Shown here: positions 1 to 64,000 of the stretch, one piece after another
Position numbering within the stretch: position 1 is the stretch's first letter
Layout of the letters: each line of letters opens with the position of its first letter
Assembly (NCBI RefSeq): GCF_026000775.1
Contig: NZ_AP026830.1
Span: 558,001-622,000 of the forward strand
DNA length: 64,000 bases
DNA from: Vulcanisaeta souniana JCM 11219
GTDB lineage: Archaea; Thermoproteota; Thermoprotei; Thermoproteales; Thermocladiaceae
Direction of reading: 5' to 3'
Translations under genes and position numbers: made by a program
Notes under the pieces: generated by a model
Database searches by the model: none
What the model saw: only the letters and a program-made list of their open reading frames with translations
Told to the model about the DNA's origin: nothing

Positions 1-57
1 CACAGTACATATGCACCAAGTAGTATGTACCATAGAATTACGAAGATTATGTAATTT

Positions 58-162
58 ATGACCTTTGATGGTATTATATTGAGGAATAATGAGAAGATTA
101 TTAATATTATTGTGCCTTTAATAATTGTCTTCGTGATCACAGGCTTAATGCAATTATTGTAA
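58..162 (+). CDS. possible small single-pass membrane protein
   Basis: An open frame of 34 residues begins at ATG 58. Its second half is one hydrophobic stretch (about residues 13-34) that could span the membrane. The same frame is open from base 1 to a stop at 52-54, so bases 1-54 may be the tail of a gene lying before the window. I recognise no family and see no clear TATA element, so this may be chance coding. The stretch up to 233 otherwise holds only the promoter of the ABC operon, with a TTTAAAAA element at about 192-199. Confidence 0.2.
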   Translation: MTFDGIILRNNEKIINIIVPLIIVFVITGLMQLL

Positions 163-233
163 CTTGGCATTTAGGCATTGTTAATGAAGTAAGACTTTAA
201 AAACAATTAGAATCATATATTAAATCATTAAAT

Positions 234-1208
234 ATGGCGCTTATTGAGGTCAGGAACTTAAGTGTGGCCTATAAGACGCCGCTTGGTATTGTCCATGCGC
301 TTGAGGACGTCACCTTTAATGTCAATAGAGGTGAATCATTAGCAGTTGTAGGCGAATCCGGAAGCGGTAAGTCAACACTTGCATTAGCCGTGGCTAGGCT
401 ACTACCGCCAAACGCGGTGTATGTTAATGGATCTATAATGTTTGACGGTCTTAATCTATTGAGTATGGACAATGACGAGGTTAGGAAAATAAGGGGCACC
501 GGCATATTTATGGTGTTTCAGGAGCCAGCCACTAGCCTAAACCCTGTGTTTAAGATCAAGGAACAATTGCTGGAGGCATTAAGGGTAAGGTATGAGAGGG
601 AGGGTAATAGTTTTGATGAGCATAAGGCCATTGATGAGATAATGAGAGTTCTAAGGGATGTTAGGATGACCGATCCTGAATTAATAATTGATCGATATCC
701 TCACCAATTATCTGGCGGGCAAATACAGAGGGTTATGATAGCCATGGGACTCCTCATGAGGCCTAAGTTGTATATTGCTGATGAACCCACGTCGGCGCTT
801 GATGTTACTGTACAAGCGCAAATACTTAAGCTACTTAGGGATCTAAAGAGGGAATATGGGATTTCAATTCTATTCATAACACATGATATAGCGGTTGCAT
901 CAATAATAGGTGATTCAATCATGGTATTATATGCTGGGCAATTAATGGAGTTGGGTGCCATGAAGGACATTATTTATGAGCCAAGGCATCCATATACGCA
1001 GGCATTGCTGAATAGCATACCTAGGGTAAGTAAGGCTGAGGGTAAATTACCAATGATAGGTGGTTCCGTACCCAACCTATTGAATCCCCCGTCAGGCTGT
1101 AGGTTCCACCCAAGATGTCCAAGTGCCAAGGATGTATGTAGCAAGGTGGTTCCAAGTCTTGTTAGGGTGGGTAATGTATATGTGAGGTGTCACTTGTATG
1201 GTCAATGA
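234..1208 (+). CDS. oligopeptide/dipeptide ABC transporter ATPase, OppD/DppD type
   Basis: This is one of the two cytoplasmic ATPases that power a peptide importer of the Opp/Dpp family. Visible motifs are Walker A (GESGSGKST, residues 40-48), the Q-loop in VFQEPATSLNP, the signature LSGGQ near residue 162, and Walker B with D-loop (YIADEPTSALD). The C-terminal PPSGCRFHPRCPSAKDVC segment is the Cys-rich oligo_HPY tail typical of OppD/OppF. The length of 324 residues is normal for the family. The start sits about 35 bases after a TTTAAAAA element, suggesting a very short leader. It is the first gene of the transporter cluster and its last 11 bases overlap the second ATPase, so the two are probably translationally coupled. 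The substrate is inferred from family membership only. Confidence 0.95.
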   Translation: MALIEVRNLSVAYKTPLGIVHALEDVTFNVNRGESLAVVGESGSGKSTLALAVARLLPPNAVYVNGSIMFDGLNLLSMDNDEVRKIRGTGIFMVFQEPATSLNPVFKIKEQLLEALRVRYEREGNSFDEHKAIDEIMRVLRDVRMTDPELIIDRYPHQLSGGQIQRVMIAMGLLMRPKLYIADEPTSALDVTVQAQILKLLRDLKREYGISILFITHDIAVASIIGDSIMVLYAGQLMELGAMKDIIYEPRHPYTQALLNSIPRVSKAEGKLPMIGGSVPNLLNPPSGCRFHPRCPSAKDVCSKVVPSLVRVGNVYVRCHLYGQ

Positions 1209-2181
1209 TGTGATCATAAGCACTGAGCACTTGACAAAGGTGTTTTTGGCCAAGAATTATGGTATAATAAATAAGATACTAATGGAAAAACCGCTCTTTG
1301 TTAGGGCCGTGGATGACGTAAATATTGAAATCATAAAAGGAAAAACAACGGCACTAGTTGGCGAATCCGGAAGCGGAAAAACAACATTGGGCAGGTTGTT
1401 GGTTACGCTTGAACGCCCTACATCAGGCAAGATATACTTCCATGATATTGACATTACTAGTGCAAGAGGTAGGAATTTACAAAACATAAGGGCAAGGCTG
1501 CAAATGGTGTTTCAGGATCCGTATTCAAGCCTTAACCCGGTAATGAAAATTAGGGACATAATAGGAGAACCACTAAGAAATAGGGGCGTTAAGGGTAAGG
1601 AACTTGACGAAGCAGTGGCTAAAATGATGCATGAGGTTGGCTTGGACTTCTCATCATTAGCAACAAGAAGACCAAGCGAATTATCAGGTGGACAAAGACA
1701 AAGAGTTGCGATTGCAAGGGCTTTAATCACTAATCCAGAGTTCGTGGTTCTTGATGAACCAACCTCGGCACTAGATGTCTCTACACAGGCCCAGGTACTT
1801 AATTTACTACTTGACTTACAACAGCGCCATAACCTGACATACCTACTAATAACCCATAATATAGCTGTGGCTAGGTACATGAGTGATATCTCTATGATTA
1901 TGTACATGGGCAAGATAATGGAAATAGGAGAGTCTGGGGTAATTCTCAAGGAACCGTTGCATCCATATACGCAGGCTCTCATAGAATCAGTACCTGATAT
2001 AACCAAGCCGGATTTAAAACCACCAACTGGGGAGGTCGGTAGTCTCGTTAGTCCACCAAAGGGATGCAGATTTTACCCAAGATGTCCCTTTAGAATGGAT
2101 ATTTGCAAAGAAAAGGAACCGCCCATGATGAAAACAGAGAAGGACATTAGGGTTTCATGCTGGTTATATGTAAAGAAATAA
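1198..2181 (+). CDS. oligopeptide/dipeptide ABC transporter ATPase, OppF/DppF type
   Basis: This is the second ATPase of the peptide importer and the presumed heterodimer partner of the gene at 234-1208. It has Walker A (GESGSGKTT, about residues 55-63), signature LSGGQRQRVAIARAL and Walker B VVLDEPTSALDVSTQAQ. The C-terminal oligo_HPY segment is PPKGCRFYPRCPFRMDIC. At 327 residues it is full length. It starts 11 bases inside the preceding gene and ends 126 bases before the binding protein, which has its own TATA element. OppF-type proteins recognise the same importer complex on the cytoplasmic face. Confidence 0.95.
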   Translation: MVNDVIISTEHLTKVFLAKNYGIINKILMEKPLFVRAVDDVNIEIIKGKTTALVGESGSGKTTLGRLLVTLERPTSGKIYFHDIDITSARGRNLQNIRARLQMVFQDPYSSLNPVMKIRDIIGEPLRNRGVKGKELDEAVAKMMHEVGLDFSSLATRRPSELSGGQRQRVAIARALITNPEFVVLDEPTSALDVSTQAQVLNLLLDLQQRHNLTYLLITHNIAVARYMSDISMIMYMGKIMEIGESGVILKEPLHPYTQALIESVPDITKPDLKPPTGEVGSLVSPPKGCRFYPRCPFRMDICKEKEPPMMKTEKDIRVSCWLYVKK

Positions 2182-2307
2182 CTTCATACAATGTCCGTAT
2201 TATGAAATGCATTTTTCACATAGAATTAATAATTAGTGTAATAATTATTTTATAATTGAATTGAACATGAAAAACTTAAAAACTAATTAATAATTATAGT
2301 TAGTAAT

Positions 2308-4338
2308 ATGACGAGAAGAGGACTGTCAAAAAGCGCGACAATAGCCATTGCAGTGGTTATAGTGATAATAGTGATTGGTGTGATAGCCTATATGTTATAT
2401 AAACCGCCTACTAAGGTCTCAAAACCGGTCACGCCGTCGAATGTTACAACGGTCACTTCAACAACGACCACCACAGTAACGCCGCCATCAAATAATACAC
2501 TGGTTATTGCAGAGACGACACCACCAGATAGCTTAGACCCCGCAATAGCTGCATATACCCAGGACATGGAGGTATTGTATTCATGCTACCAAACATTGGT
2601 AATATACAATGGCACAGATCCATCGACTTTCTTGCCATCCCTAGCCTACAACTGGACAATATCCAATAATTATCTCAACTGGACCTTCCACATAAGGCAG
2701 GGAGCATATTTCCAAAATGGCGACCAAATAAACGCAACAACTGTTTGGTTCAGTATTTATAGGTCAATAGTCATGAATCAATTTGGTGCGTTCAACTTCC
2801 TCGACTTGCTGTACAACGGGACAACGGCCAGCATGACTGGTTATGCCACTCCCTGGGGTGTTTGTCGTGCTATGGAGCAGATCTTTGGTCTTCAGTTTCC
2901 GAATCCGCAGACCAACTTGACTGGATATGAGGAGGAGTGTGCCTATGCCTTGGCAAATGTACTAAGTAACTTCAATGTGCATAACCAGTCAATAGTGGAA
3001 TTAATGGAATACCCGGACCAAGCGGCAGTGGTTAAGGGACCATATGAAATACAATTCAATCTGCTAGCGCCATACTATGACTATTTAGGTGTGATGGCTG
3101 GTTCATGGGCCATGATTGTTGATCCAACATTTGTTGACCAAAATGGTGGTGTTCAACCAGATTCAACAACATCCTACTTAAGCACAAACATGCTTTGTAG
3201 CGGGCCATATACGCTTAAGCAGTACATACCGGGTGAGGAATTGGTACTAACGGCAAATCCAAACTACTGGGCTGCGAAGAATCCACCGAACTTCATGCTA
3301 ACGCCAGCCCATATTCAGAATATAGTTATTAAGTACTACACGAGCTTTGACGAACAAATATTGGCATTCAAGACGGGATCTGCGCAGGCAATAGATACTA
3401 GTCCACATGAATCACCGCCACCAATATATCTATCAACGGTTTTATCAATACCAAACATAGTCATGTATGGACCTGTCTGGTCAGGCGGTGACGTATTCCT
3501 GGTATTCGACACACAGAGATATCCATATAACTTAACCGTAGTGAGGGAGGCATTTGCATACGCGATTAACACTACGGAGATAATAAATACGGTACTAAAG
3601 GGATTTGGCGCTCCATTCCTTGGTCCAATACCACCATACCCATCCAACCCATATTACAACCCAGGCAACCTGCCTCTATATCCCTATGATCCTAACAAGG
3701 CAATTGAATTACTAGCGAGTGCCGGGTTCCAACTTACATTACCAAATGGGACCGTAATTAATCCAAACGGTAAACCATTAACTGTACACCTATGGTACAT
3801 AAGTACAGACTTAACATTTACGCAGGAAGTTCAAATGGTACAGCAAATGCTTAGCAACATTGGTGTTAATGTAATACTCGAGGGCGTGCCTGTGAGTTAC
3901 TTAGTTTCTGCGATGGAGAATCCACCAACTTCACCGCAATACCCAGGATTCTTCCTACTTGATTGGTACCCAGACTGGTGGGACCCAGTGGCTCAGGAGG
4001 CATGGTTCATACTAAATGTTGATTTCGGAGGCATTACTGGCAATGAGGCTTGGTACAATAACTCACTGGTCAATACCTTGACCACGGAGGCCGTATTCAC
4101 GACCAACATAACGCAGAGAGTTGGATTTATGGAGCAAATCTACGCCCAGGTATATAAGGATGTACCATATATATGGCTATATGAACCAGCATTCTATGGC
4201 TTTACATACAAGTATGTTTGCGGTGTACTTGTCAACCCATTGATTACTGGTTTCTACTACCCAACAATGTATCTCTATAACGGGACAGGTACATGCATAA
4301 ACTATACACCAATATATACAACAACGGGTAGTTCGTAG
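2308..4338 (+). CDS. extracellular peptide-binding protein of the ABC transporter (SBP family 5)
   Basis: This is the substrate-capturing component of the importer, predicted to be displayed on the outer face of the membrane. A charged start (MTRRGLSKS) leads into one hydrophobic helix (about residues 10-32). A Thr/Pro/Ser-rich linker of about 40 residues follows, then a family 5 solute-binding domain beginning near residue 65 (NNTLVIAETTPPDSLDPA). There is no lipobox cysteine. The N-terminus looks like a membrane anchor or a class III (pilin-like) signal peptide, as known for crenarchaeal binding proteins. A TATA element (ACTTAAAAAC, about 2273-2282) lies about 30 bases before the ATG, so the abundant binding protein probably has its own leaderless transcript. 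At 676 residues it is a typical size for archaeal family members. Confidence 0.93.
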   Translation: MTRRGLSKSATIAIAVVIVIIVIGVIAYMLYKPPTKVSKPVTPSNVTTVTSTTTTTVTPPSNNTLVIAETTPPDSLDPAIAAYTQDMEVLYSCYQTLVIYNGTDPSTFLPSLAYNWTISNNYLNWTFHIRQGAYFQNGDQINATTVWFSIYRSIVMNQFGAFNFLDLLYNGTTASMTGYATPWGVCRAMEQIFGLQFPNPQTNLTGYEEECAYALANVLSNFNVHNQSIVELMEYPDQAAVVKGPYEIQFNLLAPYYDYLGVMAGSWAMIVDPTFVDQNGGVQPDSTTSYLSTNMLCSGPYTLKQYIPGEELVLTANPNYWAAKNPPNFMLTPAHIQNIVIKYYTSFDEQILAFKTGSAQAIDTSPHESPPPIYLSTVLSIPNIVMYGPVWSGGDVFLVFDTQRYPYNLTVVREAFAYAINTTEIINTVLKGFGAPFLGPIPPYPSNPYYNPGNLPLYPYDPNKAIELLASAGFQLTLPNGTVINPNGKPLTVHLWYISTDLTFTQEVQMVQQMLSNIGVNVILEGVPVSYLVSAMENPPTSPQYPGFFLLDWYPDWWDPVAQEAWFILNVDFGGITGNEAWYNNSLVNTLTTEAVFTTNITQRVGFMEQIYAQVYKDVPYIWLYEPAFYGFTYKYVCGVLVNPLITGFYYPTMYLYNGTGTCINYTPIYTTTGSS

Positions 4339-4396
4339 TAAATATTATCCAAATAAATGAGTTAAACTTAAAAATCAGCTATTATTTTTTGTAATA

Positions 4397-5410
4397 ATGG
4401 GTCTTGCATCTTTTCTAATAAGGAGGAGTATAAATATGGTAATTACGGTGTTCGGTGTGATATTCATAATGTTCATAATAACCCATGTAATAACCCCAAA
4501 CCCAGCAGTCGCATGGGCAGGTCCGCATCCTATACCATCAATAGTTGAGGCAATAACTAAGGAGTATCACTTGAATGATCCCGTTTATGTTCAGTTCTAT
4601 TACTTCATAATGGCCGTACTAGAAGGAAACTGGGGTGAGGACCCCATGTACCACCAACCAATAATACAGTTAATAGACGTTTACTTTCCAAGGACTCTTG
4701 AGCTTACGATATTTGCCATGATCGTTATAATAGTAGTAGGTATCCTGACGGGCGCTATAGCTGCTGTACACAGAAATACGCCAACGGATTACACAATTAG
4801 GGCATTCTATCTAGTGACTTGGTCTATGCCGCCATTCCTCGTCGCTATGCTTCTTCAATTAGCAATAGCATACGGATTGAAACTCCTGCCGGCCACTGGG
4901 CTTGCGAATCCATTGTTAACCCCACCAAAGCCAATAACGGGTATGCCAACGGTTGATGCATTAATTGAGGGTGATTGGGTATACTTCTGGTCGAGTCTTA
5001 GGCATTTAATTTTACCGGCTACCGCGCTGGCTCTTGTGGCGTTTGGTATAATATCCAGGCTCATTAGGAATGGAATGATTGACATTGCCTCAAAGCCCTT
5101 CATAAGGACTGCAATAATGAAGGGACTTAAGGAGAGAGATGTTGTTTTTAGGCATATGCTGAGGAACGCGCTTATACCAGCAATAACAATACTGGCGTTA
5201 ACATTTGCCTCATTACTCGCTGGGGCGGTTGTTATTGAGGACGTATTCTCATGGACAGGAATGGGTTGGCTACTAACACAGGCTCTTTACCAGCAGGATT
5301 ACCCCTTGGTGATGGCTGGGACGTTCATAGTAGCCATTGGCGTAGTCATACTAAATCTAATAGCTGATATATTATATGCCATTGTAGACCCGAGGATAAA
5401 GCTTGAGTAG
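4397..5410 (+). CDS. peptide ABC transporter permease, DppB/OppB type
   Basis: This is a membrane permease of the importer. It is 337 residues with about six hydrophobic segments. The start RRSINMVITVFGVIFIMFIITHV is characteristic of DppB. The C-terminal half carries the ATPase-contacting EAA-like loop (KGLKERDVVFRHMLRNALIPA). The protein forms one half of the translocation channel with the permease encoded next. A TATA element (ACTTAAAAAT) lies near 4367-4376, about 25 bases before the ATG. The two permeases therefore probably have a promoter separate from that of the binding protein. The stop is 8 bases before the next start. Confidence 0.95.
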   Translation: MGLASFLIRRSINMVITVFGVIFIMFIITHVITPNPAVAWAGPHPIPSIVEAITKEYHLNDPVYVQFYYFIMAVLEGNWGEDPMYHQPIIQLIDVYFPRTLELTIFAMIVIIVVGILTGAIAAVHRNTPTDYTIRAFYLVTWSMPPFLVAMLLQLAIAYGLKLLPATGLANPLLTPPKPITGMPTVDALIEGDWVYFWSSLRHLILPATALALVAFGIISRLIRNGMIDIASKPFIRTAIMKGLKERDVVFRHMLRNALIPAITILALTFASLLAGAVVIEDVFSWTGMGWLLTQALYQQDYPLVMAGTFIVAIGVVILNLIADILYAIVDPRIKLE

Positions 5411-5418
5411 GTGGTACT

Positions 5419-6348
5419 ATGTCAACACAAGTTACCATTACCAGAGAACGCAGACAATCAACATTAAGGCTATTCATGACCTACATGATTCATAACCCAC
5501 CAGCACTAATTGGTTTTATAATAACGGTGGTATTCTACGGTTGGGCAATAATAGAAGGAACCCTACAATTACTAGGTATGGTTCTCCACAACCCAGTACT
5601 TGGATGGGTATTACTACCCTATAATCCCTTTGCGGTTAAATACGCTGCTGCCTTTAAATCACCATCTATTACTCATCTATTTGGTACCGACAATCTAGGC
5701 AGGGACTTATTTAGTGAAATACTCTATGGTACGCCAACCGAGGCATTAATATCAATTCTCGTCGTGGGCTCGGCAATTCTCATAGGAGGCCTAATAGGCA
5801 TGATCTCTGGATACTTTGGCAAGTACGTCGAGGAAGCTGGTATGAGAGTTACTGACATGTTCTTGGCATTTCCAGCAATAATACTCGCACTTGCAGTGGA
5901 GGCAGCCATAGGTAGGGGCGCCATAAATGCCGCAATAGCCTTAATGGTTGTCTGGTGGCCAACCTATGCAAGGCTCTTTAGGGCTGAGACCCTTAGGGTG
6001 AAGACCCAATACTTCATTGACGCCGCAAAACTTTCTGGCTCAAACACAATGAGTATAGTATTTAGGCACATATTTCCAAATGTACTGACCCCAGTCATTT
6101 CCTATGCAACGATAGACCTGGGAAACGTAATACTATCGTACTCAATAATAAGCTTCCTAGGCTTTGGAGTACCACCACCATACCCAGAGTGGGGTAGGCT
6201 CGTGTCCGAGGGCTTCCAGTACTTCCCAGCACCAGCCTGGTGGTACGCAATAATACCCGGCGTGATAATAACAATAGTAGTAATTGGACTCGCGCTTCTT
6301 GGTGATGGAATATCAGAGTACATAACAAGCGGAGGCATAACAGCATAA
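5419..6348 (+). CDS. peptide ABC transporter permease, DppC/OppC type
   Basis: This is the second permease subunit of the importer, 309 residues. It has an N-terminal membrane segment followed by the family hallmark FGTDNLGRDLFSEILYGT (near residue 88) and five further hydrophobic segments. An EAA-like loop (KLSGSNTMSIVFRHIFPNVLTPV) contacts the ATPases. The start is chosen because a Shine-Dalgarno-like AGGTGG lies 5-10 bases upstream, as expected for an internal operon gene in this leaderless-prone genome. It is the last gene of the transporter cluster. Confidence 0.95.
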   Translation: MSTQVTITRERRQSTLRLFMTYMIHNPPALIGFIITVVFYGWAIIEGTLQLLGMVLHNPVLGWVLLPYNPFAVKYAAAFKSPSITHLFGTDNLGRDLFSEILYGTPTEALISILVVGSAILIGGLIGMISGYFGKYVEEAGMRVTDMFLAFPAIILALAVEAAIGRGAINAAIALMVVWWPTYARLFRAETLRVKTQYFIDAAKLSGSNTMSIVFRHIFPNVLTPVISYATIDLGNVILSYSIISFLGFGVPPPYPEWGRLVSEGFQYFPAPAWWYAIIPGVIITIVVIGLALLGDGISEYITSGGITA

Positions 6349-6673
6349 TACCTCAATTCTTATAACCAAAACCATTCAGTAAGGATGTCCCTCATCAACA
6401 TCAGGGTCTAGGAATTCATCAAAGAATAATAGCATTACTAAGTATTTAAGGCTTTCCCAATTTATGAAACATCAAATTAGCCACCAAACCTGCTAAGTGG
6501 TCAGGCATCGAACAATCTAACTCTCTTATTAACATAAGTGCTCATTATTCACGTGCTTATAGCATTTATCCCAAGGTTAAAGTCAACAGTGATCTTTCGC
6601 TTCATTGATCCAAATACTGGGCTCTCGCCACGACATAGCCATGAAATCAACCCTAATAGGTCACTCCTTATAA
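6349..6673. other. intergenic stretch without a convincing gene
   Basis: No frame of useful length is open here. On the minus strand, between about 6530 and 6660, short open pieces in different frames could be remnants of a small protein, but none is long enough to assign. The stretch separates the ABC operon from the convergent PaREP1 gene. I see no strong hairpin terminator. Confidence 0.4.
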
Positions 6674-7150
6674 TTACGTAGCACTCAGTGACTTCTTAAC
6701 TTCATTAATTAACTCCTGAATGATGGGAAGTCTAGCCCTAACGTCACCAATGTCAATCCTAACCTCATGAAATCCGTTTACGTGTAGGAAGTAAGCCGTA
6801 TCCCAAGCTCTCCATGCAGTATCTCCTAATCTACGTGCAGCCTTGTCCAGTAGGCTTATGGTCCACCTGCCCTTACTTAAGGCCTCCCTGGCCTCGTCAA
6901 GGCACCTGTCAATCGCCAAAGCCTTAATTGCCTCCTTAACCGCCTTGTAAAGCTTCTCACTCGACTGAACTACATCACCCTTACTAACAAAGCCTAAGCC
7001 CTCATTAAACATGGTCAAAGCTAACTCGGCATGAGCCTTAGCAGCACTTGGTGGGTCAATGTTTAGGTTTACCGTTAATACGTCAATTATGTAATCAATA
7101 TCTAATCCATTCCTCCTAAGGATATTAATTATAGTCTCAGGCAACTCCAC
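6674..7150 (-). CDS. PaREP1 family protein (HEPN-like helical)
   Basis: A 158-residue, mostly helical protein. The segment AKAHAELALTMFNEG followed by DVVQSSEKLYKAVKEAIKALA is the hallmark of the PaREP1 family, first named for repeated paralogues in Pyrobaculum aerophilum and found mostly in Thermoproteales. The family is related in fold to HEPN proteins, but its function is unknown and no catalytic RX4-6H motif is evident here. It stands alone on the minus strand, converging on the peptide-transporter operon. Family members are commonly multicopy and may take part in stress or toxin-like functions, which is inference only. Confidence 0.8.
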   Translation of the reverse strand: MELPETIINILRRNGLDIDYIIDVLTVNLNIDPPSAAKAHAELALTMFNEGLGFVSKGDVVQSSEKLYKAVKEAIKALAIDRCLDEAREALSKGRWTISLLDKAARRLGDTAWRAWDTAYFLHVNGFHEVRIDIGDVRARLPIIQELINEVKKSLSAT

Positions 7151-7398
7151 GCTAATTAATTGCCCAAGATACTATAAAAGCCTTCTTTATATGCGATAAC
7201 TTAAATTGTAAATTGAATGTAAAAGAACCACAACAAAAGATAAATAATGAACCAAGGGTCGCTTTTCATAAAAATATAATCCATTACCATGAACTAACTA
7301 TATATCATAACATACTGTAATTGCGATTCAATGACTGACGCAGAACCTGGATATGAAAACGGTCATGGTTACGAGAACTGTAGGAATTGATTGTAAAG

Positions 7399-7496
7399 TG
7401 GTGGGCCCGGTGGGATTTGAACCCACGACTTCCGCCTCTACACGGAGCCTACGGGTCTGGAGCCCGCCGCTCTGGGCCTTGCTGAGCTACGGGCCC
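7399..7496 (-). tRNA. tRNA-Trp (CCA) with a non-canonical intron in the variable region
   Basis: Read on the minus strand, the acceptor GGGCCCG (7496-7490) pairs with CGGGCCC (7409-7403). It is followed by A73 (7402) and an encoded CCA (7401-7399). The D-arm is GCTC/GAGC. The anticodon arm is GCGGG-CTCCAGA-CCCGT with anticodon CCA at 7460-7458. The T-arm is GTGGG-TTCAAAT-CCCAC. The anticodon loop is uninterrupted, but 24 bases separate the anticodon stem and the T-stem, where tRNA-Trp should have about five. Removing about 19 bases (roughly 7447-7429) leaves the normal variable loop AGGTC. The removed piece folds (CTCCG against CGGAAG), as expected for a bulge-helix-bulge intron. The exact splice sites are inferred. 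Confidence 0.88.
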
Positions 7497-7517
7497 TGTT
7501 AGGTTGTATTCATTGTT

Positions 7518-7537
7518 TGTTTTTTAAGTTTTTTGCG
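7518..7537 (-). promoter_or_regulatory. TATA/BRE promoter of tRNA-Trp
   Basis: Read on the minus strand this is GCAAAAAACTTAAAAAAC: a purine-rich BRE followed by a TTAAAAAA TATA element. It lies about 25-35 bases before the first base of tRNA-Trp (7496), the correct spacing for archaeal transcription starting at or just before the tRNA. Confidence 0.65.
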
Positions 7538-7557
7538 GTGCTTGGTGCGTGTATTGC

Positions 7558-8487
7558 TTAGTATTTGTTGTAGAATGCCTGTCTTAGTGTTGATCCTACT
7601 AGTCCAATTACTGTCCTTGCGTGTGGTATTGGGAATCCGTAGAAGCCGTGGGTTACTCCGTTGAATCTTACGGTTACTGTGGGCACTCCTGCCTCGGCGA
7701 GTTTCACTGCGTAGGTTTCTGCGGAGTCTCTCAGTGGGTCGTACTCGGAGGTTATTACTAGGGCTGGCGGTAGGTTGCTTAGGTTGTCCACGAGTATTGG
7801 TGAGAACCTTGGGTCGAAGGCATCCACTGGGCTCTTTAGGTAGGCTTTGTTAAAAAATGCCATGGATTCACGATCAAGGAATAGGCCTGTGGCGTATTCC
7901 CTAACTGTGTATGATGCCAGGTCGACCCCTACGAATGGGTTTATCAAGACTTGATACTTAAGGCTTGGCCTCAGTCCCTGGTCCCTGGCCATTATTGTCA
8001 CTACGGCGGTCAGGTTACCGCCAGCACTGTCGCCACCAATTGCGACCTTCTCTGGGTCGCCATTAATCTCCCTCGCGTGCTCGAGAACCCATTTTGTCGA
8101 GTCGAAGGAGTCAATTACGGCTGCCGGGAATTTATGCTCAGGGGCTAGCCTATAGTCCACTGAGATTACCACGCAGTCGCAGGCAGTGGCTAACTCCCGG
8201 CATAGTGGGTCATAGGTTTCCACGTCGCCGATGACGAAACCACCGCCGTGGAGGTAAATGAGAACCCCAAAATTAGTGCCTTCTCTGGGTACATAGACCC
8301 TGGCGGGTATTTTTGCTTCAGTGCCTGGTATGGTTATGTCGTAGACCTTATAAATAGGTCTCCTTGGCTGTGACGTGAAAAACGCCCTAAACATCTTCCT
8401 GAACTCATCAAGTGGTATCTTGGTCATTTGGGGCATTACCTTGTTCAGTTCCTCAAGGATTTTCCTAACCGCTGGATCCAAGGGCAT
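7558..8487 (-). CDS. alpha/beta-hydrolase carboxylesterase, hormone-sensitive lipase family
   Basis: A 309-residue carboxylesterase expected to hydrolyse short or medium acyl esters in the cytoplasm. The oxyanion-hole motif HGGG is at residues 80-83. The nucleophile Ser154 is in GGDSAGGN. Catalytic Asp250 (EYDPLRD) and His280 (VTHGF) complete the triad. All match the HSL (family IV) archaeal esterases, whose usual length is 300-315. The N-terminal cap helix (MPLDPAVRKILEELNKV) is also typical. A possible TATA element (ACTTTTAGA) lies about 25-30 bases before the ATG. The gene ends 61 bases before the tRNA-Trp gene on the same strand and has no obvious functional partner. Confidence 0.93.
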   Translation of the reverse strand: MPLDPAVRKILEELNKVMPQMTKIPLDEFRKMFRAFFTSQPRRPIYKVYDITIPGTEAKIPARVYVPREGTNFGVLIYLHGGGFVIGDVETYDPLCRELATACDCVVISVDYRLAPEHKFPAAVIDSFDSTKWVLEHAREINGDPEKVAIGGDSAGGNLTAVVTIMARDQGLRPSLKYQVLINPFVGVDLASYTVREYATGLFLDRESMAFFNKAYLKSPVDAFDPRFSPILVDNLSNLPPALVITSEYDPLRDSAETYAVKLAEAGVPTVTVRFNGVTHGFYGFPIPHARTVIGLVGSTLRQAFYNKY

Positions 8488-8560
8488 ATATATCGGCTCA
8501 GGTTAAGACTCTAAAAGTGTTTGCTCTATATAGGCATTAAACTAATATAAAAAAGTACCA

Positions 8561-8845
8561 TTAATGGCTCCAACCCCGCCTCCTCCTATGTCTATGCCTG
8601 GCTGGTTCTGGTCTCGATATGATGGATACGAGGGTACTAGATGCAGTATCAGCATCAAGCACAATTACGGGCCCATCCTCCCTCTGAACAAGGACCGGGC
8701 CACAGGGAGTACTTATTAGTACTTTAACAACTGAACCAGTCGTTAAGCCGAGGTCTATTAACCTATCGCTACTGGGCTTGACTATTTTCACCAGTGAGTT
8801 GTTTGGTGCTCTATTTATTGGTATGTGCTCGTTATTTACGTTCAT
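8561..8845 (-). CDS. feoA: FeoA-domain protein, ferrous iron uptake accessory
   Basis: A 94-residue SH3-like FeoA domain. The core is NSLVKIVKPSSDRLIDLGLTTGSVVKVL, followed by GPVLVQREDGPVIVLDADTASSTLV, which matches the family pattern for proteins that modulate FeoB. The C-terminus ends in a basic His/Arg-rich tail (RHRHRRRRGWSH), a possible metal- or nucleic-acid-contacting extension. It lies 6 bases downstream of feoB and is surely cotranscribed. Placing feoA after feoB is the reverse of the usual bacterial order. Confidence 0.9.
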   Translation of the reverse strand: MNVNNEHIPINRAPNNSLVKIVKPSSDRLIDLGLTTGSVVKVLISTPCGPVLVQREDGPVIVLDADTASSTLVSIISRPEPARHRHRRRRGWSH

Positions 8846-8851
8846 ATTGAA

Positions 8852-10840
8852 TTACCTTAATGCAATTAATGCCATGTGATACGCCGCGTATGCTGATCCC
8901 AACGCTATTAGGAATTGTAAAATCGTGTTGATCACCGTAAGCCTTAAGCCTACAACCTGCTTCTCGGTAATTAACGTTGCAATGCATGGTGAGTAGAAGG
9001 TTGTAAAAACTATCAGTGCTATGGCGGATGGCAGCGAAATAAATGATTTAACCGCATGAATAAGCCCACCCTCCTCAACACCATACATTAAAGCCAGAGT
9101 GCTTAATACAACCTCCTTAAATATATACCCATAAACCAACGCCGCAGAGAACTGCCAGGGTATGCCTATTGGGCTTAACAATGGCGACAATGCATTACCT
9201 ATTATGCCAAGCCACGTTTGCCTCAGGAGCACGGGATTATCAAGAGCCTTTGGGCCTATTACACCACTTGGTCCACTTATCGAAAGGAACCACATTACTA
9301 TTATAAAAATCACTATTAACGCCCCAGCCCTGGAAATGAATTCATAAGTATAATGCCAAACCTTCTTAATGAATGCCTTATGTAAGGGTAATACTAATGG
9401 AGGTAATGTGTAGGAATACGGCGCTTTTCCACCTATGAACTTTAAATGTACCTTTGAGAAACTCGATATAATAATCACGCCGATTAACGCCACTGCATAG
9501 GGCAGTACCACTACAAGGCCCATTAAATGTGGTAATACTGCGGCGGCTATTAATGATATTATCACGAACCTGGCGGTGCACGGTATGTAGGGGATCATTA
9601 ATGCAGTGAGCATCCTATCCCTAGTACTTGGCATGGCCTTAGTGGCGGTTATTGCAGGTACGTTACACCCAGAGCCGGCGATTAAGTATATTAAACCCCT
9701 TGAAGGGATACCAACACGCCTTAACCACCTCTCTATTGGGAATGATATTCTCACGATCAATCCTGAATCCTCTATAAACGCTATTAGGAGGGCAACCCCA
9801 AAGACGTAGGGTATAAAGTCTATTAATGTTGATATCCCATTCCACACCCCATCAATAATTAATGACCTAATTAATTCATTGGTTACGTAATACCCAACAA
9901 CATCATTTATTGGCAATGAATTAAGGGCAGTTGATAATAGGTCCACCAGTGGTTCTAGAGCGAGGAACACGGTCTCAGCTACTACAAATAATAATAAAAT
10001 GGAGATGATTGGTCCGTATTTAGGATTCATGAATAATTCATCATACCTACTGAGCGAGGGCTTTCCACTCTTTATAACAAACCTATTAATAAGTGATCTT
10101 ACAACATTCCAGCGCATAGCCGCGACATAACTACTTACATCTTCAATCTCTCTACGGGCGTTCTCAATCAACTGCCTAACATAATCATTATTCAATAGGC
10201 TACCTATTATTTCCTTCGCAACTGGGTTATCACTGATCACCTCTATTGCAAGCCCCCGTGATATTCCGAGGGTATTAGACAAAGTCTCTATGTATTTCTC
10301 AAGTTTTCCGTAATTAATAATATGCGTATTACCCTGCCTTAATTCATATATCTTAATTATCATATTCTTCAATTTACTCAACCCGGCGCCCTTAGCAGCT
10401 ACTGTAGGTAATACAGGTATTCCTAAGGCTTTACTTAATCCTTCAATGTCGTATTGAAAGCCCCTCCTAGATGCTAAATCCACCATATTAAGAACGAGGA
10501 TTACGGGCCTACCCAGCTCAAGGATTTGAACAAGTAGGTAGAGGGTTTGTTCAGGATCAAGTGCGGATCCGACCGCTATTATGCCGTCATAGTCATCCCG
10601 TAATATCTCCCTGGCAGCCACAGTCTCATCAACCATATTGGCTCTGAGGCTGTAGGTTCCTGGTAAGTCTATGATTGATACTTTAATTCCGTTAATGTTG
10701 TATTCAACTCTATTTATTGAAACCGTGGTACCTGGGTAATTGGCAGTCCTTATGGTAACGCCACTGAGTTCGCTGACTATGGTGGACTTACCACAATTTG
10801 GTATACCAGCAATTAGAACCTTAATGTTATTATCATGCAT
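8852..10840 (-). CDS. feoB: ferrous iron transporter FeoB
   Basis: A Fe(II) transporter in the cytoplasmic membrane. The N-terminal G-protein domain shows G1 (GIPNCGKST, from residue 12), G3 (DLPGTYSL) and G4 (NMVD). It is followed by a helical GDI-like region and then eight or more membrane segments with two Gate domains, including the conserved Cys segment AGSGCNVPAITATKAM and YIPCTARF. The length of 662 residues is normal for archaeal FeoB. It is the first gene of the feoBA operon. The promoter has TATA GCTTTTAAGT at 10880-10871 with a palindrome 16 bases further upstream. The same palindrome is repeated at the divergent permease promoter, so iron-responsive control is likely. Confidence 0.96.
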   Translation of the reverse strand: MHDNNIKVLIAGIPNCGKSTIVSELSGVTIRTANYPGTTVSINRVEYNINGIKVSIIDLPGTYSLRANMVDETVAAREILRDDYDGIIAVGSALDPEQTLYLLVQILELGRPVILVLNMVDLASRRGFQYDIEGLSKALGIPVLPTVAAKGAGLSKLKNMIIKIYELRQGNTHIINYGKLEKYIETLSNTLGISRGLAIEVISDNPVAKEIIGSLLNNDYVRQLIENARREIEDVSSYVAAMRWNVVRSLINRFVIKSGKPSLSRYDELFMNPKYGPIISILLLFVVAETVFLALEPLVDLLSTALNSLPINDVVGYYVTNELIRSLIIDGVWNGISTLIDFIPYVFGVALLIAFIEDSGLIVRISFPIERWLRRVGIPSRGLIYLIAGSGCNVPAITATKAMPSTRDRMLTALMIPYIPCTARFVIISLIAAAVLPHLMGLVVVLPYAVALIGVIIISSFSKVHLKFIGGKAPYSYTLPPLVLPLHKAFIKKVWHYTYEFISRAGALIVIFIIVMWFLSISGPSGVIGPKALDNPVLLRQTWLGIIGNALSPLLSPIGIPWQFSAALVYGYIFKEVVLSTLALMYGVEEGGLIHAVKSFISLPSAIALIVFTTFYSPCIATLITEKQVVGLRLTVINTILQFLIALGSAYAAYHMALIALR

Positions 10841-10896
10841 TTACTTATCGGTTATTCATAATGATGAGTTACTTAAAAGCTATTCTTTGGGCTGAA

Positions 10897-10911
10897 TTAG
10901 GGTAGCCCTAA
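10897..10911. promoter_or_regulatory. palindromic operator, feoB side
   Basis: TTAGGG-TAG-CCCTAA is a perfect 6-bp inverted repeat with a 3-base centre, 16 bases upstream of the feoB TATA element. A near-identical copy is at 10933-10947. The TTAGG...CCTAA half-sites resemble sites of DtxR/IdeR/MntR-type metalloregulators. That regulator assignment is inference from known consensus sites and gene context. Confidence 0.75.
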
Positions 10912-10932
10912 CAGAAAAGTTTATAATTATCA

Positions 10933-10947
10933 TTAGGGTAACCCTAA
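10933..10947. promoter_or_regulatory. palindromic operator, permease side
   Basis: TTAGGG-TAA-CCCTAA, with flanking A and T extending the repeat to 7 bp per arm. It sits between the permease TATA element (AAGTTTATAATTA, about 10917-10929) and its ATG at 10952, so it covers the expected transcription start. Bound protein would block initiation. It matches the feoB-side copy in both arms and differs only in the central triplet. Confidence 0.78.
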
Positions 10948-10951
10948 TAAT

Positions 10952-11716
10952 ATGCAGAAAATCACATTCTCAAGGAAGTCGCCTAGGGTATGGTTACTGG
11001 CAGGCATTATATCAGTGGCCATAATTATTGCCATAATGTCAATGCCCGAAGTACTCGAGCCCCTTGCTAAGTACATAGTTAAGTCCATGGGATCCTACTG
11101 GCTGATTGCAGTGCTCATTGTTGGAGTGATACATGGTTTGAAGCCTGATGAGCATACCTGGCCAATAACGGTGACCTATGGTTTAATGCAGAGAAACGTG
11201 AGAGGTGTTATTACGGCTGTTTCCGTATTTGCCAGTGCCCTGACCCTAGTGTGGACTTTGATGAGTGCCTTAGTTGGTGAGTTAATGGGTTTGCTTAATA
11301 CATCGGTTCTTGACCCGTATGTTGACATAATTGTTGGAATAACCATGATCGGAATTGCCACATACTTGGTGTTTGGGAAACACAGGGATCACCATGATGT
11401 TAAGACCGCGGATTACAGACTAATATGGATTCACGGCTTAGCCGCAGCATTTGGCGGTGATTTCTTCATAGTATTAATTCTGACCATCGTCATTGTTCCC
11501 ATGATCACGACTGGTTTATCATTTCTTGTTGGTTTCATGTTCGGTTTCGGTTCTTGGCTAGCCCAGACCATCATAGTGCTGGCCATCTATAAAGGTGTGG
11601 TTAAGAGCGTTGGTGATTGGAGCGTTGTGGCTGAGGCCGGTAGGATTGCCCTTGGTATATTGGGCCTGTTCATGATTTGGCTTGGCGTTTACTCGTTCTT
11701 ATTTCCCAATGATTAG
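10952..11716 (+). CDS. HoxN/UreH-like metal ion permease
   Basis: A 254-residue membrane protein with about six hydrophobic segments. The second segment contains HGLKPDEHTWP (His61, Asp66, His68), which resembles the metal-binding HX4DH motif of the NiCoT/HoxN/UreH transporter superfamily. A His-rich cytoplasmic loop (GKHRDHHD, near residue 150) follows the third or fourth segment. The metal is not determined. Its divergence from feoB and the shared operator make an iron- or transition-metal-linked transporter or exporter likely. The gene starts leaderless, with its TATA element at 10917-10929, and ends just before the hemB promoter. Confidence 0.75.
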   Translation: MQKITFSRKSPRVWLLAGIISVAIIIAIMSMPEVLEPLAKYIVKSMGSYWLIAVLIVGVIHGLKPDEHTWPITVTYGLMQRNVRGVITAVSVFASALTLVWTLMSALVGELMGLLNTSVLDPYVDIIVGITMIGIATYLVFGKHRDHHDVKTADYRLIWIHGLAAAFGGDFFIVLILTIVIVPMITTGLSFLVGFMFGFGSWLAQTIIVLAIYKGVVKSVGDWSVVAEAGRIALGILGLFMIWLGVYSFLFPND

Positions 11717-11756
11717 GGAAGCATTATTTTTAAACAGGCACTTGGCCTTGAGTAAT

Positions 11757-12809
11757 GTGGTTACTATTGAAAGTATTAGGTTAAGGAGTTACTTGTTTAA
11801 TTATCCTGTTAGTAGGCCTAGGAGGCTCAGGTCAAACATGCTCATTAGGAATATGGTTGCCGAGACAATGCTTAGGTCTGATGACTTCGTGATGCCTTTA
11901 TTCATTAGGGAGGATATCAGCGAGCCTGAGCCCATAAAGTCACTGCCTGGACAGTATAGGTGGCCTCTTAATGATAAGTTGATTAACTTTGTTGATCAAC
12001 TAGTTGGTTCTGGCATTAGGTCAGTTATTTTATTCGGCATACCCGAGCATAAGGACGAGTGGGGTAGCTCAGCATATGAGGAGCATGGTGTGATACAGAG
12101 GGCCATTAGGTTCCTGAAGGACTCCTTTGAGGATAAACTCATTGTCATGGCTGACGTATGCCTTTGCGAGTACACAGACCATGGCCATTGCGGAGTCGTT
12201 AAGAAATTACCCAATGGTAGGTATATAATTGATAATGACTCAACAATAGAGCTCTACGCAAAGACTGCGGTGACCTATGCAGAGTCTGGTGTTGATGTCG
12301 TTGCGCCTTCGGGCATGATGGATGGGCAGGTTAAGGCGATTAGGGAGGCCCTTGATAGGGCTGGCTTCAATGATATTGCAATAATGGCTTATAGCGCTAA
12401 ATATGCGAGTTCATTCTATGGTCCATTTAGGGAGGCTGCGGCCAGTGCGCCTAGGTTTGGTGATAGGCGTAGTTACCAGATGGACCCGAGGAATGCCCAT
12501 GAGGCCCTTAAGGAGGTTGTCATGGACATTAATGAGGGCGCCGACATTGTCATGGTTAAGCCAGCAATGCTTTACTTGGATGTCATTAGGCTCGTGAAAC
12601 AGAACTTCCCGGAGATACCCCTGGCTGCTTATCAGGTCAGTGGTGAGTATGCCATGCTCAAGGCGGCCATAATGAACGGTTGGCTTGATGAGAGGAAGGC
12701 GATCCTTGAATCACTGATTGCCATTAGGAGGGCTGGGGCTGATTTAATAATTACGTATTTTGCAAAGGATGCCGTTGAGTACCTCAGCGAGGTTGATCGA
12801 TTATTCTAG
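11757..12809 (+). CDS. hemB: delta-aminolevulinic acid dehydratase (porphobilinogen synthase)
   Basis: The enzyme condenses two 5-aminolevulinate molecules to porphobilinogen in tetrapyrrole synthesis. Visible hallmarks are the Cys/His metal-site segment DVCLCEYTDHGHCG, the first active-site Lys in IMAYSAKYASSFYGPFREAA, and the Schiff-base Lys in GADIVMVKPAMLYLD. The open frame extends to 11682 and would overlap the preceding gene. I chose GTG 11757 because a TATA element (ATTATTTTTAAAC, about 11723-11735) lies about 27 bases before it, giving a leaderless 350-residue protein. TTG 11748 is an alternative. Location beside the iron-uptake genes fits haem or sirohaem demand. Confidence 0.93.
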   Translation: MVTIESIRLRSYLFNYPVSRPRRLRSNMLIRNMVAETMLRSDDFVMPLFIREDISEPEPIKSLPGQYRWPLNDKLINFVDQLVGSGIRSVILFGIPEHKDEWGSSAYEEHGVIQRAIRFLKDSFEDKLIVMADVCLCEYTDHGHCGVVKKLPNGRYIIDNDSTIELYAKTAVTYAESGVDVVAPSGMMDGQVKAIREALDRAGFNDIAIMAYSAKYASSFYGPFREAAASAPRFGDRRSYQMDPRNAHEALKEVVMDINEGADIVMVKPAMLYLDVIRLVKQNFPEIPLAAYQVSGEYAMLKAAIMNGWLDERKAILESLIAIRRAGADLIITYFAKDAVEYLSEVDRLF

Positions 12810-12825
12810 TAATATAATTAATTCT

Positions 12826-12858
12826 AAAAATAAGTATATTTAATAAATACTTATTTTT
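12826..12858. terminator. AT-rich perfect inverted repeat after hemB, possible terminator
   Basis: AAAAATAAGTA (12826-12836) is exactly complementary to TACTTATTTTT (12848-12858) across an 11-base loop, with the hexamer ATTCTA on both flanks. It starts 17 bases after the hemB stop and precedes the TATA element (AATATAAATA, near 12870) of the next gene. The T-run at the 3' side is consistent with transcript termination. The symmetry could equally be a protein-binding site. Confidence 0.5.
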
Positions 12859-12909
12859 ATTCTAGAGAAAGCAATATAAATACCCCTAGTCACAATATGT
12901 TGATTCGGT

Positions 12910-14121
12910 ATGGATATAGATCGTTTCCTCTCGGATAGATCAAGGTTAATGAAGGCCTCAGAGATTAGGGAGTTATTGAAGTGGGTTAATGAGAATGTGA
13001 TTTCCTTTGGTGGCGGGATGCCTGATCCTTCTTCCTTCCCTGTTAAGGAAATAATGGAGATTACGAGGGATGTCTTGTCCGCCAAGGCAGAGAAGGCGTT
13101 GCAGTACGGCACGACTGGTGGTATTTTAGAATTGAAAGAGGAACTCGCGAAATTCATGGGAAAGGTGGGCATTAAAATTAATGGACCTGAGGATATTATA
13201 ATTACCGTGGGAAGCCAGGAAGCCCTTGATATAATAGGCAGGTTATTCATTAACCCAGGGGATTACATAATAACAGAGAGTCCGACCTACCTAGCTGCGC
13301 TACAGGCCTTTAGGATTTATGGACCTAGGATGGTTGGTATTCCCATGGACAGTGAGGGGGTTAGGGTGGATTTGCTTGAGGAAGCTGTCAGGAAAATAAT
13401 TAATGATGGTGGCAAGTTGAAGTTCATTTATGTAGTACCTACGGGGCAAAATCCAACAGGCATTACAATGAGTGATGAAAGGAGGAAAGCACTACTTGAT
13501 GTTGCCAGCAGGTATGACCTGGCCATAGTTGAGGATGATCCGTACGGCTATATATACTTTGGGGATGATGAACCACCGGCTAGGCTTAAGGCAATGGATA
13601 GTGAGGGTAGGGTTATTTACCTATCCACATTCAGTAAGATAGCGGCGCCTGGGCTTAGGCTTGGTTGGGTTGCGGCGAGTAGTGAGGTGATTAGGTGGTT
13701 TGAGCTTGCCAAGCAATCCATCGACCTGCACACTTCGACGCTTAATCAATACATAGCCGCCGAATTACTAAGGAGAGGTGTCATTGAGAAGAATATACCA
13801 AGGACTAAGGAGATATATAGATCGAAGAGGGACCTAATGCTCCAGGCATTGAGTGAGTACATGCCAAGTGGCGTAAGTTGGACAAGGCCATCGGCAGGTA
13901 TGTTCATTTGGCTAACAACGCCTGAGAGGATAGATACGGGGGAAATGCTGGGTACTGCCATTAAGAAGTATGGTGTTGCCTATGTGCCTGGTAAATCATT
14001 CTATCCCAATGAGGAGAGACACAATGACATGAGGTTGAACTTTACGTATCCAACGCCACAACAAATATTTGAGGGTATAAAGAGACTTGCTTTAGTTATT
14101 GCTGAGTATTTAAATGCATAG
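12910..14121 (+). CDS. PLP-dependent aminotransferase, class I/II (2-aminoadipate/aromatic type)
   Basis: A 403-residue fold-type I aminotransferase that moves amino groups between amino acids and 2-oxoacids. Visible hallmarks are FGGGMPDPSSFP at the start, YGTTGGILELKEELA, TVGSQEALDIIGRLFINPGD, VPTGQNPTG (substrate and cofactor contacts) and the Schiff-base lysine in STFSKIAAPGLRLGW. These match the LysN/KAT-like branch, which includes 2-aminoadipate and aromatic aminotransferases. The substrate cannot be fixed from sequence alone. A TATA element near 12870 lies about 35 bases before the ATG. It is monocistronic, flanked by the inverted repeat above and a separate promoter below. Confidence 0.93.
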   Translation: MDIDRFLSDRSRLMKASEIRELLKWVNENVISFGGGMPDPSSFPVKEIMEITRDVLSAKAEKALQYGTTGGILELKEELAKFMGKVGIKINGPEDIIITVGSQEALDIIGRLFINPGDYIITESPTYLAALQAFRIYGPRMVGIPMDSEGVRVDLLEEAVRKIINDGGKLKFIYVVPTGQNPTGITMSDERRKALLDVASRYDLAIVEDDPYGYIYFGDDEPPARLKAMDSEGRVIYLSTFSKIAAPGLRLGWVAASSEVIRWFELAKQSIDLHTSTLNQYIAAELLRRGVIEKNIPRTKEIYRSKRDLMLQALSEYMPSGVSWTRPSAGMFIWLTTPERIDTGEMLGTAIKKYGVAYVPGKSFYPNEERHNDMRLNFTYPTPQQIFEGIKRLALVIAEYLNA

Positions 14122-14224
14122 GGTTTCTGTTTAGTTTCAATTCCGTTTCAAATGAGTTCGGCAATTCCAATGCGTTGTGTTTTCCATGAATCCTTATAAG
14201 TTACCTTTAATTTAGTTAATCGTA

Positions 14225-15784
14225 ATGTGGAATAAGGATCATGTAATTAATAATGATGGATCAAGTATTAATAAATTGTATGGGGATATACTCGGGGTTA
14301 TCGAAAAAAGTATCAATGAGAATAATAAATTGATAATGGTAATGGGCACAAAACTAAGTTATAATGAATTAATAAGCAAGCTTTTCGTTGGATCATATGT
14401 AGTAATTATTGATAAAGTTAGGAAGAGTGATGTGATGATCAAGGTTAATAATGTGGAGAGCATGGTTAGTCCACCACCATCAATAAGTGGTGCGGAACCT
14501 ACGTATGTGAAGGTGTCTGGCAGTTTTGTGGTAACGAGAATTATGGAGGGTGATTCGTATAAATATACAACAATGCACATAATACCTACAGTTGGCAGTT
14601 TAGTAATATATCCAAACAGTAATATTATTAAGGAATTTCTCGGTTTAGGTGGTGATTTAGTACTTGGTATGACAATGATTAATGGATATAACATACCAAT
14701 GTCGTTAAGTAATGAAATTGTAAGTAAAGGTCTGTTGATAATTGGCCAACCTGGATGCGGTAAATCTCTGCTTATTAAGAATATAATTAATGGGCTCTAT
14801 ATCACAAAGAGTCATAACAATATCGTAATACTTGATAGAACTGGTGAATATCCCAAGGATCTTGTGAGACATGGCATTGGCGCATCAATATTGATGCCAA
14901 TGGACCTAATGAAATTAAATAGACCAATTGACCTAGATGAATTAAGAAAATATGTTATTGATAAGTTACGAATGCTGGGCTTTAATGGTAAGACTAAGAT
15001 AACGATGGACGTCTCTAAGGAAAATGGCATTGATTTTCACATAAACTTCCTAAAACAGGAAATTGGCGAACTAATCGTCTTCCCATCATCAATCAGGTTT
15101 AGGTGGTTTATTGAACGGGCAATTAATTACCTTGACCCAGAAATAAGGTATGCAATATTGGAAATAATGATAAAAGACGAAAAGGCGCTAAGCACAATAC
15201 AGAGCTTCATCAGCGTACTGAAGGACTCCGAGCTGACTAATATGGTTGGTAAGGGATCAATTGGTAAAGCCATGGAACTGGCATACCTACTAAGGGACTC
15301 TGGGTACTTTGATGCCTTAGTTAATGTTGGTAGTGATAACATTGATCTCTCGATCTTCAGTCCGATCAGGGTATTAAAAGGCAGGGTTACAGTCATTGAT
15401 CTTCATGAGCTACCGGAATCATTGATGAATATTTATGAAACTATCCTCATAGAGGATATCATTGGGTGGTTTAGGGGCTCCAGAAATAATAGGGTCGTTA
15501 TTGTTGTAGATAATGCCGAGGGGCTTGCAAATGATAAGAATGTACTGAGTGCCTTAATAAGTAACATGAGGATCGGTAAAGCCCATGGAGTATCCTTTAT
15601 AGTGTCCACAAGAGTTCCTATACGTAAAATATATACAGAGTTTGGAAATATTGCAATCATGAGAACAAACACTGATCCCCTAAGGCTTGGGGGCTGTCAA
15701 GACGATACCGGCCTGCTTGATAAGGAGTTTCTTCTTGTCTCCCCATTACTAAACATTAATTGTCTAAAGGGGTCATTGGCGTAA
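14225..15784 (+). CDS. HerA-like ATPase (DUF87/FtsK-type P-loop)
   Basis: A 519-residue protein. An N-terminal beta-rich region (about residues 35-160) resembles the HAS barrel of HerA proteins. An ATPase core follows, with Walker A GQPGCGKSL (about residues 174-182) and ILDRTGEYP. A Walker B-like VVIVVDNAEGL is near residue 422, and SFIVSTRVP lies towards the end. HerA-family ATPases translocate on DNA, often with NurA in end resection. No nurA-like gene is adjacent. The Walker B acid is followed by Asn rather than Glu, so catalysis may differ. A TATA element (CTTATAAGTT) lies about 30 bases before the ATG. Low similarity to canonical HerA is expected. Confidence 0.72.
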   Translation: MWNKDHVINNDGSSINKLYGDILGVIEKSINENNKLIMVMGTKLSYNELISKLFVGSYVVIIDKVRKSDVMIKVNNVESMVSPPPSISGAEPTYVKVSGSFVVTRIMEGDSYKYTTMHIIPTVGSLVIYPNSNIIKEFLGLGGDLVLGMTMINGYNIPMSLSNEIVSKGLLIIGQPGCGKSLLIKNIINGLYITKSHNNIVILDRTGEYPKDLVRHGIGASILMPMDLMKLNRPIDLDELRKYVIDKLRMLGFNGKTKITMDVSKENGIDFHINFLKQEIGELIVFPSSIRFRWFIERAINYLDPEIRYAILEIMIKDEKALSTIQSFISVLKDSELTNMVGKGSIGKAMELAYLLRDSGYFDALVNVGSDNIDLSIFSPIRVLKGRVTVIDLHELPESLMNIYETILIEDIIGWFRGSRNNRVVIVVDNAEGLANDKNVLSALISNMRIGKAHGVSFIVSTRVPIRKIYTEFGNIAIMRTNTDPLRLGGCQDDTGLLDKEFLLVSPLLNINCLKGSLA

Positions 15785-15817
15785 TCCTAATTAACCCTGC
15801 CATGGTATCTGATCTCA

Positions 15818-16561
15818 GTGACAACTTTAATAGCTGAATTGCCTCCGTTAAGGAGAATCGATAGCATAAATAATTACTTAGGTATGGTAGGTAACGTAGT
15901 TGATTATATAACTCACATCGACATTCCTGACTCTACGTTCGCATCCCCATCAGCAAACTCAGTGCTAATTGGCGCCTTAATTAGGCATAGGTTTTCTAAC
16001 GTAGAGGTTATGGCTAATATTAGGATAGCTGATCATAATAAGGTTGGGCTCACTGCATTAATTATGGGTGGCTTAGCCAATGGTATTAGGAGTTATCTAT
16101 TGATGAGGGGTGACTTGGGCCCAGGTGTTACTGCAGTTACTGACTTGACGCCAGTGAGCGCCATTGAGTACCTAAGGAGTACAGAACAGGTTAATGAGGC
16201 AAGGCTTGGGGTATCAATATCAAGTTTTGATGAGAATTACATAAGGGATAGATTGAGGGTTAAACCTGACTTTGCCATGCTTCAATACACCCTGTCAATG
16301 GATGATCTGAGGAAAGTGGCGATAATAAGTAGGGAGTACGGTATTGATGTTTATCCGCCGTTATTAATAATAACAAGTAAATCTGCAAGGACCATAGGCA
16401 GGATTCTAAACATGGAGATTACAGCTAAGCCAGACCCTGTAGGTGATGCCCTTGAGAGGGCTCGAGAATTACTGCAATATTTCCCAGGCATTTATTTGTC
16501 ATCGCCTGGCGATTTTAATTCAATTATAGAGGTTGCAAGGGCATTAAGGAAGTACCTATGA
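15818..16561 (+). CDS. methylenetetrahydrofolate reductase-like protein (FAD TIM barrel)
   Basis: A 247-residue protein related to MTHFR. It has the N-terminal ELPPLRRID, then IPDSTFASPSANSVLIGALIR, NVEVMANIRIADHNKVGLTALIMGGLANGIRSYLLMRGD and late YPPLLIITSK. These correspond to the substrate/FAD barrel strands, including the diagnostic RGD after the Leu-rich strand. The protein is shorter than bacterial MetF (about 290 residues). A role in one-carbon (tetrahydrofolate or methanopterin-like) metabolism is inferred. The start is GTG 15818, 34 bases after the HerA-like gene. Its last six bases overlap the convergent Mrp gene. Confidence 0.72.
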   Translation: MTTLIAELPPLRRIDSINNYLGMVGNVVDYITHIDIPDSTFASPSANSVLIGALIRHRFSNVEVMANIRIADHNKVGLTALIMGGLANGIRSYLLMRGDLGPGVTAVTDLTPVSAIEYLRSTEQVNEARLGVSISSFDENYIRDRLRVKPDFAMLQYTLSMDDLRKVAIISREYGIDVYPPLLIITSKSARTIGRILNMEITAKPDPVGDALERARELLQYFPGIYLSSPGDFNSIIEVARALRKYL

Positions 16562-17521
16562 ATTCTCCGATTCCTTGTCACCCTCCTCTTCGCCCGGTAA
16601 TTTAAGTAATGATCTTACTTGCTTCTTGGCAGGGGCTTCAACCCTAGACTCAAGCTTATCCTTATACATGGCAATTATAGTATCGACAATGCTCAGTATA
16701 GCCCTTGCGGTATCCGAGGTTGAATACTTCATTAGAAATGGTTCACCCTGATCGTTTGATTCTCCAATTCTTGGGTCAAGTGGTATCATGCCGAGATACG
16801 GTATGCCGTACTTATCCGCCATTTCTTTACCAATTAATTTCCCAAATATGTAATACGTCTTACCTGAATCAGGGCAATAGAAACAGCACATATTCTCCAC
16901 AACACCAGTTACTGGTACTTTCACCTTCCTAGAGAAGTCAATGGTCTTCTGTACAATCCTCCTGGAAACATCACTTGGTGCGGTCACTATTATACTACCG
17001 GTCATTTCGTTAGCAAGGGTTTGGGCTATTGTTAATGGCGCGTCGCCTGTGCCTGGCGGTAAATCAATAAACAATGCATCCAAGTCACCCCAAACTACAC
17101 TACCCAGGAAGTCCTTAATTGCCCTATCAACCAATGGGCCCCTCCAAATGACGGCGGTGTCATCAGTGGGTAGTAGGAAGTCCATGGAGACCACCTTTAT
17201 GCCGAATGGCCCCTCAGCAGGTATTATCTTCTCATCCTCACTAAGGTAAAGATTAGCGCCAACTAGACCGAGTAGTTTTGGTATCGTCGGGCCATAGACA
17301 TCGGCATCAAGTATGCCAACCCTGTAGCCCCTCATTGCAAAGCCCAGTGCCAGGCTTGCTGTGACGAAGCTCTTGCCGACGCCGCCCTTACCGCTCATTA
17401 TTGCAAACTTGGCCTTAATGGACTTCATGGTCTGCGCAATTTCACCAGTATCTAATGGACCCGCCTTTTGTACAGAGACCTTTATCTTATTGGTTCCGCC
17501 TTGGCTGTTCTGCGAGGGCAT
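16556..17521 (-). CDS. Mrp/NBP35-family iron-sulfur cluster carrier ATPase
   Basis: A 321-residue ParA-like ATPase that assembles and delivers Fe-S clusters to apoproteins. The deviant Walker A is SGKGGVGKSF (near residue 39). The switch region shows DADVYGPTIPKLLG and FIDLPPGTGDAPLT. The CCFYC cluster-binding cysteines in VVENMCCFYCPDSGKTYYIFG mark the ApbC/Mrp group. A Glu/Lys-rich, low-complexity C-terminal tail follows residue 285. The TATA element ATTTTTAAATA (17557-17547) is about 30 bases upstream of the ATG. It is convergent with the MTHFR-like gene, with six bases of overlap. Confidence 0.94.
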   Translation of the reverse strand: MPSQNSQGGTNKIKVSVQKAGPLDTGEIAQTMKSIKAKFAIMSGKGGVGKSFVTASLALGFAMRGYRVGILDADVYGPTIPKLLGLVGANLYLSEDEKIIPAEGPFGIKVVSMDFLLPTDDTAVIWRGPLVDRAIKDFLGSVVWGDLDALFIDLPPGTGDAPLTIAQTLANEMTGSIIVTAPSDVSRRIVQKTIDFSRKVKVPVTGVVENMCCFYCPDSGKTYYIFGKLIGKEMADKYGIPYLGMIPLDPRIGESNDQGEPFLMKYSTSDTARAILSIVDTIIAMYKDKLESRVEAPAKKQVRSLLKLPGEEEGDKESENS

Positions 17522-17577
17522 TCGTATTACATTTATAATTAATGTATTTAAAAATCAAACGCCTATGGCGAATTATT

Positions 17578-19797
17578 TTAGTATTGTGATATGAAGTCCT
17601 CAACCTTCGGAATCTCCTTCGGTAATCCCTTCCTCTCCCTAATCTTCATCACTATATCAACAAGCATGTTCTCAGGAACTGGTGACCACCTCGCGAACTG
17701 AAGGCTCCAGAACACCCTACCAGCAGTGGCGCTTCTCAACTCATCACTGAGGGTGAATGACTCCATGACAGGTACTTCACCCTTTATTGCGACCATGTAC
17801 TCAGACTGCACCATATCAATGACCTTACCCCTATGCCTATTTAACACGCCGATTACTGAACCAATGTTCTCCTGCGTCGTCTTAGCCTCTATAGATAGCA
17901 TTGGTTCAAGCAATGTTGGCCTGGCCCCAAGTATTCCAGCCATTATTGCATTCTTTGCAGCTGGCATTATTTGCGCAGGGCCCCTGTGTGCTGGGTCCTC
18001 ATGAACCACCGCATCATGAAGTATAACCTTCACGCCCCTAACTGGCTCCTGGGCCAATGGACCTGACTGTACAGACCACCTAAAGCCCTGCACAATGTAG
18101 TCCCTTATTTCCCTTAGGTATTGTATACCGGTAGTTTTATCTATTAATACGTTTATGTACTGCTCATCAATGGCCCAAATACCCCTGGCCTCATCAGCAT
18201 CCCAACCAGCCTTCTCCCTAAGTATCTTGGCCCTTTCCTTTGGATCCTGGTCGTCAGTAACCTCACCAAACTGAATTAGCCTAATGGTCTCTTCGTCAAG
18301 CGGCTCAACACTTATGTAAAGTCTATTGTGCTTATTCGGTGACTTGCCCTCGAAGGTCGGTGATGCAGCCCTAACGGTTTCCCTAAACCTAACCAATGGC
18401 TGTGATACCGTGAAGTCCAGCTTAGTCCTCTCCTTGAGTAACCATGCGGCAATCTCCAGGTGTAGCGTACCAACACCACTCAGCAGTATCTGGCCGGTCT
18501 CCTCATCAATCTTTAGGCTTAGCGTTGGGTCCTCAATTGTTAACTCCCTAAGTCCCTCAACGAGTTTTGCAAGGTCGTTTGGGTTCTTTGGTTCTATGGC
18601 TACGGTAACCACGGGCTCGCTTATATACTTCATTCTCTCGAATGGTGCGGCTGCATCCTTAATTGATGCAGCTACTATGGTTTCTCCAGCCCTAGCATCA
18701 TCAACGCCCAGTAGGGCAACTATGTTGCCGGCAGGCACCTCTGGTATTACTATCCTGTTTGGACCCATGTATAGGTACGTCTGCAGAACCCTCTTTGTTG
18801 TCTTGGCGTTTATTAGGTAGACTTCGTCGCCCTCCCTAACGGTTCCACTGAAAACCCTGCCAGTGGCTATTAAGCCGGCATGCGGGTCCTTGTTCATCTT
18901 ACTTATCGCCATTACGGTTGGGCCATCTGGGTCAGCCTCAAGCAATGCCTTACCCAGTGGTGAGTTCAAGTCGCCTTTCCATATCTTTGGTATTCTATAC
19001 TTCTGGGCAACGTTTGGTGGCGGAACATGCTCAACAATCATGTTCAGTATGGCCTTATGGAGTGGGAATTCCTGGGATAATTCCTCAACGTAGTTCTTCT
19101 CATAAGCATCGACAATATTGCTGAACTTAAGACCAGCCTTTGCTGCCTGCGGTATTGTGACACCCCACTTATATAATGCAGAGCCTAGGGCTACCTGGCC
19201 CTTAGATGGGTCGACCTTCCACTTATCCTTGAAGGCAGGGTCTGCGTACATGTCAATTAGGTTGTTGAAGTCTTTAACGATCTCAATAATCCTCTGTTGG
19301 ATCTCGTTTGGGTTAAGCCTGAGCTCCTTGATTAACCTATCGATCTTATTGACGAATAATACGGGCCTAACCATCTCCTCCATTGCCTGTCTAACTACGG
19401 TTTCGGTTTGGGTCATTACGCCCTCAACTGCGTCAACGACGACCAACGCACCATCCATAACCCTAAGGGATCTCGTCACGTGTCCCGTGAAGTCAACGTG
19501 TCCCGGTGTATCAACGAAGTTAATTATGTATGGTTTGCTTTCATACTCGAAATATAGGCTTATGTTCGCGGCCTTAACGGTCATTTGCCTTAATTGTTCT
19601 ATTTCCACATAGTCCATTGCAAGGGCCTTACCAGCGACCTTAGGGCTTAGTAGACCGGCGCCCATTAATAATGAGTCTGTTGTGGTTGTTTTGCCGTGGT
19701 CAACATGCGCCAGTGTACCGGCATTCCTCACTTGGGCGGGATTTCGCATCATTGATAGTATATCCTCGATTTTCTTCTCAATGATCCTAACTGCCAT
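17578..19797 (-). CDS. fusA: translation elongation factor 2 (aEF-2)
   Basis: A 739-residue GTPase that drives ribosomal translocation. G1 is AHVDHGKTTTTDSLL, G3 is DTPGHVD and G4 is NKIDR near the N-terminus, followed by the EF-G/EF-2 domains II-V. The diphthamide-modified His lies in the C-terminal loop VHEDPAHRGPAQIMPA. Length and motifs are those of archaeal EF-2. The first in-frame ATG is used. A TATA-like GTATTTAACG lies about 20 bases before it. The gene is monocistronic, with the Mrp gene downstream on the same strand having its own promoter. Confidence 0.98.
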   Translation of the reverse strand: MAVRIIEKKIEDILSMMRNPAQVRNAGTLAHVDHGKTTTTDSLLMGAGLLSPKVAGKALAMDYVEIEQLRQMTVKAANISLYFEYESKPYIINFVDTPGHVDFTGHVTRSLRVMDGALVVVDAVEGVMTQTETVVRQAMEEMVRPVLFVNKIDRLIKELRLNPNEIQQRIIEIVKDFNNLIDMYADPAFKDKWKVDPSKGQVALGSALYKWGVTIPQAAKAGLKFSNIVDAYEKNYVEELSQEFPLHKAILNMIVEHVPPPNVAQKYRIPKIWKGDLNSPLGKALLEADPDGPTVMAISKMNKDPHAGLIATGRVFSGTVREGDEVYLINAKTTKRVLQTYLYMGPNRIVIPEVPAGNIVALLGVDDARAGETIVAASIKDAAAPFERMKYISEPVVTVAIEPKNPNDLAKLVEGLRELTIEDPTLSLKIDEETGQILLSGVGTLHLEIAAWLLKERTKLDFTVSQPLVRFRETVRAASPTFEGKSPNKHNRLYISVEPLDEETIRLIQFGEVTDDQDPKERAKILREKAGWDADEARGIWAIDEQYINVLIDKTTGIQYLREIRDYIVQGFRWSVQSGPLAQEPVRGVKVILHDAVVHEDPAHRGPAQIMPAAKNAIMAGILGARPTLLEPMLSIEAKTTQENIGSVIGVLNRHRGKVIDMVQSEYMVAIKGEVPVMESFTLSDELRSATAGRVFWSLQFARWSPVPENMLVDIVMKIRERKGLPKEIPKVEDFISQY

Positions 19798-19862
19798 CGA
19801 TAATCAAAACCCAGCGTTAAATACTCCTAATAAACCTTTCTAATAACGAAACGTAACAAGGA

Positions 19863-20519
19863 CTACTCACCGCGTCTGTTGCGTCTATTTTTCCTCGCGT
19901 ACCTGCTACATGAATTAATTATTGAACGTAGTTTATCAGAGCAATTAAGGTAATGCTTGGCGTCAATGGCGTGGTCGTTAATCACCCTATTCAACTCATT
20001 GAGAACAAAATCCCTAGAAACCCTCGAATAACCCCTCTTGCAGTTACTCAATGAGTAATCAATCAGTAGGTAGTAAACAGACGGGGCTGCCACCTCCGCA
20101 GGTAACGAAGTGAGTAGTAATTCCCTGGCTACATTAAGGTGAGTATGGCTGTGCCTAAGATAGTGACCACCACCAACCCCAACCAAGTGGGCTATTTCAT
20201 GCGCAAGGACTTGCCAACCCCAGTAGACTGCGCAGTTGCTGAAATCATGCCTAATACGACCACTACTAATATGAATACTGACGGAGTTATACCTCCGGAT
20301 ATACATAACGTAACCATAGACATGCCTATAACTAACCCTTCCATGAACATAGACACTACGCACATCTCCAGGAACACCAAATAAACGGGCATTGTTAAAC
20401 ATCGCAATTATGAAGCTAACTACGTCAGACTCACCTAATGCGTTCCCCCTGAGCAGGTTAATCACCGACTCACTAATACTGTAATTGACACCATAGTTTA
20501 CGGCCTTAACCCACATCAT
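19863..20519 (-). CDS. HEXXH zinc-metalloprotease-like protein of unknown family
   Basis: A 218-residue soluble protein. The segment LAHEIAHLVGVGGGHYLRHSHTH contains a zinc-protease HEXXH motif (His107, Glu108, His111). It continues with Gly114 and a His at 119, close to the metzincin pattern HEXXHXXGXXH but with two extra residues before the third His. The downstream region is helical with several Cys (SNCKRGYS, LNCSDK, INSCSR) and a strongly basic tail. I do not recognise the family. Zinc-dependent peptidase activity is inferred from the motif. No signal peptide is seen, so it is probably cytoplasmic. It lies 65 bases beyond the EF-2 start on the same strand. Confidence 0.65.
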   Translation of the reverse strand: MMWVKAVNYGVNYSISESVINLLRGNALGESDVVSFIIAMFNNARLFGVPGDVRSVYVHGRVSYRHVYGYVMYIRRYNSVSIHISSGRIRHDFSNCAVYWGWQVLAHEIAHLVGVGGGHYLRHSHTHLNVARELLLTSLPAEVAAPSVYYLLIDYSLSNCKRGYSRVSRDFVLNELNRVINDHAIDAKHYLNCSDKLRSIINSCSRYARKNRRNRRGE

Positions 20520-20689
20520 GTTGGTAATCGCATTGCTTTATAAGTAATGTTCCCACGAAGAATCAGCCCCAGGCTAAACTCCTCACCAATCGGCGGAGAT
20601 GCATATCATCATCAAATCAACATAAGGACCTTAGGGAATTTAATATTAATTAGCCTCTTAGGTTACATTAATGGGTAATGGTTAGGTGG

Positions 20690-21388
20690 ATGAGGCTTAC
20701 GGTGATCAATGATAATAAGGCAAATCCGCCATTACTAAATGATTGGGGATGGAGCGTACTAATTGAGACTGATAAATGGGTATTGCTTTATGATGCAAAT
20801 ACGGAACCAAGGGTGATGGAATACAATATTAAGGCGTTGAACATAGACCACGGCAAGATCGATGCTGCATTCCTAAGTCATTACCATGCAGATCATTATG
20901 GGGGTTTCAGGTACATAGGTGAGATTAAGAAGGGGTTAGTGGTTTACGTTCCTGAAACGGATAATACACTAGGTAGGTGGGGCCTTAACCCAGTGGTTGT
21001 CAGTGATCCAAGGGAGATCCTTGAGGACACAATAACTACCGGCGTAATGAGGGGCATGGGCGTTAATGAACACTCACTAATTATTAAATTGAATGGTTAT
21101 GGTTCGGTTATTGTGGTTGGTTGTTCTCACCCTGGCATTGATAACATAGTTAAGAGGGGGTATGGTTTGTTTGGCGATGTTTACCTTGTGGTTGGTGGAT
21201 TCCATGGACCAACCAGGCAACAACTCGATTCAGTCGCTAAGTACTCAAGGTACGTATGCCCAGCGCACTGTTCTGGAGATGAGGCGAGGCATTATGTAAG
21301 TACCCGATACCCGGGGAAGTATTGCGACGTCAGAACAGGCAGCATTCTCAACCTACCTATTACTGGATTAACTCAGAATAGTCCTTAA
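20690..21388 (+). CDS. MBL-fold metallohydrolase
   Basis: A metallo-beta-lactamase-fold protein with the metal site LSHYHADHYGGF. Later metal ligands are in VGCSHPGIDNIV and VVGGFHGP, and there is a further PAHCSG. This arrangement resembles the archaeal 7,8-dihydropterin-6-methyl-4-(beta-D-ribofuranosyl)aminobenzene-5'-phosphate synthase-like subgroup. The exact reaction is not certain. The frame is open from ATG 20678, but ATG 20690 (MRLTVINDNKANPPLLNDWGW) fits the usual N-terminal strand and is preferred. It has no close operon partner. Confidence 0.8.
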   Translation: MRLTVINDNKANPPLLNDWGWSVLIETDKWVLLYDANTEPRVMEYNIKALNIDHGKIDAAFLSHYHADHYGGFRYIGEIKKGLVVYVPETDNTLGRWGLNPVVVSDPREILEDTITTGVMRGMGVNEHSLIIKLNGYGSVIVVGCSHPGIDNIVKRGYGLFGDVYLVVGGFHGPTRQQLDSVAKYSRYVCPAHCSGDEARHYVSTRYPGKYCDVRTGSILNLPITGLTQNSP

Positions 21389-21567
21389 GGGTTCCTGCCC
21401 AGGGGTCGCGTAGATGGCTAGCGGTATGTAATATTTAATGAAATTAGGAGGATCAGTGGTGAATGATATGCTGGCACATACTTCACCTGCCAATTGATCA
21501 TAGATTTAGGGTGTCAGCTAATTAATAATAGAAAGACTTTTTAACACGGAACGCGAGGTATAGAGGT

Positions 21568-22185
21568 ATGATGAGCGCATTGATGATACTCGTACTTATT
21601 TACCTAACTGGAAATAACTCACTCGTGTTAATTAACGTAACGGCACAGGTACCAATGCCATTAGTAAATATAACATTACCAGTTGAACCACTGGGCCCCG
21701 TGACCGTAGTGAATGATACAGGGCAATCAATACCATATTATATAAATAATAATGAATTAATAATTCCAGTGGTAGATCAAGGCAACATCACAATAGAGTA
21801 CACGCCCTACATAGAAATACTGAACAATGGAACGTTGCAACTTCAATTGTCATCGAACTACGAAGTACAATTATTCATTGGAAGTGGTGTATTACCAACG
21901 TCGATACCAAATAACATAACGAACTTCCGGGAAACAAGCAATGGCGTCGTAATAACCCTAGCCCCAGGCAATTACACAGTAAACTTCATAACAACGAACT
22001 CACAATACACAACCCAAGCACCCAATACACAGCAAACAACAAAGGCCATGGGCAAGGCGCAGTCACCATACACATCACTAGACCTGGACTATGCGATAGT
22101 GATTGCGTTTGTGGTTCTCATAATAATTGCACTAATGTTCATTAGTCATAGAAAGGAAAAGACAAACAATGCAGGTAAATACTAA
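21568..22185 (+). CDS. membrane-anchored surface protein, unknown family
   Basis: A 205-residue protein. It has an N-terminal signal peptide (about residues 2-18), an extracellular beta-rich region with many Asn/Thr glycosylation-type sites (NVT, NIT, NNT, NYT), a Thr/Gln-rich linker, and a C-terminal membrane helix (about residues 174-196) followed by a basic tail (SHRKEKTNNAGKY). The topology is type I. No family is recognised. Two consecutive ATGs open the frame, preceded by GAGGTATAGAGGT and a TATA-like ACTTTTTAAC at about 21536-21545. Similar composition is seen in other surface proteins of this window, but I see no clear sequence relation. Confidence 0.75.
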   Translation: MMSALMILVLIYLTGNNSLVLINVTAQVPMPLVNITLPVEPLGPVTVVNDTGQSIPYYINNNELIIPVVDQGNITIEYTPYIEILNNGTLQLQLSSNYEVQLFIGSGVLPTSIPNNITNFRETSNGVVITLAPGNYTVNFITTNSQYTTQAPNTQQTTKAMGKAQSPYTSLDLDYAIVIAFVVLIIIALMFISHRKEKTNNAGKY

Positions 22186-22212
22186 TAAACATCCAGTGCG
22201 CTAAATCAATTT

Positions 22213-22689
22213 GTGAGTCTAAAATTACCACCGTATACCTTCGACGATTTCCAAGTTGGAATGAAAATGAAGTCACAGGGATTAACGGTCACCGAGACCC
22301 ACATAATACAATTCGCAGGACTAACAGGGGACTACAATCCACTGCATGTGGATGACTTATTCGCAAGAGAATCAATATTCGAGGGCAGGGTAGCACATGG
22401 ACTACTGGTCCAATCACTCGCACTTGGGCTCTTTGCGCAGTTAGTTGCCGGAACAACAATAGCCCTACTTGAGGTTAACTCCAAATTCCTCAAACCAGTG
22501 AAGATAGGCGATACAATCTACGTGGAGTCCGAGGTTGCTGATAAAAAACCAAGCAATAAATACAATGGCGGGGTAATAACCTTCAAGCATGAGGTAAAGA
22601 ACCAAAACGGCGAAACCGTAGCCACAATAGAAACAAAACTAATGGTAGCAAGAGGACCAGCAATGAAGAAAAATGTAATAAAAACGTAA
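22213..22689 (+). CDS. MaoC-like (R)-specific enoyl-CoA hydratase
   Basis: A 158-residue hot-dog-fold protein. The hydratase motif FAGLTGDYNPLHVDD..FARESIFEGRVAHGLL contains the conserved Asp and His that activate water in MaoC/R-hydratases, which act on 2-enoyl-CoA substrates. The downstream strand EVNSKFLKPVKIGDTIYVESEV is also typical. It starts with GTG, 27 bases after the surface-protein gene. It ends 55 bases before tRNA-Gln. A role in fatty-acid or hydroxyacyl-CoA metabolism is inferred, and no neighbours of that pathway are present. Confidence 0.9.
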   Translation: MSLKLPPYTFDDFQVGMKMKSQGLTVTETHIIQFAGLTGDYNPLHVDDLFARESIFEGRVAHGLLVQSLALGLFAQLVAGTTIALLEVNSKFLKPVKIGDTIYVESEVADKKPSNKYNGGVITFKHEVKNQNGETVATIETKLMVARGPAMKKNVIKT

Positions 22690-22710
22690 AAGTCAATGAC
22701 CACGGTGCGT

Positions 22711-22721
22711 AGCGCTTTTAA
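22711..22721 (+). promoter_or_regulatory. TATA promoter of tRNA-Gln
   Basis: GCTTTTAAACT lies 24-34 bases before the first base of tRNA-Gln. It is the same TTTTAAA type seen before the other tRNA genes here. Confidence 0.6.
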
Positions 22722-22744
22722 ACTGGTTCCTTGACCTTGTTATT

Positions 22745-22837
22745 AGCCGGGTCGTCTAGCGGCCAAGGATGGCGGGCTTTGGGCCTGTACAGGGTAGAAA
22801 CCCGTTGACCCCGGTTCGAATCCGGGCCCGGCTACCA
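22745..22837 (+). tRNA. tRNA-Gln (UUG) with a 17-base anticodon-loop intron
   Basis: The acceptor AGCCGGG (22745-22751) pairs with CCCGGCT, followed by A73 (22834) and an encoded CCA (22835-22837). The D-stem is GTCT/GGAT and the T-arm is CCCGG-TTCGAAT-CCGGG. The anticodon stem is GCGGG with CCCGT. Its loop reads C-T-TTG-G-A once 17 bases (22783-22799) are removed at the canonical 37/38 position. Anticodon TTG is at 22779-22781. The intron boundaries are inferred from restoring a seven-base loop. Confidence 0.92.
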
Positions 22838-22909
22838 ATTTATATTGCAGATAATGGGACTTTATCCTGGTGTTTTTGGTTCGTGTTCATTTGAGATGGA
22901 TTTCGTTAC

Positions 22910-22931
22910 TTGTCACGAAGTACCGTGACAA
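22910..22931. promoter_or_regulatory. 22-bp palindrome upstream of the giant secreted protein gene
   Basis: Arms TTGTCACG and CGTGACAA enclose a six-base centre (AAGTAC). The palindrome lies immediately upstream of a TATA-like ACCTTATAG (about 22933-22942). An almost identical copy occurs at 27800-27821 before the next gene of the block. I found no third copy in the window. The position next to BRE/TATA suggests an activator or repressor site. Confidence 0.8.
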
Positions 22932-23014
22932 AACCTTATAGTTCAACTCTGAACAAGCCCTAATGGTGATGGTTCACGACTATTAAGCCCTCAGTTAGGA
23001 CCATTGTAATTACA

Positions 23015-26000
23015 ATGTTTATAGTTACGTTCTTCACCATAGCTTTCTCGATGGTTGTTGTTACTAAGGCGTCACCCAATGAGCTGGGCTTCACCCTTAT
23101 ACCAATTGGTAATGTCGTGGCTACCGCAGTATCACCGAGTGGTTATATTGCGGCTGTCACTAATAATCCCAATGGTACAGCAACGTTATTCCTCATAGAT
23201 AATGGTAAGATACTATGGAGTAAGCCATTGCCAGCTCAGATCTGCGTATATAACGATGGTAATCACCCATTAACGTTTGTTGGTGATGAGTACATAATTG
23301 TTGCGGACTGCAATAGTGATGTCATGTTAATCAACATCAATGGGGGAGTAGTATGGGTTGATAACGACCTAGAGCCTGGGAATAGTGCAACAGGTGTTGA
23401 TAGTTATAGTGATTTAGTCCTCGTAACCTTCGGCATTTCCTGGAATAACACGGGTGCGCCCGATGCCATGTTACTGAGTCTCAGTAATGGTGAGGTTATT
23501 TGGATGTTCACATACCAACCATACACTGGTGTGCCACATGGCACCCGTGGATATCCACTATTCAGCGGTAATGGCTACTTCGCCTTCTCAATGGGTAATG
23601 GATGGGCTAACGGCGGCACAGTATTCTACTTTAACAATACTGGTCAGTTGGTTTGGAGTTACACGTATGGTGGTGGTTATGACCCATTCTTCACGGCGAT
23701 AACGCCAAGTGGTGATTACGTCATTGTACAGACGATGGACCTATTCAACGTTAATGGAGGTAACACGACATTATTTAACTTGAATGGGCAGGTCGTTTGG
23801 AGTTATGTGACGGGTACCGTGGGTAATAACCAATTCACAGGTGGCAATCCACTATACATGTCACCAAATGGTGAGTACTTCGCAGTAGCCACAGACGGCG
23901 TTGGATCACAATACAATGGTGTATACCTATTCAGCACTAACGGCCTTATGTACCACGCAACAATATTCCCAAGCACAAGTACCTGGTCCTGGCCCTCAGT
24001 AATTGTCTTCAATAACGGCACGGTAATTGCAGGTCTTAATAACCAACTCTATGAATTAGATACACAAGGTAACGTAATAGCCATGGCAACACTACCCTAC
24101 GACATAAGCGACTCAATAGCCATAACAACCAACGGGCAGGTAGTGGCAGTAGGAACAGAAGGAGGACTAATAATCCTTGCACCAAGCCAAGTGGTGCCAC
24201 AGTACGGTAATGCTGTTATCAATGTGTTTAATGTTAATGGTAAGCCCGCATCCACAGTCCCAGGAGCTGTTTATGGCCTACTGATGAATTCGAATTTCCA
24301 AGTGTTTGCCTGGGCCTACATGAACAGTAACTCGCAGTTGATATTCAGTAATGTGCCGCCCGGCACATATGTGCTATACATATACCACTACCCGAATTCA
24401 GGCCTTAACTACACGGAGTATTGGGGTAACTTAACGGTCACGGTCACGGCAGGCCAAACCAGCACCTACAACTTCACCAGAGACATGCCATGGATTGAGA
24501 ATATGTATGCCACACAATCAAGCAGTGGTGCGTACACAATAAACGTAGTCATCAACAACTCACAGGACACAAGCCTCAATGGGGTAGTCACTGTCTATGT
24601 TTCAAGCCAGGAGAGCCAATCAAGCGCCCAGGTACTCACGCAGTCAGTAACCCTAAGCCCAGGAACAAACACTGTGACATTCACATACACACCAAGCCAA
24701 CCGGGCACGTACTACGCATACGCAGTACTCAATGTAACGACACAGCAACCACTAGGCCAACCAATAGCCACAGACCAATACAGCTGGACACAAATAATCC
24801 AGGCATCGTCAACAACCACATCCTACATACTCGTTGGTGATGCCCAAATTCAGAATAACGCGCTCATACTAACTAATGATACACCGGACACGTATGGTGC
24901 CGTGTTTTGGCAAAGCTACTTCGACAGTAATAAGGTGGTTAACCTTGAAATTAACGGTAGTGGTTTCTCAAGTACTGGGTCTGTTCCTGGCGATGGCTTC
25001 GTGTTCTACCTATTCCTGAATCCAAGTAATTGGGGTATTGGGCCGCAGTTCAATAATAACGTGCCCTCATACTCGATATCAGGTGTAAGCCCAGTAATGG
25101 GCAATGTATTCTTCCCACAAAGCACAACACCGTACATAGTTGTTCAATGGGACCCAATTTGGCAGAACGTGTATAGGCAAGTGGGCGTTGTTGGGCAATG
25201 GAACGTGTGGATAATAGGGCCAAAAGGCCAAGTGATAAAGGCATGGAACGGAATAGGATCAGAATCAATTTTTGCACCATACTCTGTGAAAATTGAAATT
25301 AGTTATGATCCAAGTACCAATACACTAATGGGGATAGCATTTACATGGGGGTTTGCAATATCGTTTTTTGCACTTAATCTAAATGGCTACTTTACGCCAC
25401 CGAGTTCCAGTAATTACGTCTTTGGTGTCGGCGCAGCTACAGGCTTTTATCATGGTGAATGGTATCTTGATCAATACACATCCTACTATAATGTTGCTGA
25501 TTATTATGTAGGATACACACAAGGTTCTAATGTAATGTTAGAAGAGCTTGGAAAACTTATAAATAATACTTTATATGGTATTGGTTTACCTGGATATAGC
25601 ACTGCGGTTTCACTTTCTAGCCTTAATTTAGTGAGTGTTGATTTTAGTGGTATAACTAATTACGTGGTTACGATTAACATCAATGATTATACAAACAATG
25701 GCGTTACCTACATACCAATACCAAGCCAACTCACGATAAATCTAACGGACCTACTATGGCCACAGGAAGCATACACGAGTGGACACGGCTTTAGCTTTCA
25801 ATCTTCATCAAATGATTTAATATACATTGTTTTTATCTCTGAGGGTAATGAGTACGGCGTTGTGAATAATTGGAATCCGTTTCTCGATATGTACTCCTAC
25901 GCCAATTACGGCACTAATTATTCACCTGACGGTAATTGTTATGGGCTCTCGAGTACGGCAATACTATACTTCAACCGCTATATACGTGGCGAAAATACGA

Positions 26001-27718
26001 TAGATAGCTTAGTAGTGCCCTATTATCCGTTGCAGGATTATGGACTGACCACGACACCAGCTTATACTGCACAATTATACCTAGGTTATGTTAATTTAAG
26101 TGATGATCTGCTCATTTCGCCACCCCAGTACAATTTAATGCCAGCGGCATTAGAGATTGCAGTACATCAATTTTTTGACCCAAATAATTATTTTCAATTT
26201 AAATCCTTTCTTATTGGATCATGGGCTATTGTAAGTCTAACCCCTAATGACTTTAATTTACTAATTAATATTTTAAATAGCGGGCACCCAGTTGCGTTAG
26301 TGATGTTTAGTAGATCTGCCACCGGGGTAGGTATAGGTTATGCTATTGGTTACCCCTCTGTTATACATGCTGTTGTTGCCTGGGGTTACGCGAAGCTTGC
26401 CAATGGCTCTTATGCAATACTGATTAGCGACCCTGTCTTTCCGGGTACTATTAGGGTTGCTATATACAATCCATCAACTGATACCTTCCATTATACATGG
26501 CCCGATGGCACCACATACATTACATTCTTCGTAATAGAGCCTACTCCGGCTAGGTGGAGTTGGTTTAGTAGTTTTAGTAGTAGTTGTGTTAATGTTAAAT
26601 GTGCTAATATTACTGAGGAGTTGTCGCCGTATACTCTTATTGTTGTTTATGCTGGTTCTCAGTCTAATGAGATTAATGCTAAGGTTTACCTTAAGGGTAA
26701 TTCTTCCATGTATGATACCTTTAACCAGTGGGGTGATTCGCAGTCCTTTGTTGGTTATATTCCTGGTAGTACTGGTGTTTTTGATGGTGATGTTGAGGTC
26801 TTCGCAATACCCAACCAGTACGATGGTGATCTCGAGGTTGATCCAATAGGCACCAGTGTTGGCATATTCATAATGCAGGTCTCAAGCTCCTCAATCAAGG
26901 GCTTCCTAATCAACGCAACATCAAGCAAACCAATCAATGTCACCATTGGCTTAAGGCCATATGGTCTCACCATTACATCTAGTTCCTCAGCAAGCTTGAA
27001 CGTAACAGGTTTCTATATGAGCAGTACTAGGGTTATTGTTAATTCCACAACGGCTGAGCTGGAGCCTAATGAGGCAACCATAATAAACTCCACAGACCTA
27101 ATTGGCGTACCTTTCCTAACAACGACAACCACAACGCCAGTGTCTATGACTATTCCGCCACCCCCGTCATATGCATTCGTCAACGTTATTGCCCCTAGCT
27201 ACGCCAGTTGGCTTGTTTCTGCAATGGCCTCCAATGGTTGGTATGCCGATTACATGGGCGTAGGATCGATGAGTTTTGGACCTGCCTATATTGGTGAGCC
27301 CGGGACTACCGTGACGTTCAACGTCACTAGATTAGGGCATTGCCCAAGCCCATCAATAACCTATGAACCATCGAACACATTAAGCCTAAACTACGGACCT
27401 AATTATGAGACGATAATAATTAATTGTGAACCAACGATGAGCGTGGCGTTAAATGTAACGAGCGGTGGTGGTGTCATAGCATTAGTTAATGAGCCAGGCC
27501 TTGGCCAGAGACAATTAATACTTAATGGACCAACAATAGAAAGCCTGGAACTACCCATTAACACCACAATCACCATATACGCATGGCCATTGCCAGGCTT
27601 CACTGTGGGTGGTATTTACGTTAATGGCAACGCCATGAGCGGCACCAACTTGTATGGAGCCTACGTAATAACAGACACAGTGACAAGCAACCAGAAAATA
27701 ATAACGCAATTCAAGTAA
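23015..27718 (+). CDS. giant secreted multidomain protein with papain-like protease domain
   Basis: A 1567-residue secreted protein. A hydrophobic N-terminus (residues 1-20) is followed by a beta-propeller-like region (about 25-400, repeats such as NGEVIWMF and NGQVVWSY). Then come beta-sandwich domains (about 400-600) and a legume-lectin-like domain (about 604-830, with VPGDGFVFYLF and ISYDPSTNTL). A papain-like C39-type region (about 950-1150) shows Cys975 in DGNCYGLSS, His1118 in VIHAVVAWGY and Asp1139 in LISDPVFPG. C-terminal Thr-rich and beta domains close the protein. No C-terminal anchor is seen. The catalytic assignment rests on motif order and spacing. It is expected to cleave or bind extracellular polymers. 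The frame is open back to 22970 without a standard start. The coding style becomes visibly more AT-rich between about 25.25 and 26.65 kb. Confidence 0.85.
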   Translation: MFIVTFFTIAFSMVVVTKASPNELGFTLIPIGNVVATAVSPSGYIAAVTNNPNGTATLFLIDNGKILWSKPLPAQICVYNDGNHPLTFVGDEYIIVADCNSDVMLININGGVVWVDNDLEPGNSATGVDSYSDLVLVTFGISWNNTGAPDAMLLSLSNGEVIWMFTYQPYTGVPHGTRGYPLFSGNGYFAFSMGNGWANGGTVFYFNNTGQLVWSYTYGGGYDPFFTAITPSGDYVIVQTMDLFNVNGGNTTLFNLNGQVVWSYVTGTVGNNQFTGGNPLYMSPNGEYFAVATDGVGSQYNGVYLFSTNGLMYHATIFPSTSTWSWPSVIVFNNGTVIAGLNNQLYELDTQGNVIAMATLPYDISDSIAITTNGQVVAVGTEGGLIILAPSQVVPQYGNAVINVFNVNGKPASTVPGAVYGLLMNSNFQVFAWAYMNSNSQLIFSNVPPGTYVLYIYHYPNSGLNYTEYWGNLTVTVTAGQTSTYNFTRDMPWIENMYATQSSSGAYTINVVINNSQDTSLNGVVTVYVSSQESQSSAQVLTQSVTLSPGTNTVTFTYTPSQPGTYYAYAVLNVTTQQPLGQPIATDQYSWTQIIQASSTTTSYILVGDAQIQNNALILTNDTPDTYGAVFWQSYFDSNKVVNLEINGSGFSSTGSVPGDGFVFYLFLNPSNWGIGPQFNNNVPSYSISGVSPVMGNVFFPQSTTPYIVVQWDPIWQNVYRQVGVVGQWNVWIIGPKGQVIKAWNGIGSESIFAPYSVKIEISYDPSTNTLMGIAFTWGFAISFFALNLNGYFTPPSSSNYVFGVGAATGFYHGEWYLDQYTSYYNVADYYVGYTQGSNVMLEELGKLINNTLYGIGLPGYSTAVSLSSLNLVSVDFSGITNYVVTININDYTNNGVTYIPIPSQLTINLTDLLWPQEAYTSGHGFSFQSSSNDLIYIVFISEGNEYGVVNNWNPFLDMYSYANYGTNYSPDGNCYGLSSTAILYFNRYIRGENTIDSLVVPYYPLQDYGLTTTPAYTAQLYLGYVNLSDDLLISPPQYNLMPAALEIAVHQFFDPNNYFQFKSFLIGSWAIVSLTPNDFNLLINILNSGHPVALVMFSRSATGVGIGYAIGYPSVIHAVVAWGYAKLANGSYAILISDPVFPGTIRVAIYNPSTDTFHYTWPDGTTYITFFVIEPTPARWSWFSSFSSSCVNVKCANITEELSPYTLIVVYAGSQSNEINAKVYLKGNSSMYDTFNQWGDSQSFVGYIPGSTGVFDGDVEVFAIPNQYDGDLEVDPIGTSVGIFIMQVSSSSIKGFLINATSSKPINVTIGLRPYGLTITSSSSASLNVTGFYMSSTRVIVNSTTAELEPNEATIINSTDLIGVPFLTTTTTTPVSMTIPPPPSYAFVNVIAPSYASWLVSAMASNGWYADYMGVGSMSFGPAYIGEPGTTVTFNVTRLGHCPSPSITYEPSNTLSLNYGPNYETIIINCEPTMSVALNVTSGGGVIALVNEPGLGQRQLILNGPTIESLELPINTTITIYAWPLPGFTVGGIYVNGNAMSGTNLYGAYVITDTVTSNQKIITQFK

Positions 27719-27799
27719 GTCCAGCGTTACGGCATTTCCCATTAAAATCAAAATTCTATTTCTCTTACGACAAGACCTCTTATATTAATTTAGTGATTT

Positions 27800-27821
27800 T
27801 TGTCACGGAATACCGTGACAA
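27800..27821. promoter_or_regulatory. 22-bp palindrome upstream of the coiled-coil protein gene
   Basis: Arms TTGTCACGG and CCGTGACAA enclose a four-base centre (AATA). It differs from the copy at 22910-22931 at only two bases and holds the same position, two to four bases before a TATA element (CCTTAAATA, about 27824-27832). Confidence 0.82.
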
Positions 27822-27865
27822 TTCCTTAAATATGTTCTGGAAATAAGGGGTATGGTGGTTGTTTG

Positions 27866-28771
27866 ATGAACATGGGTATGGTTGGGTTATTGGTTGCCGT
27901 GATTGCCCTGGCTATTGTTTCCGTTTTCTTCGCGTACCAATGGTACACAGCAATACTTAGTTATAAACCGGTGTATCAATCATTAGAGGCAGAATACAAC
28001 TCATTACTTTCCAAGTACAATTCATTAATGACTAACTATACTAACTTGGAAAGCAGTTATAACTCCTTAGAGGGTAATTATAATACCCTACAATCCCAGT
28101 ACAATTCACTTCAAAGCCAATACAGTACCCTGCAGTCAAGGTACAATTCACTAACGATTAATTACACGAACCTACAGTCCAAGTACGATGCATGCATATC
28201 CATGCAGACACCCTTCACAACCTCAGGAACACCAACAACATTACCCGCCGGTACTTATTATGGCCTTGATATAGGAACATATACGCCTTATACGAATTTA
28301 ACACTTGGTCCAGGCACTTATGTCTTTACTACGCAAACTCCGACAATACTTTACTTACTTATTAGTTCGCAACCTGTAACAAGTCAAAGCTTCAATCTCC
28401 AATTAACGCAAGGTACATCGATCTTCATGGGCGAGAACTCGATTACATTAACTCTTAATAAGCCTGAGTATGTGGCCATATTAACACCAACGCAGACGCA
28501 GTTAACTATTACATATAACGGAAAGCAGCTATATATAACTGCAATTCAAAGTGCCCCTAATAATCAAAATAGTTGTGGTTATAATGGCTATCCCTACGGT
28601 TATCAGGGATGCGGCCCCATTTATATAGTACTATGGTTAACAGATGGTTCCCATTACTTCTATGTGAATGGAGCACCATTCTGCACTGGGTTTACGGCAA
28701 ATCCGGTAATGGGTGAGGAGACGATACCCATTGGTTCAGCTAACACATGTTCGGGTGTAACCAATGGCTAA
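27866..28771 (+). CDS. membrane-anchored extracellular coiled-coil protein
   Basis: An N-terminal membrane helix (about residues 4-27) is followed by a heptad coiled coil (about 35-110). The coiled coil is built from repeats of the type YNSLxSx/YTNLxSx and is unusually rich in Tyr, Asn and Ser. A beta-rich globular domain of about 185 residues follows, with two Cys near NSCGYNGYPYGYQGCG and two more near the end. The topology puts the coiled coil and domain outside the cell. The frame can start at TTG 27863, but ATG 27866 is preferred. It shares its upstream palindrome with the giant secreted protein gene, so the two are probably co-regulated. It may tether or present the secreted protein at the surface, which is inference. 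Confidence 0.8.
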   Translation: MNMGMVGLLVAVIALAIVSVFFAYQWYTAILSYKPVYQSLEAEYNSLLSKYNSLMTNYTNLESSYNSLEGNYNTLQSQYNSLQSQYSTLQSRYNSLTINYTNLQSKYDACISMQTPFTTSGTPTTLPAGTYYGLDIGTYTPYTNLTLGPGTYVFTTQTPTILYLLISSQPVTSQSFNLQLTQGTSIFMGENSITLTLNKPEYVAILTPTQTQLTITYNGKQLYITAIQSAPNNQNSCGYNGYPYGYQGCGPIYIVLWLTDGSHYFYVNGAPFCTGFTANPVMGEETIPIGSANTCSGVTNG

Positions 28772-28810
28772 ATAATTCGTTTACATAATCATAATTAAAA
28801 AGTATCATGC

Positions 28811-29572
28811 TTATATTTGTATTGGTATTTTTAGTGTTCCTGGTGGCGTTAATGATATTCCATGCACTATGTTGTACCTCTTGCTTATGCTAGTCCTCAC
28901 TGAGCCATAACCTGTTAATTCCACATCACCTAAGCTTATTCGTCCATTTATGCCGTAGCTCCTCGGTATCCTTATTATAATATCCTTAATGTTATTGAGT
29001 ATGTCTAAGCTGAAGTAATCTCTTGGTGGGTAGTAGTATAGGTTGAATGAGTAATTGTAGTTAAAGGTGCTTCCTGGGGCCATTGGTTTGCCTAGATTAA
29101 AAACAAGGTTGCACATATTTAATGGGCATTTATCCCTCTCCAGTCTCTCCATTACCTTTACATCACCGCACCTGAACCTTAGTGGTTCATCCCAGTCGAT
29201 ATCTCCATAAACCCTTATGAAGACGTTATTTATATCCACAAGGCCCGTGTTCTGCATCGTTATAGAGACATTGTGCTTCATAATTAGGTAATTGTCCGTA
29301 AGCTCATTAACATTGAGTACTATCTTACCCCTACTAATTAGGCTCCTGCGTGACACAGGCAGTGCGAGGTCATAACCCTCACCACTAACGCACTTAATAA
29401 TAAAACCCATCTTGATACCCTTGTCCAATATCCTGGATAGCTTTTGTTGGTGCCACGAGGTCACTCTCATCAAATCGGTGAATTTAGCACAGGGAACATA
29501 AAATAATAACTTAGTCATAGCTGTCAACAAAAACTGTAAATCGTTATCAAGATAATACTTCTTAAGTTGCAC
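28811..29572 (-). CDS. winged-helix protein with C-terminal beta domain, candidate regulator
   Basis: A 253-residue protein without membrane segments. Residues about 1-85 look like a winged helix-turn-helix (LTAMTKLLFYVPCAKFTDLMRVTSWHQQKLSRILDKGIKMGFI) followed by a wing-like strand pair. The remaining 165 residues are beta-rich with conserved-looking Cys (RCGDVKV, DKCPLNMCNL) and could be a sensor domain. I do not recognise the C-terminal family. It starts at GTG 29572, with a TATA element ATTTTTAAATC (about 29604-29594) about 27 bases upstream, so it is leaderless. It converges on the coiled-coil gene and is the nearest candidate to bind the two palindromes. That link is inference. Confidence 0.65.
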   Translation of the reverse strand: MQLKKYYLDNDLQFLLTAMTKLLFYVPCAKFTDLMRVTSWHQQKLSRILDKGIKMGFIIKCVSGEGYDLALPVSRRSLISRGKIVLNVNELTDNYLIMKHNVSITMQNTGLVDINNVFIRVYGDIDWDEPLRFRCGDVKVMERLERDKCPLNMCNLVFNLGKPMAPGSTFNYNYSFNLYYYPPRDYFSLDILNNIKDIIIRIPRSYGINGRISLGDVELTGYGSVRTSISKRYNIVHGISLTPPGTLKIPIQI

Positions 29573-30149
29573 ATATAAATTAATATTGATGATTTAAAAA
29601 TCTATCTAAAAACGAAATTCATAAATTTATTTTAAATCATTATTTGAATTTATAATAAAGTATTTATTATTTGATTCTCGGATCCATTTATTTAGTGCAT
29701 GAATTTTATATATAATACTATATTTTACATTGCAAATTTATCAATAGTAATAATTAAGAAATCTTTTGAAATAAAATAATGTGGTTATCTCATATTATTA
29801 TAATATTATTTCACATATACTATTATTTTATTCATAATTTAATTAAATAATCGCATTATATCTAAAAAATTTCTATACAGAATATTATAGTTAAATAGTG
29901 CTTTGTATATCGCGGCATACTCATTATGTGCACTCCATTGTTGCGTGAAATTCCTGAATATGGCAAGTATTTTATAATCACCAGAGGTTGACTAAGTAGT
30001 GCCCTAGTAATTGCGTTCATTAAGAAAGCTGTATGGAACGAAGCGACTACTAGCATTGTCATGAATACCCTAGCCAGAAACAAATTGTCATAATCAAACA
30101 CCATATGTTAATTTAAAAGGTAGTGGAGTGATTTAATCGTGGTGCTAAC
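29573..30149. other. AT-rich intergenic stretch
   Basis: This is the most AT-rich part of the window, especially 29600-29880. It holds the promoter of the winged-helix gene at its left end. An 80-codon frame (29862-30104, minus) with one hydrophobic stretch has no recognisable family. I see no repeats of origin type and no RNA gene. The right part (30105-30149) lies just past the end of the MFS carrier gene. Confidence 0.5.
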
Positions 30150-31274
30150 TTACTTTGCTTTGACTTTTATGGTGCTTCTTGTCATTAGTAGTACTGGGAG
30201 TAGTGCTAATACGCCGATCAGTGTTAGGGATGTGTTGAATAGCATTGCCCAGGTTGCACTGATGGTGTATATTAAAGCGAATGCTAGGCTTCCTAGTATA
30301 CCGCCGAGCGCCTTGCCTGTGTATAGTATTCCGCTATTTACCGTGGAAAACCTAGTCCCGAAGACTTCACCGGCTACGTTGAAGTATAGCGTAATCATGG
30401 AACCTCCCGCAAAGCCTATTAGTACTGTGGATGCCGCCACCTGGCCTGCCCAGAGCAATACGGCTCCAATGGTTAGTAGGGCGTTAAGAAGAAGTGTAGT
30501 TCTCAGTATGCCTAACCTATCCGCAATAAATCCAAAGATAGGTCTCATACCGCCACTTAATAGGGGTAGTACTGATATTAGCGTAACGAGTTCCCATTGG
30601 GGCAATTCTTTGCCAACTACAGATAGCTCGGAGGACACCACTGCTAAGGGCACGACGGCTCCCACGAATGACATATAAATCAACCAGAATCTGCCGGTTA
30701 GAATTACCTGACCAGGTGGTTGTCCGGCTAGTTTTATTGGGTACTCCGAAAACCACAGCAGTACGGGCAGTACCATTACCTCAATAAGTCCTATGACCAA
30801 CGTTACTATCCTGTAATTAGGGGCCATTGATATGAAGGGGTTGGCAATGGCGGAGCCTAGGCCGAAGCCCATGGACACAATGCCTGTGGCGAACCCCATC
30901 CTATCCCTAAACCACTTCATTGCCATGTTAGCCGCTATGCCATAGAGTATGCCCTCACCAATGCTGCCCATGGACCAAAACACATAGAAGTAGTAAATAT
31001 CGTGGGATGCGTAGGTTCCCAGGAAACCCAATGCGGACAGCACTGAGGCTATTATGCCGACCTTCTTAGGTCCATTCTTGTCCGCGAAATGACCACCCAC
31101 TGGTTGAAATAGTGATGAGAATATACTAAACAATGCAAAGCCCAGGGCCACCTGAACCACGCTGGCCTTAAACCCAGTTATTAGAAGTGGTTCCAGTGCA
31201 TTCCAGGAGTATTGATAAAGTGAGTTAAAGCACATAACCACAAAGCCTATGACAAGGAATTTGCCTCTATCCAC
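30150..31274 (-). CDS. MFS transporter, oxalate/formate antiporter-like (OFA) family
   Basis: A 374-residue carrier with about 11-12 membrane segments. The first loop region GGHFADKNGPKKVG and FGFIADRLGILRTT are the two pseudo-symmetric MFS A-motifs (G-x3-D-x2-G-x-[KR]). The N-terminal YQYSWNALEPLL and the GEGILYGIAANMAMKWFRDRMGFATGIVSMGFGLGSA segment are typical of the OFA (oxalate:formate antiporter) group of monocarboxylate carriers. The substrate is not determined. It is a little shorter than the usual 400-430. A TATA element (GTTTATTAA, about 31319-31311) and an inverted repeat at 31285-31302 precede the ATG. Confidence 0.85.
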   Translation of the reverse strand: MDRGKFLVIGFVVMCFNSLYQYSWNALEPLLITGFKASVVQVALGFALFSIFSSLFQPVGGHFADKNGPKKVGIIASVLSALGFLGTYASHDIYYFYVFWSMGSIGEGILYGIAANMAMKWFRDRMGFATGIVSMGFGLGSAIANPFISMAPNYRIVTLVIGLIEVMVLPVLLWFSEYPIKLAGQPPGQVILTGRFWLIYMSFVGAVVPLAVVSSELSVVGKELPQWELVTLISVLPLLSGGMRPIFGFIADRLGILRTTLLLNALLTIGAVLLWAGQVAASTVLIGFAGGSMITLYFNVAGEVFGTRFSTVNSGILYTGKALGGILGSLAFALIYTISATWAMLFNTSLTLIGVLALLPVLLMTRSTIKVKAK

Positions 31275-31284
31275 AGGGTTCTCA

Positions 31285-31302
31285 CCAAGGTGGTGCCCTT
31301 GG
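31285..31302. promoter_or_regulatory. inverted repeat at the expected start of the OFA carrier transcript
   Basis: CCAAGG-TGGTGC-CCTTGG is a perfect 6-bp inverted repeat between the TATA element (about 31311-31319) and the ATG at 31274 of the minus-strand carrier gene. The position over the expected transcription start would suit a repressor. The rest of 31303-31516 holds no gene that I can support. Confidence 0.4.
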
Positions 31303-31516
31303 ACACCGGTTCCTTAATAAACTTTAACTGCCCGAATACTACGAATTATTAATATTCATGATTATTAATCAAGCCTTGCAATGAAGTAAGGCGCTAAGGA
31401 TTAAGGAAAAACATGCGTTTTAAATAATATTTTGCAGTGGAGTTGATTAATTGATGATCTGCCATCGAAGTCGTAATAGATGGCCATGATTGATTTTGAT
31501 TTGATATAATTCGTGG

Positions 31517-32272
31517 TTAATTTATCGAAACAGTACTTGACATGGATTGAACAATGATGTGAGTTATGCACGTTGATTGCATCATGTACTTTGAGCCTGT
31601 GCCCTCTATTGTGCCTCCTGGGTATGTTATGGAACTTGATACTGCGTTTATTTGTATGCAGGTATTGGGTGGTGTGTCTATGGTTATTGATGAGCCTGTC
31701 ACATTAATGCTGTAGTTTCCTGGCCCCTGTATTTTGATTACGCCTGTTGTTGATGATACTCTCAGTGTCGTATTGCCTATGTTTTCCAGTTTTACATTTA
31801 TGACTGAGCTCGATAGGGCTAGGTAGGCATTACTCATGTTATTGACTTGGATGTTTATGATCGATGCTGAGTAATTTATTAGGAGCTCCTTGACTCCTTT
31901 TGGCAGGTATACACCAGTGTTGGGAATGCATGTGTATATGGGGTAGAATTGCTCCCTTGGGCATGTGATTGAGATAAACTGTATGGATAGGGCGTTGTTG
32001 GTCTGCATTGCTTCATAATGCATGCTTGGTCGTGGTATTAATGGGGTATAGGTTATTACGTTGCTTATCTTAATTTGGGGGCCATTGTACGTGGTCACGT
32101 ATATGGAGCCAGGTACCTCTGAGCTTATTATAACTGTGGGCTCTGTGTTGTAGTTTGCATTGTAAGTTAGTCGGGGTAGCAATGTGGGTACTACGTATAT
32201 CACTAAGTAGGTCAAGGTTGCGGCAATAATTATCGCAATAATTGCCTTAATTGTGTAATCCATCTTTATCAC
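31517..32272 (-). CDS. membrane-anchored surface protein, DUF4097-like beta-helix
   Basis: A 251-residue protein with an N-terminal membrane anchor (about residues 8-33). The second half repeats a short strand pattern (ASIINIQVNNMSNAYLALSSSVINVKLENIGNTTLRVSSTTGVIKIQGPGNYSINVTGSSITI) that resembles the DUF4097/adhesin-type beta-helix of bacterial envelope-stress operons. Several Cys may form external disulfides. It is the last gene of a three-gene minus-strand operon. Its ATG overlaps the end of the coiled-coil membrane gene by four bases. An envelope or adhesin role is inferred. Confidence 0.7.
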   Translation of the reverse strand: MIKMDYTIKAIIAIIIAATLTYLVIYVVPTLLPRLTYNANYNTEPTVIISSEVPGSIYVTTYNGPQIKISNVITYTPLIPRPSMHYEAMQTNNALSIQFISITCPREQFYPIYTCIPNTGVYLPKGVKELLINYSASIINIQVNNMSNAYLALSSSVINVKLENIGNTTLRVSSTTGVIKIQGPGNYSINVTGSSITIDTPPNTCIQINAVSSSITYPGGTIEGTGSKYMMQSTCITHIIVQSMSSTVSIN

Positions 32273-32547
32273 TCCTCCATTGCTTTCTTAAGCTCCTCAA
32301 TCTTGGCACTCAACTCACTGATTCTATTGCTCAACTCGGTTATCTGCCTCTCCAGGTCAGCGCCGGCCTTGTTTCTTTCCCTAATCACCCTTGCCCACAC
32401 TGGTATAGCAACAATAAGTACTACGAAGGCGAATGGAATACCATCAATACCCGCATAAGCTACAATAAAGGCAATTGACGCGGCTATGGCAAACCACACA
32501 ATAGCAGACACAATTATTAACCCTCTTTCACTTAGCCCGTTGCTCAT
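32269..32547 (-). CDS. small membrane protein with C-terminal coiled coil
   Basis: About 92 residues from ATG 32547 (MSNGLSERG). The frame is open from ATG 32556, which would lengthen the overlap with the HTH gene. Two hydrophobic segments (roughly residues 9-50) are followed by a basic RVIRERNK and a 35-residue coiled coil (LERQITELSNRISELSAKIEELKKAMEE) predicted to face the cytoplasm. It lies between an HTH regulator and a surface protein, overlapping both. It may transmit a membrane signal to the regulator, by analogy with PadR-DUF1700-DUF4097 operons. No defined family is recognised. Confidence 0.75.
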   Translation of the reverse strand: MSNGLSERGLIIVSAIVWFAIAASIAFIVAYAGIDGIPFAFVVLIVAIPVWARVIRERNKAGADLERQITELSNRISELSAKIEELKKAMEE

Positions 32548-32854
32548 CACCACCACCTATTAGCTTCACTATGTAGTCTGGGTCCACGATTAATTTGAAG
32601 TCCACTAATTGGTAGTACCTCAGGGCCCTCGCCTCCCCAGGTATTAACTCCACCCTCGAGATAACCAAACCAGCCCTCTGAAGCTTGTTCAAGTGAACCT
32701 TTGCCAATGCCCTGCTTATACCAAGTCTCTTCGCAATATCCGCTAGATAGAGGGGCCCATTTAGTTTCAGGAGAGCGATTATCCTTAGCCTTATTGGATG
32801 GCCCAGGGCATCCATGGCCCTTGCCAAGTCCTCCAGGGATTTTACCTCCGACAT
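32528..32854 (-). CDS. ArsR-type winged-helix transcriptional regulator
   Basis: A 108-residue winged-helix protein. LARAMDALGHPIRLRIIALLKLNGPLYLADIAKRLGISRALAKVHLNKLQRAGLVISRVEL is a standard ArsR/HTH_20 DNA-binding domain. It is followed by a wing (EARALRYYQLVDF) and a short acidic-basic tail. There is no metal-binding CXC motif, so metal sensing is unlikely. It is the first gene of the operon with the small coiled-coil membrane protein and the DUF4097-like surface protein, whose expression it probably controls. A TATA-like TTTTTTAATTA is about 20-25 bases upstream of the ATG. Confidence 0.85.
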   Translation of the reverse strand: MSEVKSLEDLARAMDALGHPIRLRIIALLKLNGPLYLADIAKRLGISRALAKVHLNKLQRAGLVISRVELIPGEARALRYYQLVDFKLIVDPDYIVKLIGGGDEQRAK

Positions 32855-32992
32855 ACATATCGATCAGGTAATTAAAAAATTACTAGTTTTTAAACATTAC
32901 TCAAGTATTTATAATATAACTAATTAAACATCATACTCAACGATGTAAGCAGTTAAGGATAAATAGTGATCAAGGTATGTAATTATCATAGT

Positions 32993-33583
32993 ATGAAGGA
33001 CAATAACCTGGAAGACCTAATACCTGGTATGCTTATTGCCGCATTTGGGTTAACCATTATAATAATAGTCCTGGTTATAATACCGATTAACATAACCAAT
33101 AGTTTACCAATTGTTAAAGGGCAAACATGGTATGTAACCAATAGGACAACTGAAGTACTTATAATAAATGCCACGCGTCCAATCAATGTAAACGTAACAG
33201 CTGTAAATGCGTACTTCAGAGCAGCCGTTGTACCATTCACACAGGCACCCACGCTATCATCACGTAAACAACTAATAATACTTGCATACCCATACTGGTC
33301 CTTTTACAGGGCTAATCTATCCAATCTAGGGCTCATAAGGCTCACAAGTAATCACGCGAAAATTATAATAAACTTAAACCAAGGCCAGGCATTGATCATA
33401 TGGTTATATAGAATCACCCCACCAAATGCGACAATTTACCTCACCATGCAGTATAGAGGGCGCCCACCATTAATGAAAGGATATATCCCCTTAACAACAC
33501 AATTATTCATGTCATCACTAGGTGTATTTCTGGTAATAATCGGAATTGTAATGATCATATTGCCAAGAATACGAAACAAATAG
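32993..33583 (+). CDS. two-TM surface-exposed protein, paralogue of the next gene
   Basis: A membrane protein of about 196 residues from ATG 32993 (MKDNNLEDL). GTG 32966 would add nine residues. An N-terminal helix (about residues 11-36) and a C-terminal helix (about 172-191) flank an extracellular beta-rich domain with several N-glycosylation-type sites. The segment NVTAVNAYFRAAVVPF aligns with LTAINAYFKIAIVPV in the following gene. Both proteins end their domain with a Gly-x-x-Leu-x-x-Trp-Pro/Leu-Tyr strand, so they are tandem paralogues. The function is unknown. They lie next to the divergent HTH-surface protein operon. Confidence 0.7.
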   Translation: MKDNNLEDLIPGMLIAAFGLTIIIIVLVIIPINITNSLPIVKGQTWYVTNRTTEVLIINATRPINVNVTAVNAYFRAAVVPFTQAPTLSSRKQLIILAYPYWSFYRANLSNLGLIRLTSNHAKIIINLNQGQALIIWLYRITPPNATIYLTMQYRGRPPLMKGYIPLTTQLFMSSLGVFLVIIGIVMIILPRIRNK

Positions 33584-33642
33584 CGTGTACAAACTCTCTT
33601 AGGAAGTGCAAGATTTTTAAATAATAGAAAAGGCTCAGCATA

Positions 33643-34227
33643 ATGAGCCATTCAAGGCCCCTTAGTAAGGTATTGGCGCTTGTTTTTGGCGTTATACTCA
33701 TGGCGATAGGTGTTGCCGTGATCCTTGGTATGCTCTTCCTCATACCCATGTACATGATAGTCAAGCCGGTAGCTATTTTGGGTGGTTCATCATCATTCAC
33801 GATCACAAACAATTCAGTCGTACTTACCATAACGGTATCAGCACCCACAAGAATAACACTAACGGCAATTAACGCATATTTCAAGATAGCCATTGTACCA
33901 GTATCATCATTATTGCCATTCAACGATACGTACCAATCATCGTTCTTTACCCATTGGGTTAATTTATCGATGGTTCATGGCGTAAACTTTACGGGCAATT
34001 ACACAAGTATAACGACTGAGTTAAGGCCAGGCTATGTATTGTTGGTGTGGCCGTATCAAGTAAATTCAACCTATGCATTATTATCGTGTGATTATAGGCA
34101 ATCATTAACATACAGCCAGCAGACCGCAGGTAATCCAGCGGTCTTACTATTACTTATACCGCCGTTACTAATATGTACTGCTTTATTATTTGGTGGGATT
34201 GTGCTAATTAGATGGTCAAGGAAATAA
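33643..34227 (+). CDS. two-TM surface-exposed protein, paralogue of the preceding gene
   Basis: A 194-residue protein with the same plan as its neighbour: an N-terminal membrane helix (about residues 9-37), an external beta-rich domain containing LTAINAYFKIAIVPV, and a C-terminal membrane helix (about 165-188) with a basic end. The TATA element ATTTTTAAATAA (about 33612-33623) is about 25 bases before the ATG, so it has its own leaderless transcript. The family is unrecognised and the function is unknown. Confidence 0.72.
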   Translation: MSHSRPLSKVLALVFGVILMAIGVAVILGMLFLIPMYMIVKPVAILGGSSSFTITNNSVVLTITVSAPTRITLTAINAYFKIAIVPVSSLLPFNDTYQSSFFTHWVNLSMVHGVNFTGNYTSITTELRPGYVLLVWPYQVNSTYALLSCDYRQSLTYSQQTAGNPAVLLLLIPPLLICTALLFGGIVLIRWSRK

Positions 34228-34266
34228 GTCCAGGTAATTACCTAATGACCGCAAGAGGGACCTTGC

Positions 34267-35040
34267 CTACTTTGCCAATTTATAGCGAGGCCTTGGGTAT
34301 AATACGATTACCCTACTGGGCCTTCCTGATGTTTCATGGGTAATTACCCTGACATACTTACCTGCCCTTCTCATTGCCCCGCCTAGCTCCTCCTGTGTCG
34401 GTCTCCTCCATGGTGTGCCTGGTTTTGGTATCAATGGGTCAATTATTAGGACTGGGTCCCTCACAATACTTGCCAGGTATTTCGCGATTTCCTCAATGTC
34501 TTCAACATCGTTTAAGCCAGGTATTAACACGGTTTCGAAGATAACCCTTACATTATCCTCAATTAATCGCCTTATGTTCCTTAGGATAGGTTCGAGGAGC
34601 TTTCCAGTGTATTTAATGTGCTTATTTGGATCAAGGGTTTTAATTCCAACAACAGTCTCGCAATTAATGCACTGCCTCAGTTCGTTAAGTAATTCACCAC
34701 TTATTTCATAGGCATTCGTCAGTATTCTTGTCCTTAACTTTCTATTTCTTAAATCCCTGATTATCATTGGTAATGCGGGATCAATCGTCGGCTCCTCACC
34801 CCCAAGAACGGCCTCCTCTAAACCATAATTCGTTATTGCATAATTGATTATTTCTAGAAATTCATCCATGCTTAATAATCCTTGAAACTTCAATCTGGCC
34901 AGTTCATTATTGTTTAGGTGATGATCCCATGGAGTCAGCCTCCTTATGCACCATGGGCAGGTAAAATTACATCCTAGGAATTGTACGTAGGCTGAGCGTA
35001 TGTCTACGTAATACGTTATGTGACTAATCCTTGTACTCAC
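34267..35040 (-). CDS. radical SAM protein, PFL-activating-enzyme-like
   Basis: A 257-residue radical SAM enzyme. The cluster motif CNFTCPWC (CX3CX2C, near residue 24) is followed by the SAM-binding LGGEEPTIDP and a TIM-barrel of the pyruvate-formate-lyase-activating type. The archaeal members of this subgroup are often uncharacterised glycyl-radical-like activases or modification enzymes. The substrate is unknown. It starts at GTG 35040, about 26 bases after a TATA element (ATATTTAAAAATAGG), so it is leaderless. No glycyl-radical enzyme gene is seen nearby. Confidence 0.85.
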   Translation of the reverse strand: MSTRISHITYYVDIRSAYVQFLGCNFTCPWCIRRLTPWDHHLNNNELARLKFQGLLSMDEFLEIINYAITNYGLEEAVLGGEEPTIDPALPMIIRDLRNRKLRTRILTNAYEISGELLNELRQCINCETVVGIKTLDPNKHIKYTGKLLEPILRNIRRLIEDNVRVIFETVLIPGLNDVEDIEEIAKYLASIVRDPVLIIDPLIPKPGTPWRRPTQEELGGAMRRAGKYVRVITHETSGRPSRVIVLYPRPRYKLAK

Positions 35041-35164
35041 ATGGTTGGTTAGGAATCCTATTTTTAAATATGGCCATTAAAAATTAATAATGCATTAAAT
35101 TAAACCTTATTTTGATGCTGATGACTTGCCCAACTGATGAATGATGTGGCTTTAGGGGCTGGAC

Positions 35165-35998
35165 TTAGACCATTGGTTCTGCGTCAGTACTCTTCAGTGC
35201 TGAAATGGCTAACTCCTTATCATACTGGGGCTTATTACCGGCAACACCAATGGCGAATAATGAACCCTGTAACTTAAAGGGTATTCCACCAGCCGTCACT
35301 GTCAACCGCTCATTCCAACAAACACCATACTCAATACCCACCTCATTCATTATGGAATCTGATGAGACTCTAAAGGCTACTGCTGTCCAGGCCCTATCGC
35401 GTGAGACCTCAATATAGCCATAGGGAGTCCCATCCATCCTATAGATCAATACCGGCCATCCCCACTCATCAGCTATTGTTATAACCACTGGACGCAGCTT
35501 CTTCTCTATGACATAGTTGATCACAGCATCTGCCACCCTCCTTAATGACCTAAGTCCATCCTCGCCGGCGAAGTCTATATGATCCTCCCTATAAAATGCG
35601 CTCAACCCCGCCTGTGCTATTGCCTCATCCTCCTCAGCAGAGCCACCACTATGCCCTATACCACCAATAACCCTATTGCCCGAGACCACGGGTACTGAGC
35701 CGGGTATTATCGTGAGCCTACCACCATACTTAACATTAAGTCTCCAACCCTGACCCCTCGTAATAACCTCAAGAACTCTAGCTGATGTTTTCATTGTTGC
35801 TGCAGTCCAGGCCTTGTCAATTGCTATATCGAAGGTCGCGGGTGGGCCATTGTCCCTACGTTCAACCGCAATTACATGACCACCCTCATCAACCACGGCA
35901 AAACTACCTGGTGGCACCTTATTATCCTGGGCATACCTAATCATTGCATTAATCATCTTCTTCGCGATATCTAGAGTTAAGAATCTTGGTACGCTCAT
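35165..35998 (-). CDS. tandem GlcG/HbpS-domain protein (DUF336 duplicated)
   Basis: A 277-residue protein made of two GlcG/HbpS domains. The first runs about residues 8-135 (AKKMINAMIRYAQDNKVPPGSFAVVDEGGHVIAVERRDN...IAIDKAWTAATMKTS). The second runs about 150-270 (VADAVINYVIEKKLRPVVITIADEWGWPVLIYRMDG...RDRAWTAVAFRVS). Single-domain relatives are encoded with glycolate or diol oxidation genes or bind haem or cobalamin. The start ATG overlaps the stop of the upstream FAD oxidase by four bases (ATGA), so the two are translated together. The exact role is unknown, but an accessory or cofactor function for the oxidase is likely. Confidence 0.85.
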   Translation of the reverse strand: MSVPRFLTLDIAKKMINAMIRYAQDNKVPPGSFAVVDEGGHVIAVERRDNGPPATFDIAIDKAWTAATMKTSARVLEVITRGQGWRLNVKYGGRLTIIPGSVPVVSGNRVIGGIGHSGGSAEEDEAIAQAGLSAFYREDHIDFAGEDGLRSLRRVADAVINYVIEKKLRPVVITIADEWGWPVLIYRMDGTPYGYIEVSRDRAWTAVAFRVSSDSIMNEVGIEYGVCWNERLTVTAGGIPFKLQGSLFAIGVAGNKPQYDKELAISALKSTDAEPMV

Positions 35999-37209
35999 GA
36001 TGATACACCCCTCCTAGCCCTTGGGTCAAAACCCTTCTTAGGCTCAAGCCTAAGTCCCGACTGTATTAATAACTCAATTACCTTCTTACCGAGCATTGGT
36101 GATGCTGATACACCGGCAGGACCGAGCACTATGTTGATCCAGTTAGGCACGTAATCAGGTATGTCAACTACAAAGTCATGCCAACCAGTATCTGCGTTTG
36201 TGTATGCCATGAACCCTGTGAATGACTTAACGATATGTCTTTCAAAGGGTATTTCTGGGAATAATTCCTTAGCAACCTTAATATTATGATTAACGGCTTC
36301 CTCGCGAACAGCCTTATCACTCTTATATGTGAGTTCTAGGTAAATACCTGATCTGGCGAAACCATAAATATTAGGTAATACGGCCTTTACATGGGGTAAA
36401 TCCTCCATCCTAGGTAGTACGTGTACCTCATGACTTATTAATTTACCAACCTCCTCATCAAAGTCTGTTAATGTACCCTTCAACGGAACTATTGAGAAGT
36501 TCCTTGCACTAACCATCTCAGCAACTCTATCAACCTCAATACCGGAGGCATTAATCACAAAGGTTGACTTAATGATTAATCCCTGCCTAGTATAGATACT
36601 ATACGTTATACCTTGTCTTTCAATCTTAGTAACTTCCTGTTTAAGTAAGAACTCAACACCATTAGCCTTAGCATTCTCAGCAAGAGCCTTGGCAACCTTA
36701 ATCGGGTCTATAATGCATAGATTTGGGTCATGTAGTGCGCCCAAGGCGTTCGGCATAACATATGGCTCCATATCCAGAAGTTGCTTTCTATTCACAAACT
36801 CGAGGGGTTGAAAACTACCCTCAGGAATGTAATAAGGCGCATTTGGTTCAAGTGAGGACTTGAACGCCCTTGAGTAAAGCCTTAGGTATCTCTTGAAATC
36901 AGCCTTATCCCTAATTAGCCAAAGACCACCAACCCTCTTCAATGGAAAGTTCAGTTCATCAGCAAGTTTCGGCCAAAGCGGTATGCTCTTAATATTCAAT
37001 TCAGCATGGAGCGTACCTGGCCTGAATGACAGAGAATCGCCACCTTGACAGACCAAGTTATGGTTTGTTGATGTACTTTCTAGACCAACATCGTCATGCA
37101 TATCAATAACAGCAACATTAATGCTGTATTGAGACAACTCACGAGCTATGGACACACCGGCAATACCACCACCAATAATCGCAACATCAAAATTAAGTGG
37201 TTCCAGCAT
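35995..37209 (-). CDS. FAD-dependent oxidoreductase, DAO family (2-hydroxyacid or glycerol-3-phosphate dehydrogenase-like)
   Basis: A 404-residue flavoprotein. The Rossmann motif is VAIIGGGIAGVSIARELS (near residue 9). The second FAD-binding segment is NASGIEVDRVAEM, and there is a late GPAGVSASPMLGKKV. The family (DAO; glycine oxidase, L-2-hydroxyglutarate oxidase, GlpA-like) oxidises amines or 2-hydroxyacids. The substrate is not determined. The coupling to a GlcG-type protein suggests glycolate, lactate or a related hydroxyacid. It is the first gene of the pair, with TATA-like TTATTTAATAA about 20 bases upstream of the ATG. Confidence 0.85.
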   Translation of the reverse strand: MLEPLNFDVAIIGGGIAGVSIARELSQYSINVAVIDMHDDVGLESTSTNHNLVCQGGDSLSFRPGTLHAELNIKSIPLWPKLADELNFPLKRVGGLWLIRDKADFKRYLRLYSRAFKSSLEPNAPYYIPEGSFQPLEFVNRKQLLDMEPYVMPNALGALHDPNLCIIDPIKVAKALAENAKANGVEFLLKQEVTKIERQGITYSIYTRQGLIIKSTFVINASGIEVDRVAEMVSARNFSIVPLKGTLTDFDEEVGKLISHEVHVLPRMEDLPHVKAVLPNIYGFARSGIYLELTYKSDKAVREEAVNHNIKVAKELFPEIPFERHIVKSFTGFMAYTNADTGWHDFVVDIPDYVPNWINIVLGPAGVSASPMLGKKVIELLIQSGLRLEPKKGFDPRARRGVSS

Positions 37210-37273
37210 ATGTATTTGTGCTTATTTTAGTTATTAAATAATGTGAATAAAGGAACTATATATTTAATGAGGT

Positions 37274-38206
37274 TCACGCACTGGAATAAACTAAGTACTT
37301 AATGCCGTTGAACACAACCTCTTTTGTGAAGTTCCTTATTTCATCAAGAATCGACATATCCAAGTTATTCCTCTTAATGACATCCATTACCTGCTCGATA
37401 GTCATTGGTTGTATCTTAAGGATGCCTAACAAACTATTTACTGGATCATCCATATCTATATGAAACTCCCCTCTCTCAATATAATCTATTATGAAAATCC
37501 TATCACTATTCACATACCTCGAAAGCACCCTAGCAAGATTAATTAGTACATCGGATGCTGGTGGTTTAACCCAGGACTCAGCCGGCGGTCTTGTTGGCGC
37601 CATCATATAAACCCTATCCGGCTTATATCTTCTTAGGATGTTACCTATGCGCTCCATTTCATCCTCATTATCATTAACCCCCTGCACAAGCATTACCTCG
37701 GTCCATATTTGCCCACTAAACACCTCACGGAATCTCTCAATACCCTCTATGAACATATCAAAGGTTATATCCCTATGAGGCCTATTGATCAGCCTAAATG
37801 TTTTCTCTCTCCCTGCATCAGTACTTACCTTAACCACATCCAATTCACTTAACCAAGACCTGACCCTTTCATCAATTAACTTAGCCCCATTAGTCAATAT
37901 TGCCAATGGCTTAACCTGGTTATTCTTAGCCCATTGTATTAGCTTTCCAAGCCCAGCATATAATGTTGGTTCCCCATCACCAATAAATGTTAAATAATCA
38001 TACTCCCTGGTCCTTACAGCCAACCCTAACTCCTTAATTATATCCTCAGGTGGGTAAAACATCCTCAAGTCATTTATTACGTACCTTGTCCTGCCAAGTT
38101 GACAATATATGCAGTTGAAATTACAGTACTTAAGCGGGACAACATTGACACCCAATGATCTACCCAATCTACGTGAAGGTACAGGCCCAAAGACATGATT
38201 AGCCAT
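37274..38206 (-). CDS. radical SAM protein, UPF0026 family
   Basis: A 310-residue radical SAM protein. It starts with FGPVPSRRLGRSLGVNVVPLKYCNFNCIYCQLGRT, the full diagnostic signature of the UPF0026 family with its CX3CX2C cluster. It is followed by LTFIGDGEPTL and AILTNGAKLIDERVR, the SAM-binding and barrel strands. The C-terminal 80 residues form a helical extension (IQPMTIEQVMDVIKRNNL) that looks HTH-like. The function of the family is unknown. It stands alone, with TATA-like sequence near 38230-38240. Confidence 0.9.
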   Translation of the reverse strand: MANHVFGPVPSRRLGRSLGVNVVPLKYCNFNCIYCQLGRTRYVINDLRMFYPPEDIIKELGLAVRTREYDYLTFIGDGEPTLYAGLGKLIQWAKNNQVKPLAILTNGAKLIDERVRSWLSELDVVKVSTDAGREKTFRLINRPHRDITFDMFIEGIERFREVFSGQIWTEVMLVQGVNDNEDEMERIGNILRRYKPDRVYMMAPTRPPAESWVKPPASDVLINLARVLSRYVNSDRIFIIDYIERGEFHIDMDDPVNSLLGILKIQPMTIEQVMDVIKRNNLDMSILDEIRNFTKEVVFNGIKYLVYSSA

Positions 38207-38476
38207 GTTAACATCTAGGGTACTAGCATTTATTAAAAATACTTTATTAAACGTTGTACTTCTATTTCTAATTAATTAGTAATTGAATATAAATATAAAA
38301 TCACTGAAATCAATAGCTCTTTCTACACCTGAATTCATAGTTAGCTGTATAATCCTAGAGTAATACAAATAAAATATGTATAATGTACTATTATTAGAAA
38401 GGGAATCTAAATATTAATTGTTATTGCTTAAAGAGTATTCGTAAGTTTTTAGGAAGGTTCTTTATGAGATATATTG

Positions 38477-38623
38477 ATGATTAGCCTAAGGACTGAGGTT
38501 TCAGAAAGGATCTACCGAGAGGCAATGATGTCATGCCTAAAGCCCTGGTACACTGATGATTGCCACAGCTGTAAGTCTGAGTTCTCAATGTGTCTATCGA
38601 ACTACTTATCGCTACTGAACTAG
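38477..38623 (+). CDS. Cys-rich 48-residue microprotein
   Basis: The open frame from ATG 38477 encodes 48 residues with four cysteines in the pattern C-X8-C-X2-C-X6-C (CLKPWYTDDCHSCKSEFSMC), suggesting a zinc- or iron-sulfur-binding fold or a disulfide knot. A TATA-like GTTTTTAGG (about 38445-38453) lies about 28 bases before the ATG, consistent with a leaderless transcript. A second promoter follows before the next gene, so it may be transcribed alone. The family is not recognised. The 270 bases to its left (38207-38476) are AT-rich and hold no other gene that I can see. Confidence 0.55.
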   Translation: MISLRTEVSERIYREAMMSCLKPWYTDDCHSCKSEFSMCLSNYLSLLN

Positions 38624-38660
38624 GGCAATACTTAAAGTCATTAAATATTAAAGTCAACCC

Positions 38661-39116
38661 GTGTCTTACATATTTCCAAGCGAGGAATGGGTTAAGGCAT
38701 TATGCTTAAGCCTTAATAACGATAAGGAATTCCTTGGTGCAATCAATGGCTGGAATATAGAGGTTCTACTCGTAGGCAAGAACCTAAGTAATGAGGTCAT
38801 TAAATACCTAAGTAGTACGTATGGAACCAGCGATATTAAGATGATAGGTATTCTCCTTAAATTCAACAACTCATGCAAGGAGGTCTCCCTACTGATAAAC
38901 CCTGAAATTAATAATTATCATAACGTAGTAATAGCAGACTACGATATATGGCTCAAGGTACTAGATGGACTAAATGATCCAGTAACCACAATGCTCAGCA
39001 TGTTCAAGAAGCTGGAGGTCAGGGGTAGTATGATGACCCTCGTTAGACTTGCCGCTAATACAATATCCCCGATGGCTAAGGTCATAAGGAGAATACCAAC
39101 AAAAATATTGAGATAA
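38661..39116 (+). CDS. SCP-2 sterol-transfer-like protein
   Basis: A 151-residue protein. The segment VVIADYDIWLKVLDGLNDPVTTMLSMFKKLEVRGSMMTLVRL is the central element of SCP-2/UbiJ-like lipid-binding domains. The N-terminal half carries YIFPSEEWVKALCLSLNNDKEF and beta strands typical of the fold. It starts at GTG 38661, with a TATA-like CATTAAATATTAAAG about 17-25 bases upstream. A lipid- or hydrophobic-ligand-carrier role is inferred. It sits 38 bases after the Cys-rich microprotein and converges on a small HTH gene. Confidence 0.75.
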   Translation: MSYIFPSEEWVKALCLSLNNDKEFLGAINGWNIEVLLVGKNLSNEVIKYLSSTYGTSDIKMIGILLKFNNSCKEVSLLINPEINNYHNVVIADYDIWLKVLDGLNDPVTTMLSMFKKLEVRGSMMTLVRLAANTISPMAKVIRRIPTKILR

Positions 39117-39147
39117 TTTTTAATCGAAGACACCACTAGACTAATTA

Positions 39148-39480
39148 TTACCAGTCCCACCAGTGTCTCCTACCGCCGTGCCATCCTCCGTAGAACCAAC
39201 CCCAACCTGGACCCCATGGTCCAGGAGGCGATTGGTATGGATAACTCGCATACCAACTCTTGAGGTTCTTGCCAAGATCCGTCAGTTCTACATATTCCTC
39301 ATTACCCTCCTTAACGACTCTTATCAAACCAGCCATTTGCAGGGCACTTATTGCATAGTCAAAGGCAGCGCCGTAGAGTGGTACCTTGCCTCTTAAATCA
39401 CTGATCTTTACCTTATCCGTTATTTGGTTCAGTATTATCCAGGTACCCCATCTAGTTATGCCGAACATTTTTCTTACCAA
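39148..39480 (-). CDS. small winged-helix protein with Trp/Gly/His-rich tail
   Basis: A 110-residue protein. Residues about 5-72 form a winged helix (WGTWIILNQITDKVKISDLRGKVPLYGAAFDYAISALQMAGLIRVVKEGNEEYVELTDLGKNL). The last 35 residues are an unusual Pro/Gly/Trp/His-rich tail (PPGPWGPGWGWFYGGWHGG then RRHWWDW). The frame opens at TTG 39480, about 25 bases after a TATA element, so a leaderless TTG start is possible. ATG 39468 is the alternative. An inverted repeat covers the start, suggesting autoregulation. The tail composition suggests metal or membrane-surface binding, which is speculative. Confidence 0.75.
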   Translation of the reverse strand: MVRKMFGITRWGTWIILNQITDKVKISDLRGKVPLYGAAFDYAISALQMAGLIRVVKEGNEEYVELTDLGKNLKSWYASYPYQSPPGPWGPGWGWFYGGWHGGRRHWWDW

Positions 39481-39498
39481 TATCGTTTCTGATATCGG
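39477..39498. promoter_or_regulatory. inverted repeat over the start of the small HTH gene
   Basis: CCAATATC-GTTTCT-GATATCGG gives 8-bp arms with one mismatch. Directly beside it (39499-39508) is the minus-strand TATA element GTTTTTAAAT. The repeat overlaps the predicted transcription and translation start of the HTH gene ending at 39480. It is an operator candidate, probably for the gene's own product. Confidence 0.55.
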
Positions 39499-39636
39499 AT
39501 TTAAAAACCTTTCTCTTCCATTGTCTCACTGAACGGTTATTGCTTATGAATGCATTTGAATAGATTTGATAAATTTTCAATTTACCAATAACATCAGCAG
39601 GAAAATATGCCCTGCATTATCAATTATGATAAATCA

Positions 39637-40386
39637 CTACTTTAGCCTCTGAATATCAATTGGTGTGCACGGTATTGGTAATATTACACTAACGTTCTGC
39701 GTGTCATTAAATACCGGGGAATCTATATAATAATGTATTGGCATTAAGTACCTAACACCAGCGTTTTTGGCGATCTTTATGGCGTCACTAGTTGTTGAGT
39801 GCCCATGCAGGTGCGAAATATCCTCAGCGCCTGGATTTCCTGACGTTTCATGTATAAGTAATGTGCATCCCCTAGCCAGATTCGCAACATTCGTGGACGG
39901 TCTAGTGTCACTGCTATACGTAATACATGATCCATTAAATTCCTCGATCCTGAAGGCGAGTGAAGGTACCGTGTGGTCCGTGGATGCTGCGGATATTTTA
40001 TAATCATGATTTATGATCACGGTCATTGGTTCAGGGCTTAAATCAATTGGGTGGAACTCAACAGCGGATACGTACTGAGGTATTCCAAGGGTATCAAAGA
40101 GCCTAGGTAGGTCCACGTCCCTGGGGCCATAGACCTTGAGAATTTTGCCAATTGACCTTGCATACAGGGCAATCGTTGAAAGCCCCATTATATGATCCCC
40201 GTGCCTATGCGTTAATAGTACAAGATCTATTTTATCCACATCAAAACCACACATCCTTAATGCTCTGTACGTGCATTCACCAGCATCAATTAATATCCTT
40301 GAATTACCAACTTCCACAATAAGGGACGTATTGCCGAGCAAGGGATTTGAGATCCAGCCACCAATACCAAGCGGTATTACCCTCAC
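39637..40386 (-). CDS. MBL-fold hydrolase, RNase Z-like
   Basis: A 249-residue metallo-beta-lactamase-fold protein. The first metal motif THRHGDHIMGL is followed by a second ligand set in ASTDHTVPSLAFRIEE, then YSSDTRPSTNVANLARG. The ELAC-type exosite/histidine region HETSGNPGAEDISHLHGHST and PIHYY also match. This order matches RNase Z (ELAC) and close relatives. The length is shorter than the usual 300 residues and the exosite arm is minimal, so it may be a non-tRNase paralogue. It starts at GTG 40386. Its tRNA 3'-end processing role would be redundant where CCA is encoded. Confidence 0.78.
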   Translation of the reverse strand: MRVIPLGIGGWISNPLLGNTSLIVEVGNSRILIDAGECTYRALRMCGFDVDKIDLVLLTHRHGDHIMGLSTIALYARSIGKILKVYGPRDVDLPRLFDTLGIPQYVSAVEFHPIDLSPEPMTVIINHDYKISAASTDHTVPSLAFRIEEFNGSCITYSSDTRPSTNVANLARGCTLLIHETSGNPGAEDISHLHGHSTTSDAIKIAKNAGVRYLMPIHYYIDSPVFNDTQNVSVILPIPCTPIDIQRLK

Positions 40387-40482
40387 AGATAAGCGATCAT
40401 TATTTACCTTTATTAAAGTAATGGGCTGAAACCCACTGCCAATGATTAAATCACGCCCTGGGCACTTGAAGACCTCTCAAGG

Positions 40483-40803
40483 TTAGACTAGGAAAACCAG
40501 TTCAAGGATTGCGAAAATGGCGCCAATGAAGGTCCACCAAGTAAACACTAGATTAAGGGCTGCAACAACAATACCTAAGGTCCTAGTCTCTGAATCGCTT
40601 GGTCTTGATAGGAGTAGGATGCCGGCACCTAGATTCAATGCTGCGAATGCTATTGCAATGAGTGTCAACGCCCAAGCAAACGTAGTTAGTATGCTGGATA
40701 TTGGCACTAATATTATTGACATAATTCCAAGGAATAATACAGGCATCAGTAGGAATACCCCGGTAACCAGCATCAATACACCTGCAACCCTGGGCTCGCT
40801 CAT
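40483..40803 (-). CDS. small integral membrane protein
   Basis: A 106-residue protein with three or four hydrophobic segments and no recognised domain (VAGVLMLVTGVFLLMPVLF, ILTTFAWALTLIAIAFAALNLGAGILLL, TLGIVVAALNLVFTWWTFIGAIFAILELVFLV). ATG 40803 is preferred over 40815 because a TATA element (AGTATATAAATCG, about 40838-40826) lies about 26 bases before it. The TATA overlaps the end of the upstream epimerase gene, so the two share a strand but not a transcript. The function is unknown. Confidence 0.7.
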   Translation of the reverse strand: MSEPRVAGVLMLVTGVFLLMPVLFLGIMSIILVPISSILTTFAWALTLIAIAFAALNLGAGILLLSRPSDSETRTLGIVVAALNLVFTWWTFIGAIFAILELVFLV

Positions 40804-40833
40804 CGATATAAACAAAACCAGCGATTTATATAC

Positions 40834-41787
40834 TTAATATCCATAAGCCCTTTTAATCCAATCAACGACCTCCCTAATGCCAATACCAATGGCAGGTTCA
40901 ACACTGCCAAGAACCCTCCTCAATCCATCACAACTATATTGCGTATTAATATACCTAAGTAGTGACCTACCGCCAGGTAGGAAGGGACTGACAAGCCCCG
41001 GTGGTACCGGTATCCTAATACCATTAACGCCAATGTATTCCGCCATTAACTCCGCAATATTTCCCAAGCCATACAACTGGCACTCTGCAATGTATAGGAA
41101 GGTATTCCTGACTTCATTACTTATGGCCAGTCTCTCAAGGGCACGCATCAAGTAGCCCACATATATAGCGCTCACTGCGCCTCTGATATATGGAATCAAG
41201 CCCCTCTTTACGAATCTATAGAGGCTCAGGAACTCATTGTGGTCGTTATAATAGCCATAAACAAGCGTTGGTCTGACAATGACGTAATTAAGCCCCTCTG
41301 CGCCCAATTCTCTAATTGCTCTTTCGCCGTCGCACTTGGACCGCTCATAATCGCTCTTAGGTTTTACATATGCATAGTCACAATGCCTCGGTTCCTCACT
41401 TATGAAGCTACCGAGCTTTCCTGACGCAGCGGATGCGCTTATGTGTATGAACTTTATTGACTTATCAATACTTATTATGGCCCTTGCCAAATTACGAGGA
41501 ACCTCAACATGTGCATCCCATAGGTCCCTCCACGAACCACTTAACAACCCCACAGTATTGAAGACATAGCTGGGCCTTACTTCATTTATCGCCTTCTGTA
41601 CCTCATCATAATTACTTGGTTCGAGCCTGCGCGGTTTTACATTGCATTCAAGGAGGTCTTTCATCATTAATGCCTTGCTTCCATGAACTGATCTATATGT
41701 TATATAAACCTCGAATCCCCTATCAACTAGGTATTTGGCCAGGTTGGTTGATATGAACCCAAGTCCTATAACTAGGGCTTTATCCAC
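40834..41787 (-). CDS. NAD(P)-dependent epimerase/dehydratase (extended SDR)
   Basis: A 317-residue extended short-chain dehydrogenase. The N-terminal Rossmann motif is ALVIGLGFISTNLAKYLVDRG (GXGXIXXXL). NTVGLLSG, a Ser-rich strand (IHISASAASG) and the catalytic Tyr-Lys pair (YVKPKSDYERSK) follow. The substrate domain ends with YINTQYSCDGLRRVLG. These features fit nucleoside-sugar epimerases/dehydratases or 3-beta-hydroxysteroid dehydrogenase-like enzymes. The substrate is not determined. No glycosyltransferase is adjacent. Confidence 0.82.
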   Translation of the reverse strand: MDKALVIGLGFISTNLAKYLVDRGFEVYITYRSVHGSKALMMKDLLECNVKPRRLEPSNYDEVQKAINEVRPSYVFNTVGLLSGSWRDLWDAHVEVPRNLARAIISIDKSIKFIHISASAASGKLGSFISEEPRHCDYAYVKPKSDYERSKCDGERAIRELGAEGLNYVIVRPTLVYGYYNDHNEFLSLYRFVKRGLIPYIRGAVSAIYVGYLMRALERLAISNEVRNTFLYIAECQLYGLGNIAELMAEYIGVNGIRIPVPPGLVSPFLPGGRSLLRYINTQYSCDGLRRVLGSVEPAIGIGIREVVDWIKRAYGY

Positions 41788-41900
41788 AATGTCCTATTTA
41801 TGACAATTAATAATTAAGTCTTTCCCTAAATAGAGAAAATAGCCGATATCATTAACAAAGAAGGTTTTATAAATGCAAGGCACCCCCATGGCATAATCGT

Positions 41901-43976
41901 ATGCAAAGAGAATTGTGGGCTTCAGTAAGTGAGGGTCAGAGAAGGGCTGTATTAATAAATGCGTTCCTTGGGGCGTTGCTTGGATCGATGAATGTTTCGT
42001 CAGTTGTAATTGCGCTACCCGCGATACTCAGGGGTATTGGGCTAAGCATTAATTCATCCATAGGCTTCATGATAATGTCATGGATAATGTTCGCATACCC
42101 CCTGGTGATGGCAATAACAGTAGCCCTCATTGGCAGGTTATCTGACATGTATGGCAGGGGTAGGGTATTCACCATAGGCGATATTGTGTTTACATTATCA
42201 TCACTTCTCCTGGGTTTAACACCGGGCTATGGGACAATTGCTGGTATTCAAATGGTGGCCTATAGGTTTATCCAGGGTTTAGGAGGCGCAATGATGTTTG
42301 GCAACAGTGCCGCATTAATAACTGACGTATATCCACCAGAGCGCAGGGGTGTGGCTCAGGGAATAGTCGGTATATCATTCAGCGCAGGCAGTGTGTTTGG
42401 ATTGGTGGTTGGTGGTTTACTGGCCACGATAAACTGGAGATGGGTATTTCTATTCAATGCGCCAATAGGCATAATCAGCATAATATGGGCCTACAGGAGC
42501 GTTTACAGATTACCCGCAGGCTTTACTAAGGCTAAAATTGATTGGATTGGTGCATCATTACTAACGATATCCCTAGTATTGTTACTCATGGGGTTAATGC
42601 TATCTATGATGCCCTATGGAGGATCATCACTCGGCTGGGGCAACCCAATGGTTTGGGTACTACTTGGTGTTGGCGGTGTCCTGTTCGCTTCATTGTTCAT
42701 TATTGAGGCCAGGATTACCGAGCCAATGCTGAGGGTTAAGTTGTTTAGGATTAAGCAGTTCACATATGGCGTCGTTAGTAGCCTATTCCTATTCCTAGCC
42801 CAGGGAGCCAATGTATTCGTCCTATCACTACTCCTGCAGGCAATTTACCTGCCGCTTCACGGCATACCCTATGCCGACACCCCACTCTGGGCAGGCATAT
42901 ACCTAATACCGAGTAGTATTGCCAATGCAATATTTGCCCCAGTTGGTGGTAAACTACTGAATAAGTTTGGTGCAAGGGTAGTATCAACAATAGGCGCTGT
43001 ATTACTTGGAATTAGCTTTGAATTACTAACGCTACTGCCAATAACGAACTTCAGTTATGTCTGGTTCGCAGTAATACTATTCATAATGGGTATTGGTTCA
43101 GGGCTGTTCCAATCACCAAACCTAGTATCAATCCTGAGCGCAGTACCGCCGACCGAGAGATCAGCCGCATCTGGGTTAAGGTCCGCGATGCAAAACATAG
43201 GCCTACTAATGAGCTTCGCAATATTCCTAACCCTAATATTGGCTGGCGCATCAACAACACTAACTCAATCAATATATAACGCATTAATAAGTGCTGGTGT
43301 ACAACCGAGCTATGCAGCGAAGCTCACCTCCATACCGCCGGTCTACGCACTATTTGCAGCATTCCTGGGCTATGACCCGATAGAAACAATGATAACGCAG
43401 GCCGGTATTTCACTACCACCCAGCGTATTTAGTAACATTGATAAGTTAACATTCTTCCCAAGCGCAATAGCACAGGCAATGTCAGTGGGCTTCTACTATG
43501 CATATCACACGGCTGCAGTATTGGCAATAGTAGCCGCCGTATTCTCATACCTAAGGGGTAGGGAGGTATTTCACCACCAGGCGGTTGAGACAGTACATGC
43601 AAAGACAAGGGGTGAAGTAAAAATAACTGAGCAAGCCAATGCCTCAGACCCAATAAGAAGCAATGGTTTTAGTAGTAATAATAATGATATCAAGGCAGAC
43701 CCCATCCTACGTAAGACCTACGCAGCCTATCTATTAATGAACACCGAACTGGGTGAAACCGTATTAAGTAATATAACGGATAGAGAACTCGTGTATGCCA
43801 TAGCCGTTACATCAGGATTACCAAATTGGTTTATCAATTTTGTAAATAGTATCAATGACTGCCAATTCAATAGTTTAACAATAGAATCATTAGTTAAATA
43901 TGTAAGCATACCGGACTGGCTGAATGAGGTTGTTAATAATTGGTTAAAAGTAAAATTAACAAACAATGGGAAGTAA
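41901..43976 (+). CDS. MFS multidrug efflux transporter, DHA2 (EmrB/QacA) family, with long C-terminal domain
   Basis: A 691-residue membrane transporter with about 14 predicted membrane segments. The family motif A (GRLSDMYGRGRVFTIG) and motif C-like segment (GSVFGLVVGGLLATINWRWVFLFNAPIG) are those of DHA2 drug:proton antiporters. The membrane part ends near residue 550. A 140-residue soluble tail follows, containing a charged linker and a helical segment (LMNTELGETVLSNITDRELVYAIAV...PNWFINFVNSI). The tail is unusual for the family and unrecognised. A TATA element (GTTTTATAAATG) is about 28 bases before the ATG. A 7-bp inverted repeat follows the stop. Confidence 0.92.
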   Translation: MQRELWASVSEGQRRAVLINAFLGALLGSMNVSSVVIALPAILRGIGLSINSSIGFMIMSWIMFAYPLVMAITVALIGRLSDMYGRGRVFTIGDIVFTLSSLLLGLTPGYGTIAGIQMVAYRFIQGLGGAMMFGNSAALITDVYPPERRGVAQGIVGISFSAGSVFGLVVGGLLATINWRWVFLFNAPIGIISIIWAYRSVYRLPAGFTKAKIDWIGASLLTISLVLLLMGLMLSMMPYGGSSLGWGNPMVWVLLGVGGVLFASLFIIEARITEPMLRVKLFRIKQFTYGVVSSLFLFLAQGANVFVLSLLLQAIYLPLHGIPYADTPLWAGIYLIPSSIANAIFAPVGGKLLNKFGARVVSTIGAVLLGISFELLTLLPITNFSYVWFAVILFIMGIGSGLFQSPNLVSILSAVPPTERSAASGLRSAMQNIGLLMSFAIFLTLILAGASTTLTQSIYNALISAGVQPSYAAKLTSIPPVYALFAAFLGYDPIETMITQAGISLPPSVFSNIDKLTFFPSAIAQAMSVGFYYAYHTAAVLAIVAAVFSYLRGREVFHHQAVETVHAKTRGEVKITEQANASDPIRSNGFSSNNNDIKADPILRKTYAAYLLMNTELGETVLSNITDRELVYAIAVTSGLPNWFINFVNSINDCQFNSLTIESLVKYVSIPDWLNEVVNNWLKVKLTNNGK

Positions 43977-43984
43977 ATCGCCTT

Positions 43985-44005
43985 GATTGAGAATTAACCT
44001 CAATC
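43985..44005 (+). terminator. hairpin after the MFS exporter gene
   Basis: GATTGAG-AATTAAC-CTCAATC is a perfect 7-bp inverted repeat starting nine bases after the stop codon at 43976. It is followed by TTAAATATAAT. It is a plausible termination or 3'-end-stabilising hairpin. The rest of the 275-base gap to 44252 is AT-rich, with the next gene's TATA element (AAGTTTTTATTT, about 44217-44228). Confidence 0.4.
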
Positions 44006-44251
44006 TTAAATATAATCCCATAGAATGAAGTACATTATTTGTTCCTTCATCCCAGGTACTTAATTATAATATATCCTTCATATTTTCTATTTCCGTTAGC
44101 ATATTACTGTCGATTTAATTACAGGCGTATTATGTTGATAAATTTATATCGTATGGTGGCTTAGTCATAGATTATTTCCTTTAATATATAGAATATTGCG
44201 ATATTGAGAACTAGGATAAGTTTTTATTTCGTTGTATTGAACTCGGTTTAG

Positions 44252-45322
44252 ATGATTGAGAATAGGAAGGATGACCATATTAGGATTGCCTCGGAGCAAA
44301 ATGTTGAGGAGGGAAATAACCTATTCAATGAGGTTTACCTAATACATATTGCGCTACCGGAGATTGATTTTGATGATGTCGATACTTCAATGACCATATT
44401 TGGCAAGAAATTGTCATTTCCATTCATCATAGGTGCCATGACTGGCGGTACAGAGATTGCCGAGAAAATAAATGCGATACTCGCCAAGTGCGCCGAGGAG
44501 TTTGGTATTGGAATGTACGTTGGCTCACAGAGAGTCGCTATAGTTAAGCCCGAGACTGCCAGGAGCTTTAGGGTTGTTGCTGAGAACGCACCAACAGCCC
44601 TTAAGATAGCTAACCTGGGCGCTCCGCAGGTCTCTAGACTCAATGAGAGGGTATTAAGTGACTGGGTTTCCCAGGCAATAGACATGATTAACGCCGACGC
44701 AATAGCAATTCACTTGAACCCTGCCCAAGAGGTTTTCCAACCTGAGGGTGAGCCCTGGTTTAGAGGTGTCACTGATAGACTTAGGTTCATTAAGAAAATA
44801 GCCAATAGGCCATTAATCATTAAGGAGGTTGGAAATGGGATATCCATGGAGGTTGCAAGGACTCTTGTATCCAGGGTTGGCCCAGATGCCATTGATGTGG
44901 CCGGTACAGGAGGCACCTCCTTCATAAGGATAGAGAGCATAAGGGCTAGGGCAATTAATGAGGCAAACATATTCAGCGGTTGGGGTATACCAACAGTCTT
45001 ATCTATATGCGAGGTTAGAAACGTGTATGACGGTTTCATAATAGCATCCGGTGGAGTCAGGAGTGGGCTTGATGGTGCCAAGGCAATAGCCATTGGCGCC
45101 AATGCCTTCTCAATGTCAAGGCCGCTTCTCTTATCGGCGCTTAAGGGTTATGACGAGACCAAGAAGTTCATAGATAATTTGTTCAGGGAGTTTAAGGCTA
45201 CCATGTTCCTAACTGGTTCAAAAAATATCAGTGAGCTCAGTAGGGCACCCGTTGTACTTGGGCAGGACATAATATCCTGGCTAGGCCAAAGGGGCATTAC
45301 ATGTAGGCGAGTTGGTGCTTAG
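44252..45322 (+). CDS. fni: isopentenyl-diphosphate delta-isomerase, type 2 (FMN-dependent)
   Basis: A 356-residue FMN enzyme that interconverts isopentenyl and dimethylallyl diphosphate for archaeal lipid synthesis. The start NRKDDHIRIASEQNV is the family signature. PFIIGAMTGGT and MYVGSQRVAI follow. HLNPAQEVFQPEGEPWFRG binds substrate. VKEVGNGIS and DVAGTGGTSFIRIE follow, then GIPTV, ASGGVRSGLDGAKAIAIGA. All are standard type 2 isomerase blocks. The TATA element AAGTTTTTATTT (about 44217-44228) lies about 26-35 bases before the ATG. Confidence 0.97.
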   Translation: MIENRKDDHIRIASEQNVEEGNNLFNEVYLIHIALPEIDFDDVDTSMTIFGKKLSFPFIIGAMTGGTEIAEKINAILAKCAEEFGIGMYVGSQRVAIVKPETARSFRVVAENAPTALKIANLGAPQVSRLNERVLSDWVSQAIDMINADAIAIHLNPAQEVFQPEGEPWFRGVTDRLRFIKKIANRPLIIKEVGNGISMEVARTLVSRVGPDAIDVAGTGGTSFIRIESIRARAINEANIFSGWGIPTVLSICEVRNVYDGFIIASGGVRSGLDGAKAIAIGANAFSMSRPLLLSALKGYDETKKFIDNLFREFKATMFLTGSKNISELSRAPVVLGQDIISWLGQRGITCRRVGA

Positions 45323-45400
45323 ATAATACCGTCAGTGAGTCAATGAGATAGTCAGCATAAGTGTTTTATAGACGTGGGCTTAATGTGTAATTAATGAGGT

Positions 45401-45823
45401 ATGTCTATCCAGGGAATTTCATGTCCAAAGTGCGGTTCAAGAAGAATAGGCATAGTGGTTGCTGAGACATTGACGTTTAAATGCCTTGACTGTGGATATA
45501 CATGGTCACCGAACTTACCTGCCCAGGGACTAGTTAGCACAAAGGCTGGTGAAATGCATTGGACTGAGATCAAGAAGATCATGGAGGACGCCATGAACTA
45601 CGTAATAAAGATACTCAACGAAGGCGTGAGTAGTTGTGATGAATTAATAAAGAAGGCCCAGGAGAATTATGGAAGGTACCTAACATCACGTGAGATCCTC
45701 AGGGTAGTAATAAACGGCATCAAAAACTATCTAGAGGAAATAAGGTACAAGGATGCAGCCAGATTTTCAAGTATAAGCATTGAATTAAACAAATGCAAGG
45801 AATTAGTGGCAAGGAAGGAATGA
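45401..45823 (+). CDS. zinc-ribbon protein, unknown function
   Basis: A 140-residue protein. Residues 7-40 form a zinc ribbon, CPKCGSRRIG then CLDCGYTW (two CXXC pairs). The rest is helical (IKKIMEDAMNYVIKILNEGVSSCDELIKKAQENYGRYL) with no recognised family. Zinc-ribbon plus helical archaeal proteins are often nucleic-acid or transcription-associated. That is inference. A TATA-like GTTTTATAG (about 45362-45370) is about 30 bases before the ATG. It ends three bases before the convergent L2 gene. Confidence 0.75.
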   Translation: MSIQGISCPKCGSRRIGIVVAETLTFKCLDCGYTWSPNLPAQGLVSTKAGEMHWTEIKKIMEDAMNYVIKILNEGVSSCDELIKKAQENYGRYLTSREILRVVINGIKNYLEEIRYKDAARFSSISIELNKCKELVARKE

Positions 45824-45826
45824 TTT

Positions 45827-46642
45827 TTACTCTGACGGCATTGCGCCAGTCTTCTTATTCCTAAGCCTGGTCTTCTTCGAATAACCAGATGCCCAAACCC
45901 TCTTACTCCTTGGTATAATCTGTGGGCACCTCCTACCAGTACACCTGGATGCTATGAAACCAACCTTCTGACCAGGCGCCGCAGTCCTAGGTACTGGAGT
46001 ACCACCCTTCTGGTGACTACCACCACCATGTGGATGCGCATATGGATTCATCGCCTTACCCCTAACCAATGGGTACTTCCAGGACTTGGCGAGAGCCCTA
46101 TAATACTTAACTCCAGCCTTGAGCATGGGCTTCTCAATCCTACCGCCACCAGCCACAATACCAACAGTGGCCCTAGACCTCGAATCTATCTCCATAACCT
46201 TACCACTTGGTAACTGAACAACGGTAGTACTATCCTTATGAATTAGGACGACGGCATAAGTACCACTTGACCTAACGAACTTGCCACCATCATTTGGTCT
46301 CTTCTCAATATTATAGATCATGGAACCCTCGGGTATTTTACTGAGAGGAAGTATATTGCCTGGCATTGGCCTTGCTGATGCGCCCATTTCAATTAATTGT
46401 CCCACGTACATACCCTCAGCCGCGTAGTTCAGGAATTCCCTACCGTCCTCAAGTGATATCCTAGCCACGGGGGCATTAAGACCAGGTACATGCATCAACT
46501 CTTTGACAACGCCCCTAATAATGCCATTAAGCTCGGCTTCGTTAACTGATAAGTACTTAACAGGGCCCTCCCTGATCCAACTGGGGCTTCTGAATTGCGA
46601 TCCGCCCCTCCCGCGTCTTTGTACCAGTATTTTCTTGCCCAC
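45827..46642 (-). CDS. rpl2: ribosomal protein L2 (uL2)
   Basis: A 271-residue archaeal L2. Characteristic segments are KILVQRRGRGGSQFRSPSW, GDGREFL-type LEDGREFLNYAAEGMYVGQLIEMG, and the highly conserved MNPYAHPHGGGSHQKGGTP near the peptidyl-transferase centre, including the functionally important His. It is somewhat longer than the usual 235-245 residues because of C-terminal basic residues. It is divergent from the tRNA-splicing endonuclease gene across a 63-base spacer with one central TATA-like element. It is not part of a ribosomal operon in this window. Confidence 0.98.
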   Translation of the reverse strand: MGKKILVQRRGRGGSQFRSPSWIREGPVKYLSVNEAELNGIIRGVVKELMHVPGLNAPVARISLEDGREFLNYAAEGMYVGQLIEMGASARPMPGNILPLSKIPEGSMIYNIEKRPNDGGKFVRSSGTYAVVLIHKDSTTVVQLPSGKVMEIDSRSRATVGIVAGGGRIEKPMLKAGVKYYRALAKSWKYPLVRGKAMNPYAHPHGGGSHQKGGTPVPRTAAPGQKVGFIASRCTGRRCPQIIPRSKRVWASGYSKKTRLRNKKTGAMPSE

Positions 46643-46673
46643 GTTTAATCCTCTTGGGATGATGAGTAGTGGG

Positions 46674-46687
46674 TTTTTAAATATTTA
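46674..46687. promoter_or_regulatory. single TATA element between divergent L2 and endonuclease genes
   Basis: TTTTTAAATATTTA is the only TATA-like element in the 63-base spacer. It is nearly symmetric and reads as TTTTTAAATA on one strand and AAATATTTAAAA on the other. It lies about 20-30 bases from both start codons, so it could drive transcription in both directions. Confidence 0.5.
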
Positions 46688-46705
46688 CATAATGGCTAAA
46701 GCGTA

Positions 46706-47248
46706 ATGAAGGAGGCTAAAGTCCAGGAAAAGCTGGTTGAAATACGGAAAACAGAAACCCACGAGTATAGCCTAACTAGGCTTAGCAATGCTGATCTTCG
46801 TGAATTAGAGGAGAGAGGAATTGGCGAGTTAAGGGATGAATCATTTGTCCTAAAACCCATAGAGTTGATATATCTATCCATAGCTGGCTACAGGGTACTA
46901 ATTAATGGCAAAGAAATCGGTGTCGGAGACCTAATAAAGGAGATCAACAACCCACATGCCTTAACCGTATACCTAGATATGAGGAAGAGAGGCTACTTTA
47001 TAAAACCCGTAGTCAATGGGCCAGTAGACTTCCTAGTCTGGGAAAAGGGGAAAAGCCCAGTAACCTCGAGCCCAAGGTACATGATTAAGATGATCACCGA
47101 GGGACTCGGCATCCAGGTAATGGAACTACTAAACGTACTAAGATACAGCGAAAGCATGGGAATGCAGTTAGTCCTAGCCCTAGTGAGCTCCGAGGGGGTT
47201 ATCACTTATTATAAGGCATTCACATTTAAGCCCGTTAAGGGTGATTAA
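46706..47248 (+). CDS. tRNA-splicing endonuclease, non-catalytic (structural) subunit
   Basis: A 180-residue EndA-fold protein. The C-terminal half matches the family: VYLDMRKRGYFIKPV, then GPVDFLVWEKG and LVLALVSSEGVITYY. The three catalytic positions are altered. The Tyr after FLV is Trp112, the His of the LEHA-like loop is replaced in SSPRYM, and the Lys before LVLALV is absent (GMQLVL). This fits the structural beta subunit of the crenarchaeal heteromeric (alpha-beta)2 enzyme, whose catalytic partner must lie elsewhere. The three intron-bearing tRNAs in this window are the expected substrates. Confidence 0.85.
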   Translation: MKEAKVQEKLVEIRKTETHEYSLTRLSNADLRELEERGIGELRDESFVLKPIELIYLSIAGYRVLINGKEIGVGDLIKEINNPHALTVYLDMRKRGYFIKPVVNGPVDFLVWEKGKSPVTSSPRYMIKMITEGLGIQVMELLNVLRYSESMGMQLVLALVSSEGVITYYKAFTFKPVKGD

Positions 47249-47251
47249 TCC

Positions 47252-47551
47252 ATGGTCACAATTAAGGACATTGAGCAAGTACTAACGATGGTCAGGAACA
47301 AGGGGCTTAGGGTCATTATTAAGTTTAAGAAGTCACGAAACATGATGGCCCTGGAGAAAGAGATTAGGGCATTAAGTCCCGAGGGTAACTACGTGGCCTG
47401 GGCTTCGGCATTCCCAGCACCACCTCATCAAATCATTGATGCCTATGGAGTAGCCTCTATTGAAATTTACTGCGGGGGTGAATTGGTTAGGCAGGTGAGT
47501 GATTGGAGGGAGCTTGTTAAGGAGCTTCAGTTACTGAATGAATGCCGTTAA
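47252..47551 (+). CDS. hypothetical protein
   Basis: A 99-residue protein starting four bases after the endonuclease subunit and so probably cotranscribed with it. It shows alternating helices and strands (IKDIEQVLTMVRNKGLRVIIKFKK, SIEIYCGGELVRQVSDWRELVKEL) and no known motif. The position suggests RNA processing, but the sequence itself offers no support. Its last four bases overlap the convergent radical SAM gene. Confidence 0.7.
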   Translation: MVTIKDIEQVLTMVRNKGLRVIIKFKKSRNMMALEKEIRALSPEGNYVAWASAFPAPPHQIIDAYGVASIEIYCGGELVRQVSDWRELVKELQLLNECR

Positions 47552-48480
47552 CCGCTCTCTACAGTGTATTCCTTGCCGCCAATTCTCAACTTAATGACGA
47601 CACCCCTATTATCCTGACTCTCCAAGGTACCATCATCAAGAACAGCCTCATCACCCGCACTAATCCTCATGTTGATCCTGAACAACCTACTGCCAATTTG
47701 GGCGAGGTCCTTGTAGCGAGACGTACATACATTCACATTGATCCAAGGCCACCTCCTCCTGATCTCACTGGCTATTTTGATTCCTGCACCAATACTGCCA
47801 ATTACACTACCGTCAGGTCCCGGCCTATAGCCCATCTTGATTAGGGTTTCTATGTTTGCAGGGCTTACATCAAGTTCATTGAGATTTACAAAACCTATTA
47901 ATCTATTGATAATGAGGAGCTCAGCCACCTTAATGATATCATTCTCAAACCTAGGCAGGGCAGGCACCTCTAGACCGAGTTCAATACCCGCATCCTTAAG
48001 AGCCTTAATAAGGTCTAGTTTACCGTTTAATTGAGTTGGATTTGTTGCGTGTATCCTAACCTCATCAATGCCACTACCAGTTAATTTCCTAATGGCATCT
48101 TCACTGGCGTTTAGGGCATGCGTGTACATGTGTATGTGAAAGCCTTGTCCATAACTATCCTTAAGGATCTTCACCAACTCAACAACTCTATCAACAACCA
48201 TTATTGGATCACCACCTGTAATCGCCAGGCCATTAGACCCAGCCCTATCCAACTCATCAATTATATCATCAGGGAACTTATTGACCGGCCTATCATTGAT
48301 GAACATCACATCCCTGCCAAACCTATCCCTATTGACCGGGCAGTAGAAGCAGTTCAGTGGGCATAAACCCGTTATGAATAGCACGTTCTTAATGCCCAGT
48401 TGGCACTGCATGCATCCCCTTGCGAATTCTCCAAATACTATATTGAGTTGTCTCATTCTTTGGGAGAACCCTACACTCAC
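47548..48480 (-). CDS. radical SAM protein with extra N-terminal CXXC
   Basis: A 310-residue radical SAM protein with cluster motif CPLNCFYC (near residue 40), SAM-binding ITGGDPIM and a barrel with HIHMYTHAL and VRIHATNP. An extra CMQCQLG lies before the main motif (about residues 23-29) and may bind a second metal or cluster. The C-terminal strand-rich part (RINMRISAGDEAVLDDGTLESQ) resembles an OB-fold. I cannot place it in a characterised subgroup. It starts at GTG 48480, with TATA-like GTTAAATTAAG about 30 bases upstream. Confidence 0.82.
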   Translation of the reverse strand: MSVGFSQRMRQLNIVFGEFARGCMQCQLGIKNVLFITGLCPLNCFYCPVNRDRFGRDVMFINDRPVNKFPDDIIDELDRAGSNGLAITGGDPIMVVDRVVELVKILKDSYGQGFHIHMYTHALNASEDAIRKLTGSGIDEVRIHATNPTQLNGKLDLIKALKDAGIELGLEVPALPRFENDIIKVAELLIINRLIGFVNLNELDVSPANIETLIKMGYRPGPDGSVIGSIGAGIKIASEIRRRWPWINVNVCTSRYKDLAQIGSRLFRINMRISAGDEAVLDDGTLESQDNRGVVIKLRIGGKEYTVESG

Positions 48481-48545
48481 TAATTAACCTTACATTTCAC
48501 CATTTCTTAATTTAACACGCATTGGTTACTCGGTAAAAGTCAGCA

Positions 48546-49035
48546 ATGAAGTCTGCAGGTACCCTAGGCTTTATCAGCGGTATACTTGCCTTTATACCAT
48601 ACGTTGATATAGTATGTTTAATATTAATATTAAGTAGCACTAAACAGGCTTTCAAAGGCCTACAGTTATGACGCAATTTAGAGAAATGCAATAGCGGTGG
48701 TAATTTCAATAGTTAGTGTTATAATTATGGCTTTTCCATACGCCGGGTATAATGGCGTTAGTGGCTGGGCTTAGCTCTGGTCCGTTTTTAACTATGACGG
48801 CTGTATCATAAATCATAGGGCTTCTCATAGCCATATACATAATCGTAGTGATAAGCGGTTACTTTTGGAAAATGCATACACAGCACTTGAATCACCAAGC
48901 AATATGAATGAGCATTCAGACGCCTCAAGGTGGTACTGGTTGGGTTCGCTATTGACCATAGTGTTTGTCGGTGTCATACTGCTGATAGTTGCTGATATAT
49001 ACGCAATACTTGGCTATTATAGGCTATCTCGATGA
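48546..49035 (+). pseudogene. frameshifted multi-TM membrane protein remnant (DUF973-like)
   Basis: Several frames each carry obvious transmembrane coding in order. 48546-48671 reads MKSAGTLGFISGILAFIPYV onward. About 48680-48774 holds RNAIAVVISIVSVIIMAFPY onward. About 48815-48865 (another frame) reads GLLIAIYIIVVISGYFW. About 48880-49035 reads from ENAYTALE through WYWLGSLLTIVFVGVILLIV to the stop. The pieces together resemble a crenarchaeal DUF973-type membrane protein broken by at least three frameshifts. It is not functional as it stands. Confidence 0.7.
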
Positions 49036-49089
49036 TGATGTATTTGGCAAAAGTTAGGTATTTTAAATTAATCAACTCCGTAAGTATCG

Positions 49090-49641
49090 ATGTATAGGTT
49101 TAAAAGTACATTAATTGCTTTCCTAGTATCGACGGCATTCACAATACCCATATTCATAACCATGAGCATGAACCAAGCAACCTACGAAATAATGGTCGCA
49201 CTACTGGGTAGCACGTGGCCACCGATAACGCCCTGGGGCTTCCTAACGGCAATATTCGCACACCCAACATTTGAGGACTACTTCTTCGACATGCTCACTC
49301 TATGGATGATTGGGCCGTACTTCGAATCAATGTTCGGGACCAGGAACTTCTGGCTAACCTTCATGCTCAGCGGCGTAGCCTCCGCCCTTTCGCCAATACT
49401 CTACTACGCAATGGGGACCCCAGTCCTTGTTGGTGGTTCATCGGGTGCATTGTTTGGGCTTATAGGCTTCATTATAGCCACGCCGCACAGAGGCGTGATA
49501 CTGGCGAACCCAATTAACATAATAGCAATAATATTCCTACTATCACCACTGGCCTTTGCCTTTGGCATAGCCTACCTAGGGCATCTCCTTGGTTTTGTCA
49601 TAGGCATCATACTTGGATACGTATATGTAAGAAAACACTAA
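49090..49641 (+). CDS. rhomboid-family intramembrane serine protease
   Basis: A 183-residue membrane protein with six hydrophobic segments. The catalytic Ser is in GGSSGALFGLIGF (rhomboid GXSG) and the catalytic His is in AYLGHLLGFVIG. FEDYFFDMLTLWMIGPYFES and FWLTFMLSGVASALSPILYY match the second and third rhomboid helices. It is predicted to cleave membrane-embedded substrates within the bilayer. It is intact, although neighbours on both sides are decayed. The ATG at 49090 lies close to a TATA-like ATTTTAAATTAA (about 49060-49071). Confidence 0.85.
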   Translation: MYRFKSTLIAFLVSTAFTIPIFITMSMNQATYEIMVALLGSTWPPITPWGFLTAIFAHPTFEDYFFDMLTLWMIGPYFESMFGTRNFWLTFMLSGVASALSPILYYAMGTPVLVGGSSGALFGLIGFIIATPHRGVILANPINIIAIIFLLSPLAFAFGIAYLGHLLGFVIGIILGYVYVRKH

Positions 49642-49670
49642 CGTTTTAATGTATTTTCGCTTCCATAATC

Positions 49671-50102
49671 ATGCTAAGGACAGGCCTTAGATATGTACTT
49701 GTATCAATAGCTGATCCATTGATAATAGTAATGTGTGTATCTGTTGATCTTGGTATGTTAATAGTATCAATAATATTGAGGCTGTTAAATCACCATTCTT
49801 TATTTATTTTTAATTCTAGCCACGGTAATGGCAAGACTAGGATGCCGGTAAATCAACCCAAGGCCCATGGGCTCAAACTTACCTTACCTCATCTCTTCAA
49901 TTCATACGGTGGCCACCGGAATAACCGGTAATTATGCGAGGACTAGGAAGGACTTAACGGTTGTCTACACGTACTCATACCCAACAGGTATACCTACTAC
50001 CTAGATAGGTTAAGTGCCTTAGCCATACCGCCGAACGCCATGGATTCAATTGGGTATTATCAATACGTAATGCTGAGGCTAATGAGAATAGGCAGCGACT
50101 GA
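49671..50102 (+). pseudogene. degraded gene of unknown family
   Basis: An 86-codon frame from ATG 49671 starts with hydrophobic LRYVLVSIADPLIIVMCVSV. From about 49905 the coding-like signal moves to other frames (ATGITGNYARTRKDLTVVYT and further YYLDRLSALAIPPNAMDSIG...LMRIGSD to a stop at 50100-50102). The pieces lie in order but in different frames, consistent with a frameshifted gene. The original family is not recognised. Confidence 0.5.
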
Positions 50103-50213
50103 TGAATTAGTTAGTGCTAGAATCTCAAAATCATCATGAATTAAAAATAATTCTAATTCGAAACCTGGTTAATTGACGCATATAAAGACATTGTTGTATA
50201 AGCATAATGGAGT

Positions 50214-50729
50214 ATGAATAAGACATTGGTCATTATAATCATGTCAGTTGCGATATTGACAGTAATACTGGTAATGCTCACGCTCATTTACGGTATACCT
50301 GCAAAAGCACTAAAACTACTCTTTATTGCCTTATTACCAGAAATAGAACTAACATACACACCCACCACATGTCCCTATTACAATGGTTATTGGTTCACAA
50401 ATAATTATAATATTGCCATGATATTGAGACCAGGAAACAACTCAGTAAACGTTGGTAAGAACTCGATCATATACATAGGTATTGATTACTCCTCTAAAGA
50501 TACATACACCTTCATAATAAATAAGCCAAGAGGGATATTAATATTCACGTACTTCCCAGGAATATTCTCACCAATCATAATGCCCAATGCCAGTGGCACT
50601 ATAAAAATTAAGATCACAAACTCAACCCTATACCTAGCGGTAAATTCAAGCAAACCACTGAAACTTACTTACTCCTATCCACCATACTCATTGGGTAATT
50701 ACGTAAATATGCACATATATTGCCGTTAG
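50214..50729 (+). CDS. membrane-anchored surface protein, unknown family
   Basis: A 171-residue protein with an N-terminal membrane anchor (about residues 5-27). A beta-rich external region follows with repeated Asn-X-Ser/Thr sites (NNS, NAS, NSS) and two Cys. The composition is similar to other surface proteins in the window, but no specific relation is visible. A TATA-like element near 50178-50188 precedes the ATG. It lies inside a region where neighbouring genes are broken, so it may also be decaying. The sequence to 50730 is intact. Confidence 0.5.
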   Translation: MNKTLVIIIMSVAILTVILVMLTLIYGIPAKALKLLFIALLPEIELTYTPTTCPYYNGYWFTNNYNIAMILRPGNNSVNVGKNSIIYIGIDYSSKDTYTFIINKPRGILIFTYFPGIFSPIIMPNASGTIKIKITNSTLYLAVNSSKPLKLTYSYPPYSLGNYVNMHIYCR

Positions 50730-50904
50730 GAAGCCCCAGGGCGTTATCGGTGGGTATGTCTACGTATTCTTCATAGAACGAACATTAAATCGGAATCCGA
50801 CATTAGGTATATACCTTATGTCGAACTGCACACTTTACGGCGCAAGCAACTGCAATTACCGCAACAATACAGTCTACATATATTTTGATGAAAGCGGTGG
50901 TTAA
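50728..50904 (+). pseudogene. fragment of a surface-protein gene
   Basis: A 58-codon open piece follows directly in a +1 frame. It reads RKPQGVIGGYVYVFFIERTL and later NCTLYGASNCNYRNNTVYIY, ending at TAA 50902-50904. It has no plausible start codon. It may be a fragment of a duplicated or frameshifted surface-protein gene related to the preceding one. Confidence 0.35.
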
Positions 50905-51197
50905 ACCATTCGTAACCACGACACCACCAGACCAATGGCAGTGCACTCCAATCACTAGGAGAAATTAACCGCTGGGTAATTATCCTTAAGCCGTTACCTA
51001 CCCATTAACTCCCTGATCAAGCCCTCAACCATACTAATGGCATAACTAGCCTTCACCTGGTTCGCAACCCCCTATAAAATGCTTCATAATGTGCATATTC
51101 ATGACCATGTCATTCAATGCATCGCTCTGTATCTTAAGGTAGTTATTGCAGGTTTAGATGTTCATTAATGTCTGTGAGTAATCCTTGTAAAGAATCA
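50905..51197. other. degraded stretch without intact gene
   Basis: The only coding-like piece is on the minus strand near 50994-51065, where about 25 residues (VANQVKASYAISMVEGLIRE and so on) end at a stop. It looks like the tail of a lost helical protein. No RNA gene or repeat is seen. Confidence 0.3.
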
Positions 51198-51425
51198 TTA
51201 ATTTTCCAATATCTCAATACTTTGGTATCTCCTCTTTATCTCATAATCGATATTAACAAGTAATTCCCATAATCGGTCTAATGCCTCTTCCTTATCTATT
51301 AGGCCGGTCCTTCCATAAGCAACAGCCCTAAATGCCTCGTTAATTAAGTCAGCAATTGATCCCATAATCAGGTGCTTACCCAGCCTTGCCATAACCATAC
51401 CCACCTCTTGCTTAATTATGTTCAT
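51198..51425 (-). CDS. small helical protein, unknown function
   Basis: A 75-residue, strongly helical, charged protein (IADLINEAFRAVAYGRTGLIDKEEALDRLWELLVNIDYEIKRRYQ). A TATA-like GTTTTATAGG (about 51464-51455) lies about 30 bases before the ATG, with a second (GATTTATTAAGG) closer. It may be a genuine small gene or the N-terminal part of a decayed one, since further minus-strand remnants follow. The 258 bases on its right (51426-51683) contain a short hairpin (CCCC-ATTAA-GGGG near 51508) and a 30-codon minus-strand remnant (51540-51629). Confidence 0.45.
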   Translation of the reverse strand: MNIIKQEVGMVMARLGKHLIMGSIADLINEAFRAVAYGRTGLIDKEEALDRLWELLVNIDYEIKRRYQSIEILEN

Positions 51426-51683
51426 TCTTTCTATTCCTTAATAAATCTTTCACCTATAAAACCTACCCTTATTACCCTAGTAAGTCCACACTACTCCAAT
51501 CCCCATTAAGGGGCTATACCAAACCGAACATCAATTGAACTAAAGTAGCACCCAAAACGGAACAAGCGCAAAGCCTTCATCAGCCCTCCAGGTGTTCATC
51601 ACCGCCTCTGGTGTCCCGACAGCCATCATCACCCATTAATTAAGTGCGTGGTAGCTTTATAAGGCGTTAGCAATGGTTACCCC

Positions 51684-52391
51684 GTGGTTAAGGTCTTTGT
51701 TGGAACGTCAGGGTGGCTCTACGACTGGAACCAAGACTCAACCTTCGACTGGTACGTAAGGAACTCCGGCCTCAATGCGGTTGAATTGAACGTATCCTTT
51801 TATCGATTCCCATTCAGGAACCAGGTGGCTTCCTGGGCCAGGAAGGGCGCTGGACTTAGGTGGGCTGTTAAGGTTCATAGGTACGTAACCCATGTTAAGA
51901 GGCTCAGGGAGGATGCCCTGGACACCTGGCGTAGGTTTAGGGACTTGTTTCAGCCGCTTGATCCATACATAGACTTTTACCTATTTCAAATGCCGCCATC
52001 CTTCGCCTACAATGATGAGAACATTGAGAGAATTAGTGTGTTTGCTAAGGGGAGTGGGCTCAGCGTTAGGCTGGCCATTGAGTTTCGTCACGAGAGTTGG
52101 TTCAATAGTGAGGATGCCATTGACGAATTAAGGCATTTGGGTATAACTGTGGTTTCTATCGATGAGCCTGGCATCACATGGATTGAAAGCACCAATGGCA
52201 TTGTTTACCTGCGCCTTCATGGTAAGACTGATTGGTATATGCATGATTATGGCGAGGATGAACTTAGGGATTTGGCGGTTAGAGCTTTTTCCCTGAAGCC
52301 TAATGCGGTTTATGTTTTCTTTAATAATGACCATTGGATGCTTGAGAACGCCAGAAAAATGCTGACTATATTAAGGGATTTAGTGGAGTGA
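51684..52391 (+). CDS. DUF72 (YecE-like) family protein
   Basis: A 235-residue TIM-barrel-like protein. FVGTSGWLYDWNQDSTFDWYVRNSGLNAVELNVSFYRFPF is the family signature, followed by WAVKVHRYVTHVKRL, LAIEFRHESWF and VYLRLHG. The function of DUF72/YecE proteins is not firmly known. Conserved polar residues suggest an enzymatic role. GTG 51684 is the likely start, about 25 bases after a TATA-like GCTTTATAAG. It converges on an MFS gene with one base between stops. Confidence 0.9.
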   Translation: MVKVFVGTSGWLYDWNQDSTFDWYVRNSGLNAVELNVSFYRFPFRNQVASWARKGAGLRWAVKVHRYVTHVKRLREDALDTWRRFRDLFQPLDPYIDFYLFQMPPSFAYNDENIERISVFAKGSGLSVRLAIEFRHESWFNSEDAIDELRHLGITVVSIDEPGITWIESTNGIVYLRLHGKTDWYMHDYGEDELRDLAVRAFSLKPNAVYVFFNNDHWMLENARKMLTILRDLVE

Positions 52392-52392
52392 C

Positions 52393-53598
52393 TTATTTCT
52401 TGGTCCTTGACAGTGTTATTAGGCCTATTATCACCAGGGCAATTCCTATCGCCATCATTATGATCATACCTAGGCTCATGGGGCTTACTAAACCAACAAT
52501 TAGCGGCATCCAGCCACCAATGAGTAGACCCCAGTTGTATGCGACACCGAGGCCGCTTGCCCTGTATTGAACATTGAATTTATCTATCAGTACGTATGGT
52601 ACGAGCCCCATTGCGAAGTTCTCAATGAATGCTAGCATAACTAGGTTGACGAGGCTTGGTTGTAGTATTAGTGCTATCGGTGCATAGGCCAACGATATTG
52701 CCAATGTACCAATTATAAGCCACCTGTAGTTAATGACCAGGGCTAGTGGCCCAGCGAGTAGTACGGCCATGACTGCGGCTATTGTTGAGATGAGCATTAC
52801 ACTGGGTATTATACTCACTGCGCCTATTGCCTTCAGGAAATCCGAGTATATTAGGTATGTGGAATAATAAATTGTTAGTAGGCCTCCCGTGAATAGTATG
52901 CTGAGCCCCAATTGGGCACCGCCGTGCTTGAATAGCAGGGTTAGTGGGTTGGTCCTTGGTTTTGACCATATTGGTGACTCAAGGAGCCTGTTCCTAATCA
53001 CGAATGCAATCACTGCAATAACTGCGCCAGTGCCCATGTAGATCCTCCAACCGTAGGTATTGAAGGACGATGGACCCATGTAGGTGAGGAACAGGATATT
53101 GACTATAGTTGCTATGACAACCCCTATCGGGTAACCGCTCTGTACGAATGCCGATGCAATTTCCCTCCTCCACTTGCTCCATTCCATGATCATAGCAGTC
53201 CCCGGCCCCCATTCACCGCCTAGGAAGATTCCCTGCAGGAACCTGAGGGTTAATAGGGCTAATGGTGCCATCACCCCTGCGACTGCGTAGGTTGGTAGTA
53301 GTGCTATGGCTAGGGCAGACAGGCTGTAACCAAGTACCGTAACCAGAAGCCCGATTCTCCTGCCGAATGCGTCCCCCACGTAGCCCATAGTAATGGAACC
53401 CAGGGGCCTACCCACTAGGGTGGCTACTAGGGTTGATAGTCCACCAAGTAGTGAGTATGGCCCTGGGAAGAATAATTCACCTAGTAATGGCATTATTGGT
53501 GTGACCAGGAGTGCGTCGTAACCATCCATGATCCATCCAAGGTATGCGCTGATTATGGCCCTGCGCCTAATTACCTCAATACTTCCCTGTTTACTCAC
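52393..53598 (-). CDS. MFS transporter, metabolite:proton symporter-like
   Basis: A 401-residue carrier with about 12 membrane segments. RRAIISAYLGWIMDGYDALLVTPIMPLLGE and GYVGDAFGRRIGLLVTVLGYSLSALAIALLPTY are typical of the sialate/aromatic-acid/metabolite:H+ symporter group. LRFLQGIFLGGEWGPGTAMIMEWSKWRREI includes the family GGEWG motif. The substrate is not determined. It is a complete gene, starting 49 bases before the UbiA gene's stop on the same strand. Confidence 0.9.
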   Translation of the reverse strand: MSKQGSIEVIRRRAIISAYLGWIMDGYDALLVTPIMPLLGELFFPGPYSLLGGLSTLVATLVGRPLGSITMGYVGDAFGRRIGLLVTVLGYSLSALAIALLPTYAVAGVMAPLALLTLRFLQGIFLGGEWGPGTAMIMEWSKWRREIASAFVQSGYPIGVVIATIVNILFLTYMGPSSFNTYGWRIYMGTGAVIAVIAFVIRNRLLESPIWSKPRTNPLTLLFKHGGAQLGLSILFTGGLLTIYYSTYLIYSDFLKAIGAVSIIPSVMLISTIAAVMAVLLAGPLALVINYRWLIIGTLAISLAYAPIALILQPSLVNLVMLAFIENFAMGLVPYVLIDKFNVQYRASGLGVAYNWGLLIGGWMPLIVGLVSPMSLGMIIMMAIGIALVIIGLITLSRTKK

Positions 53599-53646
53599 AT
53601 TACTCCGTCGATTAATGCAATTTTAAGTTATTTCCAATATAGCTAA

Positions 53647-54585
53647 TTAAACTGAGAGTGGTGGGTATATTCGTGCGATTATCATTGTTATTATGAGTAT
53701 TATGAGGATTATTAACCTGACGCTAAATGGCCCAGCCCACAGATTCCTAAGTTCTTTCCACCTACTCCTCACCACGTTCTCATCACCACTTAGTAGTGGT
53801 CCAGCCAGTCTTATAGTGCGTGGAATTAGGAGTAGGGTTATCAGGGATGTGTATGGCAAGTAGTGCAGTATTGCTGAGGCTATTATTGCCAGGTACATCA
53901 GTGCTATGGTTATGTAGACCACGTACTTCGTGTTTCTAATGCCCACGAGGAGCACGAGTGTTATCTTACCAACTGCCCTGCAGGCATCTATCTCTAGGGC
54001 TCCTGAACCAATGAGTATAAGTAGTGTGAATAATCCGTTTGGTATTCCAACAACTAACGGCGCTGGGTTTGTGTATATGCCTGTCTGGACTATGTATGAG
54101 CCCCACGTAACGAGGGGCCCCATCGCTATTGCGGCAAGTATCTCCCCATAGCCCCTATAATGAAACTTAAGTGGTGGTATACTATACCCAACGCCAATTA
54201 CTAGTCCTACTAATGCCAACACAAGTACTAACCACCCAATTAGGGTAAATAGGTAAATGCCGGAGGCAAATGCCACTAGAAGTAGGGCATAACCCACCGT
54301 AATCACGCTCCTCGGGCTTAACCTAAGGTCTATTATTGGGTGTGGCCTGTGGGAGAAGCCGCTTGCCCTGTATAGTTTGTCTACACCGCTTAGGTAATCG
54401 TAATAATCATGCACCAGGTTAACCCCCGCCTGGGCGAGAAGTAGGGCTGTTAGTGTTATTATGTAAATTATTGGGTTAAACCTATTGTCTAGGTACCAGG
54501 CAAGTGCAGTTCCCAGGGTTACTGATGAGAAGGCGCTCGTCAACGTGGTTGGACTAAATGATATCAACCAAGTCTTGATGTTCAT
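53647..54585 (-). CDS. UbiA-family prenyltransferase (MenA-like)
   Basis: An integral membrane prenyltransferase of about 312 residues that transfers a polyprenyl chain to an aromatic or naphthoate ring in quinone synthesis. The first catalytic Asp-rich motif is NLVHDYYDYLSGVD. A second acidic region is ALEIDACRAVGK. Eight to nine hydrophobic segments surround these. The frame opens at ATG 54627. ATG 54585 (MNIKTWLISFSPTTLTSAF) is preferred because it matches the usual MenA start and lies about 30 bases after a TATA element (CCTTAAAACG). The divergent UbiD-like gene supports a menaquinone-type pathway. Confidence 0.88.
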   Translation of the reverse strand: MNIKTWLISFSPTTLTSAFSSVTLGTALAWYLDNRFNPIIYIITLTALLLAQAGVNLVHDYYDYLSGVDKLYRASGFSHRPHPIIDLRLSPRSVITVGYALLLVAFASGIYLFTLIGWLVLVLALVGLVIGVGYSIPPLKFHYRGYGEILAAIAMGPLVTWGSYIVQTGIYTNPAPLVVGIPNGLFTLLILIGSGALEIDACRAVGKITLVLLVGIRNTKYVVYITIALMYLAIIASAILHYLPYTSLITLLLIPRTIRLAGPLLSGDENVVRSRWKELRNLWAGPFSVRLIILIILIITMIIARIYPPLSV

Positions 54586-54667
54586 TACAGCGCGAAACCT
54601 GGGTCTAGGCGTTTTAAGGCTTTCCATGGAGGAAATTAATATTTGCTAAGGCAGACATTGATTGATC

Positions 54668-56095
54668 GTGGTAATTAAGGACCTTAGGGCTTTCATCAAG
54701 GTCTTGGAGGAGAGGAATGAATTAATTAGGATTGATGAACCGCTCAGTGTTGACCTTGAGGTTGCCGCATTATTAAGGGAACTAATGTATAGGGGTGGGC
54801 CAGCCGTAATTATTGAAAGAACCAAGGAGGGTACCCTACCAATAGTCGGTAACCTCTTTGGTAAGTGGGACAGAGTTATGCTTTCCATGGAAAATAACGA
54901 CCCAGAAATAGCAACCTCAAGACTGGCGGATCTATTGAATATAAGGGTTCCCCAGGGTTTAGCGGATGCACTAAAATCCATTAATGAACTAAGGAAGTTT
55001 TCGCAATACTTCCCCAAAAACGTGGGTAATGGAGCTGTGAAGGAACAAGAGTGGAGCGCCATTGATTTAACGAAAATTCCGGCCATTAGGCAGTGGGTTC
55101 ATGAACCTGGTAGGTTCATTACCTTCGGAATAACATTCGTCAAGTACGGCAATTACAGGAACTTCGGCTACTATAGGTTGCAGGTGATTGGTAGGGATAG
55201 GTTCGTGATGCATTGGCAGCCCTGGCGTAGGAGCGCAATGTACGGAGAGCTCGGTGATAAGGCCGAGGTAGCAATCGTATTTGGTCCTGACCCCGTGACC
55301 ATGCTCATGGCTGGCGTGTCAATACCACACCCACTGGATAAGCTCCTGGTTACCGGAGTGCTTAGGGGTGAGGGCGTTGAGTTAGTGAGGGGTTCGACGG
55401 TGGATGTTGAGTATCCGGCGAATGCGGAGTTGGTCATTGAGGGTGAGTTAACGGGTGAGTACGTTAGGGAGGGGCCATTTGGTGACCATGTCGGTGTTTA
55501 CTCAATAGCCAAGGAGTACCCTGTGGTCAAGGTTAAGGCTATTTACTCAAGAAGGAACCCAATAGTACCTGTTACAGTAACCGGAAAGCCTGTACTTGAG
55601 GATGGTAATATCATAAGGTTTGGAACCAAGGTAGTAAAGTCACCGCTCAGGTTGTTACTGCCGGAGCTTGTTGACCTGGAAATACCTCCTGAGGGTTTAG
55701 GGTTCGTAATCATCGCATCCATTAGGAAGAGGTACCCAGGGCATGCAAGGAGGGTCATGACTACACTATGGGGCCTAGTACCAGTATTAGGTAAGTTAAT
55801 GATAGTCGTTGATGATGATGTTAATGTGAGAGATTGGGGCCAGGTAATGTACGCAGTAGCCGCTCACGTTAATCCGTCAAGGGACATACTAATAATTGAT
55901 AATTACCCAGTGGAGGAGCTCGACCCATCAACACCAGTTCCAAACCTGGGCAGTAAGGTTGGCATCGATGCCACCAGGAAACTCCCTGAAGAATATGGCG
56001 GTAGAGAGTACCCAATGGATGCTACTGCGCCAAGTGACGTGATTAATAGGGTTAGGAGGATTGTGGACTCAATCTTGGGCAAGTCAAGGAATTGA
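54668..56095 (+). CDS. UbiD-family prFMN decarboxylase
   Basis: A decarboxylase of about 475 residues of the UbiD family, which uses prenylated FMN to remove CO2 from aromatic or unsaturated acids, including quinone precursors. Hallmarks are LVRIDEPL-like LIRIDEPLSVDLEVAALLRE, GLADALKSI, RFVMHWQP, and EGPFGDHVGVYS carrying the catalytic Glu region. The frame opens at TTG 54662. GTG 54668 is preferred because a TATA-like AAATTAATATTTG lies about 25-30 bases before it. The UbiX-type flavin prenyltransferase is not in the window. Its divergent partner is UbiA-like, consistent with quinone synthesis. Confidence 0.9.
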   Translation: MVIKDLRAFIKVLEERNELIRIDEPLSVDLEVAALLRELMYRGGPAVIIERTKEGTLPIVGNLFGKWDRVMLSMENNDPEIATSRLADLLNIRVPQGLADALKSINELRKFSQYFPKNVGNGAVKEQEWSAIDLTKIPAIRQWVHEPGRFITFGITFVKYGNYRNFGYYRLQVIGRDRFVMHWQPWRRSAMYGELGDKAEVAIVFGPDPVTMLMAGVSIPHPLDKLLVTGVLRGEGVELVRGSTVDVEYPANAELVIEGELTGEYVREGPFGDHVGVYSIAKEYPVVKVKAIYSRRNPIVPVTVTGKPVLEDGNIIRFGTKVVKSPLRLLLPELVDLEIPPEGLGFVIIASIRKRYPGHARRVMTTLWGLVPVLGKLMIVVDDDVNVRDWGQVMYAVAAHVNPSRDILIIDNYPVEELDPSTPVPNLGSKVGIDATRKLPEEYGGREYPMDATAPSDVINRVRRIVDSILGKSRN

Positions 56096-56133
56096 CGATA
56101 TGTATATTTAGGGCTTAAACCACTAACTGGATA

Positions 56134-56967
56134 ATGAGGACATGTGTAATCGGATTGGGTAGGATGGGTAGGGGCATGGCCGTAAATCTCGTTAATAGGG
56201 GTCACGTGGTCTATGGCTATGATGTCAATAAGTCCATATACACGGCCTTAGGTAATGCCGGCGTGAAGACGGTGGACAGCATGGAGCAGTGCGGCGATGT
56301 TGATTACGTAGTGCTCGCATTGCCCACGGGCGGGGAGTCCACCCAGGTACTGAGTGAATTAGGTACTAACTCCGTGGTAATAGACACAACAACGATGAGT
56401 CTGGCGGAGCTTGAGCAGGTACTCTCCATAGTCCGTAACAGGGGGTTTAGGTACATAACCGCTAGACTTGAGGGCGGACCAAGACAGGCTGAGAGTGGGT
56501 CTCTCGTGATGTTTATTGGCGGTGATGAACAACTGTATAGGCAATCAGAGGAATTCCTTAGGCAACTGGGCACTCCGATCTACATTGGTACCCACGAGCA
56601 AGCCGCACTACTTAAGTTAATCAGTACGTCAATAATCATAGCCAACACCATGATATTGGCCGAACTATCGCCAATAATGAAGGACGTGGGCCTAGACACA
56701 AATACCCTAGTCAAGGCACTAAGCATGAGCGGGGCCGACTCGGCGCAACTAAGGACCAGGCTACCCTGGATACTAAGCGGTAACTACCCAGAGTCCTTCT
56801 CAATAGACCTCGCTAAATACGTGGTTGATGAAACAATAAAGCACTCAATGAGCAAGGGCAGGTCGTTACCGATAATGAACATGATCGACAAAATCCTTGA
56901 GATAGCCAGGAATGAAGGTAAAGGGAAGGGGGACTTCTCCGAGGCAGCTGAGATCCTAAAGAAGTAA
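56134..56967 (+). CDS. beta-hydroxyacid dehydrogenase (3-hydroxyisobutyrate dehydrogenase family)
   Basis: A 277-residue NAD(P)-dependent enzyme. The Rossmann start is CVIGLGRMGRGMAVNLVNRGH. VIDTTTMS is followed by the substrate motif EGGPRQAESGSLVMFIGG. The catalytic lysine lies in ALLKLISTSII (family KLxNN-like, with Ser-Thr here). These match 3-hydroxyisobutyrate/tartronate-semialdehyde/6-phosphogluconate-like dehydrogenases. The substrate is undetermined. It starts 38 bases after the UbiD gene. Confidence 0.88.
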   Translation: MRTCVIGLGRMGRGMAVNLVNRGHVVYGYDVNKSIYTALGNAGVKTVDSMEQCGDVDYVVLALPTGGESTQVLSELGTNSVVIDTTTMSLAELEQVLSIVRNRGFRYITARLEGGPRQAESGSLVMFIGGDEQLYRQSEEFLRQLGTPIYIGTHEQAALLKLISTSIIIANTMILAELSPIMKDVGLDTNTLVKALSMSGADSAQLRTRLPWILSGNYPESFSIDLAKYVVDETIKHSMSKGRSLPIMNMIDKILEIARNEGKGKGDFSEAAEILKK

Positions 56968-57018
56968 ATCTAAAGTGCAAGGACGCATTACGTTGAATCC
57001 TTAACCGAAGCGCCACGG

Positions 57019-57201
57019 CTAATCCTTTTTCAATAAGTTAATTATAGACCGTATTTCACCTTCGGAATTTAATACCTCATTGGCATTGCCGGATTTAGAA
57101 ATTAAAAGACCCAGGTTATGATAAAAGTCATGCAGGTTAAGCCAGTAATTAAACCTTCTTCCCCTAATCTCTTCAATCATAATCTTCCTAATATGAACCA
57201 T
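57019..57201 (-). CDS. possible 60-residue protein
   Basis: A 60-residue frame with mixed helical character and no recognised domain (RFNYWLNLHDFYHNLGLLI). A TATA-like ATTTATAGTAT (about 57242-57232) lies about 30-35 bases before the ATG, and GTGAGGTT directly precedes it. It may be a real small gene. It lies between the dehydrogenase and tRNA-Ser. There is little evidence beyond the promoter-like context. Confidence 0.35.
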   Translation of the reverse strand: MVHIRKIMIEEIRGRRFNYWLNLHDFYHNLGLLISKSGNANEVLNSEGEIRSIINLLKKD

Positions 57202-57325
57202 TAAACCTCACGCAATCAAAGTAACATTACTATACTATAAATTTAAATCCTAATTCAAACCACGCCGTACTTCACGACTATACCCACTGAACCAATTACG
57301 GAAATAATTGTAATGATTATGTTGA

Positions 57326-57430
57326 TGGTGCCGGGGCCGGGATTTGAACCCGGGCCCCCTTGCGGGGACGGACTAGCTGGGTCGTTGGGTCTCCAGGCCC
57401 GCGCCTTGGACCTAGCTCGGCCACCCCGGC
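57326..57430 (-). tRNA. tRNA-Ser (GGA) with a 16-base anticodon-loop intron
   Basis: Minus strand: the acceptor GCCGGGG (57430-57424) pairs with CCCCGGC (57336-57330), followed by A73 (57329) and encoded CCA (57328-57326). The D-stem is GCC/GGC, the long variable arm is CCCC-GCAA-GGGG, and the T-arm is CCGGG-TTCAAAT-CCCGG, giving a class II tRNA. The anticodon stem CGGGC pairs with GTCCG. The loop C-T-GGA-G-A is restored by removing 16 bases (57390-57375) at the 37/38 position. The anticodon is at 57394-57392. A73 is more usual for leucine than serine tRNAs in archaea. The identity rests on the anticodon. Confidence 0.88.
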
Positions 57431-57451
57431 GATTCAATAGGCCATTATCTG

Positions 57452-57462
57452 TGATTTAAAGT
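57452..57462 (-). promoter_or_regulatory. TATA promoter of tRNA-Ser
   Basis: ACTTTAAATCA read on the minus strand lies 22-32 bases before the first base of tRNA-Ser. The following stretch up to 57684 is AT-rich, with no gene seen. Confidence 0.6.
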
Positions 57463-57684
57463 TTTGCCCATTTTTGGGTATTTTCAAGCAGTGTCATTGT
57501 TATTATTTCCAGCTTAACTTCCTGGTTGTCGTATTTTTATTATTACCGAAATACACTAGGTCGGTATTTCATATGTCCTTTATTCCTTAAACTTATTGCC
57601 TTGGTTTTACATTAGTTTTTGTGATTTTATTTTTCCAGTAATGAATGATTTTCTTATTTTTATTATTGTATATTGGGGATTGAT

Positions 57685-58632
57685 TTATCCAAAGGTCTTT
57701 ACGAGCTTTGATAGGTAGTCCCAGTATTCGTCGATTTCCTTCTCGATTTCCTTAATATTCTCTTCAGTTAAATGGGCGAACCTACCCTGTCTCTTTAGGT
57801 ACTCGGTTATTGGTTTTCTCTTTGATTTGTCAAAGTGGGTATTGCTTGGTGGGTTGAACCTTATCATGCCGTGGTCCCACTCGTATAGTGGGAAGTAACC
57901 TGTCTCTGTGGCTAGTCTGGCTATTTCCACAGTCATTTCCTCTGGGTAGCGCCAGCCTGGTGGGCATGGTGCCAGTACGTGTATGAATGCCGGGCCCTCA
58001 TCAAGGTAGTCAAGGGCTGTCTTTACCTTGTTGGCTAGGTCTATTGGGTAGGCTAGGTTTGCTGTTGCTGCATATGGTATGTGATGCCCAATGACGATGC
58101 TCATTATATCCTTCTTCCTCTGGACTTTACCCTTTAACTTACTGCCCACTGGGGATGTTGTTGTCCAGGCAAAGTGCGGTGTTCCTCCGCTTCTCTGTAT
58201 TCCTGTGTTCATGTAGGCCTCATTATCATAAAGCACATAGAGCACGCCATGACCACGCTCAAGCATACCACTGAGAGCCTGCAAACCAATATCATAAGTA
58301 CCACCATCACCGGCAATGGCTATGACCTTGGCCTTGGCGTCTAACATACCCTTCCTCCTAAGTACCTTTAGTGCGGATTCCGCGCCTGAGGCGGCTGCGG
58401 CTGCATTTTCAAAGGCCACATGTAGGTAGGGCACGCTCCATGCAGTATATGGGTATGATGTCGAGGTTACCTCTATACAACCTGTGGCGTTAACAATAAT
58501 CACATCGGAACCAGCGGCCTTAAGGATCCACCTAATCGCAATTGATGGTCCACAACCAGCACAGGTTAATTGCCCGGGCCCGAAATACTCGTCCACAGGC
58601 AAGTCCTTTATTGTCCTGAAGTACACCTTCAT
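57685..58632 (-). CDS. porB: pyruvate:ferredoxin oxidoreductase, beta subunit
   Basis: A 315-residue catalytic subunit binding thiamine diphosphate and a [4Fe-4S] cluster. PGQLTCAGCGPSIAIRWIL holds two cluster cysteines and NATGCIEV the third. The ThDP motif GDGGTYDIGLQALSG is followed by YDNEAYMNTGIQRSGGTPHFAWTTTSP, which matches pyruvate- rather than 2-oxoisovalerate-specific enzymes. It is the last gene of the operon and its start overlaps the alpha subunit's stop by four bases. The enzyme oxidises pyruvate to acetyl-CoA and CO2 with ferredoxin as acceptor. Confidence 0.95.
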   Translation of the reverse strand: MKVYFRTIKDLPVDEYFGPGQLTCAGCGPSIAIRWILKAAGSDVIIVNATGCIEVTSTSYPYTAWSVPYLHVAFENAAAAASGAESALKVLRRKGMLDAKAKVIAIAGDGGTYDIGLQALSGMLERGHGVLYVLYDNEAYMNTGIQRSGGTPHFAWTTTSPVGSKLKGKVQRKKDIMSIVIGHHIPYAATANLAYPIDLANKVKTALDYLDEGPAFIHVLAPCPPGWRYPEEMTVEIARLATETGYFPLYEWDHGMIRFNPPSNTHFDKSKRKPITEYLKRQGRFAHLTEENIKEIEKEIDEYWDYLSKLVKTFG

Positions 58633-59861
58633 GCTTCACCACCTCTCAATCCTATGAATATTGTCTTCCTTGGATATTCACCAGTCTTGGCATACTCATC
58701 AAGCTTTTTATAAAGATTATAGAAGTCGTCAGACAACATTGTTCTTTGAGATATGCCGTGCACTACGGAGATTACTGGCTTATTAATGCCCTTATTGTAA
58801 AGTGCTGAAACTACGTCGTTAAATACAGGGCCCTCATACGTGTTACCCGGAGACAAAGCTCTGTCAACAACAGCTACCACCTTGGAGTACTTAATGGCGC
58901 TCACAACCTCGTCCGTGGGGAATGGCCTAAATAGCCTTAGTCTCAAAACGCCAGCCCTTAGTCCCCTCTCTCTGGCTCTTCTGGCTGCTTCCTTGGCATT
59001 ACCGCTTGATGCTCCACCATAGGTTATTAATACGTAGTCTGCATCGTCAAGCATGTACTTCTCTACAATGTCATAGTTAGTCCCAAAGGCCTTATTGAAC
59101 TCGTTATGAGTCTCCTTAATAACGTTCTTCGATTCCTTGAGCGCATTAATCGCTTGATACTTAATTTCATAATACCAATCAGGGCTTGCAATAACTCCAA
59201 TAGTCATTGGTTTCCTTGGGTCAAGCCTAGGCCTATTTAGGTTCCTGGGTGTGAATTTCCTAACGTACTCCTCGTGGTATAGTTCCACTGGTTCTGTGGT
59301 GTGGCTCATTAGGAATCCGTCGTATGAGACCATGACTGGTAGTAGGACTCTGTTGTCCTCTGCGATCCTGTATGCCATGATTATTGAATCATAAACCTCC
59401 TGGGCACTGGAGGCAATCATAATAACCCAACCAGAATCCCTGGCGCTCATTATGTCCTGGTAATCACCATGAATACTTATTGGCGCCGATAGTGCCCTGC
59501 CGGGGGCTGCCATGACTATTGGAAGCCTAAGACCAGAGGCAATATAGAGTACTTCATGCATGAACTCAAGACCCTGGGCAGACGTTGCTGTGAACACCCT
59601 AGCACCAGTCGCCGCTGCACCAACAACTGCAGATAATGCACTGTGCTCAGACTCCACCGGTATATACTCAGCGTCTATTTCACCGTTGGCCACAAACTCC
59701 GCCAATTTCTCTATTATAGTTGTTTGTGGCGTTATTGGGTATGCTGCAATCACATCAACATCAACAGTTTTAACAGCATAGGCAGCAGCATAATTAGATG
59801 TTAAGCCAACGCGTTCCTTAACAACCTCCTCCCTAGTGCTCAAGGCCTTAGCGACTGCCAT
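58629..59861 (-). CDS. porA: pyruvate:ferredoxin oxidoreductase, alpha subunit
   Basis: A subunit of about 410 residues. Hallmarks are NYAAAYAVKTVDVDVIAAYPITPQTTIIEKLAEFVANGEIDAEYIPVESEHSALSAVVGAAATGARVFTATSAQGLEFMHE and later SYDGFLMSHTTEPVEL and LRLFRPFPTDEV. The frame opens at 59906. ATG 59861 is preferred because it overlaps the delta-subunit stop (TAATG) and is preceded by a strong Shine-Dalgarno GAGGTGAC. It pairs with the beta subunit to form the active centre. Confidence 0.95.
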   Translation of the reverse strand: MAVAKALSTREEVVKERVGLTSNYAAAYAVKTVDVDVIAAYPITPQTTIIEKLAEFVANGEIDAEYIPVESEHSALSAVVGAAATGARVFTATSAQGLEFMHEVLYIASGLRLPIVMAAPGRALSAPISIHGDYQDIMSARDSGWVIMIASSAQEVYDSIIMAYRIAEDNRVLLPVMVSYDGFLMSHTTEPVELYHEEYVRKFTPRNLNRPRLDPRKPMTIGVIASPDWYYEIKYQAINALKESKNVIKETHNEFNKAFGTNYDIVEKYMLDDADYVLITYGGASSGNAKEAARRARERGLRAGVLRLRLFRPFPTDEVVSAIKYSKVVAVVDRALSPGNTYEGPVFNDVVSALYNKGINKPVISVVHGISQRTMLSDDFYNLYKKLDEYAKTGEYPRKTIFIGLRGGEA

Positions 59862-60181
59862 TATCCAGTCACCTCTGGCACCATCTTTATTGCCTTGACT
59901 GGGCATTCATGGGCGCATATTCCGCAGCCCTTGCAGTGATCATAATCAATCTCATAAGTCAAGTCATACCTCTTACCGGCCTTCGTTGCATAGGGCTTCT
60001 TCAATTCAAGTATTGCCGGTTCAGGGCAGTACATCCAGCATATTCTGCACCTAATACACGCATCCTGGTCAATAACGGGTCTCTCAGTCCTCCAAGAACC
60101 AGTGAGGTTCCTGCGCGCATTGCCTGGTTCAACAACGGTACCTCCAATTGGCAAGTCTTTCCAGGTTAATTGCTTCATCAT
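59861..60181 (-). CDS. porD: pyruvate:ferredoxin oxidoreductase, delta (ferredoxin) subunit
   Basis: A 106-residue 2[4Fe-4S] ferredoxin subunit with two cluster motifs, CIRCRICWMYCPEPAI and CKGCGICAHECPVKAI (CX2CX2CX3CP type). The N-terminal MKQLTWKDLPIGGTVVEPGNA is typical of PorD. It passes electrons from the alpha/beta core to ferredoxin. It overlaps the preceding gamma gene by four bases and the following alpha gene by one base. Confidence 0.96.
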   Translation of the reverse strand: MMKQLTWKDLPIGGTVVEPGNARRNLTGSWRTERPVIDQDACIRCRICWMYCPEPAILELKKPYATKAGKRYDLTYEIDYDHCKGCGICAHECPVKAIKMVPEVTG

Positions 60182-60738
60182 AGCACGATCACCTCAGCCA
60201 CTTTATAAGCCTCTTCCAGTGCCTCTATGTTTGACTTGCCGAGCCTCTTACCGAATGTCTCTAGGACTAGGCCCTTAACTGTATCCACATCAACTAGGTC
60301 AAGTACCTTAAGCAGTGCACCAAGCATTGTGGTATTTACTATTGGTTTGCCCAGGTGCTTCGTGGATATCTCATAGGCATTGACATAAACCACCTTACCA
60401 CTGAACTTACCCACGGATTGCCTGGCATCGTCAATACTCAGTGCATTGATCACTATGTAGCTCTTGGTTATCGCAGGTATGTTAAAAACGCTCAATAATC
60501 TGGTATCAAAAACAACGGAGATATCAGGTTTTTCAATGGGTTCCCTGGCAAGCACCGGTTCCCTGGATAGCCTAACGTAGGCCCTAACTGGCGCGCCCCT
60601 ACGCTCTGCGCCATACTCAGGAAAGGCGCTTGCGAATAAACCACGCCTAATTGCTGCCTGGGCAATTATTTGTGCAGCTGTTACAGCACCCTGACCTCCC
60701 CTGCCGAAGAATGTTATTTCTACCGTTGAATCACCCAT
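60178..60738 (-). CDS. porG: pyruvate:ferredoxin oxidoreductase, gamma subunit
   Basis: A 186-residue gamma subunit. VEITFFGRGGQGAVTAAQIIAQAAIRRGLFASAFPEYGAERRGAPVRAYVRLS is the complete family signature. It is the first gene of the operon, with TATA element GGTTTATAAAAG (about 60776-60765) about 30 bases upstream of the ATG. The order gamma-delta-alpha-beta is the classical archaeal arrangement. Confidence 0.96.
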   Translation of the reverse strand: MGDSTVEITFFGRGGQGAVTAAQIIAQAAIRRGLFASAFPEYGAERRGAPVRAYVRLSREPVLAREPIEKPDISVVFDTRLLSVFNIPAITKSYIVINALSIDDARQSVGKFSGKVVYVNAYEISTKHLGKPIVNTTMLGALLKVLDLVDVDTVKGLVLETFGKRLGKSNIEALEEAYKVAEVIVL

Positions 60739-60820
60739 TCTCGATCAATGTCTCGTTATAGAGCTCTTTTATAAACCCTTTATTCTATATTCCCATAAAT
60801 AAGGCATTGAGAATAATTGC

Positions 60821-60828
60821 TTAAAAAC
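60821..60828 (+). promoter_or_regulatory. TATA element before the structured RNA
   Basis: TTAAAAAC, preceded by the purine/pyrimidine context AATTGC, lies about 20 bases before the foldable stretch at 60840-60933. No reading frame begins downstream within 200 bases, so the element may serve an RNA gene. Confidence 0.45.
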
Positions 60829-60839
60829 AGGATTTGCCC

Positions 60840-60933
60840 CCTGCATGCACCCACGCCATTGATGCGTGGGGCCCAGCGGCCCGGTTTTGGCCGGGTCGTT
60901 GGGTTCGTACCAATGGCGTGAATGCAAGGCAGG
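60840..60933 (+). ncRNA. candidate structured non-coding RNA of unknown class
   Basis: This stretch folds almost completely. CCTGC (60840-60844) pairs with GCAGG (60929-60933). GCA (60847-60849) pairs with TGC (60923-60925). CACGCCATTG (60852-60861) pairs perfectly with CAATGGCGTG (60911-60920). TGCG pairs with CGTA (one G-U). An apical 13-bp hairpin joins CCCAGCG and GCCCGG (60872-60884) with CCGGGT and CGTTGGG (60891-60903), including two G-U pairs, across a UUUUGG loop. It is far more G+C-rich than its surroundings. A TATA element stands 12-19 bases before it and a T-run follows near 60973. I find no tRNA, RNase P, SRP, C/D or H/ACA signature. The ends are estimated from pairing. Confidence 0.6.
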
Positions 60934-61080
60934 TATGGGCTCTAATTTGATTCTTAGTTATTTCATTAAAATAGGTTTTTGTAAAGTAGTACCTGAGTAT
61001 TACTTATCCTTTAATGGGCTTTCTGTGTGGTTTTAATTATAAATATTAATAAGGGTGTGTTTTAACGGTGTAGTCGCATC

Positions 61081-61470
61081 ATGAGTCAAGTAATATGCAC
61101 TACAGTTGATGAGGATTTATCATTCAATCTCTTTTCCAGGGCCAGGTACCTTATTTTGGTTAGAGACGGTGTGATTATTCACAGGGAGATTAACCCTGCA
61201 TTGAGTTCAGTCAGTAAGAGACCTATGGTTGCAAGTAGGTGCGTGGAACTTGGTGCTGATGTGGTTATTGCACCACACGGTTCACTATGCTTTCCATCCT
61301 ATCAAATATTAAGAAAAGCCGGCGTTGGGATTTATGCCATTAATGTAGGCGAGAGGCTTAATGTTGATCTCACTAGGGCATCCAAGCACGTAGACCTGGG
61401 TGAGGTTATTTACTCAAGTTTTCTAGCCGTAAAGGAAAGGATCATGGAGGCGGTTTTCCATGAGCAATGA
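61081..61470 (+). CDS. NifX/NifB-type FeMo-cofactor-binding domain protein
   Basis: A 129-residue protein of the dinitrogenase iron-molybdenum cofactor (NifX/VnfX) fold. Hallmarks are VICTTVDEDLSFNLFSRARYLILVRDG at the start and MVASRCVELGADVVIAPHGSLCFPSYQILRKAGVGIYAIN. In non-diazotrophic archaea such proteins are thought to carry Fe-S or metal clusters. No nitrogenase gene is near. A TATA-like GTTTTAACG lies about 17-25 bases before the ATG. Its last 11 bases overlap the agmatinase gene, so they are probably one transcript. Confidence 0.85.
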   Translation: MSQVICTTVDEDLSFNLFSRARYLILVRDGVIIHREINPALSSVSKRPMVASRCVELGADVVIAPHGSLCFPSYQILRKAGVGIYAINVGERLNVDLTRASKHVDLGEVIYSSFLAVKERIMEAVFHEQ

Positions 61471-62365
61471 TATTAATTTCTATGTTAGTTCCCAATACAC
61501 ATTATTTGGGATACCAAGGTGCGGTTCTGGGATCCCCATACTCGGTGTGCCAATTGAGGACACTGTTAGTTTTAGGCCTGGTACGAGGTTTGCACCAGGT
61601 GTTATTCGTTCCTGGAGTCAGTACTTTGAGTTCACGCCTACAGAGGACTTGGGCATTGACGTGCTTAATAAAGCCTGCGACTTGGGTGACTTAACACTAC
61701 TCCAGGGTATTGTAAATGTGAACATGGAAAGAATTAGGTCTGTTGTTAAGGAAGTCATTAATAAGTGGGGCAGGGTAATTAGTATTGGCGGTGAGCATAC
61801 GATGAGCCTCGGCGTCGCTAGGGCGGTAAGCGACTCCCAGGGTTCATACGGCATTTATGTTCATGTTGATGCGCACCTGGATTCAAGGGAGGAGTGGCCC
61901 GTGGGTCAGTCTCTATCGCATGCCACGTTCGTAAGGCACATTGTTAATTCAGTCAATCCTCAATTACTGTTATTTCTTGGCCCTAGGGTTTATGATAAGG
62001 AGGAAATCTCCTTTGTGAGGGATCTCGATAACTCCATGCTTTTGCTGACAAGGGATATTAAGCTTATGGAAAGTTATGAGCTCAGGAATGTAATAAGGGA
62101 TTCGCTTGGTAGTTATCCTGGGCCTATTCATTTAAGTATTGATGTTGATGTTCTTGATCCATCAATAATGCCTGGCGTCGGCAATCCAGAGGGCTTTGGG
62201 CTTAGTTACGGTGAGCTCTTGAGGGTTATTAGGGCCGTCCTTGATTACGGTGGTTTCAGAGTTAAGGCTGTGGATCTCGTTGAATACTCACCGCCTAATG
62301 ATCCAGGCTTAATGTCGCTACCTGCAATGGCTAGGTTGATCCTTGATGTACTTAATTATCTATGA
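61460..62365 (+). CDS. agmatinase / ureohydrolase family enzyme
   Basis: A 301-residue binuclear manganese ureohydrolase. Metal ligands are seen in SIGGEHTMSLG, HVDAHLDSREEW and SIDVDVLDPSIMPG. The start region ILGVPIEDTVSFRPGTRFAPGVIR is typical. The pattern fits agmatinase (agmatine to putrescine plus urea), as expected for polyamine synthesis in thermophiles, rather than arginase. A related guanidino-substrate cannot be excluded. It overlaps the NifX-like gene and ends 37 bases before the glycyl-tRNA synthetase. Confidence 0.88.
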   Translation: MSNDINFYVSSQYTLFGIPRCGSGIPILGVPIEDTVSFRPGTRFAPGVIRSWSQYFEFTPTEDLGIDVLNKACDLGDLTLLQGIVNVNMERIRSVVKEVINKWGRVISIGGEHTMSLGVARAVSDSQGSYGIYVHVDAHLDSREEWPVGQSLSHATFVRHIVNSVNPQLLLFLGPRVYDKEEISFVRDLDNSMLLLTRDIKLMESYELRNVIRDSLGSYPGPIHLSIDVDVLDPSIMPGVGNPEGFGLSYGELLRVIRAVLDYGGFRVKAVDLVEYSPPNDPGLMSLPAMARLILDVLNYL

Positions 62366-62402
62366 AAATTTATTTAAATATGCCCAGCAGTTACCGTGTT
62401 GA

Positions 62403-64000
62403 ATGGACATCGAGAAATTTATGGAGTTAATGAGCGAGAATGGATTCTTCTACCCCAGCTTTGAGATTTATAGGAGTAAGGCTGAGGTAGGTGGGTTCTA
62501 TGACTATGGGCCACTTGGTGTGGAGTTCAAAAGGAATGTCATTGAGAAGTGGCGCAGGGTCTTCATTTATCCGTACCAAGACCTCATAGTCGAGATAGAG
62601 ACGCCTATTGTTATGCCGAGGATTGTTTTTGAGGCCAGTGGGCATCTTGAGCATTTCACGGACTCGATTGTTGAATGCACTAAGTGTGGTCGTAGATTCA
62701 GGGCTGATCACTTGATAGAGGAGGAACTCGGTAAGAGGGGTATTTCCGTGAAGACTGAGGGACTGAGCCTTGAGGAACTTGATGAGTTAATTAAGAAGTA
62801 CAATATTAAGTGCCCGGCCTGCAATGGTGAATTGGGTAACGTCAAACCCTTTAACCTATTGTTTCAAACCACAATAGGGCCCTACAGCGACAACATTGGT
62901 TACCTTAGGCCTGAGACGGCCCAGGGAATGTTCGTATCATTCCCAAGGGTATTTAACCTAGTGGGTAGGAAACTGCCGTTTGGTATAGCGCAGATTGGCA
63001 AGGTTGGTAGGAATGAGATATCGCCCAGGCAGGGCCTGATAAGGCTTAGGGAATTCACCCAGATGGAGATTGAGTTCTTCTTCGATCCAGAAAATGCCAA
63101 GTGCCCATATCTTGATGAGTTGGATGTTAAGTTGAGGATAATACCGGAGAAGGATGTTGCCGCCGGCGTTAAGGAGCCCAGGGAGTTCAGGCCTAGGGAG
63201 GTTGTTGAAAGCGGTATTGTACCTAATGAGTGGATGGCGCTCTTCATGGGCCTCGCCACAATATACATGAATGAACTCGGTATACCACTCGATCACCAAT
63301 ACTTCCTCGCCAAACTACCTGAGGAGAGAGCCCATTACTCAGCGGCCAGCTTTGACCAGATGGTTTATAGTGAGAGGTTTGGTTGGGTTGAGGTTAGCGG
63401 CCATGCGTACAGGACTGATTATGACCTCAGTAGGCACGCAAAGTACAGTGGTTATGACATGAGTGTTGACAGGAGACTGGCCATACCGAAGGAAACTGTT
63501 GAGGCTAGGGTTTACCCGAATCCGCAGAGGATTAGGGAGGTTTTCGGTAATGAAATGTCTAGGGTTATGCAGGCCCTTGGAAAGGCCGACCCTAATTGGC
63601 TAATTAATGAACTCAATAGTAGGGGTAAGGCGGTTATTGATGGCTACACGATAACCAGCGATATGGTTTTCATAAAGGAGGAGAAGAGAAAGGTTCATGT
63701 TGAGAGATTTATTCCACATGATATTGAGCCATCCTTTGGCGTTGACAGGATCATCTATGTCGCTCTGGAGCACGCATATACTGAGATTAATGGCAAACCA
63801 TTACTTAAGTTGCCACCTGATCTTGCGCCAATTAAGGTTGCCGTGTTACCAATAATAAGAAAGCAGGAATATGTGAGTATAGGCAGGAGTATATATAGGG
63901 AATTGTCAATGTTTGGAATTAGGGCTATTTATGACGATGATGGCGCAATAGGGAGTAGGTATGCTAAGTATGACTCGATTGGTGTACCATTTGCTATAAC
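62403..64000 (+). CDS. glyS: glycyl-tRNA synthetase, archaeal/eukaryal dimeric type (truncated by window end)
   Basis: The first 532 residues of a class II aminoacyl-tRNA synthetase that joins glycine to tRNA-Gly. Present are FMELMSENGFFYPSFEIY, the motif 1 region GFYDYGPLGVEFKRNV, a zinc-binding CTKCG with later CPACNGELG, motif 2 RPETAQGMFVSFPR, IAQIGKVGRNEISPRQGLIRLREFTQMEIEFFF, motif 3 EPSFGVDRIIYVALEHA, and the start of the anticodon-binding domain. The stop codon lies beyond the window. A TATA-like ATTTATTTAAATA (about 62368-62380) is about 25-30 bases before ATG 62403, so it is leaderless. Confidence 0.97.
   Translation, partial: MDIEKFMELMSENGFFYPSFEIYRSKAEVGGFYDYGPLGVEFKRNVIEKWRRVFIYPYQDLIVEIETPIVMPRIVFEASGHLEHFTDSIVECTKCGRRFRADHLIEEELGKRGISVKTEGLSLEELDELIKKYNIKCPACNGELGNVKPFNLLFQTTIGPYSDNIGYLRPETAQGMFVSFPRVFNLVGRKLPFGIAQIGKVGRNEISPRQGLIRLREFTQMEIEFFFDPENAKCPYLDELDVKLRIIPEKDVAAGVKEPREFRPREVVESGIVPNEWMALFMGLATIYMNELGIPLDHQYFLAKLPEERAHYSAASFDQMVYSERFGWVEVSGHAYRTDYDLSRHAKYSGYDMSVDRRLAIPKETVEARVYPNPQRIREVFGNEMSRVMQALGKADPNWLINELNSRGKAVIDGYTITSDMVFIKEEKRKVHVERFIPHDIEPSFGVDRIIYVALEHAYTEINGKPLLKLPPDLAPIKVAVLPIIRKQEYVSIGRSIYRELSMFGIRAIYDDDGAIGSRYAKYDSIGVPFAI

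Follow-up and report, generated by a model that had tools for sequence, protein, structure and literature searches.

An archaeal one-component regulator paired with its operator is, as a kind, already known, and to our knowledge few regulator-operator pairs have been described in the Thermoproteales. TFB-RF1 (PF1088) of Pyrococcus furiosus is an activator with the element TCTG-N5-CAGA just upstream of BRE/TATA (PMC5937170), and Tar (TK0271) of Thermococcus kodakarensis is an activator with TGGACA-N8-TGTCCA upstream of BRE/TATA (PMC6737238). TrmBL1/Tgr, with the TGM motif TATCAC-N5-GTGATA, activate from upstream of BRE/TATA and repress from downstream of the TATA (PMC4158304), and ArnR/ArnR1 of Sulfolobus acidocaldarius activate a surface-structure promoter through TCGAC-N5-GTCGA boxes (PMC6396743).

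In the window described here (the whole stretch of DNA analysed, 64,000 nt), a 22-bp palindrome, TTGTCACG-N6-CGTGACAA, is present before two surface-protein genes, reading TTGTCACGAAGTACCGTGACAA at 22910-22931 and TTGTCACGGAATACCGTGACAA at 27800-27821. Our main reading, to which we give a probability of roughly 0.7, is that the palindromes are operators of a one-component regulator, P0003, that activates both genes. The earlier note on this DNA had reported the two near-identical palindromes with their two differing positions; that finding is real and confirmed, and its interpretation is supported in outline. What is added here is a candidate regulator, a rigid TATA geometry and larger regulons in relatives. 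The features of the locus are as follows.

22910-22931, strand not assigned: putative operator 1, TTGTCACG-AAGTAC-CGTGACAA, 5′ of the giant secreted protein gene; the genome has just one other exact copy
22936-22941, + strand: TATA element for the giant protein gene; a 4-nt gap separates it from operator 1, the same register as at the other operator promoters
23015-27718, + strand: giant secreted protein P0001, 1567 aa, with a signal peptide-like N-terminus
27800-27821, strand not assigned: putative operator 2, TTGTCACG-GAATAC-CGTGACAA, 5′ of the coiled-coil gene; kept in all five orthologous promoters found
27826-27832, + strand: TATA element TTAAATA of the coiled-coil gene, again separated from its operator (operator 2) by 4 nt
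27866-28771, + strand: membrane-anchored coiled-coil protein P0002, 301 aa, with orthologues in four other Vulcanisaeta genomes
28811-29572, − strand: candidate regulator P0003, 253 aa, with an N-terminal winged helix-turn-helix (wHTH) and a C-terminal double beta-sandwich; convergent neighbour
29591-29598, − strand: probable TATA box TTTAAATC of the P0003 gene, whose GTG start codon lies about 26 nt further on

The arrangement resembles that of TFB-RF1, whose palindrome also stands at a conserved spacing just 5′ of BRE/TATA, whose targets are few and whose gene is linked to one of the operons it targets (PMC5937170), whereas the sequence and half-site spacing are different and a comparison of 19 window promoters did not establish a weak BRE here. 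With Tar it shares the small regulon and the palindrome upstream of BRE/TATA (PMC6737238), but Tar targets aromatic amino-acid operons, here the targets are surface proteins, and the motifs differ. As with TrmBL1/Tgr, a wHTH dimer (here predicted) would sit on a TCAC...GTGA palindrome (PMC4158304), although TCAC and GTGA are separated by 5 nt there and by 8 nt here, and TrmB carries a sugar-binding domain whereas P0003 gives no Pfam TrmB match. ArnR/ArnR1 are likewise crenarchaeal one-component HTH regulators acting through inverted repeats, the role predicted for P0003 (PMC6396743); unlike P0003 with its beta-sandwich domain, they have HAMP-like and transmembrane domains, and two boxes per promoter.

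The two palindromes have identical 8-bp arms and differ only in the centre, at positions 9 and 11. That no other copy exists in the window, as previously noted, is borne out up to 3 mismatches (shuffled sequence gave 0.21 matches on average at this threshold). Across the 2.43-Mb genome they are also the only matches at 2 or fewer mismatches over the 16 arm bases, and the two exact copies compare with 0.00015-0.0005 expected per genome by chance. At 3 mismatches three further matches appear, which is the background level, the reversed control pattern giving 4. A search for more degenerate sites (12 inner bases, 2 mismatches) returned 34 matches per strand, fewer than the 67 of the reversed control; further regulon members in this genome can therefore not be claimed. 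One match at 1497279, common to the window genome (G000) and G021, was set aside as it was without the TATA arrangement.

Within the class (81 genomes), the exact pattern WGTCACG-N6-CGTGACW was found in five species, all Vulcanisaeta, while the reversed control pattern gave no matches; a single additional match, in G050, lies inside a methyltransferase-like reading frame and was taken as chance. A sixth Vulcanisaeta species, G016, carries a site when one mismatch is allowed. The motif, which the earlier note had proposed to search genome-wide, is thus not scattered, with two copies here and exact copies in the class nearly all from one genus and TATA-adjacent. Orthologues of the coiled-coil gene, 76-85% identical, are present in G016, G017, G018 and G019, and the palindrome was found at the equivalent place before the start in all five orthologues found, the window gene included, which answers a second check that had been proposed. 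An alignment of these five promoters revealed that the arms are kept (single-base changes in two) and that the N6 centre varies, as does the flank upstream, a pattern that a binding site for a dimeric protein would be expected to leave.

In total, 19 sites were catalogued. G017 and G018 each have a second palindrome 5′ of a secreted beta-propeller protein gene that lies upstream of the coiled-coil gene and is the counterpart of P0001. In G019, seven palindromes, several of them between divergent promoters, occur within 7.5 kb at another locus (C1:44628-52133), bringing the genome to eight sites, and another four were found in G023, on two short contigs. Genes downstream of these sites encode secreted proteins, a PA14-like protein and membrane proteins, PH-like ones among them; the clusters also include Pkinase and FHA proteins. 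Several sites in relatives lie between divergent ORFs, one of them being the 42-bp perfect palindrome ttttaaatttTAGTCACGACTAGTCGTGACTAaaatttaaaa. The site-plus-TATA pattern at 3 mismatches, searched across the genus, returned the known sites together with scattered weak matches at about the background level. The proposal of a two-gene regulon agrees with the two sites of the window genome, and it falls short in relatives, where the sets of sites are larger. The G019 locus itself (L095, G019:C1:34000-53999, in Vulcanisaeta sp. JCM 16159) combines its seven operators with a protein kinase and the PA14-like and PH-like proteins, and also holds broken pieces of a P0001-like gene. At the coiled-coil operator of G017 (L100, 10863), a TATA-like TTATAG lies 3 nt away on the other side; this side faces a GNAT acetyltransferase gene, possibly an extra divergent target.

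The spacers between palindrome and TATA in the window, aacc before TTATAG at 22936 and ttcc before TTAAATA at 27826, are both exactly 4 nt, so of the distance of two to four bases first given only the upper end stands and the lower values do not. Promoter sides were counted as gene-facing when an ORF of 70 aa or more lay within 150 nt of the palindrome, and in 17 of 19 such sides the TT of the TATA lies exactly 4 nt after the 22-bp element; orthologous promoters among the 19 are not independent, while those of G019 and G023 belong to different genes. The other two have an ATAAATA in the same register and a TATA 1 nt closer, respectively. On palindrome sides without a gene, both of those in the window included, a TATA is mostly absent at the 4-nt register. 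The dyad is thus both kept in orthologous promoters and fixed relative to BRE/TATA.

A palindrome just 5′ of BRE/TATA at near-invariant spacing is best read as the site of an activator contacting TBP or TFB, and because the archaeal regulators described with this arrangement (Tar, TrmBL1/Tgr and TFB-RF1) activate, activation is favoured for P0003 as well. Supposing that P0003 is indeed the protein that binds, we consider activation somewhat the better bet. In the proposed mechanism, a P0003 dimer would grip the two TWGTCACG half-sites through its N-terminal winged-helix domains, placing its recognition helices in successive major grooves. The bound dimer would then be held immediately upstream of BRE/TATA at the fixed 4-nt distance, from where it could contact TBP or TFB and activate the giant secreted and membrane-anchored coiled-coil genes. 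The C-terminal beta-sandwich domain may sense a ligand or a surface-related state, or may serve dimerisation. In relatives the same design would control larger sets of secreted and membrane protein genes, and at divergent promoters one palindrome would face two TATA boxes. The fixed geometry makes activation through TBP/TFB contact testable by shifting the spacing base by base.

The strongest competing explanation, which we regard as possible and clearly less probable, is that P0003 is a repressor: once bound, it would cover part of the BRE and deny TFB access to both promoters until released by a signal. With its final bases, about 5 nt from the TATA box, the palindrome does enter the BRE, but the conserved GTCACG/CGTGAC core ends just upstream of it. 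MarR-type wHTH proteins are commonly repressors, and the N-terminus of a P0003 homologue scores as MarR_2. The P0003 paralogue in G019 is the second gene after an operator, suggesting that this regulator is autoregulated, and its place in a likely operon behind the operator is one often taken by autorepressors. A spacing fixed nearly to the single nucleotide, however, suits contact with TBP/TFB and is less needed for a steric block, and the documented archaeal palindromes upstream of BRE/TATA belong to activators.

That one dedicated regulator reads both palindromes, as the earlier note had supposed, was a good inference, and the genes around the sites offer a concrete candidate in P0003 (28811-29572, − strand). 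Homologues within the class were found in G000, G016, G017, G018, G019 and G023, which are exactly the six site-bearing species, although for G023 the sequence runs into an assembly gap after about 30 N-terminal residues; outside these species the class search gave one marginal partial match, in G028. Neighbouring genes tend to share their gains and losses, which makes co-occurrence at the orthologous locus a weak argument by itself, and linkage would account for part of it. More weight falls on the linkage at a second, non-orthologous locus, though this comes from one genome: in an all-against-all comparison, the coiled-coil locus and the G019 cluster have only two protein families in common, secreted proteins and P0003, which makes P0003 the only putative DNA-binding family common to both unrelated kinds of site-bearing locus. 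Genomes that have related secreted-protein modules and lack P0003 have no site, so the palindrome tracks the regulator and not the target family. No palindrome was found at the promoter of P0003 itself, which counts against our main reading. We consider the pairing of P0003 with the palindrome quite probable. Co-occurrence with the sites would be expected of every gene of the island, and the palindrome might be a real operator read by an unlinked regulator, with P0003 a linked accessory protein; this we hold to be unlikely, given that P0003 is the sole such family at the two unrelated loci and is confined in the class to the six site-bearing species. That the repeats are non-regulatory, as hairpins or terminators or the end of a mobile element, is very improbable: inverted repeats in general and the tRNA-Gln gene just upstream of the first copy could point that way, but the sites precede TATA boxes at fixed spacing, their arms are fixed and their centres vary freely, and they occur as single copies before many different genes, several between divergent promoters.

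P0003 matched no family in Pfam or NCBIfam, and its own family appears to be undescribed in the libraries searched. An AlphaFold2 model from ten aligned sequences (mean pLDDT 86) has three helices and a wing, followed by a beta-sandwich region. The family profile matches winged-helix chains in the PDB, namely MCM, an Lrp-like regulator, MarR, a SorC-type protein and CodY (best E 0.003). The N-terminus of a Sulfolobaceae-like homologue (L190) scores above the Pfam cut-offs for MarR_2, MarR and IclR, and P0003 itself gives E=0.17 against a MarR-type domain, below cut-off. The architecture of the MarR family, a helical dimerisation region flanking the wHTH in about 140-180 aa, was not found in the modelled P0003, which has a single helix ahead of the HTH, a beta-sandwich domain following it and a length of 253 aa. 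Five family members scanned whole gave no Pfam TrmB match, and the wHTH of one homologue alone scored E=0.033 for TrmB. For the beta-sandwich, Foldseek against the PDB returned Ost1/ribophorin and M1 aminopeptidase N-domains at a TM of about 0.35-0.48, a general resemblance that allows no assignment.

Strong homologues outside Vulcanisaeta are patchy, occurring in 4 of 398 genomes of the phylum (E <1e-20), all in family f32, which the analysis suggests to be the Sulfolobaceae. Such homologues are present in 5 of the 31 genomes of that family and often lie near secreted-protein genes; relatives in viral contigs were not found. The palindrome search established no operator near the Sulfolobaceae homologues. 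One element 5′ of a distant homologue gene, TTACTCAC-N7-GTGAGTCA on the regulator strand (L190 10127-10149, G297), lies 4 nt before an A/T-rich TATA-like stretch and is suggestive, but chance matches of that quality are common and we do not count it as an operator. We would give even odds to the broader view that P0003 founds a new crenarchaeal transcription-factor family of Vulcanisaeta and some Sulfolobaceae, with a MarR-like winged helix and a double beta-sandwich sensor, regulating extracellular proteins from its accessory island through a rigid palindrome-4 nt-TATA module that can be mirrored to serve two divergent genes from one dimer. Sequence alone has in this way yielded a compact, testable pair, a 22-bp site and a neighbouring protein of an unclassified family, which ties patchily distributed large extracellular proteins to one control circuit.

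P0001 has PQQ/beta-propeller-like repeats, a lectin/PA14-like region and a weak C39-like peptidase signature. It had been called a secreted protease; the protease part of that name corresponds only to this weak papain/C39-like match (E=0.0048, below the Pfam cut-off), and a PDB search gave no papain/C39-like match. The gene lies directly downstream of a tRNA-Gln (TTG) gene (22745-22837) that ends 72 bp 5′ of the first palindrome. Its true start may be up to 15 codons upstream of the annotated ATG: between the in-frame stop at 22967 and the ATG at 23015 there is no ATG, GTG or TTG, the residues KPSVRTIVIT encoded there resemble the n-region of a signal peptide, and translation may begin at a rare codon such as ATT at 22982. 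In G019, the first half is missing from the P0001-like gene at L103 6524-10362 (G019:C10), and the regulator gene and the coiled-coil gene of this locus are each split in frame, a second, intact regulator being present elsewhere in that genome.
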